From: Pararhodobacter zhoushanensis
GTDB lineage: Bacteria; Pseudomonadota; Alphaproteobacteria; Rhodobacterales; Rhodobacteraceae
Reading direction: 5' to 3'
DNA length: 64,000 bases
Assembly (NCBI RefSeq): GCF_025949695.1
Contig: NZ_JAPDFL010000001.1
Span: 3,475,501-3,539,500 of the forward strand
Shown here piece after piece: positions 1-64,000 of the stretch. Every line of letters begins with the position of its first letter. Position 1 is the first letter of the stretch. The translations under genes were made by a program, and so were the position numbers. Below the pieces are notes generated by a model, which worked only from the letters and a program-made list of their open reading frames with translations, was not told where the DNA came from and did not search any database.

Positions 1-534
1 GTTGCGCAGTTCCAGATCGTAAACCTGATGGCCGATGGCCGCATCGGGGAAATCGATCTCGAACGCGATCGACAGCGAATCCGCCGGCTCCAGCCGGGCC
101 CAGGCGTCGTTCATGCGCACTTCGACAGGCGTGAGCACCCGGATCGCCCGCAGCGGTGCGTTCTGCGTGGTAAAGCCAGCCGCGACAAACGCCGCGACAT
201 AGGCGCGCGACGACCCGTCAAGGATCGGCACTTCCGGCCCGGTCAGCGTCACCAGCGCATTGTGGATACCGCAGCCTGCAAAAGCCGCCATCAGATGTTC
301 GATGGTTGCCACAGTCGTGCCATGATCGTTGCCGATCTTGGTGCACAGATTGGCCTCGATCAACGCATCCGGCGTGACCGCCACCCGCCGCGCCGCAACC
401 GGCAGATCCAGATCGAGGCGCTCGAACACGATGCCATGCCCGGCCGGGGCCGGGTACACCGTCAGCGTCACGGCATCGCCTGAATGCAGGGCGGTGCCGT
501 CAAAGCGCGTAAGAGTGGACAAAGTGGTCTGCAC
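1..534 (-). CDS. lpxC: LpxC, UDP-3-O-acyl-N-acetylglucosamine deacetylase (partial, N-terminal 178 codons)
   Basis: Zinc-dependent cytoplasmic deacetylase, the committed step of lipid A synthesis. The minus-strand reading from a GTG at 534 is open to the window edge. It shows the N-terminal LHSGD segment, then TIEHLMAAFAGCGIHNALV, where the His of EHLM is the first zinc ligand of the family, then GPEVPILDGSS. The GTG start is preceded by GAGGA six bases upstream. The family is about 300 residues, so roughly the last 40 percent lies outside the window. lpxC follows ftsZ in many dcw clusters, but here a strong terminator separates them, so it is probably transcribed on its own. Confidence 0.93.
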   Translation of the reverse strand, partial: MQTTLSTLTRFDGTALHSGDAVTLTVYPAPAGHGIVFERLDLDLPVAARRVAVTPDALIEANLCTKIGNDHGTTVATIEHLMAAFAGCGIHNALVTLTGPEVPILDGSSRAYVAAFVAAGFTTQNAPLRAIRVLTPVEVRMNDAWARLEPADSLSIAFEIDFPDAAIGHQVYDLELRN

Positions 535-687
535 GAGGGGTCCTCGGGACGTTAGGCATATCTTCACAGGGTATCTATGGAGCGAGCCTTCAGAGGTAAA
601 GTCACGCTTTGTAACACGATGTAACAGACCGATCACCGCTGCGCGACATTCCGCGCACGTAAAGTGACCAAGCCTAAATGCCTTGAA

Positions 688-722
688 AACAAAAGAAAAG
701 AACCGGCTCTCGCCGGTTCTTT
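688..722 (-). terminator. Intrinsic terminator of the ftsQAZ operon
   Basis: On the minus strand, directly after the ftsZ stop codon, a 10-bp stem (AAGAACCGGC paired with GCCGGTTCTT) with a four-base loop runs into a T-rich tail (TTTTCTTTTGTTTT). It separates ftsZ from lpxC. Confidence 0.85.
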
Positions 723-762
723 ACGTCTTGGTCATCGGTGCGATGTGATCGCCACCGTGAAC

Positions 763-2562
763 TTAATTCGCCTGACGACGCAGGAAAGCCGGGATCTCGA
801 TCTGATCCTGCGCGCGGTGATGCGGGTCATCATCATAGGCCTGAACGGCAGGCTGCTGGCGCACGGCGCGGGCCGTCTGTTCCCCATGACCACCGTGCGA
901 GGCCTGCGCGCCGGTCATCCGGTTGATCAGGCCACCGACCAGACTGCGGCGCTGTTCGGGCTGCTGGGCAACCGGCTGCGGCGCGGGCGCCGGGACCGGG
1001 CGACGCTGGGCCGCCTGCTGCTCGGGCTGCTTTTCGACCACACGACGCAGACGGGCCAGAACCTCGGGCGACGGCTCACCGACCGGGCGGCTGGGCCGTG
1101 GCGCGGTGTATTGCGCTTCAGGCTGCTGCTGCACGGGCTGGTGGTGAACCGGCTGATGCTGCTGAACCGGCTGCTGTTGCACCGGGGGCGCCATGCGGGT
1201 CGGCTGCGGAGCCGGGCGCTGCTGGGCGCGCGGCTGTTCGCGCAGGATGTCCTCCAGGAAGAAATCGTCCTGCACCGGTGCCGGCGCGGCAGGCGCTTCA
1301 CGCATCTGCTCGTGACGCGGTTCCTGGCGCTGTTCGTGACGGGGTTCCTCGCGATAGGCGGTCTGCTGACGCGGCTCGGGCTGCGGCTCGTAGCGCGGCT
1401 CATAAGCCTGTTCGTCATACTGCGGCTCATAGGCAGCCTCTTCGTACCGCTCTTCGCGATACTGCGGCTCCTGCGGCGCGTCGAACATCGGCGGTTCATA
1501 GGCGGCGGGCTCTTGCACCGGTGCCGGAGCAGCCGGAGCGGCCTCAACCGTGAGCGGCTCGGCCAGACGACGCCGCGGGACTTCGACGGTCTGCTCGCGC
1601 GCTTCGATGCCGGTCGCGACGACCGAGACACGGATCGCGCCTTCCATCGTTTCGTCCAGCGTCGAGCCAACGATGATGTTGGCCTCGGGATCGACTTTTT
1701 CGCGGATCAGGTTGGCGGCTTCGTCCAGTTCGAACAGGGTCAGATCGTGGCCACCGGTGATGTTGATCAACACCCCCTTGGCGCCATGCAGGCTGATCTC
1801 GTCCAGCAGCGGGTTGGCAATCGCCTTTTCAGCGGCCTGACGCGCGCGGTCTTCACCGGTTGCCTCGCCCGTGCCCATCATGGCTTTGCCCATCTCGTCC
1901 ATCACCGCGCGAACATCGGCGAAGTCGAGGTTGATCATGCCCGGACGGACCATCAGATCGGTCACACCCTTGACGCCCTGATAGAGCACGTCATCAGCCA
2001 GCGCGAAGGCTTCGGTGAAGGTCGTACGCTCGTTCGCCAGCCGGAACAGGTTCTGGTTGGGGATGATGATCAGCGTATCGACGACCTTTTGCAGCTCTTC
2101 GACGCCCTCTTCAGCCTGACGCATGCGCTTGGCGCCTTCAAAGGCGAAAGGCTTGGTCACGACGCCGACGGTCAGAATGCCCATCTCCCGCGCGGCATGC
2201 GCGATGATCGGTGCCGCGCCCGTGCCCGTGCCACCCCCCATACCGGCGGTGATGAAGCACATATGCGCGCCGGTCAGATGATCCATGATCTCTTCGAGCG
2301 TCTCGGCAGCGGCGGCAGCCCCGACCTCGGGGCGCGCACCGGCCCCCAGACCTTCGGTCGCCTGCACACCCAGCTGAACCCGGATCGGTGCGCGCGACTG
2401 CTGAAGCGCCTGCGCATCGGTGTTGGCGACGACGAAATCGACACCCTCGAGGTTCTGCTCGATCATGTTGTTGACGGCATTCCCGCCCGCTCCGCCCACA
2501 CCGAAAACGGTGATCCGCGGAGTCAAATCTTTCTTCTCGGTCGCGATAAAGGTGAGTGCCAT
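763..2562 (-). CDS. ftsZ: Cell division protein FtsZ
   Basis: Tubulin-like GTPase that polymerises into the Z ring at midcell. The start is set at [11 protein letters not shown] (ATG 2562), preceded by AGGCGGA; the longer upstream frame is not FtsZ-like. The 599-residue product has the N-terminal [14 protein letters not shown] motif (about 20-33), the GTP-binding signature GGGTGTG at 109-115, and a GTPase core to about residue 315. A linker of some 260 residues follows, rich in Q, P, R and E with [13 protein letters not shown] runs, then the conserved C-terminal peptide [12 protein letters not shown] that binds FtsA. A long linker is typical of Rhodobacterales FtsZ. A 247-bp gap to ftsA suggests an ftsZ promoter there. 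Confidence 0.97.
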
Positions 2563-2710
2563 GCCTGTCCGCCTGTATTTTTCTGCCGGATTTTCCGGTC
2601 CGATGTGCTCGGGTTCGTCATCCGGTCGTTGGTGATTTGCCAGATTTACAACAATCTTAACCCGGCTGCGACTCCTCGTCATCAAAAAAACGAATCGGAA
2701 CAGACAACGG

Positions 2711-2735
2711 GGCGATTTCCGTGCGGGAAATCGCC
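2711..2735 (-). other. Perfect 10-bp hairpin in the ftsA-ftsZ gap
   Basis: GGCGATTTCC and GGAAATCGCC form a perfect 10-bp stem around a five-base loop in the 247-bp gap between ftsA and ftsZ. No T-run follows on the minus strand, so it is not a classic terminator. It may pause or partly attenuate readthrough or protect the ftsZ mRNA; that is inference. Confidence 0.55.
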
Positions 2736-2809
2736 TGTTGCCGGGCGCAGACGCCTGAATTCAGAGCAAATTTAACGGGCTTTCGGGCGCACGCGGGCAG
2801 TCGAAAGGC

Positions 2810-4144
2810 TTACCAATTATCGCGGAACCACTTCATCGCGCGCTTCAGGGGACGCGCCGCAAAGCGCTGTGCCGGAATGTCGAAATCCCACCATTCGTCC
2901 TGCGGATGCGCCGCAAACTGACACAGCCCGACGATGGCCGCGTATTCCGGCCCGGTCGCGGCCTGTGGCAACCCCGGCACGCGGATCGGACGGCCCAGCC
3001 GGACCTGCGGCCCCAGAATGCGCGAGGCCATCCCGTCCAGTCCCGGCACCTGGCTGCCGCCGCCGGTCAGCACGATCTGCTGGCTGGGCAGATGGTCGAA
3101 CCCGGCGATATCCAGCCGCGCGCGCACCTCTTCGAGGATCTCGGCCATGCGCGGACGCATGATGCCGATCAGCTCGCTGCGGGTGACGGTGCGGCGGTCC
3201 TTGTCCCAGTCGCCACTGTCGCCGCCGATCTCGATGCGCTGGCGGTCGTCTTGGCCCGTGGCATGCAAGCCGCCGTAGAAGGTCTTGATCCGCTCGGCGG
3301 TCGAATAGGGGATCTGCAAGCCCTTGGCGATATCGCCGGTGATGTGGTCACCGCCCAGCCGCACCGCGTCCGAAAACACCATGTGACCCTTGATGAAGAT
3401 CGACAGGCTGGTGGTGCCGCCGCCCATGTCGATGGCGGCAGCGCCCAGTTCCTGCTCGTCCTCGACCAACGACGACCGTCCCGCCACATAGGACGCGGCG
3501 GCCAGCCCGGCGACTTCGACGTCGCAACGCTTGAGGCAATGCACAAGGTTCTGCACCACATCCGTATCGACGCTGAGCAGATGCATGTCGCAGCCCAGTT
3601 GCCGCCCCGCTTGGCCCCGCGGATCGGCCAGACCCGAGCGGTGATCGAGCATGAAGTTCACCGGCTGCGCGTGCAGCACTTCGCGACCCGAGCCCAGATC
3701 CGGCACCAGACAGCTATCGAGCACCTGCGCGATGTCATTCTCGGACACGCGCTCGGCCTCCAGCTCAACCAGACCCTCCAGCCCGTAGCTGCGCAGATCC
3801 CCGCCCGAGAAGGTCAGGATCGCATGATCAACCCGGGTCTGCGCCATTTTCTGCGCGTTCTGCAACGCGGTGCGCACGGCGCGCTCGGTCTCGCGCATCG
3901 CCGCGATCTCGCCGAAACGCACCCCGCGCGAACAGGTCGTTCCCGCCCCGATCACCCGGAACGCCGCCTGCCCGGCCATGGCCCCCACGCCCGAGCCTTC
4001 GCGCGGGCCGTCGGACACGCCGAATTTCAGGATCAGACAGGCAACCTTGTGGGTGCCGATGTCCATCACCGCGATAACGCCCCGCTGCATGGCTTGGCTC
4101 CGCATGCTCCGCATGGCGCGCTGCGATTGGTAGAGGTCGGTCAT
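2810..4144 (-). CDS. ftsA: Cell division protein FtsA
   Basis: Actin-like ATPase that tethers FtsZ to the inner membrane and recruits later divisome proteins. 444 residues, with the phosphate-1 motif AVMDIGTHKVACLI near residues 25-38, the phosphate-2 region AAIDMGGGTTSLSIF, the adenosine motif IVLTGGGSQVPGL and a C-terminal amphipathic end (RPLKRAMKWFRDNW) suited to membrane binding. The N-terminus before the first motif is about 24 residues longer than in E. coli. Its ATG overlaps the ftsQ stop codon in an ATGA, indicating coupled translation. Confidence 0.96.
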   Translation of the reverse strand: MTDLYQSQRAMRSMRSQAMQRGVIAVMDIGTHKVACLILKFGVSDGPREGSGVGAMAGQAAFRVIGAGTTCSRGVRFGEIAAMRETERAVRTALQNAQKMAQTRVDHAILTFSGGDLRSYGLEGLVELEAERVSENDIAQVLDSCLVPDLGSGREVLHAQPVNFMLDHRSGLADPRGQAGRQLGCDMHLLSVDTDVVQNLVHCLKRCDVEVAGLAAASYVAGRSSLVEDEQELGAAAIDMGGGTTSLSIFIKGHMVFSDAVRLGGDHITGDIAKGLQIPYSTAERIKTFYGGLHATGQDDRQRIEIGGDSGDWDKDRRTVTRSELIGIMRPRMAEILEEVRARLDIAGFDHLPSQQIVLTGGGSQVPGLDGMASRILGPQVRLGRPIRVPGLPQAATGPEYAAIVGLCQFAAHPQDEWWDFDIPAQRFAARPLKRAMKWFRDNW

Positions 4145-5424
4145 CGTGTGGGGGCTCCTCTTGCCAGGGTGCGGTTTCGGGTCAGTTCGGCCATCGCGTC
4201 TTGGGTCAGCCGCAGGGTCGGCCGGTCGGGGTTGCGCATGTCCACAACCGTGACATCGCGCGAAAGCAGTTGCTGGGCGCCTTCGGTCATCGCCACGACC
4301 AGCTCCAGCGCCGGGACAGCGCCCGTCGCGGGCAGCTGGATACGCTGGTTGCGGTCCAGCACCACATCCCAGCGGCGGTTGCCAACGCGAACCAGCCCGC
4401 GAATGCGCGGCAGGATCGGCGCGGCCGAGGCCAGCAGCGCGCGGGCCTCGGCAATGGCCTCGGGCGCACCGTCACCGGCAATCAGCGGCAGATCCGCACG
4501 GGCCGCGCGCGTCGCCAGACGCGCCACGCGGTGCCCGGTCGCATCGACCAGATCCAGCCCCCCGGCATTGCGCCAGACCATCGCCGGGACACGCTCGGTC
4601 ACGCGCACTTCCAGCACGCCGCCGGTGCGGACCTGCAGCCAGGCGCGCTCGACCGCATCCAGTTCCTCGGCCCGGGCGCGCAACGCCCCCAGATCGAGAT
4701 CCCAGCTCGACACCGGGAAACGGACCCCCAGCATCTGCGCCACCCCCTCGGCCACTTCGGGCGAGCGGGCCTGCACATCCAACGACGCAACTTCGAACAT
4801 CGGCTGGTTCTGGATCGTGGTCTTGACCCCCTCGACCCATGTCACCAGCGCCGTCCGGTTCTCTTCTTGCGAGAACCATCCCCCGGCAAAGGTCGCGATC
4901 AGCATCAGCGGCAAGCCGATGCGCACAAAATGCCGCACCATCGGCGTCAGCCACAGCCGGTTCAGCCGGTACGACAGACGGCTCGGCGACGGATCGTTCA
5001 CCGGACCACGCGGCTCGGCCGCATCGGGGATCGTCCACTCAAGCGACGCAATCGTCGGCGCTTCGGCCCGGTGGTCAGGCTCCAGCAGATCTGGCTCGGG
5101 CTGCACGCGGCGCACAGGCCCCGGTGCCGGACGCACCGGCCCGCGCGCGGTCACCGGCGGTGCAACCGGGTCATTCGCGGGCAGCTCTGCACGGCGCGGT
5201 GCGCGCACGGGGCGCTCAGCGTCGGGCAGCGGCGGCCAGGAATATTCCGGCATCTCATCGGGCCATTGCGCGGGCATCGGCTTGGCCGCCCGCAACACCC
5301 GCCCCGCCGCGACCGGCGGCGGCATCATTTCGTGGCGGTCCGGCCATTCACGCTGGCTGCTGTCGGCGCGACGCGGCGTGGCATCGACCCGCTCGCCCCG
5401 TGCGTCTCGGATCACCGTTGACAT
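4141..5424 (-). CDS. ftsQ: Cell division protein FtsQ with a long cytoplasmic N-terminal extension
   Basis: Bitopic divisome protein linking early and late division proteins. The start is placed at [11 protein letters not shown] (ATG 5424), which has GAGGA six bases upstream and overlaps the ddl end by 13 bp. The 427-residue product begins with about 165 residues rich in P, R and E, followed by one membrane segment (about 168-184, [16 protein letters not shown]), a POTRA domain starting near FEVASLDVQ, and the beta domain with [13 protein letters not shown]. The periplasmic part is normal; the cytoplasmic tail is much longer than the few tens of residues usual in FtsQ. Confidence 0.92.
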
Positions 5425-6335
5425 GAGGCATCCTCGACCAACCAGCGCATCAGCTCGGGAAAGCTGATGCCGCAATAGGCGGCCTGCTCGGGGCTAAGCG
5501 AGGTCGGCGTCATGCCGGGCTGCGTGTTGGTCTCCAACAGCACCAGCCCCGCCAAGCCGCGCGTCTCGTCCCAGCGAAAATCGGTGCGGCTCAGCCCCCG
5601 GCACCCCAGCGCCTGATGCGCGCGCAGGGCATAGTCCATGCAGGCATCGAAGATTTCCTGCGGCACCTGGGCCGGGATCACATGCGACGAGCCACCGGGC
5701 TTGTATTTCGCATCGTAATCATACCAGCCCTCGGTCACGATATCCGTCACCGTCAGCGCCCGGTCGCCCAGCACGCTGGTCGTCATCTCGCGCCCCGGCG
5801 CATAGGCTTCGACCATCACCACTTCGGGCATGGCGTCATCCAGTTGCGGCGGGCCGTTGTTCTCTTCCATCACCAGCCAGACGCCGACCGATGAACCCTC
5901 ATTGAAGGGTTTGACCACATAGGGCGGTGGCAGCACATGCCGCGCGCGCACCTCGTCCTTGCAGGCCAGACGGCTCTCGACCACCGGCAATCCGGCGGCG
6001 CGGTAGGTGTCCTTGGTGCGCTGCTTGTCCATCGCCAGAGCCGAGGCCAGCACGCCCGAATGCGTATAGGGGATCTTCAGCCATTCCAGCAGACCCTGCA
6101 CACAGCCGTCTTCGCCCCAACGCCCGTGCAGGGCGTTGAACACGACATCCGGCTTCATCGCGACCAGCTTTTCAGCCAGATCCCGGTCAGCATCGACCTC
6201 AACCGTTGTGTAACCGGCCTCCCGCAGCGCGATGGCGCACATATGCCCCGTCGACAGGGAAACCTCGCGCTCAGCCGAGGGTCCGCCCATCAAAACCGCT
6301 ACTGTAGGGGGCGTCCTGCTCGACGTGCCCACCAA
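5412..6335 (-). CDS. ddl: D-alanine--D-alanine ligase
   Basis: ATP-grasp ligase that makes D-Ala-D-Ala for the peptidoglycan stem peptide. 307 residues with the N-terminal [17 protein letters not shown] motif, the HGRWGEDG segment, ATP-grasp [11 protein letters not shown] and the C-terminal magnesium-binding [11 protein letters not shown]. The start is uncertain: adjacent TTG (6335) and GTG (6332) codons both lie behind an AGAGG ribosome-binding site and no ATG is suitably placed. It overlaps ftsQ by 13 bp, so translation is probably coupled. Confidence 0.95.
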
Positions 6336-6348
6336 CTCTGCCTCTCGT

Positions 6349-6370
6349 GGGGCTTTTGCCCCTTTTTTTA
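6349..6370 (+). terminator. Plus-oriented terminator-like hairpin between murB and ddl
   Basis: GGGGC-TTTT-GCCCC followed by seven T residues, read on the plus strand. The surrounding operon is on the minus strand, so this would stop antisense transcripts coming out of ddl. On the sense mRNA the same bases form an A-preceded hairpin shortly upstream of the ddl start. Confidence 0.5.
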
Positions 6371-6424
6371 TACGTGGAGGGCTGCTCAGGCCCCTTGATC
6401 CACGGTGCCGGGTCTATCGCCCGG

Positions 6425-7393
6425 TCAGTCCTGCGGCGGGGCTGCTTCGCCCAACCGCATGATTTCCCATTCTAGCGTAATCCCGCTGTTTTGGAACACC
6501 CTTTTTCGGACCTCCTCGCCCAGCCCCTCCAGATCGGCGGCCGAGGCCCCCCCGGTGTTGACCAGAAAATTCGCGTGCATCGGTGACATCTGCGCCCCGC
6601 CCCTCGTCGCGCCGCGCATGCCTGCGGCATCAATCACAGACCACGCCTTGAGGTCATGCACGTCATCGGCCCTACCGGTAGAGCTGAACCCCGCCGGATT
6701 GCGGAATGTCGACCCTGCCGTACGGTCCTTTGTCGGCTGCGAGGCATCGCGTTTTGCCAGCTGTTCGTCCATCCGCGCGGCCAGTTCAGCTGCGTCCCCC
6801 TGTGGCGCATTGAACACGGCTTCGACGATCACCCAGCCGTCGGGCAACGTCGTCTGGCGGTATTGCATCGCCAGTTCAGCCGCTTTGAGGCTGCGCGCCT
6901 CGCCGTTCCGCGTGATCACCCGCACCGACTCCAGCCGGTCGGCGACATACTGCCCATAGCAGCCCGCGTTCATCCGCACCGCGCCGCCGATGCTGCCCGG
7001 AATGGTGCGCAAGAACGTCAGATCGCTCCCCGCCTCGGCCGCCTTGCGCGCCACATGCGCATCCAGCGCCGCCGCGCCGGCAAAGACCTGGCCGCCCTCG
7101 ACCCGGATGGTGTTGAACCCGCGCCCCAGCCGGATCACCACCGCCCGGATGCCGCCGTCGCGCACGATCAGGTTCGACCCCACGCCCATCGGGAACACCG
7201 CCACATCAGCCGGCAGCGCGGCCAGAAACGCCGACAGATCCTCTTCATCCGCCGGTTGAAACAGCCAATCCGCCGGACCACCGACGCGCAGCCAAGTCAG
7301 ATCGGCCAGCGCCCGGTTGGGGGTCAGTGTGCCGCGGGGGTGTAGCTCAGGTCTTTCACGCAATGGCCTCATTCGTCGGAACCAGCGCTTCAC
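6425..7393 (-). CDS. murB: UDP-N-acetylenolpyruvoylglucosamine reductase MurB
   Basis: FAD enzyme that reduces UDP-GlcNAc-enolpyruvate to UDP-MurNAc. It contains the FAD-binding [25 protein letters not shown], the [18 protein letters not shown] active-site region, and the C-terminal [10 protein letters not shown] with the catalytic Ser, then [15 protein letters not shown] chose the GTG at 7393 because AGAAGGAA lies seven bases upstream; an ATG at 7372 and a GTG at 7417 are alternatives. Within the dcw operon between a small membrane protein and ddl. Confidence 0.94.
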
Positions 7394-7437
7394 AAACGCG
7401 TTCCTTCTGCAAAACACTCATAAAAGCGGTAAACATT

Positions 7438-7683
7438 ATGCAAACCCTCCCCCCAGTTCTGCGCGCAGCGATGCCCACCCTCGTTGCGGCGGCGGTCGCT
7501 TGCTCTGTCGTTCTCATCGGCCTGAATGCCGGTGTCTATGATGGCCGGTTGATGGCCGTGGCCGTCGTCATCGGCCTGTCGGTCAACGCCGCTCTGGATC
7601 TGTGGCGCGTCTGGCAGCAGCGCGTGCCCGTCGCCGCCCAAACCACGCCAGCGCGCCAACCGCTGTCGCAGCCAGCGCCATAG
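7438..7683 (+). CDS. Small putative membrane protein on the strand opposite the dcw cluster
   Basis: 81 residues starting MQTLPPVLRAAMPTLVAAA, with two predicted hydrophobic segments (about 12-30 and 38-54) and a basic end. Third codon positions are G/C-rich as in a real gene of this genome. The upstream sequence gives only a weak ribosome-binding site, and the last 100 bp overlap the convergent minus-strand gene at 7583-7888. I do not recognise the family. It could be a non-coding antisense frame. Confidence 0.45.
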   Translation: MQTLPPVLRAAMPTLVAAAVACSVVLIGLNAGVYDGRLMAVAVVIGLSVNAALDLWRVWQQRVPVAAQTTPARQPLSQPAP

Positions 7684-7888
7684 GGGCGAGCAACAGCGCG
7701 CCCACGATGGTATAGCCCATGCCGTCCCATCCCTGCAGCCCCGAGCCGATCACCAGCGACACCGCCGCCGCGACCGCCAGAACCAGCCCGCCGATCATCG
7801 CGGCGCGCGGCGATGCGAACCGCGCCAAGAGCCCGCCGAGGATGCCCCCGCAACACAGCGCGCCAAAACCAAGGACCAGTATTTCCAT
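7583..7888 (-). CDS. Small hydrophobic protein between murC and murB
   Basis: 101 residues with three hydrophobic segments (MEILVLGFGALCCGGILGG, then AMIGGLVLAVAAAVSLVIG, then IVGALLLAPMALAATAVGAL) and an Arg/Ala-rich tail. The ATG has a strong GAGGAGG four bases upstream. Rhodobacterales dcw clusters often carry a small membrane protein (DUF2484 type) at this place; I could not confirm that this is the same family. Its position in the operon suggests an envelope role. Confidence 0.65.
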   Translation of the reverse strand: MEILVLGFGALCCGGILGGLLARFASPRAAMIGGLVLAVAAAVSLVIGSGLQGWDGMGYTIVGALLLAPMALAATAVGALAWFGRRRARAAARRATDPERR

Positions 7889-7951
7889 GCGTCCTCCTCA
7901 GGTGTCAGCCGTCGAGTATGCCCGGCTTCCCCCTAAAAACAAGGCAGGCGG

Positions 7952-9361
7952 TTACCCCTTGGCCAACCGCCCGGGCAGCGCCTGCGCCCAGGCGCTGATC
8001 GTCCCGGCACCCAGACAGACAACCATGTCACCCGGCTGCGCCTCGGCCCGCACCAGCGCCTCAAGATCTGCCTCGCGCAAAAGCGCGTGGGCGGATTTAT
8101 GGCCGTGCGCCGTGATCGCCGCGACAAGACTGTCGCGATCCACCCCGGCAATCGGCTCTTCGCCCGCCGAATAGACCTCGGCGATTGCGACGACATCGGC
8201 ACCATCAAAGCAGGTGGCAAACTCATCAAAAAGCGCGCTCAGCCGCGTGAAGCGGTGCGGCTGATGCACCGCGATCACCCGCCCGGTACCGCCCAGTGCC
8301 TGCCGCGCCGCCTTGATAACGGCCGCAATTTCAACCGGATGGTGGCCGTAATCGTCGATCACCGTGACGCCGTTCACCTCCCCGACCCGCGTAAACCGCC
8401 GCCCGACCCCGGCGAACCCGGCCAGTGCGGCGCGGATGGCGTCGTCGCTCATCCCCAGATGCAAGCCCACCGCCACCGCGCTCAGCGCGTTCGAGACATT
8501 GTGATCACCCGGCATTGGAAGTGTCAGACTTTCAATTTTCCGACATTCTGCACCGTGTCCCAGCGCTACATCAAAGATTGCCTTACCCTTTTCGTACCTC
8601 AAACCCTCAGCCCGCACATCCGCGCCGCCATTGAAACCGAAGGTCACGACGTTTCGGTCATGCACCCGCTCAGCCAGAGCTGCCACTTCGGCATGGTCGG
8701 TGCACAGCACCGCAAGCCCATAGAACGGAATGCTCTGCACAAAGCGGTCGAACCCGGCGCGCAGAGCGTCGAAACTGCCCCAGTGTTCAAGATGTTCCGG
8801 GTCGATGTTGGTCACCACGGCAATCTGCGTCGGCAACAGGTTGAACGAGCCGTCGCTCTCATCCGCCTCGACCACCATCCAGTCACCCGCCCCGGCCCGC
8901 GCGTTCGAGCCGTAGGCGTGGATCACCCCGCCATTGACCACCGTCGCGTCAAACCCGCCCGCATCCAGCATCGCCGCCATCATCGTCGTCGTGGTGGTTT
9001 TGCCATGCGTGCCCGCAATGGAGATGTTGCGCCGCAACCGCATGAGTTCGGCCAGCATTTCCGCCCGCCGCACCACCGGCAGCCCCAGACGCCGCGCCTC
9101 GGCCATCTCGGGATTGCTTTGCTTGATCGCGGTCGAAGCGACGATCACCGCCGCCCCCGCCACATGCGCCGCATCGTGCCCGACATGGATCACCGCGCCC
9201 AGACCGGCCAGCCGTTCGGTGATCGCGCTGCCCTTGGCGTCCGATCCCTGCACGGCGAACCCCTCGCCCAGCAGGATTTCGGCGATGCCGGACATGCCGA
9301 TCCCGCCAATGCCGATGAAATGGATCGGGCCCAGACCCGGCGGAAGCATCAAGCGCGTCAT
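7952..9361 (-). CDS. murC: UDP-N-acetylmuramate--L-alanine ligase MurC
   Basis: Cytoplasmic Mur ligase that adds L-Ala to UDP-MurNAc. 469 residues. The N-terminal Rossmann motif [17 protein letters not shown], the ATP-binding P-loop GTHGKTTTT (117-125), the central [11 protein letters not shown] and [11 protein letters not shown], and the C-terminal [10 protein letters not shown] and HQPHRFTR are all present and typical of MurC. Nine bases after its start codon (in gene order upstream) lies the murG stop, so the two are co-transcribed. Confidence 0.97.
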
Positions 9362-9369
9362 CGGAACTC

Positions 9370-10482
9370 TCAGTGTTCGGGGGGACCGGCGAGACGCTCG
9401 GCCAGATCGGCCAGCGCCATCGCAGCATCAGGCATGCCCAGCCGCGTTGCGGCGCGCGCCATGCGCGCGGCCGCCTGCGGGGTCGTCAGGATCGTCGAAA
9501 TCGTCGCCGCCAGTGCCTCGGGCGTGAACATGCTTTCGGGCATCAACACCGCCGCCTCGGCCTCGACCAGACCGCGCGCGTTGGCCTCCTGCTCGCCGCG
9601 GATCGCAGCGGCATAGGGCACCAGAATCGACGGCCGCCCGATCACCGTCAGATCCGCCACCGTCGACGCGCCCGAGCGTGAAATCACCAGCTGTGCTTCG
9701 GAAAACCGGCGGGGGATGTCCGCGAAGAACGGCTCGACCTCGGCCGGAATGCCCGCCGCCTCATAGGCCGCCGCCACCCTGTCCAGATCCTCGGGCCGCG
9801 CCTGATGCGCCACGCGCACATGCTGGCGCAGAACGTCCGGCAAACCGGCAAGCGCCGCAGGCACCACATCCGACAGGATGCGCGCGCCCTGAGAGCCGCC
9901 GATGATCACCAGCGACATCGGATAATTGCCCGGCTCGATATAAGGCGAGGCCGCGCGTTCGCGCACCGAGCTCCGCACCGGGTTGCCGATCTGATGCCCG
10001 GCCACGCCCTTGGGCAGTACCGTCGGCCAGGTGCCGCAGGCGACAGCCGAAACGCGCTTGGCGAACAGTTCATTGACCCGGCCCAGCACGCCGTTCTGCT
10101 CATGAATCAGGCGCGGAATGCGGAGCAAACTCGCCGCGGTCAGCGCCGGAATCGACGGATAGCCGCCAAACCCCGCCACCACAGCGGGCCGGTCGGCAAC
10201 CATGGTCGCGACCGCCTTGGCCACGCCGCCCAGAATGCGGAACGGCACCGCCAGCTTCGCCAGCACCCCACCCCGCGCAAAGGTCGCCGAGCCGACAACG
10301 CGCCGCGTCACCGCGTCGGGGAACCCGCCTGCATAGCGTGCACCGCGCGCATCCGTCGACAGCACCACACGCCAGCCGCGCGCCAGAAGCTCTTCAGCCA
10401 GTGCTTGCGCCGGGAACATATGCCCCCCGGTCCCCCCTGCCGCGATGACCGCAAGCGGGGCCTTTCCTGCCGGGTTAGCCAT
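9370..10482 (-). CDS. murG: MurG, lipid II-forming N-acetylglucosaminyltransferase
   Basis: GT28 glycosyltransferase at the cytoplasmic membrane face; transfers GlcNAc to lipid I to give lipid II. 370 residues with the acceptor-binding [41 protein letters not shown], the linker GGSQGARI and the UDP-GlcNAc-binding [10 protein letters not shown]. The start codon lies two bases from the ftsW stop codon, so translation of the flippase/polymerase partner and MurG is probably coupled. Confidence 0.97.
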
Positions 10483-10484
10483 GA

Positions 10485-11651
10485 TTATCGCCCCCGTGTT
10501 TGCATCAGATCGCCGATTTCACCCTGCGGCCGTGTGCGCGTCAAGGCCAGCAGCATGCCCACCATCAGCCCCATCGCCAGCAGCGACGAGCCGCCCTGAC
10601 TGACAAAGGGCAGCGTCATCCCCTTCGCGGGCAGCAGCCGTACGGCCACGCCCATGTTGATCATCGCCTGCGCCGAGATCATCGCCACCAGCCCGGTTCC
10701 GGCCAGCCGGATGAACGGATCGCGCTCACGCGTGAGGCGCGACAGGGCGCGCAGGCAGATCACCGCGTAAAGCGTGATAATGATCAACACCATCATGAAG
10801 CCGTATTCCTCGGCCGCGACGGCGATCACAAAGTCGGTATGCGCATCGGGCAGCTGCCATTTCACCTGCCCCTCGCCCACGCCCAGACCGAACAACCCGC
10901 CCTCCTGAATGGCCGAGGTCGCATAGCCCAGCTGCGAGCGTGCATCCAGTTCTGACGACAGGAAGGCGTCAATCCGGCGCGCGAAGTGTTCCGAGAACAT
11001 ATAGGCGACAAACCCGCCGCTCACCGCCGCGGCGGCCAGCCCCAGAATGATCAGCATCGACGCGCCCGAGACGAAATACATCGCCCCCCAGCCGAACAGC
11101 ACCAGCACCGACTGGCCGAAATCCGGCTGAATCACCAAGAGACCAACGGTCGCCAGCACAACGCCCAGCGACAACAGCCGTCCCGGCGGACCGTTCAGAT
11201 CCTGCCCGGCGGCCAGCAGCCAGGCGGCGGTCACCGCCAGGCAGGGTTTGACAAATTCCGACGGCTGGACGCTGGTGAAGCCAAGGCTCAGCCAGCGCAC
11301 GGCGCCCTTGCCAAAGTCGGTGCCGATCACCGGCAGTGCCAGCAGCGTCGCAAACCCAAGGCCAAAGCCCAGCACACCCCAACGGCGGATCGTTTCAGGA
11401 TTACGCATCGAGACGAAGAGCATCACCGTGACGCTCAAACCCGCGTAAATCGCGTGTCGCTCGAAATAATGGAACGGGGGCAAATGGTTGCGCGCTGCCA
11501 GCGGCGGCGACGAGGCCAGGGCCAGCAGCAATCCAACTGCGACAAGCAACAGGACGCTCGAAATCGTCCAACGATCTACCGTGCGCCACCAACGCGACAA
11601 CACCGGCTCGCCCACATGGGCGGGCATGCTGCCATGAACCATTTCCGTCAT
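10485..11651 (-). CDS. ftsW: FtsW, septal peptidoglycan polymerase (SEDS family)
   Basis: Polytopic SEDS glycosyltransferase acting with a class B PBP in septal synthesis. 388 residues, about ten membrane segments. The conserved region [20 protein letters not shown], the catalytic-loop region [14 protein letters not shown] and [24 protein letters not shown] identify the family. An N-terminal cytoplasmic tail of about 30 residues carries Trp/Arg residues. Followed by 120 bp without a gene up to rarD. Confidence 0.96.
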
Positions 11652-11771
11652 GGGGGTCTGCTCACTTTGCCTGTTATAAGCCCGTTTGCCGGGTCTTCAG
11701 GCAAGAATAGCGCGAATGCGGAATCTTGGCCAGAGACTTGCGATCACATCGGCGAGTCTCGGCGTTGCGGA

Positions 11772-12677
11772 TCAGCGGCGGCGGCGCAACGTGTCGATGG
11801 TATAGACCACCAAAGCCGCCCAGATCATGGGAAACGCGACCAGTTTTGCCCCATCGAACGTCTCGCCGAACACCCATACGGCGGCCAGAAACACCAGCGT
11901 TGGCACGATATATTGCATCAAGGCCATCGTGCTCAGCGTAAGCCGTTTCGCCCCGTTGGCATACAGCATCAGCGGCACCGCTGTGATCACACCCGCCCCC
12001 ATCAGCAATGCGGTCAGCCCCGCACCCGCATAGCCAAAGCTCATCGAGCCCTGCGTCCACAGCCACGCCAGATAGGCCAGCGCCACCGGGCTGAGCAGGA
12101 TCACTTCCAGCGTAAACCCTTGATTTGGCCCGATTGGCAGCGCGCGCTTGAAAAAGGCATACAGCCCCCAACTGCCGGTCAACGCCAGGGAAATCAGCGG
12201 CAGACGCCCCGCCTCGACGGTCAGGACAACCACCGCCGCGACGGCAAGCGCCACGGCCAGCCCTTGCCACAGGCTCAGCCGTTCGCGCAGGAAAACGGCG
12301 GCCAGAAAGACCGAGAACAGCGGGTTGATGTAATAGCCCAGCGCCGCGTCCAGCACCTGATCGGTCTGGATCGCGTAGAGGTAAACGCCCCAGTTCACCG
12401 TGACCAGCAGCGCGGTCAGCCCGGCCATGGCCAGCAGCCGCGGCGACACCAGCGCGCGCCGCAGATCGCCGGTCCGGCCCAGCACCAGCAGGATCACCAG
12501 TGCCACCGGCACCGACCAGATCACCCGGTGCGCCAGCACCTCGACCAGCCCGACGCTGTCGAACAACGACAGATACAGCGGCAGGATGCCCCACAGCAGA
12601 TAGGCCGACAGCGCCAGAAGAAACCCTTTGAGGCTGTCGCCCTCTTCGGCCAGACCCGTTTCCGCCTCAACCGCCAT
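11772..12677 (-). CDS. rarD: RarD-type EamA/DMT permease
   Basis: Ten-helix drug/metabolite transporter of the RarD subfamily: LSAYLLWGILPLYL near the N-terminus, LAHRVIWSVPVALVIL, NWGVYLYAIQTDQVLDAALG and GYYINPLFSVFLA match RarD signatures. The family was first described in E. coli and its substrate is unknown. I placed the start at MAVEAETG (ATG 12677, AGGGGCGG upstream), which gives a normal N-terminus; a GTG at 12716 is possible. It is unrelated to cell-wall synthesis as far as known yet is embedded between murD and ftsW in the same direction. Confidence 0.9.
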   Translation of the reverse strand: MAVEAETGLAEEGDSLKGFLLALSAYLLWGILPLYLSLFDSVGLVEVLAHRVIWSVPVALVILLVLGRTGDLRRALVSPRLLAMAGLTALLVTVNWGVYLYAIQTDQVLDAALGYYINPLFSVFLAAVFLRERLSLWQGLAVALAVAAVVVLTVEAGRLPLISLALTGSWGLYAFFKRALPIGPNQGFTLEVILLSPVALAYLAWLWTQGSMSFGYAGAGLTALLMGAGVITAVPLMLYANGAKRLTLSTMALMQYIVPTLVFLAAVWVFGETFDGAKLVAFPMIWAALVVYTIDTLRRRR

Positions 12678-12730
12678 GCGCCCGCCCCTGATTGCCGGAA
12701 AATCCGCAGGCTTCACGCCCCGTCGCCGCC

Positions 12731-14119
12731 TTAGCGCCCCAGCAAGTCCTGCACAAGCGCCGCAAAAGCCTCGCCGCGTTTCTCGAAATTCGGGTATTGA
12801 TCAAAGCTTGCCGCTGCCGGGGCCAGCAACACAACATCCCCCGGCTCGGCCTCTTCGGCGGCGCGCGCAACAGCCCGCTCCATCGTTTCGCAGATCTCGT
12901 GCGGCGTGTCGCCCAGCTGAAGCGCAAAGTCGCGCGCCGAGTGGCCGATCATATAGGCCTTGCGCACGGCCCCCAGATGCGGGGTCAGGGCGGCAATGCC
13001 GCCCTCTTTGCCCAGACCGCCGGCAATCCAGCGGATCTTGGGAAAGGCTTGCAGCGCCTTGGCCGCAGAATCCACATTCGTCGCCTTTGAATCGTTGACG
13101 AAAGTCACGCCATCCTTTTCGCCGATCAGCTGGCTACGGTGCGGCAGGCCTTGGAAGCTCGCCAGCCCCGCCTCGATCTGGCGCGGTGCCAACCCCAGTG
13201 CGCGCACCGCCGCATAGGCGGCGCAGGCGTTCTGGTGGTTATGAGCACCCGGTAGACCCGCCATTGGCCGCAGGTCGATCGAATGCGCCTGTTTGCCGCC
13301 GCGCCATTCCGACAAGAACCCCTTGCGCGCCGAGACTGACCAGCCCGGCCCGTTCAGCTTTTGCCCTGACGACACCCGGATCACCCGCGTATCATCGACG
13401 CTCTGCGCCAATTGGGTGGCCAGATACTGCCCTTCCCCCTCATCAACGCCAATCACCGCCCGTGCGGGCGCGCCTTCGGTGAACAGCCGCTTCTTGGCAG
13501 CGAAATAGCCACCCATGCCGCCGTGGCGGTCCAGATGATCGGGGCTCAGATTGGTGAACACCGCCACATCCGGGGCCAAGCGACGCGCAAGATCGGTCTG
13601 GTAGCTGCTGAGCTCCAGCACCACCACGCCCCCCTCGCCCGGCAACTCGATCGACAGCACGCCTGTGCCGATGTTACCCGCCATCCGCACATCGCGCCCC
13701 GCCACCGTCAGCAGATGCGCAATCAGCGCGGTGGTGGTCGATTTGCCGTTCGAGCCGGTGACGCAGATCACCTTGGGCGGCTCATCGCGATTCTCAAGCG
13801 CCTGAAAGAACAACGATATATCATTGTCCACCGGCACACCGGCCGCCAGTGCCGCTGCGATCACCGGATGCGGCGCGGGATACAGATGCGGGATCCCCGG
13901 CGAGGTGATCAGCACATCCAGCCCCTCAACCGTGCCCTGCTTGGTCAGATCAACCGTGCCGAAGCCCTCGGCATTCGCCTTTTCGCGCGCCTCGGGGCTG
14001 TCATCCCACGCGCAGACCTCAGCCCCGCCCTCCATGAGCGCCGCGCAGGTCGCCAAACCCGACCGTCCCAGCCCCAGCACGCCCACGCGCAGCCCCTGGT
14101 ATCCCTCGACAGCGATCAT
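12731..14119 (-). CDS. murD: UDP-N-acetylmuramoyl-L-alanine--D-glutamate ligase MurD
   Basis: Mur ligase adding D-Glu to UDP-MurNAc-L-Ala. 462 residues. N-terminal [18 protein letters not shown] binds the uracil nucleotide; the P-loop [13 protein letters not shown] is at about 121-133; [13 protein letters not shown] and the C-terminal [17 protein letters not shown] are typical of MurD. It is the first gene of the cluster in this window; the region upstream of it (14120-14301) holds no gene, so a promoter is likely there or mraY/murF lie elsewhere. Confidence 0.97.
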
Positions 14120-14301
14120 GTTCGTCCCCGACTAGCCGTTTCGCCCGCACGCTATCCCAGCGCCGGATCAAGCGAAAGGTCTGCCCTGCGGGGCTGCGGC
14201 TGCCAGATGTTTGAGAACGCCCTCCTTCCCATGCGCAATCGTCACCCGAACCTAAGGCCCGAGGGTTAAGAATGCGTATAAGGAAGAAGGATCCCAGAAC
14301 G

Positions 14302-14323
14302 AAAAAATCCCCCCAGAGGGGAG
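14302..14323 (-). terminator. Terminator downstream of the first tRNA-Asp
   Basis: On the minus strand CTCCCC-TCTG-GGGGGA is followed by six T residues, 26 bases after the tRNA 3' end. Confidence 0.75.
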
Positions 14324-14348
14324 ACTTATCATTCCAATCAAAGGAAAG

Positions 14349-14425
14349 TGGCGCGGTTGACGGGGCTCGAACCCGCGACCCCCGGCGTGACAGGCCGGTA
14401 CTCTAACCAACTGAGCTACAACCGC
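14349..14425 (-). tRNA. tRNA-Asp (anticodon GUC), copy 1
   Basis: 77 bases including an encoded CCA. The acceptor stem GCGGTTG pairs with CAACCGC, the D-arm is GCTCAGTTGGTTAGAGT, the anticodon stem-loop CCGGC-CTGTCAC-GCCGG carries GTC, and the T-arm contains GGTTCGAGCC. Sequence appears identical to the copy at 14808-14884. Confidence 0.97.
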
Positions 14426-14807
14426 GCGATGAGGGTGATCTATGGGGTCCGGCGCAGGGCGTCAAGCGTGAAAACGGCAAAACTTGCGCAAAGTTTTCCG
14501 CCCCCCGGTTCCACAAGCCCGATCGCCCTGGCGCGTGCCAAACCCCGGCCCTGACTGAATAATTCCTGCGTCGCGGCGACAACTTGCCGCCCTTGGCCTT
14601 GCCCTGTCGGCCTGCAATCATGGCTGGGGGCTTGGCGGCGCGACCGTATCGGCTCCGCAGTCGCGCGACAGCCCTATGCGGCACGTGCAACGGGATCAGG
14701 GGGCAATCGACACGGTCGCGCGCTGTGCGCCATACCGTTGATTTCACGCACCCCGGCGGGAAACAGCGCAAAAAGAAAGGCCCCATAAGGGGCCCTGAGG
14801 AAGAAAG
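14426..14807. other. Spacer between the two tRNA-Asp genes
   Basis: About 380 bp. An open frame runs antisense through part of it and into the first tRNA, but its Arg/Pro/Ser-rich product has no recognisable motif and I do not call it a gene. The only clear signal is the terminator of the second tRNA at its right end. Confidence 0.6.
14769..14796 (-). terminator. Terminator downstream of the second tRNA-Asp
   Basis: On the minus strand GGCCCC-TTAT-GGGGCC is followed by TTTCTTTTT, twelve bases after the tRNA 3' end. Confidence 0.8.
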
Positions 14808-14884
14808 TGGCGCGGTTGACGGGGCTCGAACCCGCGACCCCCGGCGTGACAGGCCGGTACTCTAACCAACTGAGCTACAACCGC
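14808..14884 (-). tRNA. tRNA-Asp (anticodon GUC), copy 2
   Basis: Same 77-base cloverleaf as the copy at 14349-14425, with encoded CCA and GTC in the anticodon loop. Each copy has its own terminator, so the two are separate transcription units or processed apart. Confidence 0.97.
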
Positions 14885-14942
14885 GCATGAGGGGTGCAAT
14901 ACCGACACCCATCGGTGAGGTCAAGCGCCTATGTGACGGTTT

Positions 14943-15705
14943 TTACGCCAGCGCCCGACGGTCGCGCCAACTGCCCCAGGCCAGCACCACCAGATACGCC
15001 AGATCGGTCAGCACCAGCACTGTCCAGGGCTTGGTCGCCAAAGCGCCGGCAAAAACCGCGACCCCTACCAGCACCAGCACCGCGCGCTTGCGCGGCACGC
15101 GCCAGGCCTTGGGCGACGGGGTCGGCAGGCGCGAGATCATCAACAAACCGATTGCCGCCATATACAGCGACGACAGCACCGGCCAATGCTCGGTCTGAAC
15201 CCAGCCCGAGAGCGACAGATAGACCGGCAACAGCCCCAACAGTGCCCCGGCAGGTGCCGGAACCCCGATGAAATGCGCCCGGCCCGGCGGTGGCGGCGCG
15301 TTGCGGTTCACGTTGAAACGGGCCAAGCGCAGGCAGGCGCACAGCACATAGACCAGCACCAGAAGCCAGCCGGTGCCCGGCCAGTCCTGCGCGACGAAGT
15401 GAAAGACAAAGATCCCCGGCGCGACCCCGAAGCAGACAAAATCGCTGAGCGAGATCAAGCTCGGCCCCGAAATGGCTGGACGCATTCAGCTTGCGCGCCA
15501 ACAGCCCATCCATCCCGTCCATCAGGGCCGCGAGGACGATCAGCGCGGCGGCGGTCTGATACCAACCATCCAGCGCGTAGCGAATCGAGGTCAGACCGGC
15601 GCACAGCCCCAGCAACGTCACCAGATTGGGGATCAGTTGCACCAGCGGCAGCGAACGGCGGTCCGCCACCTCGCCGTCGTCGTCAGGGCGGGGCTCATCC
15701 ATCAT
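14943..15705 (-). CDS. pssA: CDP-diacylglycerol--serine O-phosphatidyltransferase PssA (apparent frameshift)
   Basis: Membrane CDP-alcohol phosphotransferase making phosphatidylserine. The family motif D-x2-D-G-x2-A-R-x8-G-x3-D-x3-D reads correctly as DGMDGLLARKLNASSHFGAELD up to about 15457, where the frame is lost; a second frame continues with SLSDFVCFGVAPG and six more membrane segments to 14943. Removing one base at 15451-15456 (minus-strand GATCTCG) restores the motif exactly. Since the gene is needed for the neighbouring Psd step, a sequence error is likelier than decay. Starts at tandem ATGs (15705/15702), four to seven bases behind psd, with GAGGTG upstream. Confidence 0.88.
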
Positions 15706-15708
15706 CGC

Positions 15709-16419
15709 TCAACGCACCTCGGCCAGACGGGCAGGCTCGCCCAGCATCAGGTCCGCCAAGACCGTTTCGCCCGCGACCATGGTCTGGCCAAGCGAGACCA
15801 TCGGCTGCACGCCGTCGGGCAGGTAGACATCCAGACGGCTGCCGAATCGGATCATGCCGAACCGTTCGCCGGTCTCCAGCACCGCGCCCGGCTTGACGTC
15901 ACACACGATGCGCCGCGCCACCAGACCGGCGATCTGTACCACGGCGATCTGCCGCCCGTCGGCCATCCGCACCGCAACCGAGTTGCGCTCGTTGTCCGCG
16001 CTCGCCTTGTCCAGCGAGGCATTGAAGAACTTGCCGGGACGGTAGCTGACCGCCGTGATCTCCCCAGCGATCGGCAGGCGATTCACGTGGCAATTGAACA
16101 CGTTCATGAAGACACTGACCCGGGTCATCGGCGTTTCGCCCATCCCCAGTTCGACCGGCGGCACCGCCGGTTCGATCAGCGAAATAACCCCGTCGGCCGG
16201 GCTGATGATCAGCCCGTTGCGTTGCGGGGTATAGCGGTCGGGATCCCGGAAGAAATAGTAACACCAGACGGTAAGCACCACGCCGACCCAACCCAGCGGC
16301 TGCCAGATCAGGAACAACACCAACGTCACGGCGGCGAACAGCCCGATAAACGGATAGCCTTCGCGGTGAACCGGCTTGATCACCGTGGAAAGCATTGAAT
16401 CGTGCGAGAGGTCGGGCAT
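15709..16419 (-). CDS. psd: Phosphatidylserine decarboxylase proenzyme Psd
   Basis: Pyruvoyl enzyme converting phosphatidylserine to phosphatidylethanolamine at the inner membrane. 236 residues, the short bacterial form. It has a membrane segment near the N-terminus (about 24-52), [11 protein letters not shown], the ISPADGVIS substrate segment, [12 protein letters not shown], and [14 protein letters not shown], where the Gly-Ser bond is the self-cleavage site that generates the pyruvoyl group. Forms an operon with pssA, giving both steps from CDP-diacylglycerol to phosphatidylethanolamine. Confidence 0.95.
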
Positions 16420-16771
16420 CGGGTCTCCTGTGGGCTGGCGCTTGCACCGCTATAGCCTGCAATGGGGGGCAAGGGAAAGCTCGGCGACGGCAGGGTGTTA
16501 CCTCAGGAAACGTGTCAGGGACCGATCGAGTTCCCCGCTGTCGTGTCCCGTCGTTTTGCCGGTGAACGCCGGGGGGAACGCTATTGTCGCGCGCCCCGCA
16601 GCGGGTCACGCAACAGGATGCGGACCGGATCGCCGTGCAGGGCACCCCTGACCTTGCCGGCAACCGTCCCGCCGTTCGCTACCCGCCGAGGCACCCGTGC
16701 CCTGATACCCCGCTTAATGATCAGCCGCTTAAACCGTGTCTACCCAAACCACGCTCGGCTTCGCCCCTTGG
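16420..16771. other. Non-coding stretch between psd and the GFA-family gene
   Basis: About 350 bp. I see no gene with family motifs on either strand, no tRNA and no clear terminator. It must hold the psd promoter at its left end. Short Pro/Arg-rich open frames are present and look accidental. Confidence 0.5.
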
Positions 16772-17164
16772 CTAACCCTCAGCGCCATCAGGGCTTTCCC
16801 GGTTCCGTGGCATCTGCACCATACCGGGGAATTCCGGCAACCAGGGGATACGGCGCACGGTCCAAAGCTCATACTGCGGCACCAAAAGCTCAGCCCCCTC
16901 CATCGCGCCCAGATGAAGGTCGATCTCATCGCCGCTTTGCGCAAACACCGACGAACCGCAGCGCGGACAGAAATGCCGTCCCTCATACGATTTGGTCATT
17001 CCGGCGACCGTCACCGCCGCCTGCGCAAAAATCGCCGCCGCGAAAAACAGCGCCCCGTGATGCCGGCGGCAATCGAGGCAATGACAGATCCCCACGCGCA
17101 CAGGTTCGCCCAGCGCCGTCACGCGCACATCCCCGCACTGGCAGCGTGCTGTCCAGCCGCCCAT
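16772..17164 (-). CDS. GFA-family (DUF636/CENP-V-like) zinc-binding protein
   Basis: 130 residues with the cysteine pattern of the glutathione-dependent formaldehyde-activating enzyme fold: CQCGDVRV, then ICHCLDCRRHHGALFFAAAIF, then HFCPRCGSSVF. These Cys pairs bind the structural and catalytic zinc in the family. Most members have no proven substrate, so formaldehyde activation should not be assumed. The ATG overlaps the cmk stop codon in TGATG, so it is translationally coupled to cmk. Confidence 0.88.
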   Translation of the reverse strand: MGGWTARCQCGDVRVTALGEPVRVGICHCLDCRRHHGALFFAAAIFAQAAVTVAGMTKSYEGRHFCPRCGSSVFAQSGDEIDLHLGAMEGAELLVPQYELWTVRRIPWLPEFPGMVQMPRNRESPDGAEG

Positions 17165-17748
17165 CAACCCAGCCGCGCCGCCACCAAAGCCGCTGCCTGT
17201 GCGACGGCTTCGTCGATACTCAGTTCCGAAGTATCGACCATCACCGCATCCGCTGCCGGCTTCAGCGGTGCGTCGGCCCGGCCCATATCCCTCTCATCAC
17301 GCGCCACCACCTCGGCCAGCACCTGCGCCGCATCGCCGCCCACCTCCAGCCAGCGCCGATGCGCCCGCACCTCGGCACTGGCGGTGACGAACAGCTTCAC
17401 CGCCGCCTCGGGGCAGATCACCGTCCCGATATCGCGCCCGTCCAGCACCGCGCCGCCCTCTCGCCGGGCGAAGTCGCGCTGAAACTGCGTCAGCGCTGCG
17501 CGCACGGCGGGAATTGCCGCGACCTTGCTTGCCGCCTCACCCGCCGCGAGGCTGCGCAGATCGTCCCGCGCCAGATCCGCCGGCGTCAGGCCCTGCGCCG
17601 CCGCCACCGGATCGCCGCCTTTCGCCCCGACCGCCCGGTACAACAACCCCGTATCCAGATGCGCCAACCCGAAGCGGTCGGCCAAAGCCTTGCTGATCGT
17701 TCCCTTGCCCGCCGCCGCCGGGCCATCCACTGCGACTGTGAAGATCAT
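17164..17748 (-). CDS. cmk: Cytidylate kinase
   Basis: Phosphorylates CMP and dCMP. 194 residues starting [19 protein letters not shown], whose GPAAAGKGT is the P-loop. [11 protein letters not shown] binds [17 protein letters not shown] is diagnostic for Cmk, and [16 protein letters not shown] is the lid/C-terminal motif. A GAGG lies six bases before ATG 17748; upstream in-frame ATGs lack a family match. In many proteobacteria cmk lies by aroA; here aroA is two genes away on the same strand. Confidence 0.95.
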
Positions 17749-17842
17749 CATCACCCTCATTCGTTTCGATTTGCCTAACGCAGCCCCTGCGCGGTTGAAA
17801 CCCCCGGTGCCAGCCCAATATAGCACCAACAGGAGGGACCCC

Positions 17843-18820
17843 ATGCCCCGCAACCCCTATTACGCTGGCCCGATCACCGACCATTTCGACGGCACGCGGT
17901 TTTTCAACCCGCAGGGTCAAGGCCCGACCGGCCTTCGCGACGCGCTGCGCTGGCAGTTCGGCGGCACCCGCCAGAAATGGCCCAAACGCCTCCCCACCCC
18001 CGCCACCGTCCGTCCCGAGCCCGCCGTTGACGATCTGACCATCACCATGGTCGGCCACGCCACCCTGCTCATCCAGACCGCCGGGCTCAACCTGCTGACC
18101 GATCCAGTCTGGTCACCGCGCGCCTCACCGACCCAACTGGCCGGTCCGCGCCGGGTCATCGACCCCGGAATCGGCTTTGACGATCTGCCGCGCATCGATG
18201 CGGTGCTGCTCAGCCACAACCACTACGACCACCTCGACCTCGCCACCCTCAAACGCCTCAAGGCCGCGCATGACCCGGTGGTCATCACGCCTCTTGGCAA
18301 CGACACCATCCTGCGCCCCACCGGCCTGCGTTGCCTGACCGGCGACTGGGGCGACGCCGTCGCCTTCGGCCCGCTGACGGTCCATCTCGAACCCTGCCAC
18401 CACTGGTCCGCCCGCGGCACCCGCGACCGCTCCATGGCACTCTGGGCCAGCTTTGTGATCACAGGGCCACAGGGCACGATCCTGCATATCGGCGACACCG
18501 GCTTCGACGGTGGCAAACCCTACCACGGCCTCGCCGCGCGCCACGGCAAGCTGCGCGCCGCCATCCTGCCCATCGGCGCGTATGAACCCCGCTGGTTCAT
18601 GCGCGCCCAGCACCAGAACCCGGCCGAAGCCCTGCACGGCTTCCAGCTCTCGGGGGCCACCTGGGGCATCGGCCACCACTGGGGCACCTTCCAGCTCACC
18701 GATGAAGCCCGCGATGCCCCCCTCGCCGCCCTCGACGAAGCCCTTGCCGAGCAGAACATCCCTGCCGACCGGTTCCGCGCCCTCGCCCCCGGCGAAGCCT
18801 GGGCCATCCCGCCTGCCTGA
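17843..18820 (+). CDS. Metallo-beta-lactamase-fold hydrolase, NAPE-PLD/UlaG-like
   Basis: 325 residues starting [17 protein letters not shown] after a strong AGGAGGG. It contains the fold's metal motif SHNHYDHLD (HxHxDH) at about 121-129, [16 protein letters not shown], and [10 protein letters not shown]. The order and spacing match the NAPE-PLD-like branch of the superfamily, which in bacteria includes uncharacterised lipid and cyclic-ester hydrolases. No signal peptide, so cytoplasmic. Substrate unknown. Divergent from cmk with a 94-bp intergenic region. Confidence 0.85.
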
Positions 18821-18835
18821 CCCGCTCTTTGCTCG

Positions 18836-18946
18836 CTAAATATCCCACAGGGGGTGAGGCCGTAAGGCCGAGGGGGGCGTGAAGCCCCCCTGTGCGCGCC
18901 CGGCGCGCACCGGCGCGAGGGGGCTCGATGCCCCCGAGCGCCGGCC
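18836..18946. repeat. Rhodobacterales-type intergenic repeat with GC hairpins
   Basis: Between the convergent hydrolase and the aroA-linked gene: an AT-rich core taaatatcccacaggggg followed by GC-rich hairpins gaggccgtaaggccg and GGGGGGC-GTGAA-GCCCCCC. The core matches an arm of the larger element at 24141-24320. Probably also serves as a bidirectional terminator. Confidence 0.55.
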
Positions 18947-19441
18947 CTACCCGCGCCGCCGCGCCAAACTCTGCCGCGCGGCCAGCACTGCCGCCAAGGC
19001 AAACACCGCAAATTTGGCCGAGGTAAACGCGCTCGCCCCCGCCACATCGCGCAGGGCCAGCCAGTCGGGCCCACTGCCCAGCAGGCGCAGCACCCACATG
19101 TTCTCACCCCAGTCGAACGCGACATAGCTCATCGCCACCAGCACGCAAACCATGCCGAACGCCCCGCGCAGCGGCCGCATCCACCACACAAGACACAGGC
19201 CCATCAGCGGCGCAAACACCGTGTCCGTCCAGAAAATCGGCCCCTGATACAGCACATATCCGTCGGGATGCAGCGCTCGCAGATAGGCGCGCGTCTCGTG
19301 CAGATCATAGCCAAAGACGCGCAGATCAAAGGGTGGCAACCCGTCGGCGAGGGCGCTCAACTGGCGCCCCAGAACCACCGCCAGATACAGATAAACCGCC
19401 AGCATCAGCAGCGGCAGACCCCAGCTGATCGCGCGGTTCAT
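18947..19441 (-). CDS. Hypothetical four-helix membrane protein, aroA operon
   Basis: 164 residues from ATG 19441. Hydrophobic segments lie at about 6-24, 73-90, 97-113 and 138-155, with AMSYVAFDWGENMWVLRLL between the last two. I do not recognise the family by name. It begins five bases after the aroA stop codon, so it is translated from the aroA mRNA; nothing else indicates a role in the shikimate pathway. Confidence 0.75.
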   Translation of the reverse strand: MNRAISWGLPLLMLAVYLYLAVVLGRQLSALADGLPPFDLRVFGYDLHETRAYLRALHPDGYVLYQGPIFWTDTVFAPLMGLCLVWWMRPLRGAFGMVCVLVAMSYVAFDWGENMWVLRLLGSGPDWLALRDVAGASAFTSAKFAVFALAAVLAARQSLARRRG

Positions 19442-19445
19442 GGGC

Positions 19446-20792
19446 TTAGCCGTTCGCGCGACTGATCGCGGCGCCAAGCCCCGCCATCAGCGGCTCGAAC
19501 AGCGGGAACGAGGTCGCGATCGGCCCGCCATCATCCACCGTCACCGGGCGCTCCGACACCAGCCCCAGCACCAGAAACGCCATCGCAATGCGGTGGTCCA
19601 GACGGCTCTCCACCGTCGCCCCGCCCGGCACCGACGCCATTCCGTGCACGATCAGCGTGTCCGCGTCTTCCTCGATGCGCACGCCGCAGGCCTCAAGCCC
19701 GCGCGCCATGGCGTCGATGCGGTCGCTCTCCTTGACGCGCAGCTCTTTCACGCCGCGCATCACCGTCGTGCCGCCCGCCAGCGCGGCCACCACCGACAGC
19801 ACCGGGAATTCGTCGATCATCGAGGCCGCGCGCTCGGGCGGGGTCTCGACCCCCTGCAGGCCCGGCGAAGAGCGCACGCGCAGATCCGCCACCGGCTCGC
19901 CACCCTCGATGCGCGGGTTCTCGAACACGATATCCGCGCCCATTTCCAGCAACGTCACATACAGCCCGTCCCGCGTCGGGTTGCGCGAGACGCCCGGCAC
20001 GGTGATCTCGGACCCCGGCACCAGCAGCGCCGCGCAGACCGGAAACGCCGCCGAGGACGGATCGCGCGGCACCGCCACGCGCTGCCCCAACAGCTCGGGC
20101 TGACCTTTCAGCGTGATCACCCGGCCCTCGTCGGTCTCCTCGACTGTCACCTCGGCCCCGAAACCGCGCAGCATCCGCTCGGTGTGATCGCGCGTCGCTT
20201 CCGGTTCGATCACCACCGTCTCGCCCGGCGCGTTCAGCCCGGCCAGCAGCACCGCAGATTTCACCTGCGCCGAGGGCATCGGCAGCGTGTAGCGCACCGG
20301 CACCGGCTCGGCAGCACCCACCAGCGTCATCGGCAGACGCCCGCCCTGCCGCCCCACCGCCCGCGCGCCAAACAGCGCCAGCGGATCGGTGATGCGCGCC
20401 ATCGGCCGCTTGTTCAGGCTGGCATCGCCGGTAAACGTCGCCGAAATCGGCGTCGTCGCCATCGCGCCCATGATCAGCCGCACCCCGGTGCCCGAGTTAC
20501 CACAATCGATCACCTGCGCAGGCTCGGCAAACCCGCCGACGCCGACGCCCTGCACCCGCCATTCGCCCTGCCCCAGCTGGGTCACCGTCGCGCCAAAAGC
20601 CCGCATCGCGCTGGCGGTATCGAGCACATCCTGCCCCTCCAGCAGCCCCGTCACATGGGTCTCGCCCACCGAAAGCGCGCCCAGGATCAGCGCGCGGTGG
20701 CTGATCGACTTGTCGCCGGGGATCTGCGCCTCGCCCTTCAGCGGGCCAGAGCGGCGCGCAACCATCGGAATCGGGGTGTCATGGGCGGACAT
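19446..20792 (-). CDS. aroA: 3-phosphoshikimate 1-carboxyvinyltransferase (EPSP synthase)
   Basis: Sixth step of the shikimate pathway. 448 residues. [17 protein letters not shown] holds the phosphate/PEP-binding Lys, [15 protein letters not shown] is the first EPSP signature, and [15 protein letters not shown] the second. The conserved active-site Gly/Pro region (GNSGTGVRL followed by [13 protein letters not shown]) carries a Gly-Asp-Ala reading, similar to alphaproteobacterial enzymes. GGAGG lies seven bases before the ATG. Confidence 0.96.
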
Positions 20793-20843
20793 GGGGGAAC
20801 CTCCAGCGCAAATTTCGCCCGGGTGATAGCGCAGCCGCTGCGC

Positions 20844-22088
20844 TCACGCCAGCCCCGCCAGGCGCAACGCCACCCCCGCCAGTGCCGCGCCAAGGATCAG
20901 CGCCCCCGGCCCGGCTTTGAGGCCGAAGGCCGCCACCAGCGCCAGCGCCGTCAGCCCGGCGGCCCACAGATCCAGCGTCGCCCAGACCGGCCAGCCGCCC
21001 ACGACCTGCCCGAACAGCGCATGGATCGCAAACCACAGCGCCAGATTGGCGATCACGCCGACCACCGCCGCCGTCACCGCCGCCAAGGCCCCGGCCAGAG
21101 CGGGGTTGCCGCGCAGCCGCTCGGCATGCGGCGCGCCGGCGAAGATCCACAGAAAACACGGCGCAAAGGTCGCCCAGACGCTGACCAGCGCCGCCGCCGA
21201 GGCCAGTGCCAACCCGCCCGCGCCCCAGCCCGCCATGAAGCCCACGAACTGCGTCACCATGATCAGCGGGCCGGGCGTCGTCTCGGCCATCGCCAGCCCG
21301 TCCAGCATCTGCGGCGCGGTCAGCCAGCCGAACTGCTCGACCGCCGCCTGCGCCACCCAGGCCAGCACGGCATAGGCCCCGCCGAAAGTCAGCACCGCCA
21401 TTTGGCTGAAATACACCGCCACCTGCGCCAGCACGTGATCGCGCCCCAGCACCAGAACCAGCGTCAACACCGGCCCCAGCCACAGCGCCAGCCAGACCAG
21501 CGCAACGCGCGTGGTCGACACCCGCGCCGGGGCCACGGCGACAGCCGCGCCCTTCGCCGTCAGGAACCCGACCAGTGCCGCTGCCAGCACCACCAGCGGA
21601 AACGGCACACCAAACACGAAAAGCGCGCCAAACGCCGCCACCGCAATCGCCAGCGCCCCCGCTGTTTTCAACGCCTTGCGCCCGATCCGCACCAAGGCCT
21701 GCGCGACAATCGCAATCACCGCGGCTTTCAGCCCAAAGAACACCCCGGCGATCCATCCGACATCGCCCGCCAGCACATAGACCCAGCTCAGCGCCATGAT
21801 CGCCACGATGCCGGGCAGCACGAACAACCCGCCCGCCAGCATCCCGCCGCGCCAGCCGCCGCGCAGCCAGCCAATGTACGTGGCCAGCTGCATCGCCTCG
21901 GGTCCGGGCAAGAGCATGCAGAAATTGAGCGCATGCAGGAACCGCGCCTCGTCGATCCACGCCCGCGTCTCGACCAGTTCGCGGTGCATGAGGGCGATCT
22001 GCCCGGCGGGGCCGCCGAAACTCAGCAGCCCGATCTTCGCCCAGACCGCGACGTCACGCTGGCCCGCGCTCACCGTTTGCCCGTCCAT
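20844..22088 (-). CDS. chrA: Chromate efflux transporter ChrA
   Basis: CHR-family inner-membrane exporter. 414 residues in two homologous halves, about eleven hydrophobic segments. The first half has IGLLSFGGPAGQIALMHREL and LPGPEAMQLATYIGW; the second repeats the theme with LTFGGAYAVLAWVAQAAVEQFGW and ETTPGPLIMVTQFVGFMAG. These GGP/GGAY and PGPxxxQ motifs define long-chain ChrA. The start overlaps the end of the upstream ChrB-fusion gene by 19 bp, supporting a chromate-resistance operon. Confidence 0.93.
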   Translation of the reverse strand: MDGQTVSAGQRDVAVWAKIGLLSFGGPAGQIALMHRELVETRAWIDEARFLHALNFCMLLPGPEAMQLATYIGWLRGGWRGGMLAGGLFVLPGIVAIMALSWVYVLAGDVGWIAGVFFGLKAAVIAIVAQALVRIGRKALKTAGALAIAVAAFGALFVFGVPFPLVVLAAALVGFLTAKGAAVAVAPARVSTTRVALVWLALWLGPVLTLVLVLGRDHVLAQVAVYFSQMAVLTFGGAYAVLAWVAQAAVEQFGWLTAPQMLDGLAMAETTPGPLIMVTQFVGFMAGWGAGGLALASAAALVSVWATFAPCFLWIFAGAPHAERLRGNPALAGALAAVTAAVVGVIANLALWFAIHALFGQVVGGWPVWATLDLWAAGLTALALVAAFGLKAGPGALILGAALAGVALRLAGLA

Positions 22089-22879
22089 GTGTGCACCTCG
22101 TCCTGTGCGTCACGCGCCCAGCGATAGAGCGCGTCATAAACCACCATCGCCGCGTCCAGCTGCGCCAGATCGTCGGTGTGCATCCGCGACAGACCCAGCG
22201 ACACGGCCAGCAGCCCGGCGGCCTCGGGCGCCAGATCGGGGCGCGCGGTATCTGCGCCGCGAATGATCCGCGCCAACGTGTCCAGCGCCGGGACGGCCAG
22301 ACCGAAATCCTCGATCATCGCGTCGAAACTGCACCCGTCTCCCCGGTGGCTGACGCGCACGCCCTCGATGTCAAACGGCACCGCGCCGGTCAGATCGGCC
22401 ACCGCCTGCACCTCGCTGGCCCCGACGAACAGGAAAACCGCGCGCGGGTCGATGAAACGGCGGATCAGCCAGGGGCAGGCGATGCGGTCGATCTTGGGCC
22501 GGTTGCGCGTGACCCAGCGCGTTCGGCCCTGCGCGTCGGGCGCAGGCAGACAGGCCGGATCGACCAGCGGCAACCCGGCCCCGGCCCAACCCAGAAAGCC
22601 GCCGTCCAGATACTGCGCCGCGATCCCCTCGGCCCGCAGCAAACCCGCCACGCCCTGCGCGCGCTTCAGGCCTTTCTGGCACACGACGGCGACGGGCTGC
22701 GCGGGCAAGGCGCGGGCGAAAGCGACAACGTCGCCATCGCCCAGCATCACGGCGGCGGGCAAGCGGCGCGCATCCGCGCCCGCGTCATCGGCGTCGCGGA
22801 CATCAACAATCAGCGGCGCGCGCGGCGTGCCGATCAGTTTCAACAACTGGTCTTGAGAATAAGCATCTGGCGCCGGCAT
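22070..22879 (-). CDS. Rhodanese-ChrB fusion protein (chromate resistance)
   Basis: 269 residues with two domains. Residues 1-105 are rhodanese-like: APLIVDVRD, then VVCQKGLKRAQGVAGLL with the active-site Cys and loop, then YLDGGFLGWAGAGLPL. Residues 120-260 match the ChrB C-terminal domain: RWVTRNRPKIDRIACPWLIR, FIDPRAVFLFV and HRGDGCSFDAMIEDFG. Classical ChrB has a different N-terminal part and regulates chrA, so here the sulfurtransferase half may give thiol-dependent chromate handling; that is inference. Strong AAGGAA ribosome-binding site, overlapping chrA. Confidence 0.87.
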   Translation of the reverse strand: MPAPDAYSQDQLLKLIGTPRAPLIVDVRDADDAGADARRLPAAVMLGDGDVVAFARALPAQPVAVVCQKGLKRAQGVAGLLRAEGIAAQYLDGGFLGWAGAGLPLVDPACLPAPDAQGRTRWVTRNRPKIDRIACPWLIRRFIDPRAVFLFVGASEVQAVADLTGAVPFDIEGVRVSHRGDGCSFDAMIEDFGLAVPALDTLARIIRGADTARPDLAPEAAGLLAVSLGLSRMHTDDLAQLDAAMVVYDALYRWARDAQDEVHTWTGKR

Positions 22880-22984
22880 GGGCGTTCCTTCATGGCTGAT
22901 GAACTGGAACGCGATGTTCGGCTGGCGCCTCGTGAGGACGTCGCACTCCCCATCCTCAAGACATTGCGTGTTAGCCCGTATCCG

Positions 22985-23437
22985 TCAAGCGCGTTCATCC
23001 TTGGGGGATCCCATGACGACAAAACTGGTGATCGACGAGACCTGCGGCAGCGTGCCCAGAATCTCGGTATGGAAATGCTTGAAGGCGGCCAGATCAGCCA
23101 CCTCGACCCGCAACAGATACTCGACATTTCCTGTCACATTGTGACACTCGATCACTTGCGGGGCAGCGCTGATCGCGCGCTCGAACCCCTCCTGCGCGGC
23201 CTTGGTGTGCAAGCCCAGACCGACGGACATGTAGGCGACGAAGCCGATCCCGGTCTTGGCCGGATCAAGCACCGCGCGGTACCCCTTGATCACGCCGCGC
23301 CGTTCCAGCTCCTGCACCCGGCGCAGGCAGGCAGAAGGCGACAGCCCCACGCGATCGGCCAGCTCCAGATTCGACACGCGGCCGTCGCGCGTCAACTGAC
23401 GCAATATCTTGTCGCTGATTGGATCGATCTCGGTCAT
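22985..23437 (-). CDS. Lrp/AsnC-family transcriptional regulator
   Basis: 150 residues from MTEIDPISDKILRQL. N-terminal winged helix-turn-helix with LELADRVGLSPSACLRRVQE as the recognition region and a C-terminal RAM effector domain (GFVAYMSVGLGLH... ECHNVTGNVEYLLRVEVAD). It lies divergent to a LysE-type exporter 93 bp away; the usual arrangement is an amino-acid-sensing Lrp controlling the exporter. The ribosome-binding site is poor. Confidence 0.9.
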   Translation of the reverse strand: MTEIDPISDKILRQLTRDGRVSNLELADRVGLSPSACLRRVQELERRGVIKGYRAVLDPAKTGIGFVAYMSVGLGLHTKAAQEGFERAISAAPQVIECHNVTGNVEYLLRVEVADLAAFKHFHTEILGTLPQVSSITSFVVMGSPKDERA

Positions 23438-23530
23438 GGGTTGCAGAAATAGCGAACAAGACGCCCCAAAAGCAATCCCATGCCGAGATAGACACGATAT
23501 CATTGCGCGACATCGTCAAGAGATCGCACC

Positions 23531-24133
23531 ATGCCCCTGCCCGCCCCTCTGCTCACCGCCCTCGCCCTCTATGCCTTTGTCGCTTCGATCACGCCGGGGC
23601 CGAACAACCTGATGCTGCTGGCCTCGGGTGCGAATTTCGGTTTTGTGCGCACGATCCCGCATATGCTGGGCATCGCGCTCGGCTTCACGGCAATGACGGC
23701 GATCGTGGGACTTGGGTTGGCGGGGTTGTTCCTGACCTTCCCGCTAGCACGCACGGTTTTGACCGTCGCTTCCGTCGCCTATCTGCTCTGGCTTGCGTGG
23801 AAGATCGCCAACGCCGCGCCGCCGGATGCCCGCGCCCCGGCGACCGGCAAACCGATGACCGGATTGCAGGCTGCGGCCTTCCAATGGGTGAACCCGAAAG
23901 CCTGGAGCATGACGCTTACCGCCAATACCCTCTACGCGCCCAACGCCGACTGGCCCTCGGTCGCGGCGGTGGCGCTGGTGTTCGGACTGGTCAACCTGCC
24001 GTGTATTTCCAGCTGGGCGTTGATCGGCACCGCCCTGCGCAGCTGGCTGCGCAATCCGCGCGCGCTGCGGCTGTTCAACCTTGGCATGGCCGCGCTTCTG
24101 GTCGCCACCCTTTATCCAGTGTTGGCCGGGTAG
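23531..24133 (+). CDS. LysE/RhtB-family amino-acid exporter
   Basis: 200 residues, six hydrophobic segments. ASITPGPNNLMLLASGANFG is the LysE/RhtB N-terminal signature and FQWVNPKAWSMTLTANTLY the second conserved block. Exports amino acids or analogues across the inner membrane; substrate not predictable. Divergent from the Lrp regulator, whose gene starts 93 bp away and probably controls it. Confidence 0.92.
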   Translation: MPLPAPLLTALALYAFVASITPGPNNLMLLASGANFGFVRTIPHMLGIALGFTAMTAIVGLGLAGLFLTFPLARTVLTVASVAYLLWLAWKIANAAPPDARAPATGKPMTGLQAAAFQWVNPKAWSMTLTANTLYAPNADWPSVAAVALVFGLVNLPCISSWALIGTALRSWLRNPRALRLFNLGMAALLVATLYPVLAG

Positions 24134-24140
24134 CAAGAAA

Positions 24141-24320
24141 GGGGGCCTTGCCCCCCTCTGCGCGTGCCGCGCATTCACCCCCCAGGATATTTGGAGACAG
24201 ATGATAAGGCTTTGTTAACCAAGCTTCATTTTCTGTCTGAAAATATCCACGGGGGAAGTCCAGAAGGGGGAGCGTGCTCCCCCTTCTGGCGCGGGGGCTC
24301 GGGGGGCGCGCAGCCCCCGA
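24141..24320. repeat. Composite inverted-repeat intergenic element
   Basis: Between convergent lysE and rpoH. It begins with GGGGG-CCTTG-CCCCC (24141-24156), a likely lysE terminator. Two inverted arms follow, ccccccaggatatttggagac and the complement of gtctgaaaatatccacgggg, flanking a centre with gttaac. Then come a 14-bp perfect stem CCAGAAGGGGGAGC/GCTCCCCCTTCTGG at 24260-24289 and a GGGGGC/GCCCCC hairpin directly after the rpoH stop. The ggatattt arm recurs at 18836. Confidence 0.65.
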
Positions 24321-24322
24321 TC

Positions 24323-25213
24323 TTACGCGGGGATCATGCCCTTTTCGCGCGCAATCTCCGTCATCCGCGCTTGCAGCTTTTCGAACGCGCGGACTTCGAT
24401 CTGGCGGATCCGTTCGCGCGAGACGCCGTACTTGCTGCTCAGGTCTTCCAGCGTTACCGGCGGTTCGGCGAGCCGCCGTTCGGTCAGCACGTCGCGTTCG
24501 CGTTCATTGAGCACGTCCATCGCTTCCATCAGCATCGACTGCCGCGCTTCGAATTCGTCGCGCTCGGCATAGTCGCCCGCCTGATCGGCGTCGGTATCCT
24601 CAAGCCAGTCCTGCCACGAGGCCGCGCCCTCTTCCCCGCCCACCGTCACGTTGAGCGAGGCATCCGAGCCCGCCAGACGGCGGTTCATGTCGACGACTTC
24701 TTTTTCGGTGACCGACAGATCCTCGGCCAGTTTCGTCACATTCTCGGGGCGCAGATCCCCCTCTTCGATCGCGCCGATCCGGGCCTTGGCCTTGCGCAGG
24801 TTGAAGAACAGTTTCTTCTGCGCCGAGGTCGTGCCCAGCTTCACCATCGACCACGAGCGCAGGATGTATTCCTGAATCGAGGCGCGGATCCACCACATGG
24901 CATAGGTCGCCAGACGAAAGCCCTTTTCGGGATCAAAGCGTTTGACCGCCTGCATCAAGCCGACGTTGGCCTCAGAGATCACCTCGGCCTGCGGCAGCCC
25001 GTAACCGCGGTACCCCATGGCGATCTTGGCCGCCAGACGCAGGTGCGAGGTGACCAGCTTGTGCGCCGCCCCGGTGTCCTGATCTTCGACCCAACGCTTG
25101 GCGAGCATGTATTCCTCTTCCGGCTCCAGCATGGGGAACCGGCGGATTTCCTGCAGGTAGCGGTTCAGGCCCTGTTCGGGACTGGGCGCTGGAAGGCTGG
25201 CATACTCGCTCAT
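24323..25213 (-). CDS. rpoH: RNA polymerase sigma-32-type factor RpoH
   Basis: Heat-shock sigma factor. 296 residues. Region 2 has LVTSHLRLAAKIAMGYRGYG and LMQAVKRFDPEKGFRLATYA, followed by MWWIRASIQEYILRSWSMVK. The RpoH box is QKKLFFNLR, and region 4 ends in YGVSRERIRQIEVRAFEKLQ. Rhodobacterales often have two RpoH paralogues (heat and oxidative stress); which one this is cannot be told here. GAGGAG precedes the ATG. Confidence 0.94.
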   Translation of the reverse strand: MSEYASLPAPSPEQGLNRYLQEIRRFPMLEPEEEYMLAKRWVEDQDTGAAHKLVTSHLRLAAKIAMGYRGYGLPQAEVISEANVGLMQAVKRFDPEKGFRLATYAMWWIRASIQEYILRSWSMVKLGTTSAQKKLFFNLRKAKARIGAIEEGDLRPENVTKLAEDLSVTEKEVVDMNRRLAGSDASLNVTVGGEEGAASWQDWLEDTDADQAGDYAERDEFEARQSMLMEAMDVLNERERDVLTERRLAEPPVTLEDLSSKYGVSRERIRQIEVRAFEKLQARMTEIAREKGMIPA

Positions 25214-25369
25214 CGGTTCTCCTCACAAGGCGGTGAGATCAGCACATAGGGTGACCAAAGCCGCGATTCAACACTCTGGCAGGCAAGTGTTAAGCGTTCG
25301 TGAACGGCTGAAACACGCTGCCTGCTGTGCCCTGTTCAACGGCCACGCCCGGTTTTTCCGTCGCTGGTC

Positions 25370-26795
25370 TTACAAGACCGGACTGATCGTCGCCGCACTG
25401 TTGTACAGCAGCCGCCAGCCCAATGACCAGCGCGCAACCACATCCGCGCGCACGGCCACGCTCTGCGCAAGATAGGCCTGCTGGCGCGCGCGGATCCCGG
25501 CGGTCACCCCTGCGTCCGCCAGCAGCAGCGAGTTCTCGAAGTTCAGCTCGAAACTGCGGCGGTCCAGATTGGCCGAGCCGATCAGGGCCAGCCCGCCATC
25601 CACCGTCAGCGTCTTGGCGTGCAACAGCCCCGGCGTGAATTCGTGAATGTCCACGCCCGCGCCGATCAGCGACGCATAGGCCGCGCGGCTCGCCCAGCCC
25701 ACCATGCGCGAGATCGTTACGCGCAGGCAGGATCAGCACCACCCTGACGCCACGCAGCGCCGTCGCCCGCAACTGCTCCTGCAAGCCTTGGGTCGGCACG
25801 AAATAGGGCGTCGAGATCACCACCTCGTCCTGCGCCGCCGCCAGCAGCAGCCCGACCACATCGGGCACCGCATTGACCGACAGATCCGGGCCCGACCCGA
25901 ACACCAGCGCCGGAAATCCGCCCGCGACCGGGGGCGCGGGCGCGGCCAGCAGGGCGGCCATGTCATCGCCGCCCTGCCCCATCCAGTCGGCGGCAAACAG
26001 CGCCTGTGTCTGCCAGACCACCGGTCCCTCGAACCGCAGCATGATGTCGACCCAAGGCCCATAGGCCGCCTTGATGGCAAAGGCGGGATCGGCGCAGTTC
26101 TGGCTGCCGACATAGGCGATCTGCCCGTCGATGACGAAGAGCTTGCGGTGATTGCGGATGTCGATCCGGCCCAGCAACAGCCGCGCCGCCGCCCAGCGCG
26201 TGCTGAACGCCACGCCCGTCTTCACGCCTGCCGCCTGCATCGCGCGGAACCTCTCGCAGCGGAGCAGCCGGCGCGAGCCCAGACCGTCGACCATCACCCG
26301 GCACACCACCCCGCGCTGCGCGGCACGCGCCAGCGCCGCCATCAGCTTGCCGCCGTTGGCATCGTCGAGCCAGATGTAGACCAGCACATGCACGCTGGAC
26401 CGTGCGGCATCGATATCGGCGACCATCGCGTCAATCGCCGCATCGGAATCGCCCAGCAGGCGCGCGGTATTCCCCGGCACCGGGGCGAATCCGTTGACCA
26501 CCGCACCCCGCGCGAAGGCGCCGCGCGCCTCGGCGGGCAGCGTCGCTGGCGCGTCAACGCCCGGCACCGTCACCGGCAAAGCCTTGCGGACCTTCTGCAT
26601 CAGGGCCGAACGGCGACGCCCCGGCGAGACTTCGCCCAGCATCAGATACAGCAGCGCCCCAGCCACCGGGACGCCCAGAATGACCAGCATCCACGCCAAC
26701 CGCGAGGCAGGCTCGCGGTCGGGCCGGGTCAGTGCGCGCAGCAAGACACCCAGCTGCAGCGTATAATGCAGCGTCAGTGTCAGCCAGACACTCAT
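25370..26795 (-). CDS. cls: Cardiolipin synthase, phospholipase D family (apparent frameshift)
   Basis: Two N-terminal membrane segments (MSVWLTLTLHYTLQLGV, then LVILGVPVAGALLYLMLG) precede two PLD domains. The first HKD motif is HRKLFVIDGQIAYVGSQN; the second, HAKTLTVDGGLALIGSANLD, lies in another frame. The switch is at 25710-25715, where the minus strand reads AACGATCTCGCGC; removing one base gives N-D-S-R-M-V-G and joins the halves to about 474 residues, the normal ClsA length. A sequence error is likely. The enzyme condenses two phosphatidylglycerols to cardiolipin at the inner membrane. Just downstream of a JmjC gene on the same strand. Confidence 0.87.
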
Positions 26796-26816
26796 CGGGT
26801 CGCCCATGTCCGCGCC

Positions 26817-28019
26817 TTAACCGGCGATGGCGAAAACACCTTCGCGCACCAGACGGCGCATCATCACCGCCTGCCCCGCCTCGTCCAGATCGGCTTTCAG
26901 ATCGCCGACGACGAAGGCAGGCAACAACAAGGCCTCACGCAACGCCTCCTCGACATGGGCGGGGAAGACGATCTCGGCCCCGTAGACCGACAGCGCCACC
27001 TCGTCACCGTCAACCTTGATCGCATAGATCAGATCGGGGCGGCGCTGCACCGGCGTGCCGGGTTCGATCGCCTCGGACTCGAACAGCTGGAACAGCTGGC
27101 CGGGCACCACCGGCACGCGGCGGCGGCGGTATTCATGGGCGAAACCGTCCAGCGTGCGGTCAGGGTCGATCCCTGCCATGGCGCGGGTCAGCAGGTTCTG
27201 AAACACCGTGCGCGCCTCGGCCCGCTCGAACCCCTCATTGGCATAGCCCGGCGGGACCGAGTGGCGGAACGCCGGATCCTCAAGTGCCAGCTCGGACACC
27301 GCCTCGACCAGCAGGTCGATCCAGCGCGGGGCCAGCAGGCCGGTGGTGATGTGCAGTGAAATCTCCTCCGTGGCGCGCGCATCATGCACGACGCCGCGCG
27401 GGACATAGGCCATGTCGCCCGCGTGCAGGGTGAAGGTGTCGATCAGCGCCCCGGCCTCGAACCCTTCGGGCTTGAACGCCTGACTGCGCAGCGGCAGCTT
27501 GAGCGGGCTTTCATAGATGTTCCACGTCTTGGACCCATGCACCTGCAGCACGATCACGTCGTGGCTGTCATAGTGGGTCTTGAAGCCCTGCGCGTTGTCG
27601 GGGGTGAAATAGATGTTGGTCTGCAAATCGCAGCTGAAAACCGTCTCAAGCGCCCGGCAATAGGCGGCCAGCGCGGGCACGCGCTTTTGCAACCCCGGCA
27701 GCACCATGGTCGAGCCTTCATCGAAATGCCGGACCACGCGCACCGGGTCGATGAACCCCGAGGGCATGACGAAATCATCGGCTTCCAGCGCCTTGCCCAG
27801 TTTGACCAGCTGCATCTCGTCACCGCCGACCATCGTCTGGGTCAGCACCCGGTCAATGTCGGCAACCGTCAGCAGATCGGCGTAATAGGCCGGGTCCTGG
27901 CGCCGCACGACGAGATGCTTCTTTTCAAAGTATTCGGCAAAGAATGTCGCCGGGGTAATCGGTGCGATGGCCCGGACAAAATCCGCCGGACTGGGCGCGG
28001 CCACACTATCTTTCATCAT
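26817..28019 (-). CDS. JmjC/cupin-4 domain oxygenase, possible ribosomal-protein hydroxylase
   Basis: 400 residues. HYDSHDVIVLQVHGSKTWNI holds the HxD iron-binding pair and the 2-oxoglutarate-binding Lys region; YVPRGVVHDA supplies the distal His. The fold is that of the cupin-4 family, which includes YcfD/RoxA, the 2-oxoglutarate oxygenase that hydroxylates an Arg of ribosomal protein L16. The C-terminal half (about 230-400) is the helical and winged part of that family. Target in this organism is unknown. AGGGAG precedes tandem ATGs. Confidence 0.85.
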   Translation of the reverse strand: MMKDSVAAPSPADFVRAIAPITPATFFAEYFEKKHLVVRRQDPAYYADLLTVADIDRVLTQTMVGGDEMQLVKLGKALEADDFVMPSGFIDPVRVVRHFDEGSTMVLPGLQKRVPALAAYCRALETVFSCDLQTNIYFTPDNAQGFKTHYDSHDVIVLQVHGSKTWNIYESPLKLPLRSQAFKPEGFEAGALIDTFTLHAGDMAYVPRGVVHDARATEEISLHITTGLLAPRWIDLLVEAVSELALEDPAFRHSVPPGYANEGFERAEARTVFQNLLTRAMAGIDPDRTLDGFAHEYRRRRVPVVPGQLFQLFESEAIEPGTPVQRRPDLIYAIKVDGDEVALSVYGAEIVFPAHVEEALREALLLPAFVVGDLKADLDEAGQAVMMRRLVREGVFAIAG

Positions 28020-28122
28020 AAAACTCCCTTTTGCCCCGCCGTCCGCGGACTAGAGCTTGACCGACATTACGCCATGACCATAGCGTGACGCGTATTGATC
28101 CGTAAATGGGAGGCAAGCCACG

Positions 28123-28458
28123 ATGACAGACGAAGCTAAAAAATCCCGAAAAACATTAAGCGAAACCGAAATCACCACCCGTCGCGGCATCGGCCGCCGT
28201 TCGCTGCTGCTGGGCGCCTTCGGCGGGGCCGCTGCCCTGACCGCAGCAACCTCGGCAATGGCGGCGTCCGACAGTGACGGCGGCAGCAATGCCGATCCGG
28301 CGGGCCGGGGCCGTTCGGGCCTGACCGACAACGGCGACGGCAGCTACGCCGACGCCGCAGGCCGGGGTCGTGGGGCTGGCGGCAACTATTCGGGGATAAC
28401 CGACAGCGACAACGGCTCGGTCTATGACCAGCCGAACAATGGTCGCGGCGGCACCTGA
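28123..28458 (+). CDS. Exported repeat protein with Tat-like signal and TDSD/DPAGxGRG repeats, copy 1
   Basis: 111 residues, not a family I can name. Residues 1-47 form a Tat-like signal: basic start, GRRSLLLGAFGG with the Arg pair at 25-26, a hydrophobic stretch and AMA as probable cleavage site. The mature part is three degenerate repeats of about 20 residues: DSDGGSNADPAGRGRSG, then LTDNGDGSYADAAGRGRG, then ITDSDNGSVYDQPNNGRGG. The spaced Asp/Asn residues recall calcium-binding loops, but no EF-hand or dockerin consensus is met. Good GGGAGG site upstream; divergent from the JmjC gene; a paralogue follows. Confidence 0.8.
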   Translation: MTDEAKKSRKTLSETEITTRRGIGRRSLLLGAFGGAAALTAATSAMAASDSDGGSNADPAGRGRSGLTDNGDGSYADAAGRGRGAGGNYSGITDSDNGSVYDQPNNGRGGT

Positions 28459-28490
28459 ACGGGGCGGTGACCGCACCGAGCGAACACGGA

Positions 28491-28518
28491 AAAGCCCGCG
28501 CCCCTGCGCGGGCTTTTT
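28491..28518 (+). terminator. Intrinsic terminator after the first repeat protein
   Basis: AAAGCCCGCGC-CCCT-GCGCGGGCTTTTT, an 11-bp stem followed by T residues. Shows that the two paralogues are separate transcription units. Confidence 0.88.
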
Positions 28519-28654
28519 CTACACCCGTCATGGCAGTCAGAGACGGCAGCGGTCGCCGCCCGACGCTGCGCAGCAGCAAGTTAAATCCTTGACTGAATGG
28601 GTGAACTGAGGCCAATCTTGACCAGTTGATTCACGTTATTGAAAGACAAAAAAC

Positions 28655-28993
28655 ATGTCAGACGAAGCCAAGAGCAAAAAAGCCACGCTGACCGACGCCG
28701 ACATCAAGACCAGCCGCGGCATTGGCCGTCGGGCGTTCTTGCTCGGCACACTCGGCGGAACCACCGCGCTGGCGGGCTGTGTAACCACCGGCATCACCGA
28801 TTCAGACGTCGGCGCCTATTCCGATCCGGCAGGCGGCGGGCGTGGGACCGGGTATCGTGCCTCGGGCATCACCGATTCCGACCGTGGCTATGGTGCCGAT
28901 CCCGCGGGCAACGGCCGTGGCCGCCGCTCGTGCACCGACAGCGATGTCGGCCCGCGCTTTACCGACCCCGTTGGCCGTGGCCGCCGCTGCTGA
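28655..28993 (+). CDS. Putative lipoprotein with Tat-like signal and TDSD/DPAGxGRG repeats, copy 2
   Basis: 112 residues, clearly paralogous to the gene at 28123: same start (M-x-D-E-A-K), same I-x-T-x-RGIGRR block with the Arg pair at 25-26. Unlike copy 1 it has a lipobox LAGC ending at Cys 42, so it is probably lipid-anchored. The mature part carries three repeats: GITDSDVGAYSDPAGGGRG, then GITDSDRGYGADPAGNGRG, then CTDSDVGPRFTDPVGRGRR. The last repeat starts after a Cys and the protein ends in Cys. Ribosome-binding site weak. It ends nine bases from the convergent rluD stop. Confidence 0.8.
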   Translation: MSDEAKSKKATLTDADIKTSRGIGRRAFLLGTLGGTTALAGCVTTGITDSDVGAYSDPAGGGRGTGYRASGITDSDRGYGADPAGNGRGRRSCTDSDVGPRFTDPVGRGRRC

Positions 28994-29002
28994 GCCTTTG
29001 GC

Positions 29003-30034
29003 TCAGCGCGTCAGCACATCCAGCAACGCTTGAAAATCCTGCGGGAGCGGCGACTGAAAGGTCAGCCGCTCTTTGCTTGCCGGGTGGATGAACCCCAGCG
29101 TCGCCGCATGCAGCGCCTGACGCGGGAATGCCGCCACGGCCTCGGCCCCGCCCGCAGGCAGCGCGTTGGGCGAGACCTTGCGCCGCCCGCCATAGACCGG
29201 ATCGCCGACCAGCCCATGCCCGACATGCGCCATATGCACCCGGATCTGATGCGTGCGCCCTGTTTCCAGCCGACACTCCATCAGCGACACCTGCACCGGC
29301 TCGCCAAAGCTTTCGATCACCTTCGCCCGCGTCACCGCGTGGCGGCCCCGGTCGAAATACACCGCCTGTTTCTGGCGGTCGTGGCGGTGGCGGTCCAGCC
29401 GCGTGGTGATTTTCAGCACCCCGCCCGGCTCAAAGTTGATCCCCTTGATGCCCTTCAGGCGCGGATCGCCCGCATCCGGCACCCCGTTGACCAGTGCGCG
29501 GTAGAGCCGGTCCACCGTATGCGCCTCGAACTGCGCCGCCAGCCCGTGATGCGCGCGGTCGGTCTTGGCCACCACCAACAGCCCCGAGGTTTCCTTGTCG
29601 ATGCGGTGCACGATGCCCGGTCGTCTGGCCCCACCGATCCCCGACAGCGTATCGCCGCAATGGTGCAACAGCGCGTTCACCAACGTGCCGCGCGGCGTGC
29701 CGGGTGCCGGGTGCACCACCATCCCCGCCGGCTTGTCGATGACGATCAGCTCGGCGTCCTCATAGACCACGCTCAGCGCAATATCCTCGGCCAGCGTCTC
29801 CAGCGCCTCGGCTGGCTCAAGGGCGATGACGATCACGTCGCCCTCGGCCACCTTCGCCTTGGTATCGCTCAGCACCACGCCCGCGCGCGACACCGCGCCC
29901 TCACCGATCAGCTTGACCAGCCGCGAGCGCGACAGCGAGGCCTCCTCTGGCACATCGCGCGCCAAGGCCTTATCAAGACGGTCGGGCGGGTTCGCGCCGA
30001 TGATCACTTCGATATCCAGGGAATCCCCGTCCAT
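29003..30034 (-). CDS. rluD: RluD-type 23S rRNA pseudouridine synthase
   Basis: 343 residues from MDGDSLDIEVIIG. N-terminal S4 RNA-binding domain (RLDKALARDV, SRSRLVKLIGEGAVSRAG), then the RluA-family core with IDKPAGMVVHPAPG and the catalytic Asp in GIVHRIDKETSGLLVVAKT, then LETGRTHQIRVHMAHVGHGL. Most likely modifies U1911/1915/1917 in helix 69 as E. coli RluD. An ATG at 30052 is an alternative start. The chosen start shares its CATG with the start codon of the divergent DUF6476 gene. Confidence 0.93.
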   Translation of the reverse strand: MDGDSLDIEVIIGANPPDRLDKALARDVPEEASLSRSRLVKLIGEGAVSRAGVVLSDTKAKVAEGDVIVIALEPAEALETLAEDIALSVVYEDAELIVIDKPAGMVVHPAPGTPRGTLVNALLHHCGDTLSGIGGARRPGIVHRIDKETSGLLVVAKTDRAHHGLAAQFEAHTVDRLYRALVNGVPDAGDPRLKGIKGINFEPGGVLKITTRLDRHRHDRQKQAVYFDRGRHAVTRAKVIESFGEPVQVSLMECRLETGRTHQIRVHMAHVGHGLVGDPVYGGRRKVSPNALPAGGAEAVAAFPRQALHAATLGFIHPASKERLTFQSPLPQDFQALLDVLTR

Positions 30035-30335
30035 GTCTTCTGATGACGACATTCCACCGCTCCCCGCAGACCTGCGTTTTCTGAAATTGCTGGTCACCAC
30101 GCTCGCGGGCGTGATGATCGTCGGGCTTGTAACCATCACCGGCCTGCTTGTCACGCGGCTGTCCACACCCGCGCCGCTGCCCGTGCTGCCCGAGACGATC
30201 AGCCTGCCCGACGGCGCGACTGCCGCCGCCGTCACCTTCGCCCGCGACTGGCTGGTTGTGGTGACCGAGGGCGGCGAGGTGCTGCTTTACGGCGCGCAAG
30301 GGGGCGCGCCGGTCAGCATCACGCCCTTGCCCTGA
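30033..30335 (+). CDS. DUF6476-type small membrane protein
   Basis: 100 residues, MSSDDDIPPLPADLRFLKLL, one strong membrane segment (about 20-44, TTLAGVMIVGLVTITGLLVTRL) and a periplasmic domain with LPETISLPDGATAAAVTF and a short beta-rich end. Small proteins of this kind sit next to rluD in Rhodobacterales. Its ATG overlaps the rluD ATG on the other strand. Function unknown. Its TGA is immediately followed by the convergent oxoprolinase stop. Confidence 0.78.
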   Translation: MSSDDDIPPLPADLRFLKLLVTTLAGVMIVGLVTITGLLVTRLSTPAPLPVLPETISLPDGATAAAVTFARDWLVVVTEGGEVLLYGAQGGAPVSITPLP

Positions 30336-33300
30336 TCAGCTGCCGTAGCCGCCCGAGGTCGGCGTGACCACCGTCACCGCCTCGCCCGCCTCCAGCACCG
30401 TCTGCGCGCAGGCGGGCAGGATTTCGCGGGTGCCATTGGCGCGGCGCACCACCGTGCGCCCCGGCTGCCCGTCGCCGCCCCCCGCCAGCCCCTTGGGCGC
30501 GCGCGAACGATGCGACGACAGGATCGCGCAATCCATCCGCTCGAGGAACCGGATGGTCCGCGTCGTCCCCTCACCCGCCGACCAGCGCCCGGTGCCGCCC
30601 GAGCCATCGCGCAGCCCGAATTCCTCCAGCAGGACGGGAAAGCGCAATTCCAGCACCTCGGGATCGGTCAGCCGCGAGTTGGTCATGTGCACATGCACCC
30701 CTGACGTGCCGTCATAGCCGCGCCCGTCGTTCATCACCCCGGCGGGCGAGCCCGAGCAGATCGTCTCGTAATACTGATACGTCTCGTTGCCGAAGGTCAG
30801 GTTGTTCATCGTCCCCTGAGAGTTCGCCATCGCCCCCAGCGCGCCAAACAGCGCGTTGGTCACGTGCTGCGAGGTCTCCACATTCCCCGCCACCACCGCG
30901 CGCGGGTATTTGGGCGCAAGCATGCAGCCCTCGGGCACGATGATGGTGATGGGCCGCAGGCAGCCCGCGTTCATCGGGATCGGCGCTTCGACCATCACCC
31001 GGAACACATAGAGCACCGCCGCCCGCGTCACCGGCTCGGGCGCGTTGAAGTTATTCTCCCAAGCGTCTGACGTGCCGGTGAAATCGACTGTTGCCTGACG
31101 TTTTTCGCGGTCCACCGTGATCGCCACCTTGATCACCTGTCCGGTGTCGGTCTGGTATTCATAACGGCAATCGCTCAACCGGCCCAGCAGGCGGCGCACT
31201 TCCTCGGCGGCGTTGTCCTGCACGTGCTGCATATAAGCCTGCACAACATCCAGCCCGAAATCGCTGACCATGCGGCGCAGTTCGGTCGCGCCGCGCTCGT
31301 TGGCGGCGACTTGTGCTTTCAGATCAGCGATGTTCTGGCCGACGTTGCGCACCGGGTACGGGTGATCCAGCAGCAGATCGCGCAGCGCCTCCTCGCGGAA
31401 CCCGTTCTCATCGACCATCAGGAAATTGTCGATCAGCACGCCTTCCTCATCCACCGTGGTGGCCAGCGGCGTCATCGACCCCGGCGCGGTGCCGCCGACA
31501 TCGGCGTGATGCCCGCGTGAGGCCGACCAGAACAGCACCGTTTCGCCCGCGTCATCAAACACCGGCGTGACCACGGTAATGTCAGGCAAATGGGTCCCGC
31601 CATTATAAGGCGCGTTCAGCGCGAAGACCTGCCCCGGTTTGATCACCGGATTCTGCCGGATGATCGATTCGACCGAGCGATCCATCGACCCCAGATGCAC
31701 CGGCATATGCGGCGCATTGGCCACCAGCGCGCCGGTCGCATCGAAGACTGCGCAGGAAAAATCAAGCCGTTCCTTGATGTTGACGGAATGGGCGGTGTTC
31801 TGCAGCGCCAGACCCATCTGTTCGGCAATGTTCATGAACAGGTTGTTGAACACCTCCAGCAAGATCGGATCAGCCTGCGCCGAGCCCGCCACCTGCGCGC
31901 GCTCGGCGGCACGGTAGCGGTGCATCTCGATGTGATCACGCGCGGTGATCTGCGCCCGCCAGCCGGGTTCAACCACCACCGTCTGGTTATCCTCGATGAT
32001 CAGCGCAGGCCCTGTGATCACAGAACCACGGCTCAGATCAGCCCGCCGGAACACCCCCGCCGAATGCGCGGCACCGCCCGAGAACATCTCGACCGTAGCA
32101 CCCGCCTCGGGCTTGCTTTCGACCGCCTCCTGCGCCGCTTCCTCGCCACCCTGCGCGCGCCCGTCTTCGGCTTGCAGATCAATCGCTTCCACGGTGATCT
32201 CACGCCCGTGCTGGACGAAACCGAACTGCGCTTTGTGGATCGCCTCGAACTCGGCCTGCGCCGCGGCAAGATCGCCGTCGAACGCCACCGGCAGCGCCGT
32301 GTCCGTGCCCGCATAGCGCAGCATCAGCACCGGCCGCCACGCAATCGCGTCTTCGGGCACGCCCTGCGTCACCATCTCGGCCCCGACCTGCGCGCGCAGG
32401 GCTTCGATCAGCCCCTCGATCGCGCCGCGCGACCCCTCGCCCAGCGGCTCCAGCAACGCCTGCTGACGGCTCACCGCCACCTTGGCCAGGCCGATCCCGT
32501 AAGCCGACAACAGCCCCGACAGCGGATGGATCAGCACCCGCTCCATGCCCAGCGCATCCGCCACCAGACAGGCGTGCTGCCCCCCGGCCCCGCCGAACGA
32601 GTTCAGCAGATAGCGCGTCACGTCATACCCACGCTGCACACTGATCTTCTTGACCGCGTTCGCCATGTTCTCCACGGCGATCTTGAGGAAACCCTCGGCC
32701 ACCTCCTCGGCGCTCTTGCCCTCCCGTTCCGCAATCTCGGCGAATTTTTCCACCACGACCAAACGGTCCAGCGGCTCATCCTGCCCCGGCCCAAAGATCG
32801 GCGGAAAGAAATCAGGGTTCAGCTTGCCCAGCATCACATTCGCATCGGTCACCGTCAGCGGCCCGCCGCGCCGGTAGCACGCGGGCCCCGGATCGGCCCC
32901 GGCGCTGTCCGGCCCCACGCGGAACCGCCCCGGCTCGGCGTGCAGGATCGAGCCGCCACCCGCCGCCACCGTATGAATGCGCATCATCGGCGCGCGGATG
33001 CGCACGCCCGCCACCTCGGTGTCGAACGCCCGCTCATAGGCCCCGGCGCAATGGGCCACATCCGTGCTGGTCCCGCCCATGTCGAAGCCGATCACCTTGT
33101 CATGGCCCGCCAGCCGCGCCGTCTGCACCATGCCGACCACACCGCCCGCCGGCCCCGACAGGATCGCGTCCTTGCCCTGAAACGCCTCGGCCGCGGTCAT
33201 CCCGCCCGAGGACATCATGAACTGCAACACCGGCCCCGGCTCGCCCGCCGGGGTCGCCCCCAGCGCGCCCGCCACCCGCGCCACATAGCGCCGCAGGATC

Positions 33301-33935
33301 GGGCTGAGATACGCGTCCACCACCGTGGTATCGCCGCGCCCGACCAGCTTGATCAGCGGGCTGACCTCATGGCTGACCGAGACCTGCGCAAAGCCCATCG
33401 CGCGCGCCTTGGCGGCAATCGCCGCCTCATGCTCAGGCGCTTTCCAGCTGTGTAGGGTGACGATGGCCAGCGCGTCAAAGCCGTCGGCCTTCAACGCGCG
33501 CAGCGCCGCCTCGACCCCGTCCATATCCAGCGGGATCTCGACCGCGCCATCCGCGCGCAGCCGCTCGTCCACCTCGACCACGCGGGCATAAAGCTGCTCG
33601 GGCAGGATGATTTCCTTGGCGAAAATATCGGGCCGCGCCTGATAGGCGATCTTCAGCGCATCGCGGAATCCGCGCGTGATCATGAGCGCCACGCGGTCGC
33701 CCTTGCGCTCCAAAAGCGCATTGGTCGCGACCGTCGTGCCCATCTTCACCGTGCCGATGCGCGCGGGATCAATCGTTCCCCCCAGCAAGCGGCGGATCCC
33801 CTCGATCGCGGCATCCTCATAGGCACCGGGGTTTTCCGACAGCAGTTTCAGCGGCTTGAGCACGCCGTCCGGGTCACGCCCGACCACATCGGTAAACGTG
33901 CCGCCCCGGTCGATCCAGAAATCCCAAACGCTCAT
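30336..33935 (-). CDS. ATP-dependent 5-oxoprolinase (HyuA-HyuB fusion)
   Basis: 1199 residues from [19 protein letters not shown], with GAGGAG upstream. The N-terminal half is hydantoinase [34 protein letters not shown] and [18 protein letters not shown]. The C-terminal half is hydantoinase [32 protein letters not shown] and [16 protein letters not shown]. The fused arrangement and length match eukaryote-type 5-oxoprolinase, which opens 5-oxoproline to glutamate with ATP; hydantoinase activity is the alternative. Divergent from a MarR-type gene and followed on the other side by a TRAP system that might import its substrate (inference). Confidence 0.92.
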
Positions 33936-33967
33936 GACGGCTCCTCGCTGCTGACAGACAAATCGTT

Positions 33968-33980
33968 GACAAATTGTCAG
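33968..33980. promoter_or_regulatory. Inverted repeat TGACA-AAT-TGTCA, candidate MarR operator
   Basis: A perfect 13-bp palindrome in the 78-bp gap between the divergent oxoprolinase and MarR-type genes. TTGACA (33967-33972) overlaps it and could be the -35 of the MarR gene, so binding would block that promoter. A MarR-like dimer with a palindromic site between divergent genes is the usual autoregulatory design. Confidence 0.6.
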
Positions 33981-34013
33981 CGTCACGTCAAGGATTCTGT
34001 CCAGGAGGCACCC

Positions 34014-34508
34014 ATGACTCATCCCCTCGGCCCCGTTGTCAGCTCGGCCCATCTGGCCGGTGATGCCCCCGCGCTCAGCGAACTGGAGTTCGCGCTGACC
34101 ATGGCCAACCACGCCTTCCAGCGCTGGATCGTGCGCTGCATGGGCGCGGCGGGCGCGCAGCTGTCGCCGATGGAAGTGCTGATCCTGCATCAGGTTGCCC
34201 ACCGCGACCGCGCCAAGACGCTGGCCGATCTGTGCCTTGTGCTCAACATCGAAGACACGCATCTGGCCAATTACGCGATCCGCAAACTGACCGCGCAGGG
34301 GCTGGTCAGCACCGAGCGCAAGGGCAAGGAAAAGGCCGTCCGCGTCACACCTGAAGGCGCGGCGCTCTGCCAGCGCTACGCCGAGATCCGCGCTTCACTG
34401 CTCAACCCCGGCGCCCTGCAGACCGAGGCGATGAGCGAACTCGCCGCGCTTCTGCGCACCCTCTCGGGCAGCTACGATCAGGCCGCCCGCGCCGCCGCCG
34501 CGCTGTAA
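34014..34508 (+). CDS. MarR-like winged-helix transcriptional regulator
   Basis: 164 residues. Helix-turn-helix region: [18 protein letters not shown], then [23 protein letters not shown], then the wing [19 protein letters not shown]. Predicted cytoplasmic dimer. An AGGAGG-type site lies just before the ATG. Its position, divergent from the oxoprolinase with a perfect palindrome between, makes the oxoprolinase and itself the likely targets. Confidence 0.87.
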
Positions 34509-34568
34509 GCCGACTGGTCAAGCCCCGGTCCGCGCCCTATCTGACGGCCAGAACCAAAGGGGGCGGCG

Positions 34569-34961
34569 ATGCTGCGGCTATTCTGGATGATCGCGGGCGG
34601 GTTGTCGCTCGCCGTGGGCGTGGCGGGGATCGTGTTGCCGCTGGTGCCGACAACACCCCTGCTCTTGCTGGCCGCCTATTGCTTTGCCCGCTCCAGCCCC
34701 CGGCTCGAGGCGTGGCTGCTCGACCATCCCCGCCTTGGCCCCCCGATCCACCACTGGCGGGCCGAGGGCGCGATCTCGTCACGCGCCAAGACCCTCGCCA
34801 TGGTCGCCATCGGCGCGGCCTTCGCGCTCAGCGTGTTCCTGCAACTGCCGGTCAAACTGCTGGTCATTCAGGGCGTGACGCTGGGCGCGGTGATCGTGTT
34901 CATCCTCACCCGCCCCACGCCGCGCCTGTCCACACATCACACCTCAGACGCTAAACCTTGA
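34569..34961 (+). CDS. YbaN/DUF454 inner-membrane protein
   Basis: 130 residues, MLRLFWMIAGGLSLAVGVAG followed by VLPLVPTTPLLLLAAYCFARSSPRLEAWLLDHP, the DUF454 signature, then IHHWRAEGAISSRAKTLAM and two more membrane segments. Function of the family is not established. A GGGGGCGG site precedes the ATG. It lies 60 bp after the MarR-type gene and may share its transcript. Confidence 0.88.
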   Translation: MLRLFWMIAGGLSLAVGVAGIVLPLVPTTPLLLLAAYCFARSSPRLEAWLLDHPRLGPPIHHWRAEGAISSRAKTLAMVAIGAAFALSVFLQLPVKLLVIQGVTLGAVIVFILTRPTPRLSTHHTSDAKP

Positions 34962-35027
34962 CACCAGCGTGACATTTGGGTTTCGTGGCCGCCAAGAACC
35001 GCCTCGCGCGGCCAAGGGGGACACTCT

Positions 35028-35518
35028 GTGATCAAAGCGTTTCTTGCGCTGGCGCGCCTGCTTGACCGGCTCACGCTATGGCTGTGCATGGCGGCGGGCG
35101 GGACGCTGGTCGGCATGGTGCTGATCAACGTCGTGTTGCGCTACGGCTTTGGCTCCGGCTCGATCAAGATGCAGGATCTGGCCAGCTATTCTTTCGCCGT
35201 TTTCCTCATCCTCGCCGTGCCGCTCTGCCACGCGCGCGGCGGCCATGTCCGGGTCGAGGTGCTGGCCGAACGCATGCCCGCCCGCTACCTGCCGACCGCC
35301 GATGCGGTGGCCTGGGCGTTCTTCCTGACGCCGATATTCGGCCTGATCATCTGGGCGGGCTGGGGCGATATCGCCTTTTCGTGGCAGATCGCTGAGGGGT
35401 CGACCACGCCGGGGGCCTTGGCGGCATGTATCTGGTGAAAACCGCCCTGCCGCTGGCCGCGGCGCTGATGATCATCCAGGGCCTCGCCAACCTGCTGCGC
35501 AAGGAGACACTGGCATGA
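35028..35518 (+). CDS. dctQ: TRAP transporter small permease DctQ (apparent frameshift near C-terminus)
   Basis: Four-helix membrane subunit of a tripartite ATP-independent periplasmic transporter. Starts at GTG 35028 (AGGGGG seven bases upstream). GMVLINVVLRYGFGSGSIKMQD and LAVPLCHARGGHVRVEVLAERMP are DctQ signatures. The annotated frame stops early after GSTTPGALAACIW; inserting one G in the G5 run at 35411-35415 gives GGLGGMYLVKTALPLAAALM and a fourth helix ending at 35518, with a four-base ATGA overlap with dctM. Homopolymer position suggests sequence error. Confidence 0.86.
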
Positions 35519-37056
35519 GCGGTCAGGAATGGATGCTGATCGTTCTGTTTGTCGCGCTGTTTGGTGGCATTCTGTCGGGCATTCCCGCCATGCTGGCCAT
35601 CGCCGGGGTGCCCTTTGTGCTGGCGGTGATCGCGGGACAGTTCGACCTGTTCAACCTTGCCTTCCTGTCCAACTATCCCTCGCGTGTTCAGGGGGTTATG
35701 TCGAATACCCTGCTCATGGCCGTGCCGCTGTTCGTGCTGATGGGCGTGTTTCTGGAACGCGCCAATCTGGCCGAGAACATGCTGCGCGTCCTCGCCCGGC
35801 TGCTGGGCGGCTCGCCGCTGGGCATGGCGCTGTCGGTGCTGGCGTTCTCAACGATCATCGCCGCCTCGACCGGGATCATCGGGGCCACGATCGTCATGCT
35901 GGTGATGATCGCCCTGACGCCGATGCTGGAATCCGGGGTGCCCAAACGGCAGGCCGCCGGGCTGATCTGCGCTTCGGGCACGCTGGGGCAGATCATCCCG
36001 CCGTCGATCCTGCTGGTCCTCTTGGGCGACCAGATCGGCAACACCTATCTTGAGGCGCAACAGCGCGCCGGAAACTTTGCGCCGCAGCCGGTCTCTGTCG
36101 CCGATCTTTTCGCAGGCTCCATGCTGCCGGGCCTGCTGCTTGTCGGTCTTTACGCCCTGTGGCTGCTGATCACCCTGCGCCCCGGCCGCACCAAGCGGGT
36201 CGGCGTCAACGAACGCGTCTCGGGCAGCGAGATCCTCTATACCTTCCTGCCCCCCGTTCTGCTGATCCTCGCCGTCCTTGGCTCAATCCTGGGCGGTATC
36301 GCCACCGCGACCGAGGCCGCCGGTCTGGGCGCTGTCGGCGCAGGCTTGATGGCCGCCTTCGCGATCAGCAAACACAGCTGGGAACGCGCGCTGATTGCTA
36401 TCGCGGGCCTGTCCGCCTTTGCCCTCGTCGCGCTCAAGGTCGCAGGCTTTGGCCGCGCCGACCTGAACACGCTGGCGGGTATGGCGGGCGTTTTCGCCGC
36501 TCTGCTCATCGCGCTGGGTGTCGTTGTCGCGCTCTGGCGGCTGATGGCCGGACGGCTGGTCCACGGCGCGATGGTCGAGACGATCAAGATCTCCGGCATG
36601 GTCTTTGGCATCGTCATCGCCGCCTCGATGCTGTCGCTGGTGTTCCGCGGCTTTGGCGGCGAGCGCGCGGTCGAGCACCTGATGCGCGAATTTCCGGGCG
36701 GCGAAATGGGCGCGCTGCTGGCGGTGATGGTGATCGTGTTTTTCCTTGGCTTCATCCTCGAGGCCGTGGAAATCATCTACATCGTCGTGCCGCTGCTCGG
36801 CCCCGCCGTGCTGGCCGGTGATATCTCGCCGGTCTGGTTCGCGGTGATGATGGCGATGAACCTGCAGACCAGCTTCCTGACCCCGCCCTTCGGCTTTGCG
36901 CTGTTCTATTTCCGATCCGTCGCGCCGCCGGGCATCACGACGATAGACATCTATCGTGGCGTGGTGCCATTTGTACTGATCCAGATCCTGGCACTGGCGC
37001 TGGTGTTCTTCTTCCCCCAGATCGCCACCTGGCTGCCCACCCTGATGTTTAACTAG
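35515..37056 (+). CDS. dctM: TRAP transporter large permease DctM
   Basis: Main translocation subunit. 513 residues, twelve or more hydrophobic segments, longer than the 425-residue DctM norm through an insertion around residues 280-370 with extra helices. STIIAASTGIIGATIVMLVMI, ASGTLGQIIPPSILLVLLGDQ and the C-terminal FALFYFRSVAPPGITTIDIYRG are family hallmarks. The extended type is found with the mannitol/chloroaromatic or alpha-keto acid branch of binding proteins, consistent with the following gene. Confidence 0.94.
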   Translation: MSGQEWMLIVLFVALFGGILSGIPAMLAIAGVPFVLAVIAGQFDLFNLAFLSNYPSRVQGVMSNTLLMAVPLFVLMGVFLERANLAENMLRVLARLLGGSPLGMALSVLAFSTIIAASTGIIGATIVMLVMIALTPMLESGVPKRQAAGLICASGTLGQIIPPSILLVLLGDQIGNTYLEAQQRAGNFAPQPVSVADLFAGSMLPGLLLVGLYALWLLITLRPGRTKRVGVNERVSGSEILYTFLPPVLLILAVLGSILGGIATATEAAGLGAVGAGLMAAFAISKHSWERALIAIAGLSAFALVALKVAGFGRADLNTLAGMAGVFAALLIALGVVVALWRLMAGRLVHGAMVETIKISGMVFGIVIAASMLSLVFRGFGGERAVEHLMREFPGGEMGALLAVMVIVFFLGFILEAVEIIYIVVPLLGPAVLAGDISPVWFAVMMAMNLQTSFLTPPFGFALFYFRSVAPPGITTIDIYRGVVPFVLIQILALALVFFFPQIATWLPTLMFN

Positions 37057-37067
37057 GAGGACCACCC

Positions 37068-38129
37068 ATGAAACGCAGACTGTTCCTGAAAAGCGGCGCG
37101 GGCCTTGCCGCTGCCACCACCCTCGCCGCCCCGGCCATCGCGCAAGAGCGTATCGAATGGGACATGCCGTCGAGCTTCCCCAAGGCCGCGCCCGGCGTCG
37201 GCACCAACTCGACCCGCTTTGCCGAGCTGGTCGAGAAACTGTCCTCGGGCCGGATGGTCATCACCGTCTATGGCGCGGGCGAGCTGGTGCCCCCCTTCGC
37301 GGTCGAGGATGCCGTGCAGGCGGGCAACGTGCAGATCGGCCACGGCACGCCCTATTACGCCGCGTCAAAAACCGCCGCAGCGCACTGGTTCACCGGCGTG
37401 CCCTTCGGCCTGACCGCGAACGAGCATTACGCCTGGCTGAAATGGGGTGGCGGTCAGGAAATCTGGGACAGCATCTATGCCGAGCGGAACCTGAAACCCT
37501 TCTACTCGGGCAACTCGGGCACGCAGGCGGGTGGCTGGTTCAAGAACCGCATCGAGTCGCTGGCCGACCTGCAGGGGCTGAACATGCGCATTGCCGGTCT
37601 GGGCGGCGAGATGATGCGCAAGCTGGGCGTCAACGCCATCCTGATGCCGCCGACCGAGATCTTCCAGTCGCTGCAATCGGGTGCCATCGACGCGGCCGAA
37701 TGGGTTGGCCCGCTGCTCGATCAGGCCTTCGGCCTGCAGCGCATCACCAACCTGTGCTACACCCCGGCCTATGCCGAGCCCTGCGCGGCCCTGCAGGTCG
37801 TGGTGAACACCGAAGCCTGGGCGGGTCTGGCGGATGATCTGAAAGCGATTGTTGAGGCAGCCGCGCTGCAATGCTCGATGGAGACGCTGGGTCAGTTCGA
37901 TTATTACAACGTCGGCGCGATGGCCTCGCTGGAAGAGGCGGGCGTCGAGTTCCTGAACTTCCCCGATGACGTCATCGCCGGGATGAAATCGGCCTGGGGC
38001 GAAGTCGTTGAAGAACAACGCGCTGCAAGCCCCGATGCGGCCCGTGTGCTGGAAAGCTATGAGGCCTATCAGGCGGGTGCCGTCGGCTATGCCAACGCCT
38101 TTGTTGGCCGCTACCTCGCCGCGCGCTAA
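37068..38129 (+). CDS. dctP: TRAP substrate-binding protein, TakP-like
   Basis: 353 residues with a Tat/Sec signal MKRRLFLKSGAGLAAATT ending APAIAQ. The mature protein shows TRFAELVEKLSSGRMVITVYG, GELVPPFAVEDAVQAG, GGWFKNRIESLADLQGLNMR and LQSGAIDAAEWVGP, where the conserved Arg (in LNMRIAGLGG) and the ESxxD-type segment bind a carboxylate. Best resemblance is to TakP (2-oxoacids) and mannitol/chloroaromatic-type proteins. The gene order Q-M-P is less common than P-Q-M. AGGAGG precedes the ATG. May serve the nearby oxoprolinase; unproven. Confidence 0.92.
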   Translation: MKRRLFLKSGAGLAAATTLAAPAIAQERIEWDMPSSFPKAAPGVGTNSTRFAELVEKLSSGRMVITVYGAGELVPPFAVEDAVQAGNVQIGHGTPYYAASKTAAAHWFTGVPFGLTANEHYAWLKWGGGQEIWDSIYAERNLKPFYSGNSGTQAGGWFKNRIESLADLQGLNMRIAGLGGEMMRKLGVNAILMPPTEIFQSLQSGAIDAAEWVGPLLDQAFGLQRITNLCYTPAYAEPCAALQVVVNTEAWAGLADDLKAIVEAAALQCSMETLGQFDYYNVGAMASLEEAGVEFLNFPDDVIAGMKSAWGEVVEEQRAASPDAARVLESYEAYQAGAVGYANAFVGRYLAAR

Positions 38130-38150
38130 GATATAGGTTATCCATGGAGT

Positions 38151-38179
38151 CGGGGGCGCAGGATCACCCTGCGCCCCCG
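38151..38179 (+). terminator. GC-rich hairpin after dctP
   Basis: CGGGGGCGCAGG-ATCA-CCTGCGCCCCCG (with one extra C) is a near-perfect 12-bp stem 20 bases after the dctP stop. No T-run follows, so it may be a terminator only in part or an mRNA-stabilising hairpin. Confidence 0.6.
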
Positions 38180-38211
38180 ATGCTTTGAAAGCCCTTGAGC
38201 AGGACGCGCCG

Positions 38212-38988
38212 ATGAAACTGGTTACTTTCAACATCAACGGCGTCAAGGCCCGCACCCCGGTCATCGAGCGCTGGCTGGACGAAGCCAAACCCGATGTCGC
38301 GGTGTTTCAGGAAATCAAATCGGTTGACGAGGCCTTCCCCCGCTCGGTCATCGAAGATCGCGGCTATCAGCTGGAAACCCACGGCCAGAAGGGCTTCAAC
38401 GGCGTGGCGATCCTGTCGAAACTGCCGCTGACCAATGTCACGCGCGGGCTGCCGGGCGATGAGAGCGACGAACAGGCCCGCTATATCGAGGCCGATGTGG
38501 GCGACAGCGGGTTCCGCCTCTGCGGGCTGTACCTGCCCAACGGCAACCCGGCACCGGGGCCGAAATACGACTACAAGCTGGCCTGGATGGAGCGGCTGGA
38601 AGCGCGGGCACGCGACCTGCTGGCGCGGGAGACCCCCTTCGCGCTGACCGGCGACTTCAACGTCATCCCGCAACCGGCCGACGCGGCGCGGCCTGACGCG
38701 TGGCGCGAGGACGCGCTGTTCCTGCCGCAAACCCGCGCGGCCTTCCGGCGGCTGGAACTGCTGGGGCTGTATGACGCGGTCCGGCTGCGCCATCCGGGAC
38801 CGGGGATCTATTCGTTCTGGGATTATCAGGCCGGCGCGCGCCAGCGCAACGACGGCATCCGCATCGACCACTGGCTGCTGTCGCCGGGGGCCGCGGACAG
38901 GCTGCAGGACGCCTGGGTCGAGGGCGCGCCGCGCGACTGGGAGAAACCGTCGGATCACACGCCGGTCTGGGTGGATCTGGCGCTTTGA
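38212..38988 (+). CDS. xth: Exodeoxyribonuclease III (XthA-type AP endonuclease)
   Basis: 258 residues from MKLVTFNINGVKARTPVIER, with AGGA eight bases upstream. FQEIKSVDEAFP carries the metal-binding Glu, FNGVAILSKLPL and RLCGLYLPNGNP follow, FALTGDFNVIP holds the catalytic Asp/Asn, GIYSFWDYQAGARQRNDGIRIDH and SDHTPVWVDL complete the EEP-fold set. Acts in base-excision repair and as a 3' exonuclease. Cytoplasmic, apparently monocistronic. Confidence 0.95.
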   Translation: MKLVTFNINGVKARTPVIERWLDEAKPDVAVFQEIKSVDEAFPRSVIEDRGYQLETHGQKGFNGVAILSKLPLTNVTRGLPGDESDEQARYIEADVGDSGFRLCGLYLPNGNPAPGPKYDYKLAWMERLEARARDLLARETPFALTGDFNVIPQPADAARPDAWREDALFLPQTRAAFRRLELLGLYDAVRLRHPGPGIYSFWDYQAGARQRNDGIRIDHWLLSPGAADRLQDAWVEGAPRDWEKPSDHTPVWVDLAL

Positions 38989-39261
38989 ACGGGGAGGAGC
39001 GGCGCTCGCGGGCATCGAGCCCGCTCGCGCCGCGCGGGTTGCCACCCGCCCCCGCTTCAAGGGGTGCGCGCACCCCTTGAAAATCCCCTTTCACGCCTTG
39101 CCCGACGCGGGGTCTGGCTGACCCGGGTCAGTGCGTATTTTTGGCAAGATGAAGCGGCATCACCTGCCGAGTCGGCCTGCCTGCTGCGGGTGACGCCTTG
39201 CGCGGGTGATGAAATTTTCACCAAACCGTCACGCAAGCTGTTCTTCTGCCGTCACTTTTCT

Positions 39262-39287
39262 CCCGCGCCCGGCGCGGGCTTTTTTTG
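39262..39287 (+). terminator. Intrinsic terminator upstream of gntR
   Basis: CCCGCGC-CCG-GCGCGGG followed by C and seven T residues, read on the plus strand. It lies 270 bases after xth and 17 bases before the gntR operator array, insulating the catabolic operon from upstream transcription or ending a small upstream RNA. Confidence 0.8.
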
Positions 39288-39303
39288 TTGTAAACGGCGG
39301 CGA

Positions 39304-39345
39304 ATCTTGCATTCATATCTTGCATGCAGATCTTGCATACAAGAT
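39304..39345. promoter_or_regulatory. Three ATCTTGCAT direct repeats in 13-bp phase plus an inverted half-site, GntR operator candidate
   Basis: ATCTTGCAT occurs exactly at 39304-39312, 39317-39325 and 39330-39338, each 13 bp apart. The last copy continues into CAAGAT, giving ATCTTG-CATA-CAAGAT. CTTGCATACAAG resembles the TTGTATACAA-type sites of GntR (FCD/FadR branch) regulators. The array ends two bases before the GGAG ribosome-binding site of the gntR gene, so bound protein would block initiation or early elongation. Confidence 0.72.
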
Positions 39346-39357
39346 TGGAGCCCGCTC

Positions 39358-40095
39358 TTGGCCAATGCCAACACCATCAGTTCGCAGATCATCGACGCCA
39401 TCCTGTCACAACGCCTTGCCCCCAACACCCGGCTGGGCGAGCAGGATCTGGCGGCGCTGTTCGGCTGCAGCCGCACCATCGTGCGCGAGGCGCTGGTCGA
39501 TCTGGCGGCGCGCGGGATTGCCACGGTCAGCCCGCGCCGCGGCTGGTATCTGACCGAGGTCGACACCGAAAAGGCCCGCGAGCTTTACGTGGCGCGCGAG
39601 ATCATCGAGACCGGCCTGCTGCGCCACCTCGCCCGGCGCAAGCAGGCGCTGCCCAGCGCCGCGCTCGATCAGATCGCCCGCCATCTGGACGCGCAGGCCG
39701 AGGCCGTCGCCGGCGATGACATCCCGCGCCGCAGCTATCTGCTGGGCGATTTCCACGTCTGTCTGGCCAACAGTCTGGGCAATTCGGTGCTGGCCGCCAA
39801 TCTGCGCGACATGACCGTGCTGACCACGCTGTTCACCATGCGCCACCAGACGCCGCATGACGCCCAGCGCTCGTATGAGGAGCATGTTGCCGTCTTCGAG
39901 CCGCTGACGCGCGGCGATGCGCTGGCGGCAGAAGAAGCGATGCGCTGCCATCTGAGCACCTGGGAAGAGAAGGTCAACAAGGCGCATGATTACGCCCCCG
40001 TCTCGGCGTTGCACACGGCCCTGACGCCTGCCGCCGACCTGCGCGGCGTCAAGGTCCCGCTCACCGACACCGCCCAAAAGGAGCCGCAGCCATGA
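39358..40095 (+). CDS. GntR-family regulator (FCD domain)
   Basis: 245 residues from a TTG start (GGAG seven bases upstream; no in-frame ATG fits the family N-terminus). The winged helix reads LGEQDLAALFGCSRTIVREAL followed by LAARGIATVSPRRGWYLTEVD; the FCD effector domain has ELYVAREIIETGLLRHLARR, LLGDFHVCLANSLGNSVLA and SYEEHVAVFEPLTRGDA, with Asp/His residues typical of the metal-dependent FCD pocket. First gene of the catabolic operon, overlapping the next gene by ATGA; probably represses the operon and itself until the imported compound or its acid is bound. Confidence 0.9.
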   Translation: MANANTISSQIIDAILSQRLAPNTRLGEQDLAALFGCSRTIVREALVDLAARGIATVSPRRGWYLTEVDTEKARELYVAREIIETGLLRHLARRKQALPSAALDQIARHLDAQAEAVAGDDIPRRSYLLGDFHVCLANSLGNSVLAANLRDMTVLTTLFTMRHQTPHDAQRSYEEHVAVFEPLTRGDALAAEEAMRCHLSTWEEKVNKAHDYAPVSALHTALTPAADLRGVKVPLTDTAQKEPQP

Positions 40096-40511
40096 CCATC
40101 CGCAACACCATGGGCTGGGTCGACAGCCTGCGCGACCGGGTTCCGACGATGGATGCCGCCGGGCTGCAGGCGCGGCGCGATCAGGGCGAAGCGCTGACCG
40201 TCATCGACCTGCGCGAGCTGCAGGAGCGGCTGGACAAGGGCGCGATCCCGGAGTCGCATCACGTCCCGCGCGGGATGCTGGAATTCTGGGCCGATCCCGC
40301 CATGGGCTATCACCGTGATTTCTTCACCGAAGACGCCGAATACGTCGTCTATTGCGCCGGGGGTGGCCGCTCGGTGCTGGCCGCGCTGGCGATGATCGAG
40401 ATGGGCTATACCAAGGTCTGGCATCTGGACGAGGGGTTTGCGGGCTGGACCAAGGCCGATCTGCCCGTGGAAGACGCCGCCGCCACCGCGCGCTGGCAGC
40501 GGAAGCGCTGA
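40092..40511 (+). CDS. Rhodanese-domain protein
   Basis: 139 residues. VIDLRELQERLDKGAIPESHHVPRG and the active-site loop VVYCAGGGRSVLAALAM, with Cys at about residue 88 followed by a GGGRS loop, then GYTKVWHLDEGFAGWTKADLP. A single-domain sulfurtransferase without signal peptide. Its place inside an operon of importer and hydrolases suggests a role in handling a sulfur-containing or thiol-linked substrate; that is inference. Confidence 0.9.
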   Translation: MTIRNTMGWVDSLRDRVPTMDAAGLQARRDQGEALTVIDLRELQERLDKGAIPESHHVPRGMLEFWADPAMGYHRDFFTEDAEYVVYCAGGGRSVLAALAMIEMGYTKVWHLDEGFAGWTKADLPVEDAAATARWQRKR

Positions 40512-40514
40512 TCC

Positions 40515-41468
40515 ATGCTCACCTTCGCCCTTCGCCGCGCGGTCCTTGGCGTCATCGTGCTGATGGCTGTGTCGGTCATGCTTTTCGTCGCCATCCGCTT
40601 TGTCCCCGGTGACATCGTCAACCAGCAACTGTCCGAGGCCGGCGCGGTCACGCCCGAGCTGCTGGCGCAGAAACGCGCCGAGATGGGGCTGGATCAGCCG
40701 GTGCTCACCCAGTTCGCCCAGTGGGCGGCGGGCGTGCTGCACGGCGATCTGGGCACTTCGCTTTGGACCGGGCGGCCGGTATCCGACCAGATCCGCTCGG
40801 CCATCGTGCCGACGCTGCAACTGTCGATCCTCGCCATCGCCTTTGGCTCGGTGCTGGGCATCGGCGCAGGCGTCGCCGCCTCGCTGTGGATCGGCACGCC
40901 GGGCGATGTGGCGCTGCGCATGGCCTCGACGGTGTTTCTGGCCGTACCGCAGCTGTGGCTGGGGCTGCTGACCCTGTCCGGTCTGGCCGCCATCGGCTAT
41001 TACATCCCGCTGCCCTACCGCCCCTTTACCACCGACCCCTGGGCCAATGTGCAGCAGGTGATCTTCCCCGCACTCGCCCTGTCGCTGGGCGTCGCCGCGG
41101 CGCTGTCGCGGCTGACCCGTTCGGCGATGCTTGAGGTGACGGGGGCCGATTTCATCCGCGCCGCCCGCGCGCGCGGCGTGACGCCGGGGGGCATCTATGT
41201 GCGCCACGGGCTCAAGAACGCGCTGATCCCGGTGATCACCCTCTTGGGCACGCAATTTGGCAACCTGTTGTCGGGCACCGTGATCATCGAGCGGATCTTC
41301 AACATTCCCGGCCTTGGCAACCTGCTGTTCGAATCCGTCGATAACCGCGATTACCCCACCATTCAGGCCGCCGTGCTGACCTATGGCTTCATCACCATCG
41401 TCGTGAACCTGCTGGTCGACCTGTCTTACGGCGCCGTCGATCCGCGTATCCGGGAGGCCCGCTCGTGA
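40515..41468 (+). CDS. ABC transporter permease, DppB/OppB family
   Basis: 317 residues, six membrane segments. Starts MLTFALRRAVLGVIVLMAVSV, with FVAIRFVPGDIV as the DppB N-terminal motif, a periplasmic loop ending LDQPVLTQFAQWAAGVLHGDLG, and the EAA-type loop RAARARGVTPGGIYVRHGLKNALIPV that docks the ATPase. Part of a peptide/nickel-type importer with the four following genes. Ends overlapping the second permease gene by ATGA-like four bases (GTGA). Confidence 0.93.
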   Translation: MLTFALRRAVLGVIVLMAVSVMLFVAIRFVPGDIVNQQLSEAGAVTPELLAQKRAEMGLDQPVLTQFAQWAAGVLHGDLGTSLWTGRPVSDQIRSAIVPTLQLSILAIAFGSVLGIGAGVAASLWIGTPGDVALRMASTVFLAVPQLWLGLLTLSGLAAIGYYIPLPYRPFTTDPWANVQQVIFPALALSLGVAAALSRLTRSAMLEVTGADFIRAARARGVTPGGIYVRHGLKNALIPVITLLGTQFGNLLSGTVIIERIFNIPGLGNLLFESVDNRDYPTIQAAVLTYGFITIVVNLLVDLSYGAVDPRIREARS

Positions 41469-42340
41469 CCCTCGCCCCCTCGCCCGACGGGGTCGCGCGC
41501 CGCCCCAACCGTTTCCTCGCCATTCTGCGCGCGTTGCTGCGCGAGCCGATCGGCTGCACGGCGCTGGTGATCCTGGCCACGGTGCTGCTGCTGGCCCTGC
41601 TCGCCCCCTTGATCACCCAGTACGACCCGCTGTTTCAGGACCGCCGCGCGGTGCTCAAGGCCCCCTCGCTGGCGCATTGGTTCGGCACCGATGACATCGG
41701 GCGCGATGTGTTTTCGCGGGTGCTTTATGGCACGCGCATCTCGCTGCTGGTCGGCCTGCTGGTGGTCACCTTCACCATGCTCATCGGCGGGATGATCGGG
41801 CTGATCTCGGGTTATTTCGGCGGCTGGACCGACATGATCATCCAGCGGATTGTCGAGGCGCTGGATACCCTGCCCTCGCTGGTGCTGTCGCTGTTCATTG
41901 CCGCCATGCTCGGGCCCAGCGTGCGCAATGTGGTCATCGCGGTGACGCTGGCGCAGATCCCGCGCTTTGTGCGGGTGGTGCGCTCCGAGATGATCAAGGT
42001 CCGCGCGCAGGATTTCATCGCGGCCTCGCGCGTGATCGGCGCGTCAAGCCTGCGCATCATGCTGACCCATGGCGTGCCCAACCTGATCCCGACGATGCTG
42101 GTCATGGGCTCGCTGTCCTTCGGCATCGCCATCATGACCGAGGCCGCGCTCAGCTTTCTGGGCGTCGGCACCCCGCCGCCGAACCCGTCACTGGGCACCA
42201 TGCTGGCGCAGGGCACGCGGTTCATTGGCATTGCCTCGTGGCTGATCGTGTTTCCCGGCCTGATGCTGACGATCAGCGTGCTGGCCCTGAACCTGATCGG
42301 CGACGCGCTGCGCGACGTGCTCGACCCGCGCCGCCGCTAA
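41465..42340 (+). CDS. ABC transporter permease, DppC/OppC family
   Basis: 291 residues from a GTG. N-terminal tail, then LVILATVLLLALLAPLITQYDP, the OppC-N motif HWFGTDDIGRDVFSRVLYGTR, six membrane segments, and the EAA loop ASRVIGASSLRIMLTHGVPNLI. AALSFLGVGTPPPNPSLGTML is diagnostic for the DppC branch. Pairs with the preceding DppB-type permease. Confidence 0.93.
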   Translation: MTLAPSPDGVARRPNRFLAILRALLREPIGCTALVILATVLLLALLAPLITQYDPLFQDRRAVLKAPSLAHWFGTDDIGRDVFSRVLYGTRISLLVGLLVVTFTMLIGGMIGLISGYFGGWTDMIIQRIVEALDTLPSLVLSLFIAAMLGPSVRNVVIAVTLAQIPRFVRVVRSEMIKVRAQDFIAASRVIGASSLRIMLTHGVPNLIPTMLVMGSLSFGIAIMTEAALSFLGVGTPPPNPSLGTMLAQGTRFIGIASWLIVFPGLMLTISVLALNLIGDALRDVLDPRRR

Positions 42341-42382
42341 CCCACCCCCCATAATCATAATTCCCCCAACAGGAGCCCCGAT

Positions 42383-44007
42383 ATGACCCGACATTTCCCC
42401 CTCCCACCCGCGCCGCACGCTTTGCGCGCAGCCTGCTGGCCCGTTCCCTGATGGTCGGGGCGCTTCTGGCCCTGCCACTGGGTGCCACCGCGCAGGAAAC
42501 CCCGCAGTACGGCGGTCTGGTGCGCATCAACGTGCATGCCGACGCGCCCAATTTCGACCCGCTTGCCAGCACCGAATTCGCCGTGCATTCGCGGCTGGGT
42601 CTGGCGCTCAGCCAGCTGGTTGCATGGGGAACCGGCCCCGATATCGGCTATGGCGAATTCGTGCCCTCGCCGTCTCTGGCCGAAAGCTGGGAAATCTCGG
42701 ACGACGGGCTGACCTACACCTTCCACTTGCGCCGGGATGTCGTCTGGCAGGATGTCGCCCCGGTTTCGGGCCGTGGCTTCACCTCGGCCGATGTGCTTGC
42801 CACCTATGAGGCGATGCGCGCGGGCGGTGTGCAGGGCGGGCTGTTGTCGGCGGTTGATACGATCAGCGCGCCGGACGATTACACCGTCGTGCTGACCCTG
42901 ACCGCGCCCAATGTCGTCCTGCTGCAGAACCTCGCGCACCAGAACATGTGGATCCTGCCGACCGAGGCGTTTGACGGCGGCTATGACCGCAACACCACCG
43001 TCATCGGCACCGGCCCGTTCATCCTGACCGGTGATGAGGCGGGCGTGGCCACGACCTATGTGCGCAACCCCAGCTATTTCGGCCATGACGCGGCGGGCAA
43101 CCAGCTGCCCTATCTCGATGCGGTCGAAATCACCCCGATCCGCGATTTGAACGCGCGCATCATCGCCTTCCGTTCGGGTCAGATCGACATCTGGTTCGGC
43201 CCGCTGAACCTGACGCAAATGGCGCAGATTCAGGCGCAGGTGCCCGGTTTGCAGGACATTCAGACCATTTCGAACACCCAGACCGAGATGTATCTGAACC
43301 CGGCGTTCGAGCCCTTCTCGGACATCCGCGTCCGGCAGGCGATCAACATGGCCATTGACCGCATGGCGATGGGCGAGGTGATCCGCGGCGGCGGCGCGGT
43401 CGGCGGCGTGGTCGGCCCGGCGCTGTCCACCCAGACCCTGCCCGATGCCGAGCGTATCGCGCTCTACGGCACCCCCAACGCCGAGCGCGCCCGCGAATTG
43501 CTGGCCGAGGCGGGCTACCCGGACGGCTTCACCTTCCAGTTCACCTTGCTGAACTACGGCGAGGAAATGGTGCGCGAGGGCGAATGGATCCAGCAGGATC
43601 TGGCCGATATCGGCATCACCGCCGAGATCAACATCGTCGACCGTGCAGCGGGCATGGCGCTGGGACGCGAAGGCACTTTCGAGGCCCTCTATATGGTCAT
43701 GAGCCCCTTCGCCGAGGCCGACGAATACCTCTCGACCCACTACCTCCCCGGGGCGATCCGCAATTATGCCGGCGTCGATGACCCCGCGCTGACCGCGATG
43801 ATCGAAGAACAGCGCACCATCGGCGATCCGGCGGCGCGTCAGGCGATGCTCTGGGACATCCAGCGCTATATCGCGGAAAACGTGCAGACCACCCTGCCCG
43901 GCTGGGCCTCGCTGCTGCTGCACCCGGCGCATGCCCGCGTGCAGGGCTGGTATCCGATGATGACGCAGGGCTTCCCCAGCCTGCGCGAAGTCTGGGTCAG
44001 CGAATGA
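42383..44007 (+). CDS. ABC transporter substrate-binding protein, SBP family 5 (apparent frameshift in signal peptide)
   Basis: Periplasmic peptide/nickel/opine-type binding protein. AGGAG lies seven bases before ATG 42383, but that frame stops within 70 bases; one added C in the C-rich run at 42396-42409 joins it to the main frame, giving a signal MTRHFPL-x-TRAARFARSLLARSL and the hydrophobic core MVGALLALPLGATAQ. The mature protein has ESWEISDDGLTYTFHLRRDVVWQD and the family-5 pattern through to the C-terminus (about 520 residues). Alternative: a short start at 42451 without ribosome-binding site. Confidence 0.9.
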
Positions 44008-45029
44008 GCCTCGCCCCGGTCAACACCCTCTCACCGGCCGCGCAGGCCGGTGACGACGCCCCGCTCCTCTGCGTTGACGGCATGGCCGTGCGCTATGGCA
44101 CGCTCGAGGTCTGCTCGGACATCTCGCTGTCGGTCCAGCGGGGCCGTGCGCTGGCGCTGATCGGCGAGTCGGGTTCGGGCAAATCGGTGACGGTGCTGGC
44201 CATCACCGGCCTCTTGGGCGCGGGCGGGGCCATTGACCGGGGCTCGGTAACACTGGAGGGCGCGGAGATTTCGCGCCTTTCCGAAAAGGAACGCCGCCGC
44301 CGGGGCCTGATGGGCCGCAAGATCGGCATGATTTTCCAGAACCCCTCGCGCGCGCTGGACCCGGTGCATACCATCGGCCAGCAGCTGAACGAATCCCTGT
44401 CGCTGACCGGGCTGACCACCCGCGAGGCCCTGCGCGCCAAGGGCACCGAATGGCTGCGCCATGTCGGCCTGCCCGACCCCGAAGACGCCCTCGACCGCTA
44501 CCCGCACCAGCTGTCAGGTGGCCAGCGCCAGCGCGCGATGATCGCCATCGCGCTGGCCTCGGAGCCTGAGCTGCTGATTGCCGATGAACCCACCACCGCG
44601 CTGGATGTCACCATTCAGGCGCAGGTGCTGACCCTGATCCGCCGGTTGCAGCGCGAACTCAATCTGGCGCTGGTGCTGGTGACGCACGACTTCGGCGTTG
44701 TCGCCGCGATGGCCGATGACGTCGCGGTGATGTACGCGGGTCAAGTGGTCGAAAGCGGCCCCGTGGCGCAGATCATCCGTGACCCGCGCCACCCCTACAC
44801 CCGCGCCCTGCTCTCCAGCATCCCCACCGGCCTTCCCGGCGCGCGGATCGAGGCGCTGCCGGGTTCCGTCCCCTCCGCCGCCGCGATGCCCACCGGCTGC
44901 CGCTTCCACCCCCGCTGCCCGATGGCAGACGCGGGCTGCGCGCAGACCGAACCGGCGTTTCAGACGGCGTCCTATGGCCGCCTGCTGCGCTGCCTCAAAG
45001 CCGAGGAAATGACCGCCCATGTCCGCTGA
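44004..45029 (+). CDS. ABC transporter ATP-binding protein, DppD/OppD family
   Basis: 341 residues. Walker [16 protein letters not shown]-loop [14 protein letters not shown], signature [20 protein letters not shown], Walker [15 protein letters not shown]-loop [11 protein letters not shown], and the C-terminal oligopeptide/dipeptide cap with Cys-rich [15 protein letters not shown], which binds an iron-sulfur cluster in some relatives. Overlaps the binding-protein gene by ATGA and the next ATPase by 11 bp. Confidence 0.94.
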
Positions 45030-45978
45030 CCCGCTGTTTTCCCTGCGCAATGTCTCGGTCCGCTACCCCATCCGCAGCGGGTTCTTTCAGCGCGTGGTCG
45101 GCCATGTCGGCGCGGTCGAGGACGCCAGTTTCGCGCTGGAACGCGGCGAAACCCTTGCGCTGGTCGGCGAATCCGGTTGCGGCAAATCCACCCTTGGCCG
45201 CGCGATCCTGCGGCTGGAACCCATCGCCACCGGCAGCATCGACGCCGACGGCGCCAAGGACCGCAGGGCGCTGGCCCGCAAGGCGCAGGTGGTGTTTCAG
45301 GACCCGCTCGGCTCGCTCGACCCGCGCTGGACCGTCGGCAGCCTGATCGCCGAAGGCCTTGTCGTTCACGGCATCGCGCGCGGGGCCGAGCGTGACAAAC
45401 AGGTCCACGCCCTGCTCGCGCAGGTCGAGCTGCCGCCCGGCACCTTCCACAAATTCCCCCACCAGCTGTCCGGCGGCCAGCAACAGCGCGTCGCCATCGC
45501 CCGCGCGCTGGCCCTGCGGCCCGAGCTGATCGTGCTGGACGAGGCGACCTCGGCCCTCGACGTCTCGGTGCAGGCGCAGATCCTCAACCTGCTGGTCGAT
45601 CTGCAACGCGACTACGGCCTGACCTATCTGTTCATCAGCCATGACCTGACCGTTGTCGGCCAGTTCGCCGACCGCGTCGCAGTGATGTATCTGGGCCGCA
45701 TCATGGAGCTAGGCAGTGCTGCCGATGTGCTGACCGCGCCGCAGCACCCCTATACCCGCGCCCTGCTCGCCTCGTCCCTCAAGGTCGATCCCGACGCAAG
45801 GATCGAGGACGTGCCGCTGCTCACCGGCGATGTTCCCAGCCCCCGTACCCCACCCAGCGGTTGCCGCTTTCGCACCCGCTGCCCGCTGGCCACAGCCGCC
45901 TGCGCCACGCTGACCCATCGCATGACCGGGTCCGCCTCGCGCCAGGTTGCGGCCTGCATCGCCAATGGCGACACCTAA
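45019..45978 (+). CDS. ABC transporter ATP-binding protein, DppF/OppF family
   Basis: 319 residues. Walker [19 protein letters not shown]-loop [14 protein letters not shown], signature [20 protein letters not shown], Walker [18 protein letters not shown]-loop [10 protein letters not shown] and the capped C-terminus with [15 protein letters not shown]. Completes a five-component importer (two permeases, binding protein, two ATPases). Confidence 0.94.
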
Positions 45979-45999
45979 GTTCTACAGGAAAACAACGAC

Positions 46000-46854
46000 A
46001 TGACGACCGAAACCCTCGCCCGCATCTGGACCTCGAAGATCGTCGATCTGGACGGCGTGAAGATCCGCTATCTGGACAATGGCGGCACCGGCCCGGTGGT
46101 GATCTGCCTGCACGGCACCTCGATGACCGCCCATGCCTGGGGCCATCTGGGTGCCAGCCTGAAAGACGAGGCCCGCGTCATCGCCGTCGACATGCGCGGC
46201 CACGGGGCCTCGGACCGGCCGGGGACCACCTATGCCATCGCCGAAATGGCCAGCGACATCACCAAGCTGGCTGCAAGGCTGGACCTGACCGGCATCACCC
46301 TGATCGGCTCGTCGGTCGGCAATCAGGTCGCCGTGTCCTTCGCCGCCGCCAACCCCGACCGCATCGCCGGGCTGATCCTGTCGGACCCCAGTTTTTTCTG
46401 CTCTGACAGCGAGATCGTCAAATACCTGCGCTCGCACCACACCCGCCAGCGTACCTACAAGACGCGGGAACAGGCCGAGGCCTACGCCATGGCCCTGCCC
46501 CAGCGCAAAGGGTTGAGCCTTGCCATGCACCACATGGCGATGGAGGGCGACTTCCGTCAGGAACCCGACGGCCAGTGGAGCTGGGCCTACGACCTGCTCG
46601 CGATCACCAAGGTGTTTTTGAACCTGTCCACCGACCAATCCGCCGATATCGCCGCGATCAAGGCCCCGGTGCTGGTGCTGAACGCCGACCGCTCGAACGT
46701 GCTGTCGGGCACGCAGGCGGCCGACCTGACCGCCGCCTTCGCCAAGGCCCGGCTCGAGGTGATCACGGATTCAAACCACACCATCTGGGGCGATCAACCC
46801 GTTGTTCTGGCGCAAAAAACCCGCGACTTCCTTGCCGCCTTGCCGCGCGTCTGA
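46000..46854 (+). CDS. Alpha/beta-fold hydrolase
   Basis: 284 residues. VVICLHGTSMTAHAWGHLG holds the oxyanion HG, AVDMRGHGASDRP is strand beta-4, the nucleophile elbow is LIGSSVGNQVA (GxSxG, Ser at about 106), and the late residues APVLVLNADRSNVLSG and DSNHTIWGDQP supply acid and His. No signal peptide, so an intracellular esterase, amidase or C-C hydrolase. Its stop codon overlaps the next ATG (TGATG), so it is coupled to the CoA ligase. Confidence 0.88.
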   Translation: MTTETLARIWTSKIVDLDGVKIRYLDNGGTGPVVICLHGTSMTAHAWGHLGASLKDEARVIAVDMRGHGASDRPGTTYAIAEMASDITKLAARLDLTGITLIGSSVGNQVAVSFAAANPDRIAGLILSDPSFFCSDSEIVKYLRSHHTRQRTYKTREQAEAYAMALPQRKGLSLAMHHMAMEGDFRQEPDGQWSWAYDLLAITKVFLNLSTDQSADIAAIKAPVLVLNADRSNVLSGTQAADLTAAFAKARLEVITDSNHTIWGDQPVVLAQKTRDFLAALPRV

Positions 46855-48542
46855 TGGCCATCGGGAACAGCCAGATGGACCGCTACGAAACCCTGCGCGC
46901 GGGCTATGACCCGCGCACCCCGCCGACCTTCAATTTCGGCACCGATGTTGTTGACGCCTTCGCCGCCGACACGGCCCGCAACGCCGCCGCGCCCGCGCTG
47001 ATCTGGTGCAACGCGGCGGGGGCCGAGCGGTGCTACAGCTTTGCCGAGATCGCCACCCTCAGCGACCGGCTTGCCGCCGCGCTCAAGCGGCGCGGGGTGC
47101 AGCAGGGCGACCGGGTGCTGATCATGCTGCCGCGCGTGCCCGCGTGGCAGATCGCCATGGTCGCCGCGCTCAAACTGGGTGCGATCGCCATTCCCTGCGT
47201 GACCATGCTGTCCGAAAAGGACATCGCTTACCGGCTGGAAAACTCGGGCGCGCGGGCGGTGATCACCACGCAGGCGGAAATCGGCAAGTTCACCGCCACC
47301 GCCCCCGGCACGCTGTGCATCGCCACCGACCCCGCGCTGCCGCCCGATGTGCCCGGCCCCCGCGCCCCCGCACCGGAGGGCTGGGACGCGCTGGAGCCGA
47401 TGCTGGCCGAAGACCCCGGCACTTTCCTTGCCGCCACCGTAGCCGCCGAAGACCCGGCGCTGATCTTCTACACCTCGGGCTCCACCGGCCTGCCCAAAGG
47501 TGTCACCCATTCCGCCCGCGCCCTGCACGCGTGGCGCGGCTCGGCCGAGCATTGGCTCGACCTTGGCCCCACGGACGTGATGTTCTGCACCGCCGACACC
47601 GGCTGGTCCAAGGCTGGCACCGCCATTCTGTTCGGGCCCTGGAGCCGGGGCGCGACCGTTTTGTTCTACGACGGCCCCTTCGATCCGGCCTACCGGCTCG
47701 ATCTGCTCACCCGCCACGGCGTCACCGTCTATTGCGCCGCCGCGACCGAGCTGCGCCGCCTTGTGGCGCTTGACCTCAGCCAGCACCCGCTGCCCGCCCT
47801 GCGCCTGACGGTTTCTGCCGGTGAAAGCCTGAACCCGCCGGTGATGGATGCCTGGACGGCGATGACCGGCCGCCCGGTGCTGGAAGCCTACGGGCTAACC
47901 GAAACCCTGATGCTGGTCGCCAATTACCGCGACACGGGCATCCGCGCCGGATCCATGGGCCGCCCGCTGCCCGGCGTCACGCTGGATCTGATCACCGCCC
48001 AAGGCACCCTCGCCGCCCCCGGAGAGACCGGCCAGATCGCCCTGCGCCTGCCCAGCGCGCATCTGATGCTGGGCTACTGGCAAGACCCCGAGCGCACCGC
48101 CAAGACGCTGCAAACCCTTGACGGCGTGACCTATTTCCTGACCTCGGACAACGCCCGTGCCGATGCCGACGGCTACCTCTACTACGAGGGACGCGGCGAT
48201 GACGTGATCAACTCCGCAGGCTACCGCATCGGCCCGCAAGAGGTGGAAAACGCCCTCGTCTCGCACCCCGCCGTGCGCGAAGCCGCCGCCGTGCCCAGCC
48301 CCGACCTTGAGCGGGGTGAGGTGGTCAAGGCCTTCGTCGTCCTGCATGACGGCCACAACGGCAGCCCCGATCTGGCCCGCGCGCTGCAGGATTTTGTCAA
48401 ATCCGCCACCGCCCCCTACAAATACCCCCGCCGCATCGAATTCGTGTCCGACCTGCCCAAGAACGCCGTCGGCAAGATCCAGCGCCGCGTCTTGCGCCAG
48501 CAGGAACTCGACGCCGCCCAAGCCCCCAAGGCCCCCCAATGA
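46854..48542 (+). CDS. AMP-dependent acyl-CoA synthetase, medium-chain (ACSM)-like
   Basis: 562 residues. TFNFGTDVVDAFA and GDRVLIMLPRVPAWQIAMVAALK resemble the mammalian ACSM/benzoate-CoA ligase branch. ATP motif FYTSGSTGLPKGVTHSARAL, AYGLTETLMLVANY, hinge GRGDDVINSAGYRIGPQEVE and the C-terminal PKNAVGKIQRRVLR with the adenylating Lys are intact. It would activate a carboxylic acid released by the flanking hydrolases. Starts in TGATG overlap with the hydrolase; MDRYETLRAG (46875) is an alternative start. Confidence 0.9.
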   Translation: MAIGNSQMDRYETLRAGYDPRTPPTFNFGTDVVDAFAADTARNAAAPALIWCNAAGAERCYSFAEIATLSDRLAAALKRRGVQQGDRVLIMLPRVPAWQIAMVAALKLGAIAIPCVTMLSEKDIAYRLENSGARAVITTQAEIGKFTATAPGTLCIATDPALPPDVPGPRAPAPEGWDALEPMLAEDPGTFLAATVAAEDPALIFYTSGSTGLPKGVTHSARALHAWRGSAEHWLDLGPTDVMFCTADTGWSKAGTAILFGPWSRGATVLFYDGPFDPAYRLDLLTRHGVTVYCAAATELRRLVALDLSQHPLPALRLTVSAGESLNPPVMDAWTAMTGRPVLEAYGLTETLMLVANYRDTGIRAGSMGRPLPGVTLDLITAQGTLAAPGETGQIALRLPSAHLMLGYWQDPERTAKTLQTLDGVTYFLTSDNARADADGYLYYEGRGDDVINSAGYRIGPQEVENALVSHPAVREAAAVPSPDLERGEVVKAFVVLHDGHNGSPDLARALQDFVKSATAPYKYPRRIEFVSDLPKNAVGKIQRRVLRQQELDAAQAPKAPQ

Positions 48543-50452
48543 AAGACGCCCCCATGCCCCCCATGATCAGCGATCCCGTTCATGACGTTGTGATCTCGCG
48601 GTCGGTCAAGGTGAAAGCCCGTGACGGCGTGTTGCTGTCGGTCGACATCTACCGCCCGGCCAAGGACGGCGAGCCGCTGCCCGGCCCCTTCCCGGCGGTC
48701 GTCACCCGCTCGCCCTATGACACGCGCTCGGGCAAGGGGCCGTCCGGTCAGGCGGGCAATGGCGAGTATTTCGCCAAGCGCGGCTATCTCTATCTCGTGC
48801 AGGACGCCCGGGGCCGCTACGAGTCTGAGGGTGATTTCATCCTGCTCGACCAGGACGGCGAGGATGGCTATGACGTCATCGAATGGCTGGCCGCCCGCCC
48901 CTATTGCGACGGCAACATCGGCACGCAAGGCTCGTCGCTCAGGGCCTGGAACCAGAACGCCACCGCCCTGCTGCGCCCGCCGCATCTGAAAGCGATGTGG
49001 GTGAACCAGGGCGGCTCGAACGGGCTGACCTCGGCCATCCGCCACAACGGCGCGTTCGAGATGCGCTGGTTCGGCTGGGCCGTCACCAACGGCATCCACG
49101 CGCAGGAAGCCCATGCCGACCCCGCGATCCAGACCGCCATGGTCCGCAATGCGGAAACCATGTACGACTGGTTCTGCCGCCTGCCGTGGTCCGAGGGCAA
49201 CTCACCGCTCGCCCCCCTGCCCAACTGGGAAAAATGGGCGCTGGATCTCTACCGCAACGGCGATGATGGCCCGTTCTGGCGCAACCCCAGCCGCAATTTC
49301 GCGCCCTACCGCGACCGCTCGGCCGACATCCCCACCGTCTACGCCGGCGCGTGGTACGACAGCTACGCCCGCGCCTCGATCGAGAATTTCCTCGCCATGG
49401 ATGCCCGCGCCAGCCACCAATACCTCATGATGGGCGCAGGCGTGCACGGGGGCCCCAATTTCGACAACCGCCTGACCGGTCAGGTCGACATGGGCCCCGG
49501 TGCCCCGATCAAGGGCAACCTTGAGCGTGACCGCAAACAGATGATGCTGCGCTTTTTCGACCGCTTCCTGAAGGGCGATGAAACCGCATGGGTCGATCAG
49601 CCCAAGGTGCGCTATGTCCGCATGGGCGGCGACGGCGGCAAGAACGCCGCCGGTCAGTTGCTGCACGGCGCCCAATGGGTCGCCGATACGCAATGGCCCC
49701 CCACCGGGGTTCAGCCGCAGGACTGGTTCCTGCACCCCGGTGCCGCGCTCAGCCGTGACCCTGCCCCGGCCTCGCCCCCCAGCACCCTGACCTATGAACC
49801 CGCACACCCGATGCCGACGGTTGCCGGCAACGTCTCGTCGATGACGCAGAACCTGCCGCCCTTCGCCCGCATGATGCGCACGGGCGATCCGATCACCCTG
49901 CGCCAAAGCATCGTGCTGCAGGGTGCTGCCGACCAAGTCACCCATGACGGCATGTTCGCCGAACCGCCCTACGGCGATCTGGCCGACCGCCCCGACACGC
50001 TGGTCTTCACCACCGCGCCCTTCGAGGCCGAAACCGAAATCACCGGCGTGCCCGAGGTCGAGATTTTCCTGTCCTCGGACGCGCCGGACACCGACATCTT
50101 CGTCATGCTGCAAGACCTCTACCCGGTGTCCGACACATGGCCCACCGGCTACCGGCTGAACCTGTGCGACAGCATCTTCCGCGTCCGCTACCGCGACGGG
50201 TTCGACAGGCCCACGATGATGGAGCCGGGCAAGGTGGTGCGCGTGCGCTTCCCGCTCTACCCGATTTCCAACGCGTTCCAGCCCGGCCACCGGCTGCGCG
50301 TGCTGGTGTCGTCCTCGTCCTTCCCGCGCTTTGACCCCAACCCGAACACCGGCGAGTCGTTGGGCCGTCACACCCACACCCGCATCGCCGTCAACGCCAT
50401 CCACCATGACCCGGCGCATCCCTCGCGCCTTATCCTGCCCATACGAGGCTGA
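48539..50452 (+). CDS. CocE/NonD-family hydrolase (S15 X-Pro dipeptidyl-peptidase fold)
   Basis: 637 residues. VKARDGVLLSVDIYRPA and VVTRSPYDTRSGKG open the catalytic domain; the nucleophile elbow is GNIGTQGSSLRAWNQN, where GSSLR departs from the usual GxSYxG. VYAGAWYDSYARASIENF supplies the Asp and GAGVHGGPNF probably the His. The C-terminal jelly roll has VFTTAPFEAETEITGVPEVEIF and LRVLVSSSSFPRFDPNPNTG. No signal peptide. Family members cleave esters and amides or proline peptides. Overlaps the CoA-ligase gene by four bases. Confidence 0.9.
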   Translation: MKDAPMPPMISDPVHDVVISRSVKVKARDGVLLSVDIYRPAKDGEPLPGPFPAVVTRSPYDTRSGKGPSGQAGNGEYFAKRGYLYLVQDARGRYESEGDFILLDQDGEDGYDVIEWLAARPYCDGNIGTQGSSLRAWNQNATALLRPPHLKAMWVNQGGSNGLTSAIRHNGAFEMRWFGWAVTNGIHAQEAHADPAIQTAMVRNAETMYDWFCRLPWSEGNSPLAPLPNWEKWALDLYRNGDDGPFWRNPSRNFAPYRDRSADIPTVYAGAWYDSYARASIENFLAMDARASHQYLMMGAGVHGGPNFDNRLTGQVDMGPGAPIKGNLERDRKQMMLRFFDRFLKGDETAWVDQPKVRYVRMGGDGGKNAAGQLLHGAQWVADTQWPPTGVQPQDWFLHPGAALSRDPAPASPPSTLTYEPAHPMPTVAGNVSSMTQNLPPFARMMRTGDPITLRQSIVLQGAADQVTHDGMFAEPPYGDLADRPDTLVFTTAPFEAETEITGVPEVEIFLSSDAPDTDIFVMLQDLYPVSDTWPTGYRLNLCDSIFRVRYRDGFDRPTMMEPGKVVRVRFPLYPISNAFQPGHRLRVLVSSSSFPRFDPNPNTGESLGRHTHTRIAVNAIHHDPAHPSRLILPIRG

Positions 50453-50454
50453 CC

Positions 50455-51855
50455 ATGCAGGCGCTCACCACCCAGGTCACGCGGCTCGCGCCGACCTTCA
50501 CAGCGGTTTCCGACGCGATCTGGGCCACGCCCGAACTGTGCTACGCCGAGCACCGCTCGGTCGCAGCGCAGATCGACGCCTTGGCGGCACAGGGCTTTGC
50601 CATCACCCGGAACATCGCCGGGCTGGACACCGCCTTTACCGCCGACTGGGGCACCGACGGGCCGGTGATCGCCTTTCTGGGCGAGTTTGACGCCCTGCCC
50701 GGCCTCAGCCAGCAGGCGGGCCTCGCCAAACCCCTCGCGGTCGAGGACGGCGGCAACGGCCACGGCTGCGGCCATAACCTGCTGGGCGCGGCCTCGATGC
50801 TGGCCGCCTCGGCGCTGGCGGCCCGATTGCGCGACACCGGCATTGCCGCGCGCGTGCGATACTACGGGTGCCCGGCAGAAGAAGGCGGCTGGGGCAAGGT
50901 GCGCATGGTCGCCGCCGGGGCGTTTGACGACGCGCAGGTCGGCATCGGCTGGCATCCGGGCACCTATAACGCCGTGCGCGCCCGCGCCACGCTGGCCGTC
51001 GCCAACCGCCGCTACCGCTTCACCGGACGCGCCGCCCATGCCGCCATGTCCCCGCATCTGGGCCGTTCCGCGCTGGATGCGGTCGAATTGATGAACGTCG
51101 GCGCGAACTACCTGCGCGAACACATGCCGCAAGAGGCCCGCCTGCACTACGCCGCCACCGACGCGGGCGGCAGCGCGCCCAATGTCGTGCAGGCCCGCGC
51201 CGAATCCCTGTACATGATCCGCGCGCCCGAACTGGACGACCTGCACGCGCTGATCGCCCGCGTCGATGATGTGGCGCGCGGGGCCGCGCTGATGACCGGC
51301 ACGCAGGTCGAGATCATCGGCGAGGGCGGCGCGGCCAATGTGCTGCCCAATGCGGCACTCTGCGCTGTCATGCATCAGGCGATGCTGGCCTTGGGAACGC
51401 TCAACTTTGCCCGCGACGAGCTGGCCTTTGCCCAAGCCATCCGCGACAGCCTCGGCGATACCGCCGCCGCCGACCGCCGCGCCCAGACAGAAGGCGACGC
51501 GCTGCTGCCACAGGGCCACGGGCGGCTGCCGCTGCACAGCGGCTTGCGCTGTTTCAGCGGGCGGATCGAACAGGGCACCGGCTCGACCGATGTCGGTGAT
51601 GTCAGCTGGCAGATCCCGGTGGTCGAGGCTGCGCTGGCCACCTGGGCCGTTGGTACGCCCAGCCACACATGGCAGGCCGTCGCCCAGGGCCGCAGCTCGG
51701 CCGCGCACCGCGCGATGATCCGCGCGGCCAATGTCATGGCCCATACCGCGCTGACGCTGATCCAGCAGCCCGGCGCGATCGCACAGGCACAGGACGAACT
51801 GGCCCGGCGGCGCGGCGGACGGCCCTATGTGCCCGTCCTGCCCGACGCCGCCTGA
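50455..51855 (+). CDS. M20-family amidohydrolase, AbgB-like
   Basis: 466 residues. Metal-site motifs in order: [16 protein letters not shown], the catalytic [31 protein letters not shown], and the distal [13 protein letters not shown] dimerisation domain ([19 protein letters not shown]) is inserted as usual. The closest described type is AbgB, which splits p-aminobenzoyl-glutamate; relatives cleave N-acyl amino acids and indole-acetyl amino acids. Starts two bases after the CocE stop and ends the operon; the next gene is convergent only four bases away. Confidence 0.92.
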
Positions 51856-51859
51856 GGAC

Positions 51860-53029
51860 TCAGATCACCGCCGTCGGGTCTTCGAACCCCTGCGGCACGA
51901 TCAGGTTGTGACGGCCCAGCGCCTTCACATCCCGCTCGCCACACAGCGCCATGGTCTTGTCCAGCTCGGCATGGATGATCTCCAGCGCCTTGGTCACGCC
52001 CGCCTCGCCCATCGCGCCCAGCCCGTAGACGAACGAGCGCCCGATGAACGTCGATTTCGCGCCCATCGCCACCGCCTTGAGCACGTCCTGACCCGAGCGG
52101 ATGCCGCTGTCCAGATGCACTTCGGTGGTATCCCCCACCGCATCCAGAATCGACGGCAGCATGCGGATCGACGAATGCGCGCCGTCCAGCTGCCGCCCAC
52201 CGTGGTTCGACACCACAATCGCCTCGGCCCCGATCTTTTGCGCCATGATCGCGTCCTCGGCATCGTTGATCCCCTTCAGGATCAGCTTGCCGCCCCACAT
52301 GTCGCGCAGTTTCTCGATCTTGGCCCAGGTCAGCTGCAAATCGAACTGCTCCGCCGTCCAGGCCCCCAGCGACGCCGGATCGCCCACCCCCGTGGCGTGG
52401 CCGACGATATTGCCAAAGAACCGCCGCTTGGTGCCCAGCATGCCAAGGCCCCATTGCACCTTGGTCGCCAGATTGATCATCGTCGGGATCGTCAGCTTGG
52501 GCGGCGCACTCAGACCGTTTTTCAGATCCTTGTGCCGCTGGCCCAGCAATTGCAGATCCAGCGTCAGCACCAGCGCCGAGCAGCCGGCATCCTTGGCCCG
52601 CTGCAGGATGCGGCGCACGAAATCCTCGTCCTTCATCACATAAAGCTGGAACCAGAACGGCTTGGTCGTGTGCGCGGCCACATCCTCGATCGAGCAGATC
52701 GACATTGTCGACAGCGTGAACGGCACGCCGAATTTTTCCGCCGCCTTCGCCGCCAGAATTTCGCCATCCGCGTGCTGCATGCCGGTCAGGCCCACCGGCG
52801 CCAGTGCCACCGGCATCGCCACCTTTTGGCCGATCATCTCGGTCTCGGTCGTGCGGTTGGACATATCCACCGCCACGCGCTGGCGCAGGTGGATCTTGGC
52901 GAAATCGCTGGTATTTTGGCGGAAGGTCTGCTCGGTCCAGCTGCCGGATTCGCAGTAATCATAGAACATCCGCGGTGCCCGCCGCTGGTAGATCTGGCGC
53001 AGATCCTCGATGGTGGTGATGACGGGCAT
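51860..53029 (-). CDS. lldD: FMN-dependent alpha-hydroxyacid dehydrogenase (LldD type)
   Basis: 389 residues. [27 protein letters not shown] is the N-terminal signature; [15 protein letters not shown] and [14 protein letters not shown] bind [20 protein letters not shown] carries the catalytic His and Arg; [20 protein letters not shown] follows. Oxidises L-lactate or a similar 2-hydroxyacid and passes electrons to the respiratory chain. The membrane-binding loop region contains [18 protein letters not shown] precedes the ATG. Convergent with the M20 gene. Confidence 0.93.
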
Positions 53030-53176
53030 GGCGCAGTCCTCCGCAAATTGGTCAGAATTTCTTACCGCCTCGACGCGAGTCGCGCAAGCGGAGACGATAG
53101 TTCACAGGCAAACGAATCTTGCCCCAAGCCCCCCTTTGCCCTATCTGACGCGTACTCCAGGAACGGGAATTTTCCA

Positions 53177-54094
53177 ATGGCACACAAGGTCTTCATTGAT
53201 GGCGAAGTCGGCACCACCGGCCTGCAGATCCGCGAGCGGCTGCAAGCGCGGGGCGACATCACGCTGATTCAGGTCGACCCCGCCCGCCGAAAAGACCCCG
53301 CCGCCCGGGCCGACGCGCTGGCCGAGGCCGATGTGGCGATCCTGTGCCTGCCCGACGACGCCGCGCGCGAAGCCGCAGCGCTGTCCGCCCCGCATGGCAC
53401 AAGGCTGATCGACGCCTCGACTGCACACCGCATCGCGCCCGACTGGGTGTTCGGCTTTCCGGAAATGGCCGCAGGCCAGCGCGCCGCCGTGGCGCAGGCC
53501 ACCCGTGTGTCGAACCCCGGCTGCTGGTCCACCTGCGCCATCGCCCTGATCCGCCCGCTGGTCGAGGCCGGTCTCATCGACCCGGCCAATCCGCCGGCGA
53601 TTTCCGGCGTTTCGGGCTACACCGGCGGCGGCAAGGCGATGATCGCGGAATATGAAAGCGGCGATGTTAGCGGCTCGTTCCTCTACGGCGCGACCCAACA
53701 GCACAAACACCTGCCCGAGATCCAGACCCACGGCCTGCTGTCGACCGTGCCGGTTTTCGTGCCCTCGGTCGGTCATTATGCTCAGGGCATGGCTGTCGCC
53801 GTCCATGTGCGCGATCTGGGCGAGGCCGGGTTCAAAGCCGCCGAAGACGCGCTGCAAGCCGCCTATGAGAACGAGCGTTTCATCGCCCTTGTCGTTGCCG
53901 AAACCCACGAACCCCGCGTCTGGCCCGAGCGTCTCAATGGCACCAACCGGCTGGAACTTTCGGTCCACGGCAACGCCAAAACGGGTGCCGCCACGCTGAT
54001 CGCCGTGCTCGACAACCTTGGCAAGGGCGCCTCGGGCGCGGCGGTGCAGAACCTCAACATCATGCTCGGCGTGGACGAAGCCGCCGGGCTTTAA
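53177..54094 (+). CDS. argC: N-acetyl-gamma-glutamyl-phosphate reductase, type 2
   Basis: 305 residues. [18 protein letters not shown] at the N-terminus and [17 protein letters not shown] with the catalytic Cys define the short type 2 Arg[17 protein letters not shown] and [12 protein letters not shown] follow. Reduces acetylglutamyl phosphate in arginine synthesis. Divergent from lldD with 147 bp between; the DUF427 gene lies 19 bp downstream on the same strand. Confidence 0.95.
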
Positions 54095-54113
54095 CCCAAA
54101 AGGGGGAAAGACG

Positions 54114-54398
54114 ATGGCACGCGCACTCTGGCAGGGGCAGGTCATTGCCCAGACCGACACGCCTGTGATGTTCGACAACAACGTCTATTTCCCGCCCGAG
54201 GCGCTGAACCGCGACTTCTTCAGCGCCTCGGACCACACCTCGCTCTGCCCCTGGAAGGGCACGGCGTCCTATTACACCCTCACCCATGGCAACGCGGTCA
54301 GCGCCAACGCCGCCTGGGTCTACCGCGACCCGCTGCCCAAGGCCGAGGCGATCCGCGATCACGTCGCCTTCTGGCGCGATGTGACGGTCGAACCTTAG
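54114..54398 (+). CDS. DUF427 domain protein
   Basis: 94 residues, MARALWQGQVIAQTDTPVMF, then NNVYFPPEALNRDFF and SLCPWKGTASYYTL, the signature block of DUF427 (small beta-barrel, unknown function). A GGGGGAAAG site precedes the ATG. Its end meets the convergent end of the tandem-repeat GFA gene. Confidence 0.9.
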   Translation: MARALWQGQVIAQTDTPVMFDNNVYFPPEALNRDFFSASDHTSLCPWKGTASYYTLTHGNAVSANAAWVYRDPLPKAEAIRDHVAFWRDVTVEP

Positions 54399-55194
54399 GC
54401 GTTCGCCCCTGCATCGGGATCGCCCGTAGCGACCGCGCCTTGACGCCCGGCACACCGTTCCGCGTGATCGCCACAACCGGGGCACCGCCCTGCTGGGCAT
54501 CGGCAAAGCTCCCGCCCCCGCAAGTCTTGCAGAGCTGGTTCTGGATGGATCTGCCGGACAGGTATTCGGCCAGACTGTCCCCGCCCGTCAGCCGGGTAAA
54601 TGTCTCGCGCGTGGCAATGGCCTGCACAAAGCCCATCCGCTCGCAGGCAAAGCTCCCGCCCCCGCAGGCCTTGCAGAACTGCCGCTGGATGATCTTCTTG
54701 CCGGACAGGTATCCGGTCAGACTGTCCCCGCCCCTCAGCCGGGTAAATGTCTCGCGCGGGGCCATGGCCTGCACAAAGCCCGTCCGCGCATAGGAAAAGC
54801 TCCCGCCGCCCCAAGTCTTGCAGAACTGCCGCTGGATGATCTTCTTGCCGGACAGGTATCCGGCCAGACTGTCCCCGCCCGTCAGCCGGGTAAATGTCTC
54901 GCGCGCGGCCATGGTCAGCACAGAACCTTTCCACGCACAGTCAAAGCTCCCGCTGCCCCAAGTCTTGCAGAACTGCCGCTGGATGATCTTCTTGCCGGAC
55001 AAGTATCCGGTCAGACTGTCCCCGCCCGTCAGCCGGGTGAATGTCTCGTGCGGGGCCATGGCCAGTACACAGCCCGTCCGCTGGCAGCGCGAACAGCTGC
55101 AGGTGATCGCGTTGTCGCTGTCGACGTCGGTCTCATGGCATACGGTGCCGCACTGGTAGCCGCCGGTGTCCTGCTTCGACGCCATCGCCTCCAT
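54395..55194 (-). CDS. GFA-family protein with a fourfold internal tandem repeat (probably decaying)
   Basis: N-terminus MEAMASKQDTGGYQCGTVCH, then ITCSCSRCQRTGCVLAMAP, is that of GFA/CENP-V-like zinc proteins. A normal member (about 120-130 residues) would have one segment from RTG to the FCKTCG zinc ligands. Here it occurs four times in one open frame, with the ligand pair reading FCKTWG, FCKTWG, FCKACG, FCKTCG. The frame does not stop at the expected place: the likely stop is TAA at 54395 in the next frame, while the main frame runs antisense through DUF427 to 54298. Only the first unit keeps CSRCQ and only the last two keep both Cys of the second ligand. Confidence 0.75.
54505..55089 (-). 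repeat. Four tandem units of 144-147 bp within the GFA gene
   Basis: The string aaagctcccg recurs at 54505, 54649, 54796 and 54943 on the plus strand, spacing 144, 147 and 147 bp, each unit containing the near-identical block gatcttcttgccggacaggtatccgg (diverged in the first) and cagccgggtaaatgtctcgcg. All spacings are multiples of three, so the protein frame is kept at 48-49 residues per unit. Confidence 0.92.
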
Positions 55195-55986
55195 TGTCGG
55201 CGCGCAGCCGCCAACCGCACGATGACCGCCACCCCACTTGCCGCAACATGGTCTTCCCCGTCGCGGCCCGGCTGCGGCATTGGGCGCAAAGCTTGCAAGG
55301 ACGCGTTGGCAGCGATGAGATCGCGATCCGCTGGAGAGGATCAAGCGGGGCGCCGGTCGCTGCAACCCGGCTGCTCCTTGCCGTCAGAAGTCCGCGCATG
55401 CTGGAAGGCTTGCCGGTAACTTCCCCGCGCGCGACGGGTCCACAACACGGGTGATCCCGACCAAATGAAGCCCGCCCAGACCGGCAGACTTGCCGGTCAC
55501 CTCCCCGCGCGCGGGCGGAACGAGGCCAGAGATTGCGCGACCGAGCCTGGGAGAACCCCGTTTCACCGGCGGCAAAGCGCAGCGCGTTGGATCGAAGGGA
55601 CCGGCAGCACTGGACGGTCCCGCTGGAATTGCCACGCCCCAGCCCAACAGCGCTGACGTCGCCGCTGCCCATTCGGCACCGCAAGGTTCACCTGAGCAGA
55701 CTGCGCCGATACCCCGACGGTCACGCTTACCTCTCTTCCCTATCCTCCTGCCTTGTCGTTGCACCCACGTCGTCCCCTCCGACAGACGCCCCCACGACCC
55801 GTCGCCAACCATCTGCGCCCGTTCTCGCACCGTGCCGCCCCCAGCACGGCGATCGCGCCTGAGCAGACAATCGACCGGCGTATGACGCGCAACCCGGTAC
55901 ACAGACCTTAACCCGCCAATTCTTGCGACTTCGTTAAACGCCCCCTGCCAAGACCCGCGCACCCTCGGGACATCCTTGCCAAATGG
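55195..55986. other. Non-coding, repeat-bearing stretch
   Basis: About 790 bp with long but motif-free Arg/Pro-rich frames on both strands; I call no gene. It contains a 25-bp direct repeat, cttgccggtaacttccccgc and following bases at 55409-55433 and again at 55489-55513 (23 of 25 identical, 80 bp apart), and looks like decayed or repeat-derived DNA. Confidence 0.55.
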
Positions 55987-56047
55987 TTAACGCAAACCGC
56001 CAACCCCTTGTTTCCAATCACCCCAGCCCCCTGTCCCATCAGGGGAC
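55987..56047. repeat. 61-bp shared element, copy A
   Basis: Aligns without gaps to 60749-60809: TTAACGC, CCGC, AACCCCTTG, CACCCC, CTGTCCCATC and GGGAC are identical and equally spaced. The right end is an inverted repeat GTCCC-ATCAG-GGGAC. It lies downstream of phoX, past its terminator. Confidence 0.7.
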
Positions 56048-56053
56048 ACCGCC

Positions 56054-56086
56054 AAAAAAATCGGGCCCCCGTTTGGGAGCCCGACC
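56054..56086 (-). terminator. Intrinsic terminator of phoX
   Basis: On the minus strand TCGGGC-t-CCC-AAAC-GGG-g-GCCCGA followed by seven T residues, 25 bases after the phoX stop. Confidence 0.88.
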
Positions 56087-56110
56087 TTTGTTCACAGATC
56101 TTGACGGGTG

Positions 56111-57997
56111 TCAGCCCACCAGACCGCCATCCTCGCGCGTCACCGCCACCACCGACGAGCGCGGCACGCCGTTGCCGGTGGGCCAGGTGCCGCCCGGGTG
56201 CTGGATGCCGACGAACATCGTGCGGCGATCCTCGGACCAGCACAGGCCGGTCACTTCCGAGCCGTTCGGCCCGGTCAGGAAGCGGGCCATCGCGCCGGTT
56301 GCCGGATCACCGGCCAGCATCTGGTTGTTGCCCTGACCGGCAAAGTCACCCTCGTTGCTGTCGTCGCCGTCGGTCTGCACCCAGAGCAGGCCGGTCGAGT
56401 CAAACGCCATCCCGTCGGGCGAGTTGAACATGTTGCCCGCCGTCACGTTGTCCGAGCCGCCGTAAGCGTCCGAATGCACCGCCGGGTTGCCCGCCATCAC
56501 ATAGAGATCCCAGGCAAAGCCGGTCGCCGCGTGGTCGTCGTCATGGGGGAACCAGCGCACGATCTGGCCGTACTGGTTGGCTTCACGCGGGTTGGGGCCG
56601 CCCACCGGCGTCTCGTCGCCGCCCGCGTTGGTGCGGGTGCCGCGGCGGGTGTTGTTGGTCAGGCAGCAATAGGCCTCGACCGCGTAGGGGTTGACCGCGA
56701 CCCATTCGGGCCGGTCCATCGTCGTCGCCCCCACCGCCGAGCCAGCGGTCCGCGTGAAGATCAGCAGCTCGGCCATCTCCATGCCGGTCGATTCAGGCGT
56801 CAGGGCCAGCCATTCGCCGGTCATGTCGTCGTTGAATTTGGCGGCATAGAGCGTGCCGTCATCCAACAGACCCTCGGTCGAGCCACCGGGGGTATAGACG
56901 CCGTTCGAGACGAACTTGTACAGGAACTCGCCGCGCTCATCGTCGCCCATATAGACAACAACCCGCCCGTCACGCGCCAGAACCACCTCGGCATTCTCAT
57001 GCTTGAAACGGCCCAGACCGGTGTGCTTGACCGGGGTCGAGGTCGGATCGGTCGGATCAATCTCGACCACCCAGCCCGCGCGGTGCGGCTCGTTCGGCTC
57101 CTGCGTCACGTCGAAACGCGCGTCCCACTTGTGGTAGTCATAGCCCCAACCCTCGGGGTCGATGCCATAACGGGTGTAGCCGGCAGCGATCTTCTCGTCC
57201 GCCGGCATCTCACCGGTCGCGCCGAAGTAGCCGTTGAAGTTTTCTTCGCAGGTCAGATACGTGCCCCAGGGCGTCTTGCCCGAGCCACAGTTGTTCAGCG
57301 TGCCCAGCGCCTGCATCCCCGACGCATCGGCCGAGGTCTGCATCAGCGCATGGCCCGCGGCAGGCCCGGTCAGCGTCATCGGCGAGTTGTGGTGCAGGCG
57401 GCGGTTGAACGGGCTGTCCACGACAACGGACCAGCCGTTCTCAGTCTCGGCGATCTCCATCACCGACACACCCTGCAACTGCTGCAGCTTGAGAACGTCC
57501 TCGGCATTGGCCGGAACCCCCTCTTGCGCGGCGGGCAGGTTGATGTCGTTGTTGGTGTATTCCTGGTTGATCGCGATCAGCTGATGACCGCGGAACGAGA
57601 AGGTCTCCATCCCGTCGGTGTTCTCACCAAACACGCGGTCCGACCCGGCAACCGGGCCACCCTCGGCCACATCGTAGCCCTGGGCGTCCGAGAACAGCGC
57701 ATCGCCCCAGCTGACCAGCACCTGAGAGCGGTAACCAGCGGGCACATGCACCACGCCATCGGTCTGCGCGTCGATCGGGGTGAAGGGGAAGCGCGCGGTG
57801 GTCGAGGCCAGCGCGCTGCGCCCGCTCAACATCCCGGTGCCCATCACCATGGCGCCCGAGCCAAAGGCCAGCACACCGCGCAGGAAACCCCGGCGGTTCA
57901 AGGCGCTCTCGACCACACGGTCAAAATCATTCTCAGGAGAGCGCGGGAAGTTCAGCTCGTCCCACTCGTCGGCGGAGAGTTTGGTCTTGTCGGTCAT
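56111..57997 (-). CDS. phoX: PhoX-type alkaline phosphatase (DUF839)
   Basis: 628 residues from ATG 57997. A Tat signal follows about 35 residues: LNRRGFLRGVLAFGSGAMVMG, ending SALAST. The mature protein has WGDALFSDAQGYDV, YTNNDINLP, GKTPWGTYLTCEENFNGYFG, RFKHENAEVVLARDGRVVVY, and YMGDDERGEFLYKFVS, all typical of PhoX, a calcium/iron-dependent periplasmic phosphomonoesterase exported folded by Tat. Late blocks are FNSPDGMAFDSTGLLWVQTDGDD and MFVGIQHPGG. A tandem Pho box 75 bp upstream indicates induction by phosphate starvation through PhoB. Confidence 0.94.
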   Translation of the reverse strand: MTDKTKLSADEWDELNFPRSPENDFDRVVESALNRRGFLRGVLAFGSGAMVMGTGMLSGRSALASTTARFPFTPIDAQTDGVVHVPAGYRSQVLVSWGDALFSDAQGYDVAEGGPVAGSDRVFGENTDGMETFSFRGHQLIAINQEYTNNDINLPAAQEGVPANAEDVLKLQQLQGVSVMEIAETENGWSVVVDSPFNRRLHHNSPMTLTGPAAGHALMQTSADASGMQALGTLNNCGSGKTPWGTYLTCEENFNGYFGATGEMPADEKIAAGYTRYGIDPEGWGYDYHKWDARFDVTQEPNEPHRAGWVVEIDPTDPTSTPVKHTGLGRFKHENAEVVLARDGRVVVYMGDDERGEFLYKFVSNGVYTPGGSTEGLLDDGTLYAAKFNDDMTGEWLALTPESTGMEMAELLIFTRTAGSAVGATTMDRPEWVAVNPYAVEAYCCLTNNTRRGTRTNAGGDETPVGGPNPREANQYGQIVRWFPHDDDHAATGFAWDLYVMAGNPAVHSDAYGGSDNVTAGNMFNSPDGMAFDSTGLLWVQTDGDDSNEGDFAGQGNNQMLAGDPATGAMARFLTGPNGSEVTGLCWSEDRRTMFVGIQHPGGTWPTGNGVPRSSVVAVTREDGGLVG

Positions 57998-58071
57998 CGT
58001 GGCTATCCGTTTCTTGCGTTGGCTGCACGGGGTCAGTCGCGCATCGGATAGGCGAGTCGTGAAACGGGGAG

Positions 58072-58100
58072 GTGACAGGAGGGTGACAGGTTTGTGACGG
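58072..58100 (-). promoter_or_regulatory. Tandem Pho box upstream of phoX
   Basis: On the minus strand CCGTCAC, CTGTCAC and CTGTCAC recur with exact 11-bp spacing, the geometry of PhoB half-sites (consensus CTGTCAT-N4-CTGTCAT). On the plus strand these are gtgacag at 58072 and 58083 and gtgacgg at 58094. Placed about 75 bp before the phoX start. Confidence 0.82.
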
Positions 58101-58237
58101 GGGGCTTTGGGGCCGAAGCGGACCTTCGTGCCACGCGCGGCGAACGGCCGCATCGAGCCCAACATTGACCGATGCTGCAAACGCAACGAATGTCCGCAAC
58201 AGTGTTACGTTTCTGATAAGGGATCACGTCGTCCGGT

Positions 58238-59359
58238 TTAGTATTCTTGGTGCCAAACCACGTTACCTTCCCGGTCAATGTAGGAGTAGCGGTCCAAAGA
58301 ATTTCCATCTGCCGGATATCTTACACGGGCCAATCCGTGTTGAAACGGATGGTCAGAATTGAACTGCGCAGCGATGGCAGCTTCTCCTGATAAATCCAGA
58401 TAACCCGAAACTTTGCCCAGTCTGAAGCTTGCACGACCATCATGGAAATCTCCGGTTTGCATTTCGGGTTTGAACCAGCGGGGTCGCCCTGAAACTCCCG
58501 GCATCACGGGCCGACCGTCTGGATATAAGTACATGGAACCTTTGCAGGCGTCATTGATACGTACTACGCCGCCGGACAGCCTTGGGATTACGATTGGGAG
58601 CGTTGGCGACGAGAAGGTCATTGGAAGCTGGCCGATGACCGCCGTCGAGGCGACGTCATAAACGTCGGCATGGCTCTGATCAGACTTGGCGACAATCCAA
58701 AGTCCGTCCTCTACAGTGGGCAGAAAAAATGGATCGTCAATCTGGAAACTACGCGGAAACACGGGTGAGCCTTCATAGGTCAGGATGTTTGCTGCACCAT
58801 CTTTCACGACAGTAACATAAGGGTCTGTTTGCGATAGAGAAATTCTATCATAGATCGGCGGAATGATAACCTGGCCCTCGTGATTCATCAGTCCCCTCTT
58901 TTCAGTCGCCTTCGGACTTTTCGAGAATACGTAGAATCCGTTCATGGCTTTTGAGATATACGCCTCAAATGCGATGGAACCATCGATCCGCATCGCGTAA
59001 TAGCGGGTCTCGCCAAGGAAATAAAATTCACGCCCATCGAGCTTCCAAAGCTCTTGATTGCCGGCATCCACTTCATGCACCACACCAAAAATACCGTGCG
59101 CGTCAGGTGCTGCGAAATTAATCGGCTGATGATCCTTTGGAAACTCGAAAACCGTTTCACCGCCTTCATCAATAACGATAGGCTGCTTTGCCCCCGGGCG
59201 CTGGACGACAGTATACCCAGCGTCAGAAAAGACTTTTCTCTGATACAAGACCGTGTTCAGGAATTGCGGCTCTATCTTTACGTTCCCTTGCCGATCCATA
59301 AAACCCATAAGGGGTTTCCAGAAATCTGAGGTCTTGCGGAGTATCGCGAACAGGGGCAT
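58238..59359 (-). CDS. WG-repeat-like hypothetical protein, lower GC than surroundings
   Basis: 373 residues from MPLFAILRKTSDFWKP. Recurrent blocks of the type GFMDRQGNVKIEPQF, RGLMNHEGQVIIPPIYDRI, GYLDLSGEAAIAAQF and YSYIDREGNVVW are the WG/KWG beta-repeat pattern. No signal peptide or membrane segment. Base composition is visibly more AT-rich, with many A/T third positions, unlike neighbours, suggesting horizontal transfer. Function unknown; such proteins occur among accessory and contact-dependent systems, but no toxin or partner gene is visible here. Confidence 0.8.
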   Translation of the reverse strand: MPLFAILRKTSDFWKPLMGFMDRQGNVKIEPQFLNTVLYQRKVFSDAGYTVVQRPGAKQPIVIDEGGETVFEFPKDHQPINFAAPDAHGIFGVVHEVDAGNQELWKLDGREFYFLGETRYYAMRIDGSIAFEAYISKAMNGFYVFSKSPKATEKRGLMNHEGQVIIPPIYDRISLSQTDPYVTVVKDGAANILTYEGSPVFPRSFQIDDPFFLPTVEDGLWIVAKSDQSHADVYDVASTAVIGQLPMTFSSPTLPIVIPRLSGGVVRINDACKGSMYLYPDGRPVMPGVSGRPRWFKPEMQTGDFHDGRASFRLGKVSGYLDLSGEAAIAAQFNSDHPFQHGLARVRYPADGNSLDRYSYIDREGNVVWHQEY

Positions 59360-59961
59360 GAACTGTTTCCTTCTAGATCAGTGAAGCGGCGCGACACTCG
59401 GCTTGTTCCTTCCAATCAATCGCTAGCCGGGAGGTCCAACGCAAGAGTGATTGATATTAGCCGCGCCGTGATCTCGAAGCCGTCGTTCGAAAAGGCGCCG
59501 TGAAAGCTCAGTTTGTCCCGCGCTGCGGACGTGGGAACCCTTTGCAGCGAACCACGGCTTTCCACCCGAAACGGACCTTGAGGCGACTCAAGACAGCGCG
59601 GTGCGGGACGGCATGGTGGCTTTGGCGAAAGAGGTATCGTTCGACCTTGGAGGCGCATGCGACATCGCCTTCCTCCGCAGCGTCATGACCGCGCACTATC
59701 CCCAGGCTGTGATCGTTGCCACGGGCCTGAACGCAACGGGACCCGACAACGTCGACACGTCGCCGCTGGCTGGGGTCGCCTTGAAGGGATCTTACGGTGA
59801 CGTGATCGCACTGGCCGCCGTCATGGTCCTGAGCGGTCGGCTCGCATCTGGCACACAGCGATTGCGTCCAGTATTGGTCAGGTGCGTTTTGCTCAAGACT
59901 GCGCAGAGTTGCAGAAGCTGGCGCGGGGCAATCCAGTGCACTTTCGATAGGGACATTCCCG
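59360..59961. other. Mostly non-coding stretch with repeat debris
   Basis: About 600 bp between the WG-repeat gene and the GNAT. A plus-strand frame (59601-59975, starting MRDGMVALAKEVSFDLGG) has some protein-like composition around AHYPQAVIVATGLNATGPDN but no family I know and no ribosome-binding site; it may be a gene remnant. ccgaaacggaccttg at 59567 resembles ccgaagcggaccttcg at 58113, a motif common in Rhodobacterales intergenic repeats. Confidence 0.5.
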
Positions 59962-60534
59962 ATGACCGATCTTGAAACGACTACCATCTCCTTGGACATC
60001 GCGTCTGAGAGCGATCTGCCGCGTTTTCGCAGGGATCTGCAGGAGGCTTTTGCAATCGCTGCCGTTGAGGCCTTCGGGCCGCTGCGCGACGGGCCGATCC
60101 CGTCGGACGCGGACGTGTCGGCATCCTTCACGGCACCGGGCGCCGTGGTGCATCGCATTCTGTTGAATGGACAGTGGGTTGGCGGGGCTGTGGTCTCGAT
60201 CGATGAAGAGAGCAATCATAACTCGCTCGATCTGTTTTACGTGCAGGCGGGCGACATCGGACGCGGCATCGGACGCCGGGCTTGGAGCGCGATCGAGGCC
60301 CTCTATCCCCAGACGCAGGTCTGGACGACGGTCACGCCCTGTTTCGAGCGACGCAATATCCACTTCTACGTGAATGTCTGTGGCTTCCACATCGTCGAAT
60401 ACCACCATGCGGGCAATCCTGACCCGTCGTCGCAGGGATCCAGCGACGATATGAGTGACGATGAAATGTTCAGGTTCGAGAAGCGCGTTCAGCCCGCGCA
60501 AGATGCCAAGGCAATGGGGACGGACAGTCCTTAA
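59962..60534 (+). CDS. GNAT-family N-acetyltransferase
   Basis: 190 residues. [20 protein letters not shown] and [24 protein letters not shown] contain the acetyl-CoA-binding motif A (Q/RxxGxG/A seen as GRGIGRR), followed by [24 protein letters not shown] (motif B). The C-terminal 30 residues are acidic and serine-rich. Cytoplasmic; acceptor unknown. AGGGA lies upstream of the ATG. Confidence 0.85.
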
Positions 60535-60748
60535 GCGGACAGGGCCAAGTTGGGCGGCGGGAACAGGGCCGACAGGTGCCGGCAAGGCTTGCGTTTACGC
60601 CCGCATCATTCGGACAGCACACGTCAATACGGATCGCAGCGACTCTGCCGCTTCGCGCCCAAACATACATCGCAAGTCCAGTGCCGCCAGACCTCGTCGC
60701 CCCCATCACCGATGCAGGCCACCCCGGGGGACATTCCCTAGGAAACCC

Positions 60749-60809
60749 TTAACGCCCCCCGCTAACCCCTTGATCTGACACACCCCGCCAAGCTGTCCCA
60801 TCGTGGGAC
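60749..60809. repeat. 61-bp shared element, copy B
   Basis: Second copy of the element at 55987-56047, same orientation and spacing, with a perfect inverted repeat GTCCCA-TCG-TGGGAC at its right end, eight bases beyond the trpA stop codon. Confidence 0.7.
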
Positions 60810-60816
60810 CAGGCTC

Positions 60817-61608
60817 TCACCCCCGGTGCGCGCCCTCGGCCAGCGAGGCGACGAAAGCCAGCACGTCTGCGACCGATTTCCCCGCGCCGATCTCTTTCAC
60901 GATCGCCGAGCCGACCACGCAGCCATCCGCGACCGAGGCGATGCTCTGCGCCGTCTCGGGGGTCGAGATGCCGAAGCCCACGATCACCGGCAGATCCGTC
61001 GCCGCCTTGATCCGGGCGACCTCAGGCGCAACATCGCTTGCCTGCGCCGCCGCCGCCCCGGTGGTCCCGGTGACCGACACGTAATAGACAAACCCGGACG
61101 TGTTCTGCAGCACCTTGGGCAGCCGCTTGTCGTCGGTCGTCGGCGTCGCCAGCCGGATGAAGTTCATCCCCGCCGCCTGCGCGGGCAGGCACAGCTCGCT
61201 GTCTTCTTCGGGCGGCAGGTCGACCACGATCAGCCCGTCGATGCCAGCGAGGACCGCGTCGGCCAGAAACCGGTCCACACCGCGCGCATAGATCGGGTTG
61301 TAGTAGCCCATCAGCACGATCGGGGTGGTCGCATCCCCGGACCGGAAAGCGCGGACCATATCCAGCACCTTGTCCATCGTCATGCCGCCATCCAGCGCGC
61401 GCTGACCGGCCAGCTGGATCGTCGAGCCATCCGCCATCGGGTCGGTAAAGGGCATGCCCAGCTCGATGATATCCACCCCCGCGCCGGGCAGGCCCTGCAT
61501 GACCTTGAGCGAGGTCTCGGTGTCCGGGTCGCCGCCCATCATGTAAGCCACGAATGCCTTGCGCTTCTCGGCGCGCAGGCGGGCGAATGTCTCGTCGATC
61601 CTGGTCAT
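60817..61608 (-). CDS. trpA: Tryptophan synthase alpha chain
   Basis: 263 residues from [57 protein letters not shown] (catalytic Glu and Asp), [40 protein letters not shown] and [18 protein letters not shown] are the full TrpA set. Cleaves indole-glycerol phosphate to indole, channelled to TrpB. trpB is not in the window. The short 61-bp element directly follows. Confidence 0.96.
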
Positions 61609-61733
61609 AGCAGTCCCCGTCCTTGAACGTCTGAGGGCTTGCACGGGCGGGCGGCGGAAATCAAGGGGTCAGCACGCCCCGCCCCGCGTGAAACCCCTTG
61701 GAAAGGCGCCCGCCCCTCGCGTATGAGGCCAGC

Positions 61734-62681
61734 ATGGCCATACCCCCCGCCCCCGACCTGCCCCGGATCGTTACCGAGATCGCTGCCGAAATGGCCGCCG
61801 AGACCGACCGCGGCGTGGTTGCCGATTACATCCCGCAGCTGGCCGGCGTGCGGCCCGATCAGTTCGGGCTGGCGGTGGCGACGGCGGATGGCCAGCTGAT
61901 CGCTGCGGGCGACACAGGGGTGCCCTTCTCGATCCAGAGCGTGTCCAAGGTGTTCACGCTGGCACTGGCTCTCGGACGGCACGGCAACGCGGTGTGGGAG
62001 CGGGTGGGGCGTGAGCCTTCGGGCGATCCGTTCAACTCTATCGTGCAGCTGGAACACGAGCGCGGACGCCCACGCAATCCCTTCATCAACGCCGGGGCCA
62101 TTGCGGTCACCGACGCCATCCTGTCGCAGTATGCCCCCAAGGAAGCGCTTGGCGAAATCCTGCGCTTCATCCGCTTTCTGGCGGGCGACGACGACATCGC
62201 CATCGACCCCGCCGTGGCCCGTTCGGAAAAGCAGACCGGCTTTCGCAACGTCGCGCTGGCGAATTTCATGCGCAGCTATGGCATCGTCACCGGCCAGCCC
62301 GACAAGGTGCTGGGCGTCTACTTCCATCACTGTGCGATTGCGATGAGCGTGCGCCAGCTGGCGATGGCCGGGCGCTTTCTGGCCTTTGACGGGCGACTGG
62401 CCCCCGACGGGCGGCGCGCGGTCTCGGCCCGGATGGCGCGTCAGATCAACGCGCTGATGCTGACCTGTGGGCATTACGACGGCTCGGGCGACTTCGCCTT
62501 TCGCGTGGGCCTGCCGGGTAAAAGCGGCGTCGGCGGCGGTATCCTCGCCGTCGCGCCGGGGCGGGCGTCCATCGGCTGCTGGTCGCCGGGGCTCAACACC
62601 ATCGGCAACTCGCAACTGGCCTCCCGCGCGCTGGAGCGTCTCGCCCGGCGCACCGGCTGGTCGGTCTTTGCCGCACGCTGA
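61734..62681 (+). CDS. glsA: Glutaminase GlsA
   Basis: 315 residues from [20 protein letters not shown] (GAGG before ATG 61734). Serine-dependent beta-lactamase-like fold: [17 protein letters not shown] holds the catalytic Ser and Lys, [17 protein letters not shown] the substrate-binding Asn, then [14 protein letters not shown] and [14 protein letters not shown]. Hydrolyses glutamine to glutamate and ammonia. Divergent from trpA with a 125-bp gap. Confidence 0.95.
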
Positions 62682-62722
62682 GCCCCCTTGCATCCGCGCG
62701 CGCGCGGGGGCATCCAAGGCGC

Positions 62723-63136
62723 ATGGACTGGGTCAAAATCATACATATCCTCTGCGTCATGGGCTGGATGACCTCCATCTTCGCCGTGCCGCGCGCGCTG
62801 ATCTACTGGAAGCGTGAATGGGCGCAGCTGGGGGCCTTTGGGCCCTTGGGCGATCTGACGATCCGCCTGTACCGCTTTTCCGCCGGGCTGGGGGTGATCG
62901 CCCTGATCACCGGGCTGTGGATGGCGTGGTGGATCTGGAGCTTCGCGCCCTGGACGCATCTGAAGATCACGCTGGTGGCGCTGCTGGCCGCGCATTACGT
63001 CTATACAGGGATGATGGTGATGCGGGCAAAACGCGGCGAATTCCGCGAAAGCGACCTGTTTTTGCGCATCTTCAACGAGGTCAGCGTGATCGGCGTCATC
63101 GCGATCCTGTGGGTCGTGGTGGTCAAACCCTTCTGA
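62723..63136 (+). CDS. HemJ/CopD-type membrane protein
   Basis: 137 residues, four membrane segments. WVKIIHILCVMGWMTSIFAVPRALIYW has the His and PR of the HemJ (UPF0093) N-terminal helix, SAGLGVIALITGLWMAWW the second, LKITLVALLAAHYVYTGMMV the third with a further Lys/His, and NEVSVIGVIAILWVVVVKPF the fourth, ending close to the membrane as in HemJ. HemJ is a protoporphyrinogen oxidase; a CopD-domain protein of unknown role is the alternative. Confidence 0.8.
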   Translation: MDWVKIIHILCVMGWMTSIFAVPRALIYWKREWAQLGAFGPLGDLTIRLYRFSAGLGVIALITGLWMAWWIWSFAPWTHLKITLVALLAAHYVYTGMMVMRAKRGEFRESDLFLRIFNEVSVIGVIAILWVVVVKPF

Positions 63137-63211
63137 TCGCCAACGCGGGCTTGCCGCCCGACGCCTCAGGCCCTAGAAGCGCAGCCGATACAGGACGCCG
63201 GAGGGTGAGAG

Positions 63212-64000
63212 ATGGGTTTCAAGATGGGCATCGTGGGTCTGCCGAATGTCGGCAAGTCGACCCTGTTCAATGCACTGACCAGAACGGCGGCGGCGCAGGC
63301 TGCCAACTTCCCCTTCTGCACGATCGAGCCCAATGTGGGCGAGGTCGCGGTGCCGGATGACCGGCTCGACAAGCTGGCGGCGATTGCCGGATCCAAAGCG
63401 ATCATCCCGACGCGGATGACCTTTGTCGACATCGCCGGTCTGGTGCGCGGCGCGTCCAAGGGGAGGGCCTGGGCAACCAGTTCCTCGCCAATATCCGCGA
63501 ATGCGATTCCATCGCCCATGTGCTGCGCTGCTTTGAAGATGGCGACATCACCCATGTCGAAGGCCGGATCGACCCGGTGGCGGATGCCGAGACCATCGAG
63601 ACCGAGCTGATGCTCGCCGATCTGGAAAGCATCGAACGCCGCCGCGCCAACCTCGCGCGCAAGATCAAGGGCAACGACAAGGACGCCGCCGATCAGGACC
63701 GCCTGCTCGCCGTTGCTCAGGCCGCGCTGGAAGCGGGCCGCCCGGCCCGCAGCGTGAGCGTCGCCGCCGATGACGCCCGCGCCTGGCGGCTGTTGCAGCT
63801 GCTGACGTCCAAGCCCGTGCTCTTTGTGTGCAACGTCGAGGAAAGCGCGGCCTCCACAGGGAACTCGCAGACCGAGCGCGTCGCCAAAATGGCGCAGGAG
63901 CAAGGTGCCGGAATCGTGGTCATTTCGGCCAAGATCGAGGAAGAGATCAGCCAGCTTGACGGCGAAGAAGCCGAAATGTTCCTGGACGAAATGGGTCTGG
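63212..64000 (+). CDS. ychF: Redox-regulated ribosome-associated ATPase YchF/Obg-like (partial, apparent frameshift)
   Basis: P-loop ATPase of the OLA1/YchF family. [22 protein letters not shown] (G1), [18 protein letters not shown] and [16 protein letters not shown] (G3) read correctly to about 63458, where the frame shifts. The next frame continues with [23 protein letters not shown] and beyond to the window edge. Adding one base to AAGGGGAGGG at 63458-63467 restores [11 protein letters not shown], the family sequence, so a sequence error is likely. GGAGGG lies before the ATG. About 260 of some 365 residues are present. Confidence 0.9.

Follow-up and report, generated by a model that had tools for sequence, protein, structure and literature searches.

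A GFA/CENP-V-like gene of Pararhodobacter zhoushanensis with four in-frame tandem units, probably a pseudogene or close to one

Introduction

In a gene of the GFA/CENP-V type on the minus strand of the window (the 64-kb stretch of Pararhodobacter zhoushanensis DNA analyzed here), about 40 percent of the gene's length is present in three extra copies, and the reading frame is kept throughout. The resulting four tandem units of 147, 147, 147 and 144 bp (55098-54514) raise the question of whether a metal-binding protein is being rebuilt as a repeat protein, or whether the array accumulated in a gene that was no longer under selection. The evidence presented below favors an odd relic over a novel type of protein.

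The array and its reading frame

Tandem Repeats Finder locates the array at 54502-55081, with a period of 147, 4.0 copies, 88% matches and a score of 866, which is the highest of the eight rows that the program returns for the window (the runner-up scores 75). Unit starts lie at 54505, 54649, 54796 and 54943, and the spacings of 144, 147 and 147 are also those of repeat family D2. These data and the minus-strand frame bear out an earlier, sequence-only reading of this DNA, according to which a stretch extending to the second zinc-ligand pair occurs four times in frame. That reading's unit starts are confirmed, as are its ligand pairs, which from the N-terminus to the C-terminus are CKTW, CKTW, CKAC and CKTC. 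Its assignment to the GFA family is likewise upheld by a Pfam match (PF04828) of 3.1e-9, with 37.4 bits compared to a cut-off of 24.3. NCBIfam yields only sub-cut-off matches for the protein, and also for P0001, the one other version of it that was found (see below).

The open reading frame extends from 55365 down to 54298; the end at 54395 given by the sequence-only reading belongs to an open reading frame in another frame. The start consistent with the family is an ATG at 55185, and P0001 uses the same start. From this codon the frame covers 54298..55185 (minus strand), and similarity to the GFA family stops near 54400, beyond which ~33 C-terminal residues lacking a family counterpart are encoded antisense through the end of a DUF427 gene. 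A search of Rfam with 53900-56300 matched nothing, and a promoter and terminator scan of the locus, which is uninformative for this host organism, found none.

All parts of the gene lie on the minus strand. A single-copy N-terminal part (55099..55185) contains a QCG motif, and Tyr takes the place of the first Cys in the CxC pair. It is followed by unit 1 (54952..55098), which holds most of the CxCxxC trigonal-zinc site, unit 2 (54805..54951), unit 3 (54658..54804), at the end of which the frame of P0001 shifts, and unit 4 (54514..54657), which is one codon shorter. In the single-copy C-terminal part (54400..54513), 6 of 12 near-invariant family positions are changed or, in one case, gapped. 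When the protein is placed on a profile of 80 homologues, the N-terminus plus unit 1 occupies model positions 1-83, unit 2 positions 34-85, unit 3 positions 36-82, and unit 4 plus the C-terminus positions 34-116. Thus, the locus corresponds to one GFA gene whose middle segment (model positions ~34-82) has been multiplied, and whose ends are single-copy.

Homologues with a single unit

The 80 homologues derive from a profile scan in which each species was represented by one genome; it produced 128 confirmed loci, of which 80 were kept and all 80 used (L034-L113). By motif count, every one of them contains one unit, and the proteins are 110-129 residues long with start codons picked by rule. The window gene, with its four units, departs from this one-unit architecture of ~110-130 residues that characterizes this subfamily of GFA proteins. 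Searches at narrower taxonomic ranges gave a similar picture. Among 394 genomes of the family, 12 besides the window's own match at 1e-8, with one match each; ten of these 12 homologues form set A1, from which the more distant L030 and L031 were excluded. L007 and L010 gave no BLAST match. At the level of the order, a profile of A1 matches 261 of 390 genomes at 1e-10, and inspection by eye of the matches listed revealed no other frame with two adjacent matches that would constitute a second GFA array. Within the genus, eight of the 17 other genomes have GFA matches (E 0.001, 25-34% identity), and the remaining nine have none.

The single-unit structure of all 80 homologues, and of the one match in each of 12 other family genomes, agrees with the earlier statement that no GFA protein built in this way was known. 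A literature search on GFA/CENP-V repeats or domain duplication likewise retrieved no such protein, judged by title among the matches listed.

Zinc sites and conserved residues

In Gfa of Paracoccus denitrificans, the published description (PMC4682968) gives the trigonal zinc ligands as C52, C54 and C57 (CxCxxC) and the tetrahedral zinc ligands as C31, C33, C99 and C102 (CxC plus CxxC). The trigonal site is present once in the window protein, as CSCSRC at the start of unit 1, and units 2 to 4 lack it. The tetrahedral site is incomplete: the N-terminal CxC is replaced by YQC, so that Tyr stands at the Cys equivalent to C31 of that protein, a column at which 79 of the 80 homologues have Cys. The CxxC pair is complete only in units 3 and 4. 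It had been proposed that the repeats differ in metal-binding capacity. The ligand letters do differ among units, but the remaining residues of both zinc sites are missing from units 2 to 4. The Tyr and the absence of CxCxxC from units 2 to 4 were both overlooked in the sequence-only reading.

Residue losses extend beyond the zinc ligands. At least 90% conservation among the 80 homologues is observed at 42 alignment columns, of which 32 were scored after exclusion of the 10 that fall within the stretches used for picking homologues. The window gene retains 12 of these 32 in no copy (one as an alignment gap), including the zinc-ligand Cys. By the same count, the 80 homologues lose 0-5 positions, and the 10 family homologues that were found without picking patterns, a set that partly overlaps the 80, lose 0-3. 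When all 42 columns are counted, five positions within the repeated segment are retained in none of the four units (columns 44, 52, 64, 65 and 71), and correspond to the F of LAF, the L of FxL, the F and N of YLFN and the H of HxFC; column 64 is a gap in unit 4. Because these five positions are kept by none of the units, constraint on the gene presumably eased, or changed, before the expansion.

Divergence among the units

Pairs of units differ at 17-34 positions with the missing codon of unit 4 aligned as a gap, and at 17-45 without this adjustment. Pooled over the four units, the NG86 pN/pS ratio is 1.01, with values of 0.67 to 1.66 for the six pairs, which are not independent, given the common ancestry of the units and possible exchange of sequence between them. 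Control comparisons of single-unit homologues (240 pairs with <28% DNA difference) have a median of 0.29 and a maximum of 0.63. Relative to the majority unit, the synonymous fraction of the 55 changes is 0.27, and a neutral simulation of ~3,000 rounds gives 0.288 +/- 0.063, the majority unit being a rough stand-in for the ancestor, given that the junction of unit 1 is original sequence. The substitutions therefore look like those of a pseudogene lacking constraint at the protein level, both in pN/pS and in the neutral-like synonymous fraction. It should be noted that fresh duplicates of a functional gene may also show relaxed pN/pS.

The window copy contains no stop and no frameshift over the four units, and the only indel among units is a whole codon. 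The simulation predicts 1.7 stops, with a probability of ~0.18 that none occurs; thus, the open frame offers little support for function. Its persistence had been taken as a sign of recent function, an argument that is not sustained in view of this probability, a pN/pS of ~1 and the 12 of 32 conserved positions kept by no copy. An uninterrupted frame could have arisen by chance (0.18 for the lack of stops, times roughly one third, by our estimate, for the period), yet it leans toward constraint. Base composition is also mixed in this respect. GC contents at codon positions 1, 2 and 3 are 0.55, 0.57 and 0.83, compared with 0.60-0.71, 0.43-0.49 and 0.80-0.88 in four neighboring genes. Position 3 is still gene-like, and the usual contrast between positions 1 and 2 is gone.

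Differences are distributed unevenly along the units. Outside the first 48 nt, units 1 to 3 differ from one another at 5-9 of 99 positions, whereas their 39-nt junctions, which follow the SF motif, differ at 9-13 positions, and the last third of unit 4 differs from the other units at 13-14 of 45 positions. The high identity among units claimed earlier masks this unevenness. With junction (39 nt) and core (the next 51 nt) delimited after the sequences had been inspected, the contrast is strongest for units 2 and 4 (12/39 versus 1/51, Fisher P = 1.3e-4), followed by units 2 and 3 (11/39 versus 2/51, P = 0.0017) and units 1 and 2 (13/39 versus 4/51, P = 0.003); the remaining three pairs give P = 0.07-0.14. 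In the core, pS is 0.126 and pN 0.115 (pN/pS 0.91); in junction codons, the values are 0.203 and 0.281 (1.38). Because pS and pN are both lower in the core, and purifying selection would reduce only pN, we infer that the core of units 1 to 3 was homogenized through exchange or conversion.

A second version of the protein

P0001 is the only match to the four-unit protein in a large protein collection (8000 candidates scored), and was again the sole match when a collapsed single-unit query was used (2 candidates), in a search that requires shared words and similar length, such that further relatives may exist. Its record lists a longest contig of 127,008 bases, compared with 4,423,864 for the contig of the window, which suggests that it stems from a different assembly of the same or a closely related strain. 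P0001 is identical to the window protein over 175 residues, which comprise the N-terminus and units 1 to 3. Past residue 175 its sequence corresponds to the next frame of the window DNA, as would follow from a one-base deletion, runs into unit 4 and ends at residue 198. This one-base shift, which is read from the protein, may reflect true variation between strains, or an error of sequencing in one of the two records.

As for the disrupted frame expected of a pseudogene, the frame is shifted in P0001, a single record, and open in the window copy. Whether most strains carry a premature stop was a question raised by the sequence-only reading. The sole other version does carry one, although this is a single case and may reflect a sequencing error.

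Predicted structure

An AlphaFold2 model of the whole protein, built with 11 sequences, has a mean pLDDT of 54. Block means are 71-90 for residues 1-80 and 231-260, and residues 98-232 are below 50. Foldseek matches the model to 3FAC (E 2.3e-6 over 78 columns) and 1X6M (E 0.01), and by sequence 3fac_A matches residues 10-77 (E 4.8e-4). These results are compatible with a single GFA fold that carries an inserted segment. The low confidence in the extra units may indicate disorder, or merely a shallow alignment.

A lineage-specific insert between argC and phoX

The GFA gene resides in an insert between argC and phoX (54095..56055, ends approximate). Orthologues of argC (E 1e-50) were found in five of the 17 other genomes of the genus, and in all five phoX directly follows argC with a gap of 140-381 bp that lacks the insert. 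In the window, the two genes are ~2 kb apart and are separated by a DUF427 (PF04248) gene, the GFA array and ~850 bp more, for which none of six frames has a Pfam match better than E 0.1. Within this stretch, upstream of the GFA gene, a direct repeat of 71 nt is present at 55363-55433 and 55443-55513 (73% identical, 80 bp from start to start). The DUF427 gene (54114..54398, plus strand) is convergent with the GFA gene and, at its end, overlaps with the tail of the latter's frame. Only one of the 17 other genus genomes has a DUF427 match, which is weak (36% identity over 65 residues). DUF427 is absent from the surroundings of the GFA homologues at all 92 loci inspected (12 with ~1.5-kb flanks and 80 with flanks of up to 3 kb, some shorter, with some genes in both sets).

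When the insert DNA was compared with 295 family genomes, 35, including the window's own, matched at E 0.001 or better. The best matches from other genomes are 68-72% over 114-242 bp and involve single-unit relatives, in the first GFA unit and N-terminal part. The matches listed include no full-length copy of the insert. Plasmid and phage collections gave zero matches at the DNA level, and the regions around its two ends (54041-54200 and 55951-56130) share no common word of 9-14 bases. The insert is lineage-specific, and was likely acquired from outside.

A copy of a dispersed element of ~80 bp lies at the right border of the insert (55967-56050, minus strand). The element consists of a core, TGTCCCNNGATGGGACAG, followed by a spaced GTTAA-like motif. 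The core has eight exact matches in the genome, including the copy at the insert border, and none in the 17 other genus genomes; a reversed-pattern control gave no matches. The element may be either a site for a regulator or a short repeat confined to this lineage.

Origin of the array and alternative explanations

The locus is probably best explained as a lineage-specific GFA/CENP-V gene under little or no constraint, in which an array was produced by intragenic duplication and unequal exchange, and which is now a pseudogene or nearly so. The order of events, the mechanism of expansion and the loss of function that we infer are as follows. Constraint on the gene would have eased or changed ahead of the expansion. 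Recombination at short homology might then have joined the segment just past CKTCGxxSF to the segment at CxCSRCQR, with a joined period that happened by chance to be a multiple of three. Later copies could have arisen through unequal exchange or slippage between units, and the same processes may have homogenized the core of units 1 to 3 while the junctions stayed divergent. Selection on function would be required at no step. Evidence against decay comes from the codon-sized indel, the gene-like GC3, and the survival of the CxCxxC site and two CxxC pairs.

Some of these same features could be accommodated by a functional repeat protein, in which a single GFA fold is built from the N-terminus, unit 1 and the C-terminus, and the extra units constitute an expandable insert with a new role, whose junctions diversify under selection. 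The open frame with its codon-sized indel and the gene-like GC3 fit such a protein, the higher pN/pS of the junctions can be read as diversifying selection, and the residues lost before the expansion could signal an altered function. However, pN/pS is near 1 in the core too, a zinc ligand and 11 more family positions are kept by no copy, P0001 is truncated, the array is present in no relative examined, and residues 98-232 have no confident model; this alternative is therefore unlikely. We consider it rather less likely that a GFA-derived repeat protein is only now emerging, with a middle segment that includes part of the metal-site scaffold serving as an expandable in-frame repeat, with junctions diversifying faster than the core, and possibly with on/off switching by single-base slippage in a G-run at the end of a unit.

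Existence of one open and one shifted version, otherwise identical over the residues seen, would also be expected if the GFA gene had remained functional through the expansion and was lost only recently by the frameshift in P0001. The neutral pattern among units and the residue losses common to all of them indicate instead that relaxation predates this frameshift, and make a recent loss decidedly improbable. Finally, tandem arrays are commonly mis-assembled, and units might have been multiplied or wrongly joined. An assembly error is nevertheless unlikely because P0001, apparently from another assembly, contains units 1 to 3 and the start of unit 4. Moreover, the 17-34 differences between units mean that reads can place them, and we regard an artefact as very improbable indeed.

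If the gene is a pseudogene, it provides a small, clean case of an in-frame tandem array that originated in GC-rich DNA and remained uninterrupted with no help from selection, and it cautions that an uninterrupted frame across repeats says little about function. Should the protein be produced, it would represent a metal-binding fold caught in the course of turning into a repeat protein.

Comparison with known systems

Single-unit GFA proteins (PF04828), which occur mostly in Alpha- and Gammaproteobacteria, align with the window protein over the N-terminal CQCG region, CNCSRC, CKTC and the C-terminal part, with 35-55% identity over the best-matching segment and, for the ten members of A1, 32-46%. 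They differ from it in unit number and in losing 0-5 of the 32 conserved positions, compared with the 12 that the four-unit gene keeps in no copy. Gfa from Paracoccus denitrificans (1X6M) and RSP_2168 from Rhodobacter sphaeroides (3FAC) share their fold with the confidently predicted part of the model, whereas the window protein lacks the first tetrahedral-zinc ligand and carries the segment up to the second ligand pair fourfold. Pseudogenes with intragenic tandem duplications are a known general kind. The window gene has in common with them an in-frame array, relaxed constraint and a frame-shifted other version, and is unlike them in that the window copy still reads through all four units without interruption.
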